In this document: positions 1-25,022 of the stretch, piece after piece
Layout: each line of letters begins with the position of its first letter
How positions within the stretch are numbered: the stretch's first letter is position 1
IMG/VR virus record: IMGVR_UViG_3300046454_000216
Span: 1-25,022 of that record
From: a virus
Reading direction: 5' to 3' (one strand)
Length of the DNA: 25,022 nucleotides
Made by a program: the position numbers and the translations under genes
The notes under the pieces: generated by a model
The model's input: the letters and a program-made list of their open reading frames with translations, nothing else
Told to the model about the DNA's origin: nothing
Database searches by the model: none

Positions 1-1
1 T

Positions 2-55
2 CAGGTTCTCTGCCGTTCGTGCAACAGCCGGAAGCACAACCGCCCGAGGGGGTGA
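2..55 (+). CDS. HNH endonuclease, C-terminal end (partial)
   Basis: Only the last 17 codons are in the window, ending with TGA. The visible residues (QVLCRSCNSRKHNRPRG) have the Leu-Cys-x-x-Cys-Asn-x-x-Lys pattern with which phage HNH nucleases end, including the second Cys pair of the zinc-binding HNH fold. The gene lies 6 nt upstream of the small terminase. In many cos-type siphoviruses an HNH nuclease sits just upstream of the terminase genes and assists DNA packaging. The call rests on a short stretch plus position, so it is likely but not certain. Confidence 0.7.
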   Translation, partial: QVLCRSCNSRKHNRPRG

Positions 56-61
56 CATCTC

Positions 62-520
62 ATGCCGGGGCCTCTCCCGAAACCGACCCACCTAAAAATC
101 CTGACCGGTAATCCGGGTAAGAGGCCGTTGCCTGAGAACGAACCCCAGCCGACGCGCGGCGAGCCTGTTCCGCCTGACTGGCTGGACGGGGAAGCGCTGG
201 AGGAGTGGCGGCGCGTCGTGCCGGAGCTGGCGGCGCTCGGCCTGACGGCCCTGGTGGATCGGGCCGCGCTCGTCGTGTACTGCCAGGCGTGGGCTTCCTA
301 CGTCTCCGCTTCACGTCAGCTCGCGGAGCAGGGGCCGACATCGACCGGCCGGAACGGCGAGATGGTCAAGCATCCGGCCGCGCAGATCGCGCGGGACTCG
401 GCGGACCTCATGAACAAATACGGCTCTCAGTTCGGCTTCACGCCCGCGTCGCGGGCCCGCCTGTCCATCGCCGAGCAGGACACGGGCGCCTTGGACATCG
501 CAGCAATCATCTCCGCGTAG
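62..520 (+). CDS. terS: terminase small subunit (P27 family)
   Basis: This 152-residue protein recognises phage DNA and hands it to the large terminase to start packaging. The N-terminus (GPLPKPTHLKILTGNPGKRPLPENEPQP) is the typical opening of P27-family small terminases. It is followed by the PDWL...EEWRRVVPEL helix, the LVDRAAL...YCQAW segment and a C-terminal NKYGSQFGFTPASRARLS block, all usual for the family. The length is normal. The ATG start is preceded by a GAGGGGG purine run. The gene lies between an HNH nuclease end and a repeat-bearing gap, and the large subunit is unusually separated from it by two other genes. Confidence 0.93.
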   Translation: MPGPLPKPTHLKILTGNPGKRPLPENEPQPTRGEPVPPDWLDGEALEEWRRVVPELAALGLTALVDRAALVVYCQAWASYVSASRQLAEQGPTSTGRNGEMVKHPAAQIARDSADLMNKYGSQFGFTPASRARLSIAEQDTGALDIAAIISA

Positions 521-522
521 TT

Positions 523-552
523 CCGCGGACCGCTTTACAGCTTCCGGCCGGC
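523..552 (+). repeat. dispersed repeat site 1 (30-bp composite form)
   Basis: Intergenic site just after the terminase small subunit stop. It has CCGCGG at 523-528, the core GCTTTACAGC at 532-541 and CGGCCGGC at 545-552. It is one of four copies that keep all three blocks at the same spacing. A CCGGCCG/CGGCCGG inverted repeat begins in its 3' part and may form a hairpin. Confidence 0.9.
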
Positions 553-642
553 GCGGGGGTACGGCCGGGGGACAGCGGTTGAGGCCCGGGGTTGAGTGGG
601 GGATTCCCCCGGGTCTCCCGCACACCAACGAGAGGAGGCCCG

Positions 643-1068
643 ATGCCTCGATACGTCGCAACCAAGGTTCCACGCGTTCCGAGGGTGCCGGGCGTCCACC
701 GGGTAGCCCGCGTTCGTCGCGTGCGGCCTCCGGCTCATGTTCACCACCCGCATTCGCCGGGCTCGGTCGTGCATCGGCACCCGCACCAGGGCAACCACAA
801 CCCCAGGCCGGGCGCCCACGTTCATCACCATGTCGCTTCCGGTGGTCATCACCCGCACGCGGGCAACCACGGTCACCGGCACATGGCGCCTGGCGGTCAT
901 CACCACCACATCGGCGTGCACGAACACCACCATGTCGCTAAGGGCGGGCACCACCACCACAAGGGCGTCCATGAACATCACCACGTGGCGAAGGGTCATC
1001 ACCACCACCACAAGGGCTCCCACGGCCACCGGCGCCACCACCACAACCACCGACACCACGGCGTCTAA
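643..1068 (+). CDS. histidine-rich protein
   Basis: A 141-residue protein of unknown function in which about one third of residues are His (roughly 48 by eye). The first ~35 residues are Arg/Val/Pro-rich and basic. The rest is built from repeated blocks such as GGHHHHKGVHEHHHVAK. The ATG at 643 follows a good AGAGGAGG ribosome site; an upstream in-frame TTG at 592 lacks one. No signal peptide or membrane segment is visible. His runs can bind Ni, Zn, Cu or Co, so a metal-binding or DNA-coating role is possible, but no family is recognised. It lies between the two terminase genes, flanked on both sides by dispersed repeat sites, which suggests a separately acquired insert. Confidence 0.8.
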   Translation: MPRYVATKVPRVPRVPGVHRVARVRRVRPPAHVHHPHSPGSVVHRHPHQGNHNPRPGAHVHHHVASGGHHPHAGNHGHRHMAPGGHHHHIGVHEHHHVAKGGHHHHKGVHEHHHVAKGHHHHHKGSHGHRRHHHNHRHHGV

Positions 1069-1075
1069 GGACTTT

Positions 1076-1105
1076 GCCGGCGAGGAGCTGTAAAGCGCGC
1101 CGCGG
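1076..1105 (-). repeat. dispersed repeat site 2 (30-bp composite form, inverted)
   Basis: Read on the minus strand it has CCGCGG (1105-1100), core GCTTTACAGC (1096-1087) and TCGCCGGC (1083-1076). It lies immediately after the His-rich gene, so sites 1 and 2 flank that gene in opposite orientations. Confidence 0.9.
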
Positions 1106-1158
1106 TCTCCGTCACCCCGGTTTACCGGCTGCCGGAATCACCGAGAGCCGGTTTCCTG

Positions 1159-1196
1159 TAACTCGGTTGACGCACGTGCGTCAAGCGAGTTAGATA
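1159..1196 (+). promoter_or_regulatory. promoter with perfect palindromic operator upstream of the winged-helix gene
   Basis: The 18-bp perfect palindrome TTGACGCACGTGCGTCAA occupies 1167-1184. It is flanked by TAACTC on the left and GAGTTA on the right, giving a 34-nt dyad (1159-1192) with a single mismatched pair. The left half provides a -35 hexamer TTGACG. A -10 candidate TAGATA (1191-1196) follows after 18 nt, or TTAGAT after 17. A protein bound to the dyad would cover the spacer and block RNA polymerase. The half-site TAACTCnnTTGACGCA recurs near 20035, 24226 and 24392. Confidence 0.75.
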
Positions 1197-1265
1197 CACC
1201 CCAAGAACAAGAACACCCCGGCGAGTGCGGCTAACACTCCCGGGGCACGGCTTGAGGGGTACTCA

Positions 1266-2159
1266 ATGCGCATTCAGCGTACCGCGCCAGCGGTCGGATC
1301 GACCATCATCCCGAGCGAAACCGCCCGTGACCACGGCATTTCGTTCACAGCCCGGGGCATCCTGGCCTACGTCCTGTCGCTCCCGAACGGTTCTCAGGAG
1401 ACCTTGAAGTCGCTCACGGAAGCCTCTTCCGAGGGCCGCGAGCGCGTTTCTCGGGCGCTGAAGGAGCTGGAGACGGCGGGATATCTGAAGCGTCTTCGGG
1501 TGCGCGGTGAGGGTGGCCGAATGACCACTCTGGTTTCCTGGTCCGACGTGCGGGAGAACGCGGCGGAGGAGATAAAGCCGCAGGCCGCACCGGATGCCGG
1601 AAACCCGGCTGTCGGTTCGTCGGCACATAACCCCTTGGGTGGTAAAGATCTAACCCTCCCCACCAACCCCCAGACGGCCGTCACGGTCGAGTCCGCCACG
1701 GAAGGGCGGGAGGGTGGTGAGATCTCTCGATCGGAAAACCTCCTCGCGGCTCTTGGCCGCGATGAGCCAAAGCTGCACCTGGGCGCGAGGGACATCCGCG
1801 CGCTGTCGCCTCTCGTTGACGAGTGGTTCTCCCTTGGCGCCGATGAGCGCCGGGTGACGGCGGTTCTGACTCTGGGCCTGCCGGAGCGGATCAACCACCC
1901 TGCCGGGCTCCTGCGGAAGCGTCTCGTTGAGAAGATGCCGATGCGGCCCCTTGAGGCCCCTGCGGCGCCCCCTGAGGCTCCCCGGCTCCGCTGCCCCGTC
2001 TGTGAGCGCATCAAGGCGCCTCACGCCTCCGCAGGCCTTTGTGAGCACTGCCGGGCTGCGGCTCCGGCTCCGGCTCCGGCGCCAGTCACCAGCGGTTCGC
2101 CTTCGTGGCGTGACTTGGCCCGTGAGTTCGGGATCGGGGCTCTCCCCGTAGCCGCGTAG
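1266..2159 (+). CDS. winged-helix DNA-binding protein with C-terminal zinc ribbon
   Basis: A 297-residue protein likely to bind DNA. Residues ~20-85 (SFTARGILAYVLSLP...VSRALKELETAGYLKRLRV) are a winged helix of the type found in phage and plasmid replication or regulatory proteins: an early helix, a helix-turn-helix and a wing ending before the basic GEGGR. A charged helical region (~155-215) follows. Near the C-terminus, Cys243, Cys246, Cys259 and Cys262 form a zinc ribbon, followed by an APAPAPAP linker and a short tail. The ATG has a GAGGGG site 7 nt upstream. It sits behind a palindromic promoter and before the large terminase. It could be a regulator, possibly of its own promoter, or a replication-type protein; the sequence does not decide. 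Confidence 0.75.
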   Translation: MRIQRTAPAVGSTIIPSETARDHGISFTARGILAYVLSLPNGSQETLKSLTEASSEGRERVSRALKELETAGYLKRLRVRGEGGRMTTLVSWSDVRENAAEEIKPQAAPDAGNPAVGSSAHNPLGGKDLTLPTNPQTAVTVESATEGREGGEISRSENLLAALGRDEPKLHLGARDIRALSPLVDEWFSLGADERRVTAVLTLGLPERINHPAGLLRKRLVEKMPMRPLEAPAAPPEAPRLRCPVCERIKAPHASAGLCEHCRAAAPAPAPAPVTSGSPSWRDLAREFGIGALPVAA

Positions 2160-2186
2160 CAGTCCCTCCCCCTCCCGTCGACGAAA

Positions 2187-2216
2187 CCGCGGGGCGCTTT
2201 ACAGCGTCCCGCCGGC
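2187..2216 (+). repeat. dispersed repeat site 3 (30-bp composite form)
   Basis: It has CCGCGG (2187-2192), core GCTTTACAGC (2196-2205) and CCGCCGGC (2209-2216). It lies in the 76-nt gap before the large terminase and ends 19 nt before its start codon. A CGGCATGCCG palindrome overlaps the 3' end. Confidence 0.92.
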
Positions 2217-2235
2217 ATGCCGTGAGGGGGTGCAG

Positions 2236-3882
2236 ATGTTCCTTGCCCCGCACGCTCCGGCGAATGCCGCTGAGGGCACGTTCATCTGGGACGCCTCCAA
2301 GGCCGATCAGGTCGTCAACTTCTTTGAGCGGGTCTTGGTCCACACCAAGGGGCGCCACGCGCGGACCCCGTTCCTTCTGACCGACTGGCAGAAGGACGAG
2401 ATCGTTAGGCCGCTCTTCGGGACGCTCGCCTATGACGAGCAGTACGACGAGTACGTACGTCAGTACCGCGTTGCGTGGCTGGAGATGGCCCGCAAGAACG
2501 GGAAATCCGAACTCGCGTCCGGCTTCGCCCTGTACGGCCTTGTAGGCGACGGGGAGGAGTCCGCAGAGGTCTACTCCGTCGCGGCTGACCGCGACCAAGC
2601 CTCATTGGTGTTCGACGTCGCTAAGCGGATGGTCGAGCTTTCCCCGGTCCTTTCCCGGCGTCTTGAGATCGTCGCTTCTAAGAAGCGCATCATCGACCCG
2701 GCCACGAACAGCTTTTACGCAGTGCTGCCCGGAGACGCCTCCGGCGCTCTCGGCACCAACCCGTCAATGGTCCTGTTCGACGAGGTTCTGACGCAGAAAG
2801 ACCGCCATCTATGGGACGCGATGCGTCAGGGTTTCGGTACCCGGCGTCAGCCGATTCTCATTGCCACCACTACCGCCGCGTACACGTCGGCGCGATTCGC
2901 ATTGGAGGAGCACGAATATGGAGAAGGTCTCCTCAAGAATCCTGCCGCCGACCCTGCCCGGTTTGTGTTCATGCGAAACACACCGCGTGATTGGAACTGG
3001 CGAGACGAAGGCCAGCCTGCCAATCCCGACACTGGAGAGCCCGCAACCGGCTGGTACCACGCCAATCCGGCCCTTGGAGATTTCCTCTCCATCGGAAACC
3101 TCCGATCCGAAGCCGTAGAGGCCGAGTCCAAGCCGTCCGCCGAGAACGCGTTCCGCGTTTTCCGACTGAACCAGTGGACTTCTCAAGCTGAGCGCTGGCT
3201 CGATATGCAGACGTGGGACCGCAACGGGGAAACCCCGGTTCTGCGTGAGCACCTGGCGGGCCGTTGCTGCTATGCAGGGCTCGACCTGGCGAGCGTTTCT
3301 GACTTCACGGCGTGGGTTCTGCTCTTCCCGGGCTCGCCGGACGATCCGGACGCCGAGGGATTCACCATTCTGCCGCGTTTCTGGATTCCGTCGAAGGCTC
3401 TCAAGGCGCGTGGCGTGCAGCGCTCGACGCTTGAGTACTGGGCGCAAATGGGCTGGCTCACAATCACTGACGGGGACGTTACTGATTACCGCGTCGTTAG
3501 GGCCGAGATCGAGAAGGACGCCGAAGATTTCTGCATTGATCTCTTCGGCTATGACCCGTGGAACGCGACAAACCTTGTTACGGAGCTGGAAGACGGCGGA
3601 TTAGAGGGTGTTAAGGCCCCTCAGACGTCTGCGCGCATGACCGATCCGTGCAAGTGGATGGAAACCCTTCTAGCTGAGGGAGTCCTTAGGCACGGCGGTA
3701 ATCCCGTGCTCCGCTGGATGGCGGACAACGTCGAAGTGCAATACACGGGCGACGGCCTTTTCAAGCCGTCTAAGGCCAAGTCTGGCGACAAGATCGACGG
3801 GATTTCAGCGCTGCTGAACGCGCTTTTCGTCGCATTTACCGAGGATGACACAGGAATGGGCTTCATCAGCCTCGACGACTAA
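2236..3882 (+). CDS. terL: terminase large subunit
   Basis: A 548-residue ATPase/nuclease motor that cuts the concatemer and pumps DNA into the prohead. The Walker A-like loop is RKNGKS (residues 86-91) and Walker B is MVLFDE with acidic D182/E183. The nuclease domain has GLDLAS (metal ligand D350), GYDPWN and a C-terminal KIDGISALLNA (D521). I chose ATG 2236, which has GAGGGGG 5 nt upstream; an in-frame GTG at 2230 overlaps that ribosome site. Leu456 is encoded by TTA (3601-3603), a codon read in Streptomyces by the bldA tRNA. A TTA codon in the terminase is documented for phage phiHau3 and proposed there to tie lytic growth to host development. Confidence 0.96.
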   Translation: MFLAPHAPANAAEGTFIWDASKADQVVNFFERVLVHTKGRHARTPFLLTDWQKDEIVRPLFGTLAYDEQYDEYVRQYRVAWLEMARKNGKSELASGFALYGLVGDGEESAEVYSVAADRDQASLVFDVAKRMVELSPVLSRRLEIVASKKRIIDPATNSFYAVLPGDASGALGTNPSMVLFDEVLTQKDRHLWDAMRQGFGTRRQPILIATTTAAYTSARFALEEHEYGEGLLKNPAADPARFVFMRNTPRDWNWRDEGQPANPDTGEPATGWYHANPALGDFLSIGNLRSEAVEAESKPSAENAFRVFRLNQWTSQAERWLDMQTWDRNGETPVLREHLAGRCCYAGLDLASVSDFTAWVLLFPGSPDDPDAEGFTILPRFWIPSKALKARGVQRSTLEYWAQMGWLTITDGDVTDYRVVRAEIEKDAEDFCIDLFGYDPWNATNLVTELEDGGLEGVKAPQTSARMTDPCKWMETLLAEGVLRHGGNPVLRWMADNVEVQYTGDGLFKPSKAKSGDKIDGISALLNALFVAFTEDDTGMGFISLDD

Positions 3883-3896
3883 CAGGGGGGTGGCTG

Positions 3897-4073
3897 ATGG
3901 GCCGTCGCGCGATCGTGCGGGAAGTGACGTCCACGCTGGTAGAGGCTGTGGGAGCCGTGACAGTGGCCTACGGGCTGGCTCAGGTGTACCGGCCGCTCGG
4001 GTGGATCCTTGGGGGCGCCTTCGTGGCCCTGGCGGGCTTCTCGCTGTCGGCGAAGCCGGGTGAACAGCGTTGA
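3897..4073 (+). CDS. small membrane protein before portal
   Basis: A 58-residue ORF starting MGRRAIVREVTSTLVEAVGA and ending with TGA, preceded by an AGGGGGGTGG ribosome site. Two hydrophobic stretches (about residues 13-28 and 35-50) with a basic N-terminus suggest a small membrane protein. It lies 14 nt after the terminase large subunit and its stop overlaps the TTG start of the portal, so translation of the two is probably coupled. Its function is unknown. Small hydrophobic ORFs at this position recur in actinophages. Confidence 0.75.
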   Translation: MGRRAIVREVTSTLVEAVGAVTVAYGLAQVYRPLGWILGGAFVALAGFSLSAKPGEQR

Positions 4074-5374
4074 GCATATTCACCCGCATTGAGAAGCGCA
4101 CTGGGGGTCTCGGCTGGCTCGCTAGTCAGCCCCCGGTGGACTGGGTTCGTAACGCCTTCCTGGCTAACGACCCCGTTTACTCGGGGAAGCAGATCAACGA
4201 GCAGACGGCCATGCAGGTTAGCGCGGTCTATTACTGCGTTGGCCTCATCACGGACGCTATCGCGTCCCTGCCTATCGACGTCTTCAAGGACTATCCGGAC
4301 GGCACGACCGAGCACGTTCGGCCCCCGGCGTGGTTGCGCAAGCCCAATTACCGCATGACCCCGTTCGACTTCTGGCAGCGGGTAGTCATGTCGCTGCTGG
4401 TGGCCGGGAACGCCTACATCTTCACCCTGCGGAACGGCAAGGGCGACATTGTCGAAGTGTGGCCCATTCACCCGTCGTGGGTGTACCCGTTCCCCGAAGA
4501 GGGCACGACCAACGTTCTGTATGACGTGAACGGCGTCACGATGGATCAGACCGAGATTCTTCATATCCCGGCGCTGTCGATGCCCGGCTACCTCACGGGC
4601 CTTTCGCCGCTTGAGGCGGCCCGGCAGGCTATCGGTATCTCGATGGTGACAGAGGAATTCGGCGCCCGGTTCTTCTCGCAGGGCGCCTACATGTCCGGCA
4701 TCATTCAGCACCCCGGCAAGGCGAACCCGGAAGAGGCTAAGCGCCTCAAGGAAGACTTCGTCAAGAAGCACCAGGGCGTAGCCAACAGTCACGCCGTGGG
4801 AATTCTGACCGGCGGCGCTTCCTGGCACCCGATCACCATCACGCCGGAACAAAGCCAGTTCCTTCAGACACGCAACTTCACGAAGGCGGACATCGCCTTG
4901 TTCTACCGGGTCCCCGCTTACCGGGTTGACCCGGCCGTCACGTCCTCTTGGGGTCGTGGCGTCGAAGAGCAGAACTACGCCATGGCGCAAGACACCTTGC
5001 ACCCGTGGGCGGCACGCATCGAGCAGGCCATCTCGACTTTTCTTCTGCCGGGTTTCCAGACCATGCGTTTCAACATGGACGCCCGCCTCAGGGCGAAGCT
5101 CTCGGAGCGCTACCAGGCTCACGCACTGGCCATTCAGAACGGGATGAAGAGCCCCGACGAAGTCCGGGCCGAAGAGGGCATGTCGCCGATCCCGGACGGC
5201 AAGGGAGAGCAGTTCTACCGCCCGGCGAACATCGTCGGTATCGACGAAGACCTGCCCACCGTGGGCGATTGGAAGAAGATCCCGGCCGCGGTGGATGGAG
5301 GCGAGCTTTACAGCCCTCCGCCGGCCCCGGTGCCGGGGCAGGACGGGGGGAATGAACATGAGCCTGCTCCTTGA
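4070..5374 (+). CDS. portal protein (HK97 family)
   Basis: A 434-residue protein forming the dodecameric ring at the capsid vertex through which DNA enters and to which the tail connects. Family landmarks are visible: VYYCVGLITDAIASLPIDVF near the N-terminus, a VAGNAYIFTLRNGKG block, HIPALSMPGYLTGLSPLEAAR, GILTGGASWHPITI, and the QFLQTRNFTKADIALFYRVPAYRV stem region. The start is TTG, overlapping the upstream stop in TTGA. The C-terminal ~25 residues are Pro/Gly-rich and their DNA carries a dispersed repeat copy. The 3' end overlaps the protease start by 17 nt. Confidence 0.95.
   Translation: MSIFTRIEKRTGGLGWLASQPPVDWVRNAFLANDPVYSGKQINEQTAMQVSAVYYCVGLITDAIASLPIDVFKDYPDGTTEHVRPPAWLRKPNYRMTPFDFWQRVVMSLLVAGNAYIFTLRNGKGDIVEVWPIHPSWVYPFPEEGTTNVLYDVNGVTMDQTEILHIPALSMPGYLTGLSPLEAARQAIGISMVTEEFGARFFSQGAYMSGIIQHPGKANPEEAKRLKEDFVKKHQGVANSHAVGILTGGASWHPITITPEQSQFLQTRNFTKADIALFYRVPAYRVDPAVTSSWGRGVEEQNYAMAQDTLHPWAARIEQAISTFLLPGFQTMRFNMDARLRAKLSERYQAHALAIQNGMKSPDEVRAEEGMSPIPDGKGEQFYRPANIVGIDEDLPTVGDWKKIPAAVDGGELYSPPPAPVPGQDGGNEHEPAP
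5305..5325 (+). repeat. dispersed repeat site 4
   Basis: Core GCTTTACAGC (5305-5314), three bases, then CCGCCGGC (5318-5325). It lies inside the portal 3' end, 33 nt before the protease start. It is read there as Leu-Tyr-Ser, so no TTA codon is made. The tight hairpin GCCCCGGtgCCGGGGC follows directly. A CCGCGG occurs 11 nt upstream of the core, farther than in the 30-bp forms. Confidence 0.9.
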
Positions 5375-6011
5375 GCGCAGGTCGGTTGAGACACAGTTCG
5401 ACATCGCCGCCAAGGGCGACGGGTGGACGTTCACCGGATACGCCGCGAAGTATGGGACGCGGTCTCACGACCTCGGAGGCTTTACGGAAACGGTCCAGGC
5501 GGGCGCGTTCACCCGCGCGCTCGGCGAGGGCCAGGACGTGAGGGCCCTCATCAACCATGACGCGGGTCTCATCTTGGGCCGGACCGCGTCCGGCACGCTG
5601 AAGCTGGCGGAGGACTCGACCGGGCTGCACTACGAGGTGGACGCGCCAGACACCAGCTACGCGCGGGACCTGGCGGAGTCGATGCAGCGGGGCGACGTCA
5701 CACAGTCGTCCTTCGCGTTTCGCGTCCGTGAGGACGACTGGCAGCGGGAGGGCCGCTCGCGGCTGCGGACGCTGATCGACTTAGACCTACTCGACGTTTC
5801 GCCGGTCACCTATCCAGCGTACGAAGACACCGAGTCCGGAGTCACCGCGGCACGTGCTTTACAGCTGGCCGCCGGCCGACTCGGCTGGGATGAGGAGAGG
5901 GACGCGCTTTCGGCGCGTGACCTGGTGGGGGCGTGGAATCCGCTTCCGCCGGAGGACAACGAGATTCTTCGGCTTGCCCTTCGGGCGATCCGGCTTAGGG
6001 GCCGTGCCTGA
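5358..6011 (+). CDS. prohead protease (HK97/U35 family)
   Basis: A 217-residue serine protease that processes capsid subunits during head maturation. FTGYAAKYGTRS, the GAFTRAL motif, ALINHDAGLILGRT (His67) and TQSSFAF (Ser117/Ser118) match the HK97 prohead protease family, with His and Ser as the catalytic residues. I chose ATG 5358 because the GGGGGG ribosome site is 7 nt upstream; ATG 5352 is too close to it. Two leucines are encoded by TTA: Leu142 (5781-5783) and Leu168 (5859-5861), the second within a dispersed repeat copy. It precedes the capsid gene, with a terminator between them. Confidence 0.93.
   Translation: MSLLLERRSVETQFDIAAKGDGWTFTGYAAKYGTRSHDLGGFTETVQAGAFTRALGEGQDVRALINHDAGLILGRTASGTLKLAEDSTGLHYEVDAPDTSYARDLAESMQRGDVTQSSFAFRVREDDWQREGRSRLRTLIDLDLLDVSPVTYPAYEDTESGVTAARALQLAAGRLGWDEERDALSARDLVGAWNPLPPEDNEILRLALRAIRLRGRA
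5856..5876 (+). repeat. dispersed repeat site 5
   Basis: Core GCTTTACAGC (5856-5865) followed by CCGCCGGC (5869-5876), inside the 3' part of the protease gene. The reading frame splits the core as GCT-TTA-CAG, so the repeat supplies a rare TTA codon. CCGCGG lies five bases upstream of the core. Confidence 0.92.
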
Positions 6012-6034
6012 CGGCACTAGCTCCAAACACACAT

Positions 6035-6067
6035 GAGGCACCTCGGGGAGGGGTGCCTCTTTCGTTT
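6035..6067 (+). terminator. rho-independent terminator between protease and capsid
   Basis: An 8-bp stem GAGGCACC (6035-6042) / GGTGCCTC (6052-6059) with a 9-nt loop, followed by a T-rich run (TTTCGTTT). It lies in the gap before the capsid gene. Confidence 0.8.
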
Positions 6068-6105
6068 GGCCGCGAACGGCGGCCCCTTGGGGGAGGTACC
6101 AACCT

Positions 6106-7374
6106 TTGAGTTACGCACAGCAGGCCGAAGAGATCCTGACTCAGCGCGCGAACATCTTCGAGCAGCGCAAGGCCATCACCGACGCCGTAGACGGCGAGCC
6201 GACTGCGGAGCAGCGGACCCAGCTCGACCGCATGGACGCGGACCTGAACCGCCTGGGCGCGGAGGCCCGCTCCATCGTGGAGGAGGGCGAGCGGGAGGCG
6301 GAGGCGCAGGAGCTGCGGGACCGCGCTACCCGACTGGGCGTCAAGGCCGGGGTCTTCACTGGCGAGCAGCAGCGGCAGATGCAGGGCGGCCCGTCCCTGT
6401 CCGACGAGATCCGGAACCTGGGCTTCGGCCAGGAGCTGACCGTGGGCGCGGACCTCTACATGAAGCCTGGCGAGGAGGCTCGTGCCGCGCTGGCGGCCGA
6501 ATCCCGAGTCGCGACCACCGGCAGCGCCGCGAACGCGGGCGCCACCATCCCGACGACCTTCGTTGCGAGGGTCTTGGAGTACATGCTTCCGCAGATCGGC
6601 GTGTGGCAGGCGGGCCCGACCATCATCACCACCGCTGGCGGCGAGCCGATGACCTTCCCGCGCCTGACCGCGCGGCCCACCGTCGCCCCGGTCGCGGAGA
6701 ATTCCGCGTTCCCGACTTCCGACGCGGCGTTCAACAACTTCACTCTGAACGCCAAGAAGTACGGTGTCATCGTTCAGGTCTCCAAGGAGATGGTGCAGGA
6801 CAGCGGCATTGACATTGCCGGGTTCATCGCTCAGCAGGCGGGCATCATGGCGGGCCGTCAGGTCGCGCATGACCTTCTGATCGGTTCCGGCACCGGCGGT
6901 ACTCCGACAGGCCTTCTGACCGCCGCTGTCGCGGCCAATGCCGGTACGACCATGGGCACCATCGGCGCCATTTCCGGTGACGACATCATCGCGCTGTATT
7001 ACAGCGTCATCGACTCCTACCGGAAGAACGCGAAGTTCTTGATGGCGGATGCGACTGTGGGCAAGCTTCGCGGCGTCAAGGACGCCTATGGTCAGTACCT
7101 TTGGCAGCCCGGTCTTGTCTCCGGCGCTCCGGACATGCTCCTCGGAAAGCCGGTTGTTACGGACGTCAACATGCCGACCGTGGCCACCGGGAACAACGCG
7201 GTCGCCTTCGGCGACTTCTCGACCTACTTCGTCCGGCAGGTCAACGGCGTTCAGGTGGAGAAGTCCTTCGAGTTCGGTTGGGGTTCCGACCTGGTCTCGT
7301 ACAAGGTGACTTGGCGCGGCGACGGGAACCTGTCCGACACCACCGGTTCGGTTAAGACGCTGGTCGGTAAGTAA
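6106..7374 (+). CDS. major capsid protein (HK97 fold)
   Basis: A 422-residue protein forming the icosahedral shell. The first ~110 residues are a charged helical region (EEILTQRANIFEQRKAITDAVDGEPTAEQRTQLDRMDADLNRLGAEA...) like the scaffolding delta domain of HK97-type capsids, presumably removed by the adjacent protease. The rest shows the HK97 pattern: ATIPTTFVARVLEYMLPQIGVWQAG, the E-loop-like FPRLTARPTVAPVAENSAFPTS, VSKEMVQDSGIDIAGFIAQQAGI and LIGSGTGGTPTGLL, ending in FVRQVNGVQVEKSFEFGWGSDLVSYKVTWRGDGNL. The start is TTG with GGGAGGT about 8 nt upstream. It is bracketed by two hairpin terminators. Confidence 0.95.
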   Translation: MSYAQQAEEILTQRANIFEQRKAITDAVDGEPTAEQRTQLDRMDADLNRLGAEARSIVEEGEREAEAQELRDRATRLGVKAGVFTGEQQRQMQGGPSLSDEIRNLGFGQELTVGADLYMKPGEEARAALAAESRVATTGSAANAGATIPTTFVARVLEYMLPQIGVWQAGPTIITTAGGEPMTFPRLTARPTVAPVAENSAFPTSDAAFNNFTLNAKKYGVIVQVSKEMVQDSGIDIAGFIAQQAGIMAGRQVAHDLLIGSGTGGTPTGLLTAAVAANAGTTMGTIGAISGDDIIALYYSVIDSYRKNAKFLMADATVGKLRGVKDAYGQYLWQPGLVSGAPDMLLGKPVVTDVNMPTVATGNNAVAFGDFSTYFVRQVNGVQVEKSFEFGWGSDLVSYKVTWRGDGNLSDTTGSVKTLVGK

Positions 7375-7389
7375 GCCGTTAGCGGGTTA

Positions 7390-7419
7390 GGGGAGGGCCT
7401 TAGGGTCCTCTCCTTTCTC
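7390..7419 (+). terminator. terminator after capsid gene
   Basis: A 10-bp stem (7390-7399 with 7404-7413, two G-U pairs) closing a TTAG loop, followed by TTTCTC. It lies 15 nt after the capsid stop. Confidence 0.7.
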
Positions 7420-7438
7420 ATGCCCGGAGGGGGGTCCT

Positions 7439-8311
7439 ATGAGGCTCGTTCGCGGCTACGCCGGGGTACTGAGCACAACGTTTATGACCGACGAGACCCC
7501 CATTGACGCGGGGGCAGTCACGGTCACGGTTACTAACGCGGCTGGCGCGGTTGTAGCGTCTGGCGCTGCAACGACTCCGAGCACTGGAAACTACACGTTC
7601 CCTATGGCTCCGCAAACGGCCCTCGGGCCGTTAGTCGTTAGCTGGGTTAGCGCAACGCTAACGCAGACGACAAGCGCCGAAGTGGTCGGCTCGACCCTAA
7701 TCGCGCTACCTGACCTGCGGGCATCCGATCCCGCGTTCTCGAACACGGCCAAGTTCCCCACGGCCGCCCTGGCGGCGGCGAGGGATGCGGTAACCGACGA
7801 GTTCGCCCGCATCTGCGGACGCTCGTTCATCCCGCGTGGCAACACCTACACGGTGACGCTCGACAACACGGGCTATGTCCTATTGCCCGATGCCGACCTT
7901 AGGACGGTCGTTAGCGCATCGGTCGATGGCGTTACGCAAACGGGTCTGACTACAGACCCAATCGGCTTGGTTTACGGCCTTCCGTCGATGCAGGCGCTAA
8001 CGCTGCAAGAGCTTTGGGACGGGTCGATAGGCTCCGGGGCTCCCGGCCCCGGCCTGTGCGTCATCACCTACGAGTACGGGTTCACCCAGGTCCCTAACGA
8101 CTTGTATCGGGCCGCGATTCAGCGCGGCCGGTTCATCCTCGCGGCTATCGCGTCGGGCATTCCCGACCGTGCAACGTCTTTCGTTGCAACCGAGGGCGGG
8201 TCCTTCACCCTGGCGACGCCGGGTTCTGGCGTCTGGCAGACCGGCATTCCCGACGTTGACGCAGTGCTAGCCCGGTACACCATCGCGCCTAAGGGCGTGG
8301 TCGTGGCATGA
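7439..8311 (+). CDS. head-tail connector with N-terminal Ig-like domain
   Basis: A 290-residue protein. Residues ~1-85 (GAVTVTVTNAAGAVVASGAATTPSTGNYTFPM...LVVSWVSATLTQTT) look like an immunoglobulin-like beta domain. The following part (ALPDLRASDPAFSNTAKFPTAALAAARDAVTDEFARICGRSFIPR...VITYEYGFTQVPNDLYRAAIQRGRFILA) resembles gp6-type head-tail connector proteins. Position directly after the capsid supports this. The ATG has GGAGGGGGG upstream. Leu65 is encoded by TTA (7631-7633). The DNA has more GTTA/CTAA-type triplets than neighbouring genes, hinting at a different history. The connector assignment is by pattern and position. Confidence 0.72.
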   Translation: MRLVRGYAGVLSTTFMTDETPIDAGAVTVTVTNAAGAVVASGAATTPSTGNYTFPMAPQTALGPLVVSWVSATLTQTTSAEVVGSTLIALPDLRASDPAFSNTAKFPTAALAAARDAVTDEFARICGRSFIPRGNTYTVTLDNTGYVLLPDADLRTVVSASVDGVTQTGLTTDPIGLVYGLPSMQALTLQELWDGSIGSGAPGPGLCVITYEYGFTQVPNDLYRAAIQRGRFILAAIASGIPDRATSFVATEGGSFTLATPGSGVWQTGIPDVDAVLARYTIAPKGVVVA

Positions 8312-8730
8312 GCACTAACGCATTGCTCGTCAAGGCTGCGATCCAGACCGCTTTACAGCAGTCGGCCGGCCTAGTGGACGTGCCGATCATCTGGGGACCC
8401 GACCCGAGACACCAGCCGCAGCGCTGGATTCTCCTCGGGCAAATCCACTGGGATCACGAACGATGGGCCACGAACAGGTCAAAAGAAGAGACGTTCACTA
8501 TCGACCTGATCTCAGAGGTAATGCTTACGGCCTCTACGGCGTTCGACGCCGAAACTCAGGCTGCTGAACTCTCCGGGATCGTCGAGGACATCGTCAAGGC
8601 ATCTCCCGGTTTCGGGCTCTCCGGAATCGTCACATCCATCTACAGCCCTGGGCGGCTGCTCTCTTTTCCCGCTGATGACCGCTGGGTTGGCCAAATGCAC
8701 GGCGAACTCAAGGTCACAGCCCGCGACTAA
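8308..8730 (+). CDS. tail terminator / head-tail joining protein (putative)
   Basis: A 140-residue protein overlapping the previous gene by ATGA, so translation is coupled. It has an opening helix (NALLVKAAIQTALQQSAGL), then WILLGQIHWDHERWATNRSKEETFTIDL, and a C-terminal beta stretch (GRLLSFPADDRWVGQMHGELKVTAR). This layout is typical of the short tail terminator or joining proteins between connector and tail tube. Leu16 is a TTA codon (8353-8355) created by a dispersed repeat copy near the 5' end. The function is inferred from order and fold pattern, not from a diagnostic motif. Confidence 0.6.
   Translation: MSTNALLVKAAIQTALQQSAGLVDVPIIWGPDPRHQPQRWILLGQIHWDHERWATNRSKEETFTIDLISEVMLTASTAFDAETQAAELSGIVEDIVKASPGFGLSGIVTSIYSPGRLLSFPADDRWVGQMHGELKVTARD
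8350..8370 (+). repeat. dispersed repeat site 6
   Basis: Core GCTTTACAGC (8350-8359), then AGT and CGGCCGGC (8363-8370), inside codons 15-21 of the joining-protein gene. It is read as GCT-TTA-CAG, giving a TTA codon. Confidence 0.9.
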
Positions 8731-8744
8731 CGGGGGTTCTCACC

Positions 8745-9107
8745 TTGTCTCAGGTCCTCTACACGGGCCCGCTGGCTGGCGTTGTGACGCCGGACGGCAC
8801 CCAGTTCCCGAAGGGCGTTCCGATCACGGTCTCTGACGAGCTGGCGGCGTCCCTTCTGCTTCAGACGTTCATCGACGCGACTGCGGCCCCGGCGGCTACG
8901 ACTGCCACGACTGACGCCACCACCACGACGACTACGCCGGCCACGAGCTTTACAGCTCCCGCCGCGGTTCCTGCTCCGGACCCGACTCCGGCCCCTGCTC
9001 CGACTCCGGCGCAGGACCCGGCCCCGGTCGTCTCCGATCCGACTCCGGCCCCTGCGCCGGACCAGACCGCGACCGTCCTTGCTCCGGTTAGCGGGGTGAC
9101 TGCGTAA
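8745..9107 (+). CDS. Pro/Ala/Thr-rich protein before tail tube
   Basis: A 120-residue protein. The first ~45 residues (VLYTGPLAGVVTPDGTQFPKGVPITVSDELAASLLLQ) form a small beta-rich domain commonly seen in actinophage proteins between connectors and tail tube. The remainder is a low-complexity Thr/Ala then Pro/Ala/Asp tail (DPTPAPAPTPAQDPAP), probably an extended linker. The start is TTG, with CGGGGG 9 nt upstream. The stop overlaps the ATG of the tail tube gene (TAATG). The function is unknown; a head-tail or tail accessory role is inferred from position. A repeat copy lies in the low-complexity part. Confidence 0.65.
   Translation: MSQVLYTGPLAGVVTPDGTQFPKGVPITVSDELAASLLLQTFIDATAAPAATTATTDATTTTTTPATSFTAPAAVPAPDPTPAPAPTPAQDPAPVVSDPTPAPAPDQTATVLAPVSGVTA
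8947..8967 (+). repeat. dispersed repeat site 7
   Basis: Core GCTTTACAGC (8947-8956), then TCC and CGCCGCGG, a weaker match to the 3' block. It is inside the Pro/Ala/Thr-rich gene, read as Phe-Thr-Ala. Confidence 0.75.
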
Positions 9108-10090
9108 TGGGCACGTACACAGTTCATGACAGTTACCTCGGCATGTCGGCAGAGACGACCTACGCAACGGGCGTCGCCGCTTCCCGGTTCTTCGAGTTCG
9201 AGACCGAGTCCATCACCGGCAAGTACCCCCGCATCGACTCCAAGGCGGCGCGGGCAGGTACGCGCGTGCTGCGGACCGACCGGTGGGCCCCGAACCCGAA
9301 GGGCGCGGACGGCTCGGTCAAGTTGGAAGTCTTGGACACCGGCTTCGGCCTGCTGTTCAAGAACATGCTCGGGGTGGCTGCTCTGGGAGCGCCGACCGGT
9401 GGATATACGCCGATGACGTTCACCATCGGCTCGCTCCTCGGCTTGTCGTCCACGTGGCAGGTTGGCCGCTACAGCACGGACGGCAGCCTGACGCCGTTCA
9501 CGTACATGGGCGGGAAGGTCCACAACTGGGAGTTGGCTTCCGCCGTTGACGGCGTGCTCGGCCTGACGCTCAATCTCGACTTCGCGACAGAGACGATCGG
9601 CGCGGGCTCTGGCGCTACCGCCCTGTCTACTCCGACCTACGGCACTGGCTCTCAGCTCTTCACCTACATCGGTGGCTCGGCCACCGTGGCAGGACAGCAG
9701 TTCGCCGTGCACGACGTGATGGTCAAGGGCGACAACAAGCTGAAGGTGGACCGCTACTTCATGGCCAACGGGGGCGTGAAGAAGGAACCTCTTGAGCAGG
9801 ATCTTCGCGCCGTCAACTGGGAGTTGAAGGGGGAGTTCGACGGCATCGCTCAGTACAACCGGGTTGCTTCCGTGACCAACGCGGGGGCCACGGCGGCGAT
9901 TGTCATGAACTGGGCGACGCCTCAGGGCGGCGCCCTCCAGATCACGATCCCGAATGCGCGGTTCGACGGCGGCGCCCCGCACGCGGACGGCACGAAGATT
10001 CCCGAGATCTCGTTCACCGGCCTCGCCCTCGATGACGGCGCGAGCCCGCCTATCAGCGTCGTCTACACCACGAAGGACGCGGCGCCGTAA
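9107..10090 (+). CDS. major tail tube protein
   Basis: A 327-residue protein expected to polymerise into the tail tube. The start (YLGMSAETTYATGVAASRFFEFETESI), a repeated beta pattern, and MTFTIGSLLGLSSTWQVGRYSTDGSLTPFTYMGGKVHNWELASAVDGVLGLTLNLDFA are characteristic of the phage tail tube family of Streptomyces siphoviruses. The C-terminal third (VASVTNAGATAAIVMNWATPQGGALQITIPNARFDG) looks Ig-like or tube-subunit-like. The ATG overlaps the previous stop. Its position before the tail chaperones and tape measure fits. Confidence 0.88.
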   Translation: MGTYTVHDSYLGMSAETTYATGVAASRFFEFETESITGKYPRIDSKAARAGTRVLRTDRWAPNPKGADGSVKLEVLDTGFGLLFKNMLGVAALGAPTGGYTPMTFTIGSLLGLSSTWQVGRYSTDGSLTPFTYMGGKVHNWELASAVDGVLGLTLNLDFATETIGAGSGATALSTPTYGTGSQLFTYIGGSATVAGQQFAVHDVMVKGDNKLKVDRYFMANGGVKKEPLEQDLRAVNWELKGEFDGIAQYNRVASVTNAGATAAIVMNWATPQGGALQITIPNARFDGGAPHADGTKIPEISFTGLALDDGASPPISVVYTTKDAAP

Positions 10091-10606
10091 GTGCCGTATC
10101 AGTCCGGCCAGGGCCGGGGCAGTCAGTTCACTAGTAAATACTCCAACGACTTCAGCCAAAAAATACAGATCGAGGGCCTGTACGAATTCCTGGCTCAGGT
10201 CAAGACCACGGCCCCACAGGTTGTGGGGCAGGTCTCGGAGACAAACAAACTCGCGGCCGACATGGTGAAGGACGCGGCCAAGTCGAAGGCGTCCGGCCTA
10301 GGTGGCGTTGCGAATAAGGCCGCTGGGTCGCTGGCGACGTCGAAGGCAACGCGCCAGGCATCCGTGCGTCTCGGCCAAGGAATGGCCTTCGCATTTGGCG
10401 CCGAGTTCGGCGCCAAGAGATACAACCAATTCAAGCCGTGGCGCGGCAATCAGTGGGTGGCCGGTGACGGCCCTGCTAGTGGTGTCGGCTACTTCCTGTA
10501 CCCCGCGATTCGCGAGCAGCGCGCGGACGTAGAGCGCATCTACATGGCTTCCATGATGCGGCTCATGAGAGAAGCGGGCTTCCGGGTCAACGACCTGGAC
10601 GAGTAG
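10091..10606 (+). CDS. tail-region protein, possible tail completion (gp10-like)
   Basis: A 171-residue protein starting with GTG right after the tail tube stop. The middle is Ala/Lys-rich and helical (ADMVKDAAKSKASGLGGVANKAAGSLATSKATRQAS). The C-terminus YFLYPAIREQRADVERIYMASMMRLMREAGF resembles the end of HK97 gp10-like proteins, which complete the tail. In most phages such a gene precedes the tail tube rather than following it, so the assignment is tentative. No TTA codon is present. It is followed by a gap with repeat site 8 and a hairpin. Confidence 0.55.
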   Translation: MPYQSGQGRGSQFTSKYSNDFSQKIQIEGLYEFLAQVKTTAPQVVGQVSETNKLAADMVKDAAKSKASGLGGVANKAAGSLATSKATRQASVRLGQGMAFAFGAEFGAKRYNQFKPWRGNQWVAGDGPASGVGYFLYPAIREQRADVERIYMASMMRLMREAGFRVNDLDE

Positions 10607-10608
10607 CA

Positions 10609-10638
10609 CCGCGGTTCGCTTTACAGCGCCCCGCCGGC
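10609..10638 (+). repeat. dispersed repeat site 8 (30-bp composite form)
   Basis: It has CCGCGG (10609-10614), core GCTTTACAGC (10618-10627) and CCGCCGGC (10631-10638). It lies in the gap before the tail chaperone gene. Its 3' block is also the left arm of a strong hairpin. Confidence 0.92.
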
Positions 10639-10656
10639 CAAGTGTCGGCGGGGCTT
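10628..10656 (+). terminator. hairpin/terminator overlapping repeat site 8
   Basis: Perfect 9-bp stem GCCCCGCCG (10628-10636) / CGGCGGGGC (10646-10654), followed by a poor T-tract (TTCCT). It may attenuate or pause transcription before the tail chaperone. Confidence 0.6.
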
Positions 10657-10680
10657 CCTACTTCCTGAAGGAGTCCCCCT

Positions 10681-10989
10681 ATGTCTGAAGTTCTGAAGCT
10701 CGACCCCGAAGACCTGTCCATCGGCGACCTGGAGGATTTCGAGGAGATCACCGGCCAGTCCCTCACTGACGCGCTGAAGGCACGTCCCGTGCTCGACGAG
10801 GACGGCAACCGGCAGTTTGACGAGAAGGGCCGCCCTCTGTCTGAGGCGCAGCTCTCGGCGAAGGTCATCAAGGCACTCGTCTTCGTCGTGAAGCGTCGTG
10901 ACAATCCGGCTTTCACGCTGGAGGACGCGCGGCATGTCCGCATCTCTGATCTGAAGTTCGCTGAGGCGGACGCGGAGGGAAACGGCTAA
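10681..10989 (+). CDS. tail assembly chaperone, short form (G-like)
   Basis: A 102-residue acidic protein (MSEVLKLDPEDLSIGDLEDFEEITGQSLTDAL...) ahead of the tape measure. Small acidic proteins here act as chaperones that coat the tape measure during tail assembly. The ATG has GAAGGAG upstream. The last codons hold the slippery heptamer GGGAAAC (10977-10983), which allows a -1 shift into the overlapping extension. About half of the 153-residue fusion is shared with this short form. Confidence 0.85.
   Translation: MSEVLKLDPEDLSIGDLEDFEEITGQSLTDALKARPVLDEDGNRQFDEKGRPLSEAQLSAKVIKALVFVVKRRDNPAFTLEDARHVRISDLKFAEADAEGNG
10977..10983 (+). promoter_or_regulatory. -1 ribosomal frameshift site GGGAAAC
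   Basis: The heptamer fits X-XXY-YYZ exactly in the zero frame (G GGA AAC). It lies two codons before the stop of the short chaperone. The -1 frame is open for 52 further codons. Programmed -1 shifting between tail chaperone genes is conserved in long-tailed phages. Confidence 0.85.
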
Positions 10990-11141
10990 AGCTGGACCGG
11001 CTTAAGGAATGGGCGTTGCTTGCCCGTTTCTACGGCTGGACCCCAGCACAAATACGGGGGCTAACGCTGTCCGAGTACCGGGTGATGCTCGGGTACGCGG
11101 AAGCGCTACGGGATTCGGGGGTAGACCGTGGCGGCTGGTGA
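10983..11141 (+). CDS. tail assembly chaperone frameshift extension (T-like)
   Basis: This frame has no start of its own and is expressed by -1 slippage at 10977-10983. It encodes RLKLDRLKEWALLARFYGWTPAQIRGLTLSEYRVMLGYAEALRDSGVDRGGW, giving a 153-residue fusion with the short chaperone. The block WALLARFYGWTPAQIRGLTLSEYRVMLGYAEAL is typical of the second tail-chaperone domain (analogous to lambda GT), which recruits tail tube subunits to the tape measure. It overlaps the GTG start of the tape measure by 14 nt. Confidence 0.85.
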   Translation, partial: RLKLDRLKEWALLARFYGWTPAQIRGLTLSEYRVMLGYAEALRDSGVDRGGW

Positions 11142-14052
11142 GAAGATTCTCCGCGTCATCATCGCGGGTGATGCGCTCGGCGCTGTCGGCGCTCTTGAGT
11201 CGCTGTCTCATGGGCTTGAACGAGCGCATAGTGATGCGGATACTCACGGCGGCGGGATTGTGTCGTCTATGGGCGGTGCCGCTAAGGGTGTCGCTCTTTT
11301 CGCTGTAGGCGCGGCGGCGTCGCTCGGCGCGGTAGCGGCGGAGATCTATCATCTCGGCTCGGGCTACGAGCAGAACTTGAACGCCATTCAGGCTTTCACT
11401 CATTCGACTAACGATCAGATGAAGTCGCTTGAGAACCAGCTCTATTCGATGTCGCCCAAGTTCGCGCAGATGGGCCAGACCGTCAGTGACGGTTCAGAGG
11501 CCCTTTACGAACTGACTAAGGCTGGTGCGTCCACTAAGGACGGCATGGCCGAGCTTGTGCCGACTATGGCTCTGGCGAAGGCGACGAACACGGATTACGC
11601 CGAGTCGGCCAAGGAGATGACGCGGGTCCTTGATTCGTTCGGCCTCAAGGCCGACCAGGCGAGCAGCGTTGCGGACATCCTGACCAACGCTACGCACACG
11701 TCTACTCAGACGCTTCAGGACATGGCCGATGGCTTGAAGTACACATCCGTTGCGGCGCACGACTTCGGCATTGACCTTCAGACGACGGCCGCCGTCACTG
11801 CTATGTACGCGAACGCCGGTATTCAAGGCACGCAGGCCGGTACGGCATTCCGCCAGATGCTTCTGAATCTTTCGGCGCCAACGAAGCAGGCTAAGGACGC
11901 AATCAAGGCCATTGGTCTTCAGGCGTTCGATGCGCAGGGCCACATGAGGCCGCTGTCGGATATCTTCCAGCAGTTGCAAGACAAGTTCGGCAAGGGTCTG
12001 GACACTCACAGCCTTGAGAAGATCGCGCCCGACCTTAAGGCGATATTCGGGGCCCGTGGCGTTGAACCTATCATGGCCGCCATCAAGCAAGGCGGCGGCG
12101 GCCTCGATCAGTACATCAAGCTGATGAACCGGACGGGCGAGGCGTCGGCTATTGCTGAGGCCAAGAGCAAGGGTCTTTCGGGCACTTTCAACATGCTCGG
12201 GGCCACGATGGAGTCCGCCTCGCAGCACCTCTATATGCAGGTCGGTCCGAAGCTGGCGACCTTCCTGGACCCCTTTGTGGAGCGCCTTCCGGGCTATCTG
12301 TCGAAGGCGGCAAAGTACGGGGAAGAGATCTGGACCGCGCTTTCCGATCCAGGTAAGTCCGCGAAGGGGCCGAACGGCAGAAGCGGATTCACGAAGGGCC
12401 TTGTCGAGGTCGGCAAGGTCGTTCACGGTGAAGTGCTTCCGGCCCTCGGCGAGATAGCCAGTTTCGTAAAGGACGACGTCGTTCCGGAAGTCGAGCGGTT
12501 CGGAAAGATGTTCGTCACACAGGTCGTTCCTTTCGTCGCTCGGGTGTCATCCGACATAGGGCGGATGCTGCTCCCGATCCTGCGGGACGTCGGCCGATTC
12601 ATAAAGGTTGAAATCCTCCCCATGTTGAAGCAGTGGGGCGAGTTTATCTCAACTGTCGTGATTCCCAAGATGGAGCTTATCTGGACCAAGGTCCGCCCCA
12701 TCTTGCAAATGCTGACCGACTACATCCAAAAGAAGGTCGTTCCACTTCTCTATTGGGCGGCCGAGCAGATGAAGCCGCTGATGAAGGATTTCGAGGCGCT
12801 GATCTCGCAGCTTCTAGATGCGCTAGCCGGGCTCTATGGCTTTTTGGCTCCGGTCATTAAGTGGCTGATCGACAATTTGGGCGGCCCGCTGCTCAGCGCT
12901 GTAAAGGGATTCCTTGGCGGAGTCTTCCAGCTCGTAAAGGGCGTGATCGAATTCGCGCGTGGGCTTCTCGATTTCCTGAAGGGGATTTTTACCGGCGATT
13001 GGTCGAAGGTGTGGCACGGGCTGTCAGAGATGGCGGCCGGGGTCATGAATGCCCTAGTCGGACTTTTGCGGGCGCTGATCTTCGGCAAGCTCGTTCGGCT
13101 ATTCATCGAAGGCGGAAAGGCTTTGATGGATGCCGCAGAGGCGCCGTTTAAGTGGATCGCCGACCGGGTTGGTTCGTTCAGCTCGGACGTGGTTTACGGT
13201 TTTACGCGCCTCAAGCAACTTGCCGGGGCGGTTTGGGATTCCATGTGGGAATCCGTGACCTCGACTTTGTCGGATGCGATGAAGTCCATGGGTGACAATG
13301 TCGTTCGGCTCGGCGCGGATGTCCTCAAGTGGTTCCAGGATTTGCCGGGCGTGCTGGGTCGGCTGCTCGCCGACGCCGGACAGTGGCTCGTTGATACCGG
13401 CGTGAAGCTCCTTACGGGGCTGAAGAACGGCATCGTGAACGGCGTGAAGGCGGTCTATTCGTGGTTCACCACGGACCTGCCTAACGGCGTGAACTCTGCT
13501 CTTTCGAGTATCGGTTCGTGGCTCGAAAACGCCGGAATCAACATGATGGAAGGCTTCATCAAGGGCGTTGGCGACATGGCCGGGAAGGTGAAGGACTCGG
13601 CCGTAAACGCGGTCAAGGGCGCCTATGACGGCGTGAAGTCCTTCCTTGGTATCAACTCCCCGTCGCGCCTCTATGCCGAGGTCGGCGGCCACACGGGCCA
13701 GGGCTACGTCAACGGCATCGTGGCCAAGACGAAGGCTGTCCATGATGCCGTGGTGGGCATGGTGACTGTGCCGGCCAACCGCTTTACAGCGGCCTTCCGT
13801 CAGCAGCAGCAGACCGCGACCACGGCGGCGGCAACGGCCGCCAGGAACGCCGGTCAACTGTGGGCCTCTACGGGAGTCGGCGGCCCGGTTCAGCCGGCCG
13901 GAGGCTTTACAGTGCCCGTCACTATCAACGTGGCCGGTTCCATCCAGGCTGAGCGGGATTTCGCTCGCACCATGTCTCAGTCGATCCGAGACGAGATCCG
14001 CCAGATAGCACGCCGCAACGGCGGCAAGACAGGCCTTACGGGGGCCTTCTAG
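11128..14052 (+). CDS. tail tape measure protein
   Basis: A 974-residue protein that sets tail length and is ejected with DNA. After ~80 residues with a Gly/Ala-rich hydrophobic stretch it has a TP901-type core (GSGYEQNLNAIQAFTHS... SEALYELTKAGASTKDGMAELVPTMALAKATNTDYAESAKEMTRVLDSFGLKADQASSVADIL... QAGTAFRQMLLNLSAPT). The middle (~430-680) contains amphipathic and hydrophobic helices (VVPLLYWAAEQMKPLMKDFEALISQLLDAL...), probably forming the membrane channel. The C-terminus includes GVKSFLGINSPSRLYAEVGGHTGQGYVNGI, a common tape measure block. At about 0.15 nm per residue it predicts a tail near 145 nm. The GTG start overlaps the chaperone extension. Two repeat cores lie in its 3' part. Confidence 0.95.
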   Translation: MAAGEKILRVIIAGDALGAVGALESLSHGLERAHSDADTHGGGIVSSMGGAAKGVALFAVGAAASLGAVAAEIYHLGSGYEQNLNAIQAFTHSTNDQMKSLENQLYSMSPKFAQMGQTVSDGSEALYELTKAGASTKDGMAELVPTMALAKATNTDYAESAKEMTRVLDSFGLKADQASSVADILTNATHTSTQTLQDMADGLKYTSVAAHDFGIDLQTTAAVTAMYANAGIQGTQAGTAFRQMLLNLSAPTKQAKDAIKAIGLQAFDAQGHMRPLSDIFQQLQDKFGKGLDTHSLEKIAPDLKAIFGARGVEPIMAAIKQGGGGLDQYIKLMNRTGEASAIAEAKSKGLSGTFNMLGATMESASQHLYMQVGPKLATFLDPFVERLPGYLSKAAKYGEEIWTALSDPGKSAKGPNGRSGFTKGLVEVGKVVHGEVLPALGEIASFVKDDVVPEVERFGKMFVTQVVPFVARVSSDIGRMLLPILRDVGRFIKVEILPMLKQWGEFISTVVIPKMELIWTKVRPILQMLTDYIQKKVVPLLYWAAEQMKPLMKDFEALISQLLDALAGLYGFLAPVIKWLIDNLGGPLLSAVKGFLGGVFQLVKGVIEFARGLLDFLKGIFTGDWSKVWHGLSEMAAGVMNALVGLLRALIFGKLVRLFIEGGKALMDAAEAPFKWIADRVGSFSSDVVYGFTRLKQLAGAVWDSMWESVTSTLSDAMKSMGDNVVRLGADVLKWFQDLPGVLGRLLADAGQWLVDTGVKLLTGLKNGIVNGVKAVYSWFTTDLPNGVNSALSSIGSWLENAGINMMEGFIKGVGDMAGKVKDSAVNAVKGAYDGVKSFLGINSPSRLYAEVGGHTGQGYVNGIVAKTKAVHDAVVGMVTVPANRFTAAFRQQQQTATTAAATAARNAGQLWASTGVGGPVQPAGGFTVPVTINVAGSIQAERDFARTMSQSIRDEIRQIARRNGGKTGLTGAF
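13781..13790 (+). repeat. repeat core GCTTTACAGC, site 9
   Basis: Exact 10-bp core inside the tape measure gene, without a good CCGCCGGC block (GGCCTTCCG follows). Read as Phe-Thr-Ala. Confidence 0.6.
13904..13913 (+). repeat. repeat core variant GCTTTACAGT, site 10
   Basis: One mismatch to the core, 123 nt after site 9, with CCGGCCGG just upstream instead of downstream. Weak member of the family. Confidence 0.4.
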
Positions 14053-14060
14053 TAACGGGG

Positions 14061-14100
14061 GGAGGTCGGGGCTCCGCGCTATGCGCGGGGCCCCCTCTGC
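14061..14100 (+). promoter_or_regulatory. Shine-Dalgarno and start codon bridged by a 12-bp hairpin
   Basis: GGAGGT lies at 14061-14066, 34 nt before the ATG at 14101, normally too far to act. Between them 14068-14079 pairs with 14083-14094 in a 12-bp stem (one G-U) with a TAT loop. When folded, only seven unpaired nucleotides separate the site from the ATG, a normal spacing. There is no T-tract, so it is a poor terminator. Confidence 0.7.
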
Positions 14101-17100
14101 ATGTCTACAACTCTTGGTGTTCACATCGGCTGGGATGCGAACTTGCCGGACCAGTACGTCAAGTACAGCGACGTGTCCGGCTACGTGACGCAGGTGGATA
14201 CACAGCGGGGCCGCTCGACCGAGCTGGACGACATCCAGACCGGCACCGCATCCGTTGTCCTCGACAACTCGGACGGCCGGTTCACTCCGGGCCGCGCCTA
14301 CGGCAAGGAGCTGCTTCCCGACAACATTCGGACCTCGACCGCATGGACCAGCCACAGCACGGGGTTCACGGCGGGGACGAATACGACCCTGAGTTCGGCC
14401 TCCGCGCACACGCTGTCGTGGTCGGCCAGCCTCAAGGCCGTTGTGTCCGCAGGCGTGGCGGGGAACCGCATCGTCAGGACTACGGCGGTCCCGGTGACTC
14501 CAGGACTCCAGTACCGGGCTGCGGTGATGTCGATGGCGCTCTCGGGAACGCTCCAGGCTCAGGCTGCAATCCGCTTTTACGACTCTTCCGGGAATGACCT
14601 CGGTAACGGCACCGACTATGACACGACTTGGAAGCAGTACGCGGACGTTGTCCGCGCGTCGATGCCGGTGGCGTACCACCGGATGAACGACGCCGGAGGC
14701 GCCTCGTGCGCCCCGACTGCGGGCCGGGACCCGATGGTCACGTATAACGTTGCGGCTGGCGCCGCTGGCTCCTCGTGGGCGGCTGGCGGTACCGCTTCGG
14801 CAGGCGTCTTCAACGGGACCAGCTCCGTCGCGGAGGCTTGCGGTATCCCGCTGGCTACGGTCGTGAACAACTCCTATTCGGCCGGAGCGTCTTCGGTCGA
14901 GCTTTGGTTCAACACCACCACCCCGGGCGGCCTTCTGGCTGATGCCCCTTCGGGGGTGATGTCTCACAGCTACCCCAACCCCGTTCAGTACACCATCAGC
15001 AGCGCGGGCACTCCGGTGACCGGCGCCGCGCTGATACCGCTGGCCCATATCGGCACGGACGGCTACCTGTACTGCCAGGGCTCAGTCAAGAGCACGTTTC
15101 CCGTCAATGACGGCTTGTGGCATCACCTGGTGATCGCGGGCGCCGCCTTCTACCTCGACGGTGTCCAGTTCGGTACTGGCTCGGGGAGTGGCGCCTCGCG
15201 TGCGGTCCTGGGCTACGTGGACTTCTCGTATAGCAGCTATCCCGGGGGTATCACCGGCAAGCCCGCTACGGGCTGGTTCAACGGCCGTATGGCAGACGTG
15301 GCGCTGTACCGCCACGCGCTGACGCCCCAGACGGTCGCAGACCACTACCGGCATGGGGTGGCCGGGCTCCGTCCCGTGCAGTCCTCAGGCAGCGCGTACC
15401 CACTCCCGTGGGGGCTCCTCACCAGTGGGGTCACCGCGCCGGCGAATGCCTTTACAGCGTCCGTTGAAGTCGTCACCAGCAATGCGGGCACCTTCTACTT
15501 CGACTCGTTCTCTCTGCGGACGGTCTCACCGTTCTACGGCCGCATACGGCCGCGCCGGAGGGTCCGGGTGTTCGCCACGACCGGGCAGAACCTCATGCCT
15601 CCAGGGCTGAACCTCGGCTATCAGACGTACAGCGGCATCCCGGCAGGGGTGGACGACAACGAAACCGGGACGTGGATTCTTGCGAACGGAACGAACCTTT
15701 CGTTTGACCCATCGACCAACGTAACGACGTATGCCGCTAACTCGTCGTCGGTGTCCGGGCTCTCGCTCTACGGCCCGTCAGGGAACGGGATTTCGGTCCC
15801 GTGGATGCTGCTTCCGGGAAGCACCTACACGTTCCAGGCACAGGTTGCCGCCTGGCGGTTTGCCGCGAACAGCACAGGCGTAACCATCGGCATTAACACG
15901 ACCGTGAACTCTCAGCCGGGCTCTTCGACGTACTTCAACGGATCGGTGCCGGTACAGCACGTCAGCCCCGGTGACGTGTCTTGGAAGACGGTTTCTTGGA
16001 CGTTCACCATCCCGAGCACCTACGTCCAGCCCGAGTTTCTGTTCACGGTCTACACCAGCGAAACCCTGTCGTCGGGCTCCACCTACGCGTGGCAGACCGC
16101 ACTCAGGAACCTTCAACTGGTCGATGTCACCAACGGCCAGACCATCCCGGCCTATCAGGCTGGCGATGCGACCATGCCGGTTTTCGTCGGCGTGGCGGAC
16201 AAGTGGGAAAGCACCACCGAGTACGACCAGGTCGCGACGGTTCAACTGTCCTGCTCGGACATGATGAGGGCTCTCGGAGAGTCTCAGATGTCGAGTGCGC
16301 CTCAGTCGATGGGGTTCCGGCCTGACTGGAACTGCCTTGGCTCTTGGGACCTCGGCCAGGAAGATCAGTTCGACAATGTGGCGAACGTCGCCCCGAATCA
16401 GGCATTCGGGACGGCCCTGATCTACTCGGCTAACACGGCGGCTGTGAACAACCTGTTCATTAGCGAGAGTCCGAATGTCAACCTTACGGGGCGGTATCTG
16501 CCCCAGGGGAACGGCGGCATCAACTTCCAAACGGCGCTGTGTCAGTACCTGCTTTCGTTCGGGAAGCTTCCGGCTAAGGGCTCGGTCGAGTTCTGGTTCC
16601 GGCCGTACAACAACGCAGGCAGCCCTGACGTATGGAACGGCGGCGACAACCTGATCTGTGGGTCAGGGCCGTTCCTGAGCATGTATATCGGCAGTGGCGG
16701 AGTTGGTCAGGTGTCGTGTGGCTGGAACGGCCGTAAGGCCACTTCGACTAACATCGCGCCGGGTTCCCCGGCCAACATGATGACCCGGGGTGGCCACGTG
16801 GCTATGGAGGTCGTTACCTCGGGCGGCGCTTCCCCTACGGCATCGGTGCAGGTCTTCTACAACGGAACATCCGTCGTCTCGTCTAGCGGCGAGTCGTTTG
16901 GCCCGGTTGCCGAGCAGTACAACGGGAACTATTCGGCGTTCTCGATCGGCGGTGACCGCAACTTTACCGACCCGATTTCAGGGGTGTCGCTGGCGCAGTT
17001 CTGTGGCGAGGTCTACGCACCGGCCATGTACGGCAACACCGGCATGGACTGGGCTACCCGGGTCAACCTGTTTTCTGTCTCGCTCGGCTACGCCGTCAAC

Positions 17101-17841
17101 ACTCCGTTGAACAACGGTAGCGTCATCAGCGCGACGCAAACCCAACTGCCTTGGATTGTGGCCGCCTCCGGCATGACGCTTCCGCTCACGGTCGGGTCTA
17201 CGTCCTCACCGGCCGATGTGCCGATCTTTAACGGCGGAACTGGCCTTGACGCCTTCAAGACTCAGGCCGCTCAGACCATGGGCATGGTCGTATTCAACCG
17301 GTACGGCGCTCTCTCGATCCAAGACAGCGCGTTCCGGCAGTCTGGGAACGACGTGTATTCATTCGACTGCACGGGAGCCACCGGCCCGGATAGCGCAATG
17401 CTGTACGTGAACGACATCGACCGGACCTGGACTTCGGTCCAGCTCAACGGCGATGACGGAACGACCACGTGGAACTCTTTTGCCGGGTGGTCTCAGTACG
17501 GGTGGCACCAGCAGGCGCAGACCGTTCAGAACTACACGGCATCGACCGGCGGCTATGCGTGGGGCTTCCTGGCGAACTATCTGCAACCGACTGCGCGAAT
17601 CGACTCGGCTTCGTTCACCGTCACCAACAACGCTCTGGCTGCCACGGCGCTGTTGGTGGATATCGGTTCGCACGTTCAGTTCATGGACCTTCCCGACAAC
17701 GCCCCCGGGGACGGGCCCTACGGGGCCTACATGTGTTGGGTGGAATCGGTGAAGGTCTCGGCGCAAGCCCAGGGCGGCGTGATTGTGCCAACGGTTCAGA
17801 TCACGCTTTCCCCGGACTTCACCTATGTACCGATCATGTAA
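14101..17841 (+). CDS. tail tip / minor tail protein with two LamG-like lectin domains
   Basis: A 1246-residue virion protein likely exposed at the tail tip and involved in binding the host wall. The N-terminus (GVHIGWDANLPDQYVKYSDVSGYVTQVDTQRGRSTELDDIQTGTASVVLDNSDGRFTPG) resembles tail-tip proteins. Residues ~190-425 form a concanavalin/LamG-like domain (VAYHRMNDAGG... SVELWFNTTTPGG... GLWHHLVIAGAAFYLDGVQFGTG... WFNGRMADVALYRHALTPQTVADHY). A second one spans ~830-1000 (GSVEFWFRPYNN... VAMEVVTSG... VQVFYNGTSV... FCGEVYAPAMYG). These folds bind glycans in other proteins. It follows the tape measure, with a hairpin-bridged ribosome site. It may combine baseplate and receptor-binding roles, as no separate fibre gene is seen. 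Confidence 0.8.
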   Translation: MSTTLGVHIGWDANLPDQYVKYSDVSGYVTQVDTQRGRSTELDDIQTGTASVVLDNSDGRFTPGRAYGKELLPDNIRTSTAWTSHSTGFTAGTNTTLSSASAHTLSWSASLKAVVSAGVAGNRIVRTTAVPVTPGLQYRAAVMSMALSGTLQAQAAIRFYDSSGNDLGNGTDYDTTWKQYADVVRASMPVAYHRMNDAGGASCAPTAGRDPMVTYNVAAGAAGSSWAAGGTASAGVFNGTSSVAEACGIPLATVVNNSYSAGASSVELWFNTTTPGGLLADAPSGVMSHSYPNPVQYTISSAGTPVTGAALIPLAHIGTDGYLYCQGSVKSTFPVNDGLWHHLVIAGAAFYLDGVQFGTGSGSGASRAVLGYVDFSYSSYPGGITGKPATGWFNGRMADVALYRHALTPQTVADHYRHGVAGLRPVQSSGSAYPLPWGLLTSGVTAPANAFTASVEVVTSNAGTFYFDSFSLRTVSPFYGRIRPRRRVRVFATTGQNLMPPGLNLGYQTYSGIPAGVDDNETGTWILANGTNLSFDPSTNVTTYAANSSSVSGLSLYGPSGNGISVPWMLLPGSTYTFQAQVAAWRFAANSTGVTIGINTTVNSQPGSSTYFNGSVPVQHVSPGDVSWKTVSWTFTIPSTYVQPEFLFTVYTSETLSSGSTYAWQTALRNLQLVDVTNGQTIPAYQAGDATMPVFVGVADKWESTTEYDQVATVQLSCSDMMRALGESQMSSAPQSMGFRPDWNCLGSWDLGQEDQFDNVANVAPNQAFGTALIYSANTAAVNNLFISESPNVNLTGRYLPQGNGGINFQTALCQYLLSFGKLPAKGSVEFWFRPYNNAGSPDVWNGGDNLICGSGPFLSMYIGSGGVGQVSCGWNGRKATSTNIAPGSPANMMTRGGHVAMEVVTSGGASPTASVQVFYNGTSVVSSSGESFGPVAEQYNGNYSAFSIGGDRNFTDPISGVSLAQFCGEVYAPAMYGNTGMDWATRVNLFSVSLGYAVNTPLNNGSVISATQTQLPWIVAASGMTLPLTVGSTSSPADVPIFNGGTGLDAFKTQAAQTMGMVVFNRYGALSIQDSAFRQSGNDVYSFDCTGATGPDSAMLYVNDIDRTWTSVQLNGDDGTTTWNSFAGWSQYGWHQQAQTVQNYTASTGGYAWGFLANYLQPTARIDSASFTVTNNALAATALLVDIGSHVQFMDLPDNAPGDGPYGAYMCWVESVKVSAQAQGGVIVPTVQITLSPDFTYVPIM
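15448..15458 (+). repeat. repeat core variant GCCTTTACAGC, site 11
   Basis: It contains CTTTACAGC followed by GTCCG but lacks the full 3' block. Inside the tail tip gene; low-confidence member. Confidence 0.4.
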
Positions 17842-17850
17842 GGGGGGGTC

Positions 17851-18114
17851 TTGTCTTACGAGGCCATGATTTCAACGGTGGCAGTTGTCGCGGGCGGCCT
17901 GGGTATCGGCTCGGGCGCCCGCGCCCGCGTGAAGGCCGCCGCGCACGTCTCCACCATCGAGGTGTGGCGGGAAGAGGCTGAGGCGCAGAAGGCCAGGGGC
18001 GACCGGCTAGAGGCGGCCGTACATGAGCTGTCTGAGCAGATCACTGCTCTGCGCAACGAGGTTCAGCGACTCACGGGTGTGCTCCGGGCTGTAGCTCCGG
18101 AGCTTCTTTCCTGA
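17851..18114 (+). CDS. small membrane/coiled-coil protein, lysis region
   Basis: An 87-residue protein starting with TTG after an AGGGGGGG ribosome site, 9 nt after the tail tip gene. Residues 5-25 (AMISTVAVVAGGLGIGSGARARV) are a short hydrophobic segment followed by basic residues. Residues ~38-80 (VWREEAEAQKARGDRLEAAVHELSEQITALRNEVQRLTGVLRAV) form a heptad-like coiled coil. Membrane-anchored coiled-coil proteins at this place are often annotated as holin-like or lysis accessory proteins in actinophages. The function is not proven; it could also be a tail-associated protein. Confidence 0.65.
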   Translation: MSYEAMISTVAVVAGGLGIGSGARARVKAAAHVSTIEVWREEAEAQKARGDRLEAAVHELSEQITALRNEVQRLTGVLRAVAPELLS

Positions 18115-18132
18115 GGCCCTGGGTTGGCGCAA

Positions 18133-18495
18133 CTAGTTCGACGCCAAAGCCCTGCCGATGTGAACGACGACTGCCGGTGTTCCGATCTCACGGGGGACCA
18201 CAGGAGTCCCGATGCTGTCTGGGATCACGGGTGTTCCGATCTCACGGGGGACCACAGGAGTCCCGATGCTGTCTGGGATCACGGGCGGTGTTCCCCCGTA
18301 GCTGGGTGCCCTGGCCGGTCCCGCTGTCGTGACATGACCTGGTGGCCGCTCTGCCTGCGTGTTTGAACGCGCAACCTTGGTCTCTTCATACAGCCATGCC
18401 GTGCCGCTGGCAGCAAGCGGCACCACAGCTATCAAGGTGCCAACTACCTGCGAGATGTTAGCGAGCACGCTTAGTCGTTCACGGAAGACAGACAC
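18133..18495 (-). CDS. leftward membrane-anchored repeat protein
   Basis: A 120-residue ORF on the strand opposite to its neighbours. It starts with GTG after a GCGAGG site 6 nt upstream. Residues ~14-36 (ISQVVGTLIAVVPLAASGTAWLY) form one membrane helix. After a polar linker come four 9-residue units of the form IGTPV-x-P-x-x, arranged as a perfect 18-residue duplication (54 nt). It lacks Cys and catalytic motifs. I do not recognise a family. The orientation, the ribosome site and the in-frame repeat favour a real gene, perhaps one expressed from the prophage. A -10-like TAGAAT on the minus strand (18556-18551) could serve it, but no clear -35 is seen. Confidence 0.6.
   Translation of the reverse strand: MSVFRERLSVLANISQVVGTLIAVVPLAASGTAWLYEETKVARSNTQAERPPGHVTTAGPARAPSYGGTPPVIPDSIGTPVVPREIGTPVIPDSIGTPVVPREIGTPAVVVHIGRALASN
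18177..18284 (-). repeat. two exact 54-bp tandem repeats
   Basis: Copies 18177-18230 and 18231-18284 appear identical base for base. They lie inside the leftward gene in frame and encode 18 residues each. Each unit contains an internal 9-residue half repeat. Confidence 0.95.
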
Positions 18496-18580
18496 GTCTA
18501 CCTCGCTTTCAAGGTCATCGAAATCTCGCCGCCATCAAGTTAGACCGCTGATTCTACATTTGATCCAATTCGGGGGACGA

Positions 18581-19564
18581 ATGACAACAACTGAAACAAT
18601 CCTTAACGTCGCGCGGGGCCAGCTCGGGACCATCGAGAACTCGGCCGGCGACACGCTTTACAGCGACTGGTACGGGCTGGCGGATGAGTCCTGGTGCGAC
18701 ATGTTCGTGTCGTGGGTGGGTGCGACCGCCGGGGCGGCGAACATCATCGGCCACTTCGCCTACTGCCCGTCTCACGTCAGCTGGTTCAAGAACCGGGGGC
18801 AGTGGGGCAAGGCGCCGAAGGTCGGCGCCATCGTGTTCTTCGACTGGAACGGCGACGGCGAGGCCGATCACGTCGGCATCGTGGAGACCGTCAACCCTGA
18901 CGGCTCCGTGGGCACGATCGAGGGCAACTCCACGAACCCGGCGGGCGGCCGGTACGGGGTATTCCGACACACCGAGTGGCCCAGTTCCATCCTGGGATAT
19001 GGCTACCCGGCGTATGACGCCGTGGGGAACGTGACCGCTGGCGCCCCGAAGACGTACACCGTGAAGCGCGGAGACACCCTCTTCGGTATCGCGGCGGTCC
19101 TGGGCGTGTCCTTGTCGGCTCTGCTCGCGGTGAACCCGAGCGAGGCAAAGCACCCGAACGCGATACAGCCGGGCGACGTTCTCAAGGTTCCGGCGGCTAC
19201 GGCCCCGGCCACCGCGGGGCCGACTGTAAAGCCTCCGGCCGGCAAGCCGACCCCGGCCAAGCCGACTACGCCCACGCCGAAGCCTCCGGCTCCAGTGAGT
19301 AAGCCTCCGGTATCGGCTTCGCCGACCAGCCCCGCACACGCGCGGGTGCTGTCCTACGGCGCGTCTGGTGACGACGTGCGGCGCATTCAGCAGTGCCTGG
19401 CTGATCGCGGCTACAACCAGCCCGTCACGGGCTGGTACGGCCCTATCACCTCGGGGAATGTCCGCTACTTCCTGTCGCTGCGCTCTTGGCTCTGGACCAA
19501 GGGCGTAGGCGGCCCGGACGGCATCGCCGGGCCTCTCACCCAGACCGAGATCTGCAAGTTCTAA
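18581..19564 (+). CDS. endolysin: CHAP + LysM + peptidoglycan-binding
   Basis: A 327-residue enzyme degrading host peptidoglycan for release. Residues ~1-140 are a CHAP amidase/endopeptidase domain with catalytic Cys39 (SWCDMFVSW) and His97 (EADHVGIVE), then GTIEGNS. Residues ~156-204 are a LysM domain (TYTVKRGDTLFGIAAVLGVSLSALLAVNP...IQPGDVLKVP). A Pro/Ala/Lys/Thr linker follows (~205-250), then a peptidoglycan-binding domain (SYGASGDDVRRIQQCLADRGYNQPVTGWYG). The ATG at 18581 has CGGGGGA upstream, although the frame is open farther back. There is no signal peptide, so a holin is needed; the next gene is the candidate. Confidence 0.93.
   Translation: MTTTETILNVARGQLGTIENSAGDTLYSDWYGLADESWCDMFVSWVGATAGAANIIGHFAYCPSHVSWFKNRGQWGKAPKVGAIVFFDWNGDGEADHVGIVETVNPDGSVGTIEGNSTNPAGGRYGVFRHTEWPSSILGYGYPAYDAVGNVTAGAPKTYTVKRGDTLFGIAAVLGVSLSALLAVNPSEAKHPNAIQPGDVLKVPAATAPATAGPTVKPPAGKPTPAKPTTPTPKPPAPVSKPPVSASPTSPAHARVLSYGASGDDVRRIQQCLADRGYNQPVTGWYGPITSGNVRYFLSLRSWLWTKGVGGPDGIAGPLTQTEICKF
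18655..18664 (+). repeat. repeat core GCTTTACAGC, site 12
   Basis: Exact core in the endolysin gene (Leu-Tyr-Ser), preceded by GGCCGGCG instead of being followed by CCGCCGGC. Probably a partial copy or chance. Confidence 0.5.
19223..19232 (-). repeat. repeat core variant, site 16 (inverted)
   Basis: On the minus strand this is GCTTTACAGT, one mismatch to the core, followed by a GC block ending in CCGCGG. It lies in the endolysin linker coding region. Weak member. Confidence 0.4.
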
Positions 19565-19579
19565 TCCAAGGGGGAACGC

Positions 19580-19954
19580 ATGAACCTGTCTCTGTTCAAG
19601 TTCAAGGCCGCTACTGAGCCGGTATGGCTGGTTCAGGGCCTGTCGGCCCTGGTGTCGATCGGCTCCGCTGTCGCGGGTGGGGATGACTGGCGGTCCTACA
19701 TTCCGGCTCTGCTCACGGCAGCGTCCGCGCCGCTTCTGCGGTCCCGGGTGGTCCCGATTCAGAAGATGGCCGATCTGGTGAACATCGCTCTTCACACTCC
19801 GGCGCCGGGCGGCGGTCCGGTCATCGTGCAGGACGTGAAGGCCACCGTGAAGGACGCGGAGAAGACCATCCAGGACGTCATGAAGGCTGCGAACACCGCT
19901 GGCCTGACCGTGTCCACGCCTTCGGGTCCGGCGGTTCTGCCGCCTCAGCACTAA
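19580..19954 (+). CDS. holin (putative)
   Basis: A 124-residue protein immediately after the endolysin, ATG with AAGGGGGA upstream. Residues ~15-55 (PVWLVQGLSALVSIGSAVAGGDDWRSYIPALLTAASAPLLRSRVVP) contain two hydrophobic segments with a polar turn. The rest is soluble and helical with a Pro-rich end. Actinophage holins often have this arrangement and lie next to the lysin. The holin role is inferred from topology and position. The upstream 87-residue protein could be a second lysis protein. Confidence 0.65.
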   Translation: MNLSLFKFKAATEPVWLVQGLSALVSIGSAVAGGDDWRSYIPALLTAASAPLLRSRVVPIQKMADLVNIALHTPAPGGGPVIVQDVKATVKDAEKTIQDVMKAANTAGLTVSTPSGPAVLPPQH

Positions 19955-19974
19955 CCGGCGGAGAGCTGTAAAGC
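19954..19974 (-). repeat. dispersed repeat site 13 (inverted)
   Basis: On the minus strand: core GCTTTACAGC, TCT, then CCGCCGGT (one mismatch). It overlaps the last base of the holin stop and precedes the strong terminator and integrase promoter. Confidence 0.88.
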
Positions 19975-20001
19975 TCCCCGCTGGCCTACCGGAAACGAGT
20001 A

Positions 20002-20032
20002 GCCCCCTGCCCTCTGGCAGGGGGCCTTTTTT
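20002..20032 (+). terminator. strong terminator at end of the late/lysis region
   Basis: A 10-bp GC stem (20002-20011 with 20016-20025) with a CTCT loop, followed by C and six T. This is the clearest rho-independent terminator in the window and closes the rightward late transcript. Confidence 0.93.
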
Positions 20033-20034
20033 CA

Positions 20035-20073
20035 TATCTCCCTTGACACGTCTTGCGTCAAATGGATTACACT
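20035..20073 (+). promoter_or_regulatory. integrase promoter with dyad operator
   Basis: The -35 TTGACA (20043-20048) and -10 TACACT (20068-20073) are 19 nt apart. The -35 lies in a dyad: TATCTCCCTTGACA on the left and, on the opposite strand, TAATCCATTTGACGCA on the right. This is the same half-site type as at 1159. The left 14 bp recur exactly, inverted, over the promoter near 23190. Confidence 0.7.
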
Positions 20074-20118
20074 TGAGTTCGTTCCCGCAGGTGGCGGGCC
20101 TGATTGGAGGTGTGCCGG

Positions 20119-20301
20119 GTGACCATTCAGCGCCGTATCAACTCGACAGCAGTGGATAGCGACGGCAATGAGAACACTGCTAGATTCCGGCACGGCGCAC
20201 GGTCCGGCCCGCACGTTACCTCTTGGGCGTGTTCAGCGGAGCCCGACTCCGCCAAATATCGCAGGCTTCTGGGGCTGCTCTTCGACGTGGACCAGCCGTA
20301 A
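20119..20301 (+). CDS. small hypothetical protein upstream of integrase
   Basis: A 60-residue ORF (MTIQRRINSTAVDSDGNENTARFRHGARSG...YRRLLGLLFDVDQP) starting with GTG, 8 nt after a GGAGG site. It lies between the operator-bearing promoter and the integrase and would be co-transcribed with it. The composition is basic and polar and no family is recognised. A regulatory or directionality role is conceivable only from its position. The good ribosome site supports translation. Confidence 0.5.
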   Translation: MTIQRRINSTAVDSDGNENTARFRHGARSGPHVTSWACSAEPDSAKYRRLLGLLFDVDQP

Positions 20302-20317
20302 GGACCTGAACATGGGT

Positions 20318-20348
20318 GACCCCGGCGGTGCGCTAACACCCCGGGGTC
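20318..20348 (+). other. large inverted repeat upstream of integrase
   Basis: GACCCCGG (20318-20325) pairs with CCGGGGTC (20341-20348), continuing after one bulged C with GGTG/CACC, around the loop CGCTAA. There is no T-tract. It could be an mRNA structure controlling integrase translation, part of an attP or a protein site. Confidence 0.6.
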
Positions 20349-20370
20349 TGGCCAGTCTGGAAGGACTGAC

Positions 20371-22443
20371 ATGACGAACGGTACTCGTTTTCGTGACCCT
20401 GGCCTCCGTAACGCGCAACTTCGCGCGGCGGCATACGGGCGGGTTTCTACGGCGGATCAGGTACTCGGGTACGGGGTTGCGGACCAAGATCAATCGTTCG
20501 ACCAATGGGAGCGCGAGAACCCCACGGCTACCGTGGTCGGCCGGTTCTACGACCTGGCCGTGAGCGGCGCACTCGAAACCCGCGACGAGATGGAAAAGGT
20601 CGAAGAACTCGCCCACGCGAAAAAGGTCAACTGCATCGTTGTCCCCAAGGTTGACCGCATCGGCCGGACCGTCCGGGCTTCCCTTCAGTGGGTCTGGCGC
20701 ATGCAGGACATCGGCGTTCACTTCATCTCGATTCATGAGCGCATCGACACCAGCGAGCCGTTTGGCATGGAACGCTTCATGCGCTACGTCGAGTTTGCCG
20801 AGATGGAGTATCAGCGCATCCGTGAGCGCACCATGGGCGGCAAGGAGATCAAGGTAGCCCTTGGCGGCTGGCCTGGCGGACCGGCGCCGTATGGCTTCGA
20901 AATCGTGGGGAAGGGGCAGCGGGGATCAACCCTAGGTCCCTGCGCTGCCGAGATCACCGTCTTGGAAGAGGCCGTCTCCCTGCTGGTGGACGAGGGATTC
21001 AACTACGGTCAGACCGCCACGGCGCTGAACTCACTGAGCCTCTTCAACCGGTCCGGCGGCCCGTGGGACGGGGCAAACCTTCATCTGCGACTGCGGCACA
21101 CCGCGCTTGACGGCTACGTGACGTACCGGAAGACCACCGGGTACGGCGCGAACAAGACCAAGGTGTGGGAAGACGGAACGCCGGTTTACGGCGAGTCGAT
21201 ACAGATTCCCGTCCCGCAGATACTTCCGGGCGAGAGGGTTACGGCACTCAGGGCGGCCATGAAGCGCTTGGAGCCGAAGAACGCCCGCCGCCCGAATGAG
21301 GAATACCCGCTGTCGAAGCGCATCCACGGCTCATGCGGTCACGTGTACGTGGGCAACATGGCGCGGACAAGTTACAACAAGCGTGGATACGTGTGCCAAG
21401 GAGGGCTCGCCTTCTACGTGAAGAACAAGGAAGAGCGCTGCGATGACGGGCGGCTCGACGCGGACGCTATTGAGCAAGCCGTGTGGGAGCAGGTCGTCAA
21501 GCTTCTGGGCGACGACAAGCGGCTTCGCGCCCTCGCCCAAGACTGGATAGCTGCGCTGCCCGGGAACCGGGACAAGTATCAGGAACGCGAAGCGTCCCTG
21601 ATCAAGCAGGTGAAGAAGCAGAAGGATCTTATTGACCGGCGAGTCGTGGACTACGTCAAGCAGGGGGTAGACGCCAAGATCATGACTGCCGCAACCAAGG
21701 CCCTGGAGAAGGAGCTTGGCGACATGGAGACGCAGCTTGCAGAGGCTCAGCACTGGCTCCAGCAAAACGAGCAGGCCGCCGGGCAGATCGAACGCATCAG
21801 CGCCCTAGCGTCTGGCGCTGCGGGTCGTCTGTTGTCGATGGGACGTGCCGAGCGGGCCGAGATCATCGCCATGTTTGATATCGAGGTCACTCCGCAGGAT
21901 CATCGGATCTTCGTGGACAATGGCGGTAACAAAGGCGAAGCCGTGGAGTGGCACTTGGAGACCGGGAGCCTTGTCCCTGATGCGGTCTCCGAGGACGAGT
22001 GGTCGAAGGTCGAGATGTTCTTGTCCGAGCGAGGCTCTATGCCCAACCTCCGGGGAGGGTCGCACCCGCGTTTGGTCGTGAACGGAATCCTGCTCAAGCT
22101 CCGCACGGGCGTTGCCTGGCGTGATGTCCCCGAGGAGTACGGCAACTGGCGGAAGGTGCAGCGTTGGCAATTCGACTGGATGCAGCGTGGCGTCTGGCCC
22201 GAACTGGTGGCGCTTCTGAACGAGCGGGGAGGCGGTAGCCCGGTCTACCGGGTGCCGCCGCTTCCGCCGCTCGTCATCACCGGGAAGCTGTTCGCGGACC
22301 TCATCACGTCCCTGGACACCGTGCCGGCGGAGAGCTTTAAAGCGGAGGGCGGAACGGTACACGCTCCGTATGGGAAAACCGGCCTATCCAGTCCAGCTAC
22401 TTCATATAGTCCGTGTACCTTTAGCCTCACCTACACCGGCTGA
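20371..22443 (+). CDS. int: large serine integrase with C-terminal DUF4096 (IS5-type) domain
   Basis: A 690-residue site-specific recombinase inserting the phage into the host chromosome. The N-terminal resolvase domain has AAYGRVSTADQ with nucleophile Ser26, then VVPKVDRIGRTVRASLQWVWRM. A recombinase domain follows (~165-330). The zinc ribbon region shows HGSCGHVYVGNM...GYVCQGG...ERCDDGRLDADAIEQAV. A coiled coil lies at ~405-475. Residues ~539-617 (VSEDEWSKVEMFL...GGSHPRLVVNGILLKLRTGVAWRDVPEEYGNWRKVQRW...GVWPELVALL) match the DUF4096 domain that opens IS5-family transposases. A ~70-residue tail ends the protein. The ATG has GGAAGGA upstream, partly within a 5-bp stem. At 690 residues it exceeds the usual ~470-620. 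Confidence 0.92.
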   Translation: MTNGTRFRDPGLRNAQLRAAAYGRVSTADQVLGYGVADQDQSFDQWERENPTATVVGRFYDLAVSGALETRDEMEKVEELAHAKKVNCIVVPKVDRIGRTVRASLQWVWRMQDIGVHFISIHERIDTSEPFGMERFMRYVEFAEMEYQRIRERTMGGKEIKVALGGWPGGPAPYGFEIVGKGQRGSTLGPCAAEITVLEEAVSLLVDEGFNYGQTATALNSLSLFNRSGGPWDGANLHLRLRHTALDGYVTYRKTTGYGANKTKVWEDGTPVYGESIQIPVPQILPGERVTALRAAMKRLEPKNARRPNEEYPLSKRIHGSCGHVYVGNMARTSYNKRGYVCQGGLAFYVKNKEERCDDGRLDADAIEQAVWEQVVKLLGDDKRLRALAQDWIAALPGNRDKYQEREASLIKQVKKQKDLIDRRVVDYVKQGVDAKIMTAATKALEKELGDMETQLAEAQHWLQQNEQAAGQIERISALASGAAGRLLSMGRAERAEIIAMFDIEVTPQDHRIFVDNGGNKGEAVEWHLETGSLVPDAVSEDEWSKVEMFLSERGSMPNLRGGSHPRLVVNGILLKLRTGVAWRDVPEEYGNWRKVQRWQFDWMQRGVWPELVALLNERGGGSPVYRVPPLPPLVITGKLFADLITSLDTVPAESFKAEGGTVHAPYGKTGLSSPATSYSPCTFSLTYTG
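22323..22343 (-). repeat. dispersed repeat site 14 (inverted, core GCTTTAAAGC)
   Basis: On the minus strand: GCTTTAAAGC (a perfect palindrome, one change from the core), TCT, CCGCCGGC. It lies inside the 3' tail of the integrase gene. Confidence 0.8.
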
Positions 22444-22509
22444 CCTGCTCTCGGGCGACTTTAAGCGTGTCCTCAGGGCCCCCTTAGAGTCGGCCCCTAC
22501 CCTTGCTCC

Positions 22510-22884
22510 ATGGATGAGAATCGTGCCCGCCGCGTCGTGGATGCCCTCCGCGAACGCGGCGTGGACGCGCACATGGCGAAGGTGAGCGTCTACCAGTTCG
22601 GCGTGCGAGTGATGCTCCCCGACGGTCGGCAAGCAGAGTGGGATACAGACAACACAGTCGCGCTGGAAGCGCAGGTCCTCCGGGATGGGGTATTGGTGGG
22701 TTTCGTCCCCACGCTCCCGGGTTCTGAGGATTTCGACGAACAGCAGACCATCGACGCGATCCTGACCACGGACTATGACCAGCCGATAGCGACCCGGCGG
22801 ACTGCGCCCCTGCCGCCCTTGAAGGCGCTGCCACGCGAGGGCGGCGTGTTCCGCCGGTTCCTCGAAGGCTTCCGGGAGCGCTAG
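22510..22884 (+). CDS. conserved hypothetical protein of actinobacterial mobile elements
   Basis: A 124-residue protein (MDENRARRVVDALRERGVDAHMAKVSVYQFGVRVMLPDGRQAEWDTDNTVALEAQVLRDGVLVGFVPTLPGSEDFDEQQTIDAI...). From memory, proteins with this exact layout occur near integrases and plasmid-type genes in Streptomyces genomes; their function is unknown. There is no good ribosome site before the ATG. A -10-like TAGAGT (22485-22490) would give a leader of only about 13 nt, so translation may be nearly leaderless. Site 15 of the repeat starts 2 nt after the stop. Confidence 0.75.
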   Translation: MDENRARRVVDALRERGVDAHMAKVSVYQFGVRVMLPDGRQAEWDTDNTVALEAQVLRDGVLVGFVPTLPGSEDFDEQQTIDAILTTDYDQPIATRRTAPLPPLKALPREGGVFRRFLEGFRER

Positions 22885-22886
22885 CT

Positions 22887-22907
22887 GCTTTACAGCTCGC
22901 GGTCGGC
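22887..22907 (+). repeat. dispersed repeat site 15
   Basis: Exact core GCTTTACAGC (22887-22896), then TCG and CGGTCGGC (two mismatches to the 3' block). Intergenic, just after the 124-residue gene. Confidence 0.8.
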
Positions 22908-23005
22908 ACACCGCCCTGCCCTGCTCACGGTTTGCTCACACTCCTTTGCCGATCTTTTACGGAGCGGGTTCGAGGGGCCTCTTCGGTATAGACGGGCCGC
23001 TCTTG

Positions 23006-23027
23006 GTTCTAGAACGCGCGTTCGAAC
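23006..23027. promoter_or_regulatory. overlapping palindromes including a LexA-type box
   Basis: GTTCTAGAAC (23006-23015), GAACGCGCGTTC (23012-23023) and GTTCGAAC (23020-23027) are each perfect and share their ends. The middle one fits GAAC-RNRY-GTTY, the core of the Gram-positive LexA (SOS) operator, though the outermost C positions differ. A -10-like TATAGA lies 14 nt before this cluster. Confidence 0.5.
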
Positions 23028-23077
23028 TCATTAGTTCTGACGTGCAACGAACCCGGACGCCTGACCCACTGGTCTAT

Positions 23078-23112
23078 TTGCTACAGCGTGTAATAGTTGC
23101 CCGCTGTAAACA
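23078..23112. other. 35-nt dyad with TACAGCG arms, attP or operator candidate
   Basis: Two 17-nt arms around a single A share 11 of 17 positions when inverted. TACAGCG (23082-23088) and CGCTGTA (23102-23108) are their exact core. The arms echo the TTTACAGC of the dispersed repeat. The size and imperfect symmetry are also like serine-integrase attachment sites. Confidence 0.35.
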
Positions 23113-23187
23113 CAGGGCCCTTATGTATTTAATGAGCATAACCCTCTTGACCAGCGGCGGAGCAGAAGCCTTTAGGAATAGGCTCGC

Positions 23188-23216
23188 TTGTCAAGGGAGA
23201 TAGGATCGCTTAGAGT
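23188..23216 (+). promoter_or_regulatory. promoter of HTH gene with shared operator element
   Basis: TTGTCA (23188-23193) and TAGAGT (23211-23216) are spaced 17 nt. The segment 23190-23203 read on the minus strand is TATCTCCCTTGACA, identical to the element over the integrase -35. One regulator could therefore act at both promoters. Confidence 0.6.
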
Positions 23217-23239
23217 AATCCCCACGCGGTCGGCAATCC

Positions 23240-23253
23240 GGCCCGCGCGGGCC
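23240..23253. repeat. 14-bp perfect palindrome in leader of HTH gene
   Basis: GGCCCGCGCGGGCC, about 25 nt after the promoter's expected start point and 43 nt before the ATG. It could be an operator or a leader hairpin. Confidence 0.6.
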
Positions 23254-23295
23254 CGCAGGGGGCATGACTATTGGTTGGATGGGACATCGGTAGCC

Positions 23296-23778
23296 ATGGG
23301 AACCGAACGAGTGATCAAGGCCTCTAACGCCGAGATCGCGGCGCAGCTTGAGGCCGGTAAGACCACGGCCGAACTCGCCGAGAAATACGGCGTGCAGCCT
23401 CAGTCAATTAGACGGGTTGCCCGGCTGGCCGGATGGGGCCCCGGGCGCGCCGCCAGCACTCGCGTGCTGCCCTGGCGGGGCATCGGCCCAGCCGCTCACT
23501 CACCCGCCGCGAGGGGTCTCCGCGCGCAGCTCCGCATCGAAGCTGTAGCCGAGGAGCAGGGGATTAGCCGCGATGAGGCAGCGGAGCAGGAACTGTCAGG
23601 CCGCAACCTGATCACTTACCGAAACTGGAAGGCGGAGCGGGACGCCACTGACACCGTCGTCATGTTTGATCGGGACCTTGGTCCCAGCTCCGACAACCCG
23701 GCGTCGCCGGAGCATGGGCTTCTGTACTACGCCAAAAGGCGTGAGGACACGCCCAAGGATCAGTATTACCAGTTGTAA
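23296..23778 (+). CDS. helix-turn-helix protein, candidate lysogeny regulator
   Basis: A 160-residue protein. Residues ~5-50 (VIKASNAEIAAQLEAGKTTAELAEKYGVQPQSIRRVARLAGW) contain a clear helix-turn-helix, with TAELAEKYGVQPQSIRRVAR as the helix-turn-helix pair. A basic linker (GPGRAASTRVLPWRG) and a second helical region follow (LRIEAVAEEQGISRDEAAEQELSGRNLITYRNWKAERD). I chose ATG 23296; upstream in-frame codons lack good ribosome sites and lie in promoter DNA. Its promoter shares an element with the integrase promoter and a terminator follows it, so it is a single-gene unit. It could be the immunity repressor, a Cro-like protein or an early regulator; the sequence cannot distinguish these. Confidence 0.7.
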   Translation: MGTERVIKASNAEIAAQLEAGKTTAELAEKYGVQPQSIRRVARLAGWGPGRAASTRVLPWRGIGPAAHSPAARGLRAQLRIEAVAEEQGISRDEAAEQELSGRNLITYRNWKAERDATDTVVMFDRDLGPSSDNPASPEHGLLYYAKRREDTPKDQYYQL

Positions 23779-23800
23779 TCAGTAAGTCAGCGAAAAGTGA

Positions 23801-23835
23801 GGGTACTCGCCTAGGGCGGGTGCCCTTTTGTTTTG
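23801..23835 (+). terminator. terminator after HTH gene
   Basis: An 11-bp stem (23801-23811 with 23815-23825, two G-U pairs) with a TAG loop, followed by TTTTGTTTTG. Confidence 0.88.
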
Positions 23836-23870
23836 TTACTCGTCAGTAAATTTTGCTCGACCATGGCAGC

Positions 23871-23900
23871 TTGTTAACCGTTCACGTAAGGCCCTAGGGT
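23871..23900 (+). promoter_or_regulatory. promoter candidate upstream of Cys-pair gene
   Basis: TTGTTA (23871-23876) and TAGGGT (23895-23900) with an 18-nt spacer, downstream of the terminator and about 100 nt before the next start. Moderate match. Confidence 0.4.
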
Positions 23901-24001
23901 GTGGTCCACGGCGGACAGCCAACCCGGCAACGCTCCTGGTCAAGGTGGGGATAACAGCACGTCAGTACGGCCGGACCGCGTCCGGGGAACGGAGTCAGGT
24001 T

Positions 24002-24337
24002 GTGGCGGGGACAGCGGTATGCGCGGGAGAGGCGCCCGCATCTTGCATCGATGCAGCACCGCAGTGCGTTGTGTGCGGGGAGGGCTCCGGCAGGGCCCTG
24101 GGCCGCTTTCTCGGGGAGTACCAACTCCACATAGATCTTGGCGCGGAAGCGTGGGAGTGGAGCTTTGAACGGTCAACTCTCATCTTCATAGCTGGTAGCC
24201 ACACCCTCGCGGAAAGTAGTTACCGTAACTCGATTGACGCAGGCGTACGAGTGCCCTACTGTTCTACTTGTGCCGCTGAGACAGCGGCCGACAGAGGGCT
24301 TCTACCGGGTACGGCAATCGTCGTCTACGCCGAGTAA
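24002..24337 (+). CDS. hypothetical protein with two Cys pairs
   Basis: A 111-residue protein starting with GTG, 7 nt after GGAG; the frame is open farther upstream to 23828 without a better start. QCVVCGEGSGRALGRF and PYCSTCAAETAADRG provide two CxxC knuckles about 60 residues apart, suggesting one zinc site joining the two ends. A middle stretch (YQLHIDLGAEAWEWSFERSTLIFIAGSHTLAESSYR) is beta-like. No family is recognised. A TTGACG-17-TACTGT promoter-like sequence lies inside its 3' part. A terminator follows the stop. Confidence 0.55.
   Translation: MAGTAVCAGEAPASCIDAAPQCVVCGEGSGRALGRFLGEYQLHIDLGAEAWEWSFERSTLIFIAGSHTLAESSYRNSIDAGVRVPYCSTCAAETAADRGLLPGTAIVVYAE
24226..24262 (+). promoter_or_regulatory. 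promoter-like site with the TAACTC/TTGACGCA half-site
   Basis: TAACTCGATTGACGCA (24226-24241) repeats the left half of the 1159 operator. TTGACG (24234-24239) and TACTGT (24257-24262) are exactly 17 nt apart. It lies within the 3' end of the Cys-pair gene. Confidence 0.5.
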
Positions 24338-24346
24338 AAGAATTCA

Positions 24347-24377
24347 GGGCCTCCCGCACTAGCGGGTGGGCCCTTTC
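24347..24377 (+). terminator. terminator after Cys-pair gene
   Basis: GGGCC and CCCGC (24347-24357) pair with GCGGG and GGGCCC (24362-24373) around ACTA with a small internal mismatch, followed by TTTCTTG. Confidence 0.75.
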
Positions 24378-24391
24378 TTGCGCCCTCTGTG

Positions 24392-24407
24392 TAACTCACT
24401 TGACGCA
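24392..24407 (+). promoter_or_regulatory. TAACTC/TTGACGCA half-site before small gene
   Basis: TAACTCACTTGACGCA matches the half-site of the other operators and ends 1 nt before the GGAGGT ribosome site of the next gene. As a promoter it would start within the gene, so it is more likely an operator or upstream control site. Confidence 0.5.
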
Positions 24408-24422
24408 TGGAGGTCGGACTAA

Positions 24423-24737
24423 TTGAGTGACACGATCGAGCAGGGCGCACGACACGAGTTCGCTTCCGGTCAGTACCCGGAAGACCTGTTCTCCTTCCAG
24501 GCGATCACCAATCACGACGGCCGGGCCGCCCTGTCCCTGTCCATCTCCGAGGGCTCCAGCGTCTTCGCCGAAACGGTCCTCACCCTTCCCCAGCTCGCTG
24601 AGTTCGCTCGGAGCATGCTCGCCGCACTAACGCAGGTGGCCGAGCTGGAACAGGCAAGCTTCGCCGGTCGCTGGCTCGACAGGCTGAAGGCCGGGATCGT
24701 CGAGAACCCGTTCAAGCCGTCCGAGGACGGCTCCTGA
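24423..24737 (+). CDS. hypothetical protein
   Basis: A 104-residue acidic protein (MSDTIEQGARHEFASGQYPEDLFSFQAITNHDGRAALSLSISEGSSVFAETVLTLPQLAEFARSMLAALTQVAELEQASFAGRWLDRLKAG...). It starts with TTG after a GGAGGT site with 8-nt spacing. The pattern is a beta segment followed by helices. No membrane segment or motif is visible. It directly precedes a nuclease gene, with its stop touching the likely start of that gene, so the two are probably co-translated. Function unknown. Confidence 0.65.
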   Translation: MSDTIEQGARHEFASGQYPEDLFSFQAITNHDGRAALSLSISEGSSVFAETVLTLPQLAEFARSMLAALTQVAELEQASFAGRWLDRLKAGIVENPFKPSEDGS

Positions 24738-25022
24738 CGGCCACACACCGGTCCGTCTCACAGCTCACTACGTGGGCTCGTTGCGGGGAGTCCTACAGGC
24801 TCGAACGAGTCGCCAGGGCTCCGCAGACACCCGCCGCGTGGACTCTCCAGGGCACGGCCGTTCACGCGGCCGTGGAGGCCTTCGAGAAGTCCGGACGGGT
24901 GATCGGTCATGACGGCGCGCTGGAGGTCTACTACGCGGCTTGGGACGCCGGTCTAGCAGAGATGCAGGCCCGGGAGCCCGACATGTCGAAGTGGCTCACC
25001 GGCTCGAAGACGACAGGCTTTA
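24734..25022 (+). CDS. RecB/Cas4-like PD-(D/E)XK nuclease, N-terminal part (partial)
   Basis: The open frame runs off the window after ~96 codons. The visible start THRSVSQLTTWARCGESYRLERVARAPQTPAAWTLQGTAVHAAVEAFEKSGR is the opening of RecB/Cas4-like exonucleases: S-x-S-Q-x-x-x-W-x-x-C-x-x-x-Y-x-L-x-R followed by G-T-A-V-H-A. These trim DNA ends in replication or recombination. The frame has no ATG, GTG or TTG for at least 100 nt upstream of the conserved part. CTG at 24734 overlaps the previous stop as CTGA and is the most likely start by position, but this is uncertain. The gene marks the beginning of the replication module. Confidence 0.75.
   Translation, partial: MTATHRSVSQLTTWARCGESYRLERVARAPQTPAAWTLQGTAVHAAVEAFEKSGRVIGHDGALEVYYAAWDAGLAEMQAREPDMSKWLTGSKTTGF
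25017..25022 (+). repeat. possible repeat core cut by the window end
   Basis: The last six bases are GCTTTA, the start of the dispersed core. The remainder lies outside the window. Confidence 0.3.

Follow-up and report, generated by a model that had tools for sequence, protein, structure and literature searches.

A phage large serine integrase with an IS5-type DUF4096 domain inserted in the terminal hairpin of its zinc domain

The crystal structure of LI integrase shows a zinc domain that ends in a beta13-beta14 hairpin and touches 9 bp of the attP half-site, at its outer end (PMC3783163). The equivalent of strand beta14 in phiC31 integrase holds Ile582, a residue required to bind the directionality factor (RDF) gp3 (PMC5814800). 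We located this residue in ASITW of the 605-aa protein; MAFFT aligned the phiC31 C-terminus poorly with the inserted forms described below, and the strand assignment for phiC31 rests on PMC5814800. Extra domains are known from other large serine recombinases (LSRs): the multi-targeting, TndX-like enzymes bear DUF4368, a clade-marking domain of unknown function that has been linked to target choice (PMC10083194). Serine integrases are widely used as DNA integration tools, and the determinants of their choice of site and of direction are still being worked out. We describe a natural LSR family that has an extra domain at the point where the reading of DNA meets the control of directionality.

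The window, meaning the whole stretch of DNA analyzed, is a virus contig of 25,022 bases (IMG/VR record IMGVR_UViG_3300046454_000216). Neighboring genes match the families of terminase large subunit, major head protein, tape measure, minor tail protein, and endolysin, so the contig comes from a tailed phage with a tape-measured tail, and the relatives of this phage suggest Streptomyces-like hosts. At positions 18176-18285, just before the endolysin gene, there is a tandem duplication of about 55 bp, with offset 56-bp matches against contig locus L043. The window is the first 25 kb of another record, IMGVR_UViG_3300046678_000420 (loci L171-L175; 89,947 bases), in which two related phages of ~44.9 kb stand head to tail. 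The two phages are 86-90% identical over long stretches, the first 38 bases of the record are repeated at its end, and the record has the look of two circular genomes joined in assembly.

The int gene (20371-22443, plus strand, as are all its parts given below) starts with ATG and encodes 690 residues, and its product is a temperate-phage integrase of the LSR class. Pfam analysis of this reading frame placed four domains above their curated cut-offs: the serine catalytic Resolvase domain at residues 19-165 (20425-20865; PF00239, E = 7.8e-24), the recombinase domain (RD) at residues 194-298 (20950-21264; PF07508, E = 4.1e-6), the zinc-ribbon part of the zinc domain (ZD) at residues 313-375 (21307-21495; PF13408, E = 1.3e-5), and DUF4096. 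The RVST motif (R24 V25 S26 T27) is kept in the family alignments, and Ser26 is likely the nucleophile; conservation of S26, R24, R96, and R99 indicates that the Resolvase-type catalytic residues are present. C322 and C342 of the zinc-ribbon domain are invariant in the family. The AlphaFold2 model has helices at 400-430 and 435-480, which form the coiled-coil region (residues about 400-480; 21568-21810), and alignment with outgroup LSRs places the terminal beta-hairpin after the coiled coil, as in LSRs generally. The tail after the hairpin (residues 641-690; 22291-22440) is variable and probably disordered, with a pLDDT mostly below 50 and a dN/dS of 0.51 for residues 621-690.

The fourth domain, DUF4096 (PF13340), was matched at residues 539-612 with an E value of 3.7e-16 and a score of 59.6 bits, covering 75 of the 76 model positions; the curated gathering cut-off of this model is 34.3 bits. 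A six-frame family search of the window placed it at 21985-22206. The NCBIfam IS5 transposase model matched residues 538-618, using only model positions 4-83 of 258, and a profile made from 25 Streptomycetaceae IS5 domains alone found the domain with an E value of 9.5e-17. The sequence-only reading, which had taken the first ~500 residues for a standard large serine integrase and seen a DUF4096 pattern at residues ~539-617, is thus borne out in both parts, and the PF13340 search it had proposed as a check gave a clear match. It had also allowed that an error might have created the fused frame, which is contradicted by a 92% identical homologue (L007/L040) that keeps all 690 residues in frame. 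This integrase was found on three other IMG/VR viral contigs with related sample numbers. The dN/dS between the window copy and this homologue was 0.145 for the whole protein and, by region, 0.032 for the catalytic part, 0.113 for the middle, and 0.227 for DUF4096, which indicates purifying selection on the DUF4096 region, though this region changes more quickly than the body of the enzyme. The Pfam score, the intact homologue, and the dN/dS values together rule out a sequencing error or a chance match as the source of the domain. As a side observation, positions 21985-22233 of the window also match positions 319-400 of PHROG phrog_6657, a phage family of 463 positions with unknown function, so a DUF4096 domain may lie near the C-terminus of another phage protein.

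The alignment with outgroup LSRs and the AlphaFold2 strands show that DUF4096 is not a C-terminal addition but an internal insertion between beta13 and beta14, the final hairpin of the zinc domain. Helix M (492-501) and beta13 (505-508) precede the insert (residues 492-508; 21844-21894), and beta14 (residues 634-640, LVITGKL; 22270-22290), a core strand of the zinc domain, follows it. Across this hairpin the outgroup LSRs without DUF4096 read ...LLEVRVKVINNTSS-PRLEITG..., in which PRLEITG is the equivalent of beta14 (longer form of the stretch, ...LLEVRVKVINNTSSPRLEITG...), and the DUF4096 integrases read ...LLDVRVTVTGPVP-(~105 aa)-LPPLRVEG... at the same hairpin. The insertion point was identical among the family members compared. 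The residues after DUF4096 align with LSR beta14 and not with the IS5 catalytic region, and the DDE nuclease domain was absent from the window integrase by Pfam. The earlier picture of a single fusion of two unrelated recombinase lineages is not supported: an LSR is indeed joined in frame to a homologue of the IS5 N-terminus, but there is no DDE part, the joined domain sits inside the hairpin, and the arrangement is an old family trait. Taken with the LI and phiC31 data, its position within the beta13-beta14 hairpin means that the insert sits where outer-site recognition meets directionality control.

Residues 520-643, modeled alone with 31 relatives, gave an all-helical structure with a mean pLDDT of 92.1. 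The DUF4096 part contains a helix at 566-579, short helices at 583-590, and a helix at 593-605, an order that fits a helix-turn-helix plan in which 593-605 would be the recognition helix. This putative recognition helix has a net charge of +3, and besides the order of helices the helix-turn-helix reading draws on the sequence pattern. The domain as a whole is weakly positive, with a net charge of +1 in the window copy and a mean of +1.4 in the family, and this does not strongly favor DNA binding. W544, R567, R578, W583, and G607 are invariant or nearly so in the family alignment. A Foldseek search of the domain model against the PDB gave no significant match, a sequence search of the PDB found no solved DUF4096 structure, and a BFVD search with the model gave one weak match (E = 0.011).

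The family survey that the sequence-only reading had called for revealed the same architecture in many relatives. We aligned 33 relatives, taken from viral contigs and from genomes, and detected DUF4096 at E ≤ 0.01 in 32 of them; the exception is L034 of Acidimicrobiales, an outgroup. To avoid circularity, the profile built only from the DUF4096 domains of the 25 IS5 transposases was also run against the family. Its matches to the family integrases had E values between 1.5e-23 and 0.05, with the best in some chromosomal members and the poorest in Arquatrovirinae, whereas the control L034 gave an E value of 3.3 and the 20 outgroup LSRs gave 0.4 or more, or no match. Five named Arquatrovirinae phage integrases carry the domain at the same place with scores of 17.8-27.8 bits, below the cut-off. 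The family profile matched 42 of 296 Streptomyces genomes and reached DUF4096 in 34 (counted by hand from the table), so about 11% of the sampled Streptomyces genomes, roughly one in nine, have an integrase with the domain. Among 395 genomes across the class, few matches reached DUF4096; most ended at or before profile position ~500, and the 20 of these that were taken further lack the domain. A single-protein scan of the genome contigs found no close relative. A direct tblastn of DUF4096 against phages yielded nothing but IS5 transposases of Paenibacillus and records without annotation, with no annotated integrase among them, and the family was therefore reached through the whole protein. Four Streptomyces chromosomal copies (L019, L028, L035, and L038) are broken by stop codons or frame changes and are probably decaying prophages.

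A tree of the enzyme body alone (residues 15-505, 495 columns, with DUF4096 left out; quick method, SH-aLRT) separated 53 integrases with DUF4096 from 21 without it by one change on a single branch, with a support of 100. The branch contains Streptomyces and Streptacidiphilus prophages and Arquatrovirinae phages. Pairwise distances of DUF4096 correlate with the RD distances (r = 0.92) and with the distances in the zinc/coiled-coil region (r = 0.91), as expected if the domain was inherited with the enzyme. The single change on the body tree fits a gain of DUF4096 when this integrase family was young, followed by inheritance with the enzyme.

We propose that DUF4096 is a helix-turn-helix-like DNA-binding module that would hang from the zinc domain, itself the module that reads the outer end of each half-site. 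Catalysis stays with the N-terminal domain, by serine-based strand exchange as in any LSR, and the inserted domain would add affinity or specificity through contacts with DNA past the usual ~25-bp half-site. It is plausible that the domain provides extra DNA binding or site choice; that it adds contacts beyond the zinc-domain footprint at the outer ends of the att site is the most likely reading, with about an even chance in our estimate. In its usual home, DUF4096 precedes the DDE nuclease, at the N-terminal side on which the DNA-binding domain of a transposase is usually found. A bolder version, which we put forward as tentative, is that these integrases gained from a transposase a third module for DNA recognition, one that reads outside the ~50-bp att site, so that they would use extended att sites somewhat like the arm sites of tyrosine integrases.

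The usual place of the domain in transposases argues against the strongest alternative, namely that DUF4096 is a protein-protein module that binds the coiled coils, the RDF, or a neighboring subunit and alters synapsis or excision, not DNA recognition. The position of the insert, however, fits a directionality role about as well as DNA contacts: it adjoins beta14, and phiC31 Ile582, in the equivalent strand, is needed for binding gp3 (PMC5814800). The weak net charge and the dN/dS of DUF4096, 0.227 compared with 0.03-0.11 upstream, would also allow a partner-specific interface. We regard this explanation as possible, at well under even chances.

It is unlikely that DUF4096 is simply an insert that the structure tolerates, one that does little itself and persists because it can fold well there, in an exposed turn of the hairpin. 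Hairpin turns do tolerate inserts, and the domain evolves faster than the enzyme body and has diverged strongly in Arquatrovirinae; however, it is kept in all 53 members with its invariant or nearly invariant positions, and its dN/dS of 0.227 also argues against this idea.

As to origin, we propose that a domain of the type that starts IS5-family transposases was inserted early into the beta13-beta14 turn of the integrase zinc domain. DUF4096 was seen in IS elements of distant control genomes and its combination with an LSR only in Actinomycetes here, which makes transfer from an IS5-type transposase to the integrase the likelier direction. A tree of the domain alone (84 columns) grouped all 25 IS5 sequences together with four integrase rows among them, so that two changes would be needed and related LSRs might have captured DUF4096 more than once. 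We consider repeated capture improbable, since the four stray rows are long-branched and rest on few columns, the 495-column body tree needs one change, and the members compared share an identical insertion point. We give a negligible probability to the idea that an IS5 element entered int recently or that an error joined two frames, even though IS5 transposases, the normal carriers of DUF4096, are common in Streptomyces genomes: the recent insertion is ruled out by the absent DDE domain, by identities of at most 33% to the 25 sampled IS5 domains, and by the one old change on the tree, and the same frame is found in the 92% homologue and across the family.

Prophage relatives show that the family integrates. 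One of them is L025 of Streptomyces sp. JH14, in which the int ORF itself runs, from position 8010 on, into a chromosomal gene that was present in 80 of 81 Streptomyces genomes searched and that we read from its sequence as being of the hydantoinase/dihydropyrimidinase type. The 5' part of this target gene was found at another place in that genome, and TTCAAG is all that the two junctions have in common. Such a short shared core is typical of serine integrases. The same kind of junction at the int end was found around 7956 in L023 (Streptacidiphilus). As the junctions lie inside the int ORF, the last ~30 integrase residues are encoded, after integration, by the hydantoinase-type gene of the host. 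The integrase tails of L020, L022, and L024 also look alike. In the JH14 genome (G006:C1:6128008-6294119), the halves of the split target gene are about 166 kb apart, more than a single ordinary prophage would span, and next to the left half stands another copy of the target gene, which has diverged. In the window, we propose 22409-22451 as the candidate attP; these 43 bp over the int stop codon are identical to a co-occurring related phage, with both flanks diverged, and their position agrees with the int-end junction of the JH14 prophage.

The LSR enzyme class is well known, but the family with inserted DUF4096 appears to be undescribed. A literature search on DUF4096 and PF13340 found no link to integrases, which is weak evidence, as most subscription papers and preprints were outside its scope. 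The family was apparently overlooked for two reasons, namely that the domain in many copies scores under the Pfam cut-off and that the enzymes are longer than a survey filter allows: the stricter quality filter of a large LSR survey kept only proteins of 400-650 aa (PMC10083194), which would drop most DUF4096 integrases (about 650-720 aa). If DUF4096 adds DNA recognition, the family would be a natural example of extending LSR specificity; if it acts in directionality, it would represent a new way of building such control into an LSR.

Among the closest known systems are the integrases of the Arquatrovirinae Streptomyces phages Nishikigoi, Animus, Spernnie, phiHau3, and Diane, which are 26-31% identical to the window integrase, share its full-length architecture, and have a DUF4096-like domain at the same place. 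Their domain scores of 17.8-27.8 bits, against the cut-off of 34.3, mean that it is missed by standard annotation, whereas the window copy is far closer to the IS5 form. The phiJoe integrase was considered as a characterized family member and set aside, because the paper on it gives a different catalytic motif (VRLSVFT) and other relatives. The integrase of phiC31 (Lomovskayavirus), also a Streptomyces phage LSR, shares the catalytic domain, RD, zinc domain, coiled coil, and terminal hairpin; it differs from the window integrase in that its beta13 and beta14 are linked by a short loop from which DUF4096 is absent. The IS5-family transposases, which combine DUF4096 with DDE, share the homologous domain, but the window integrase, an unrelated serine enzyme with no DDE domain, carries it internally and close to its C-terminus. 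The DUF4368-bearing, TndX-like LSRs are likewise a clade marked by an extra domain, although that domain is different from DUF4096.
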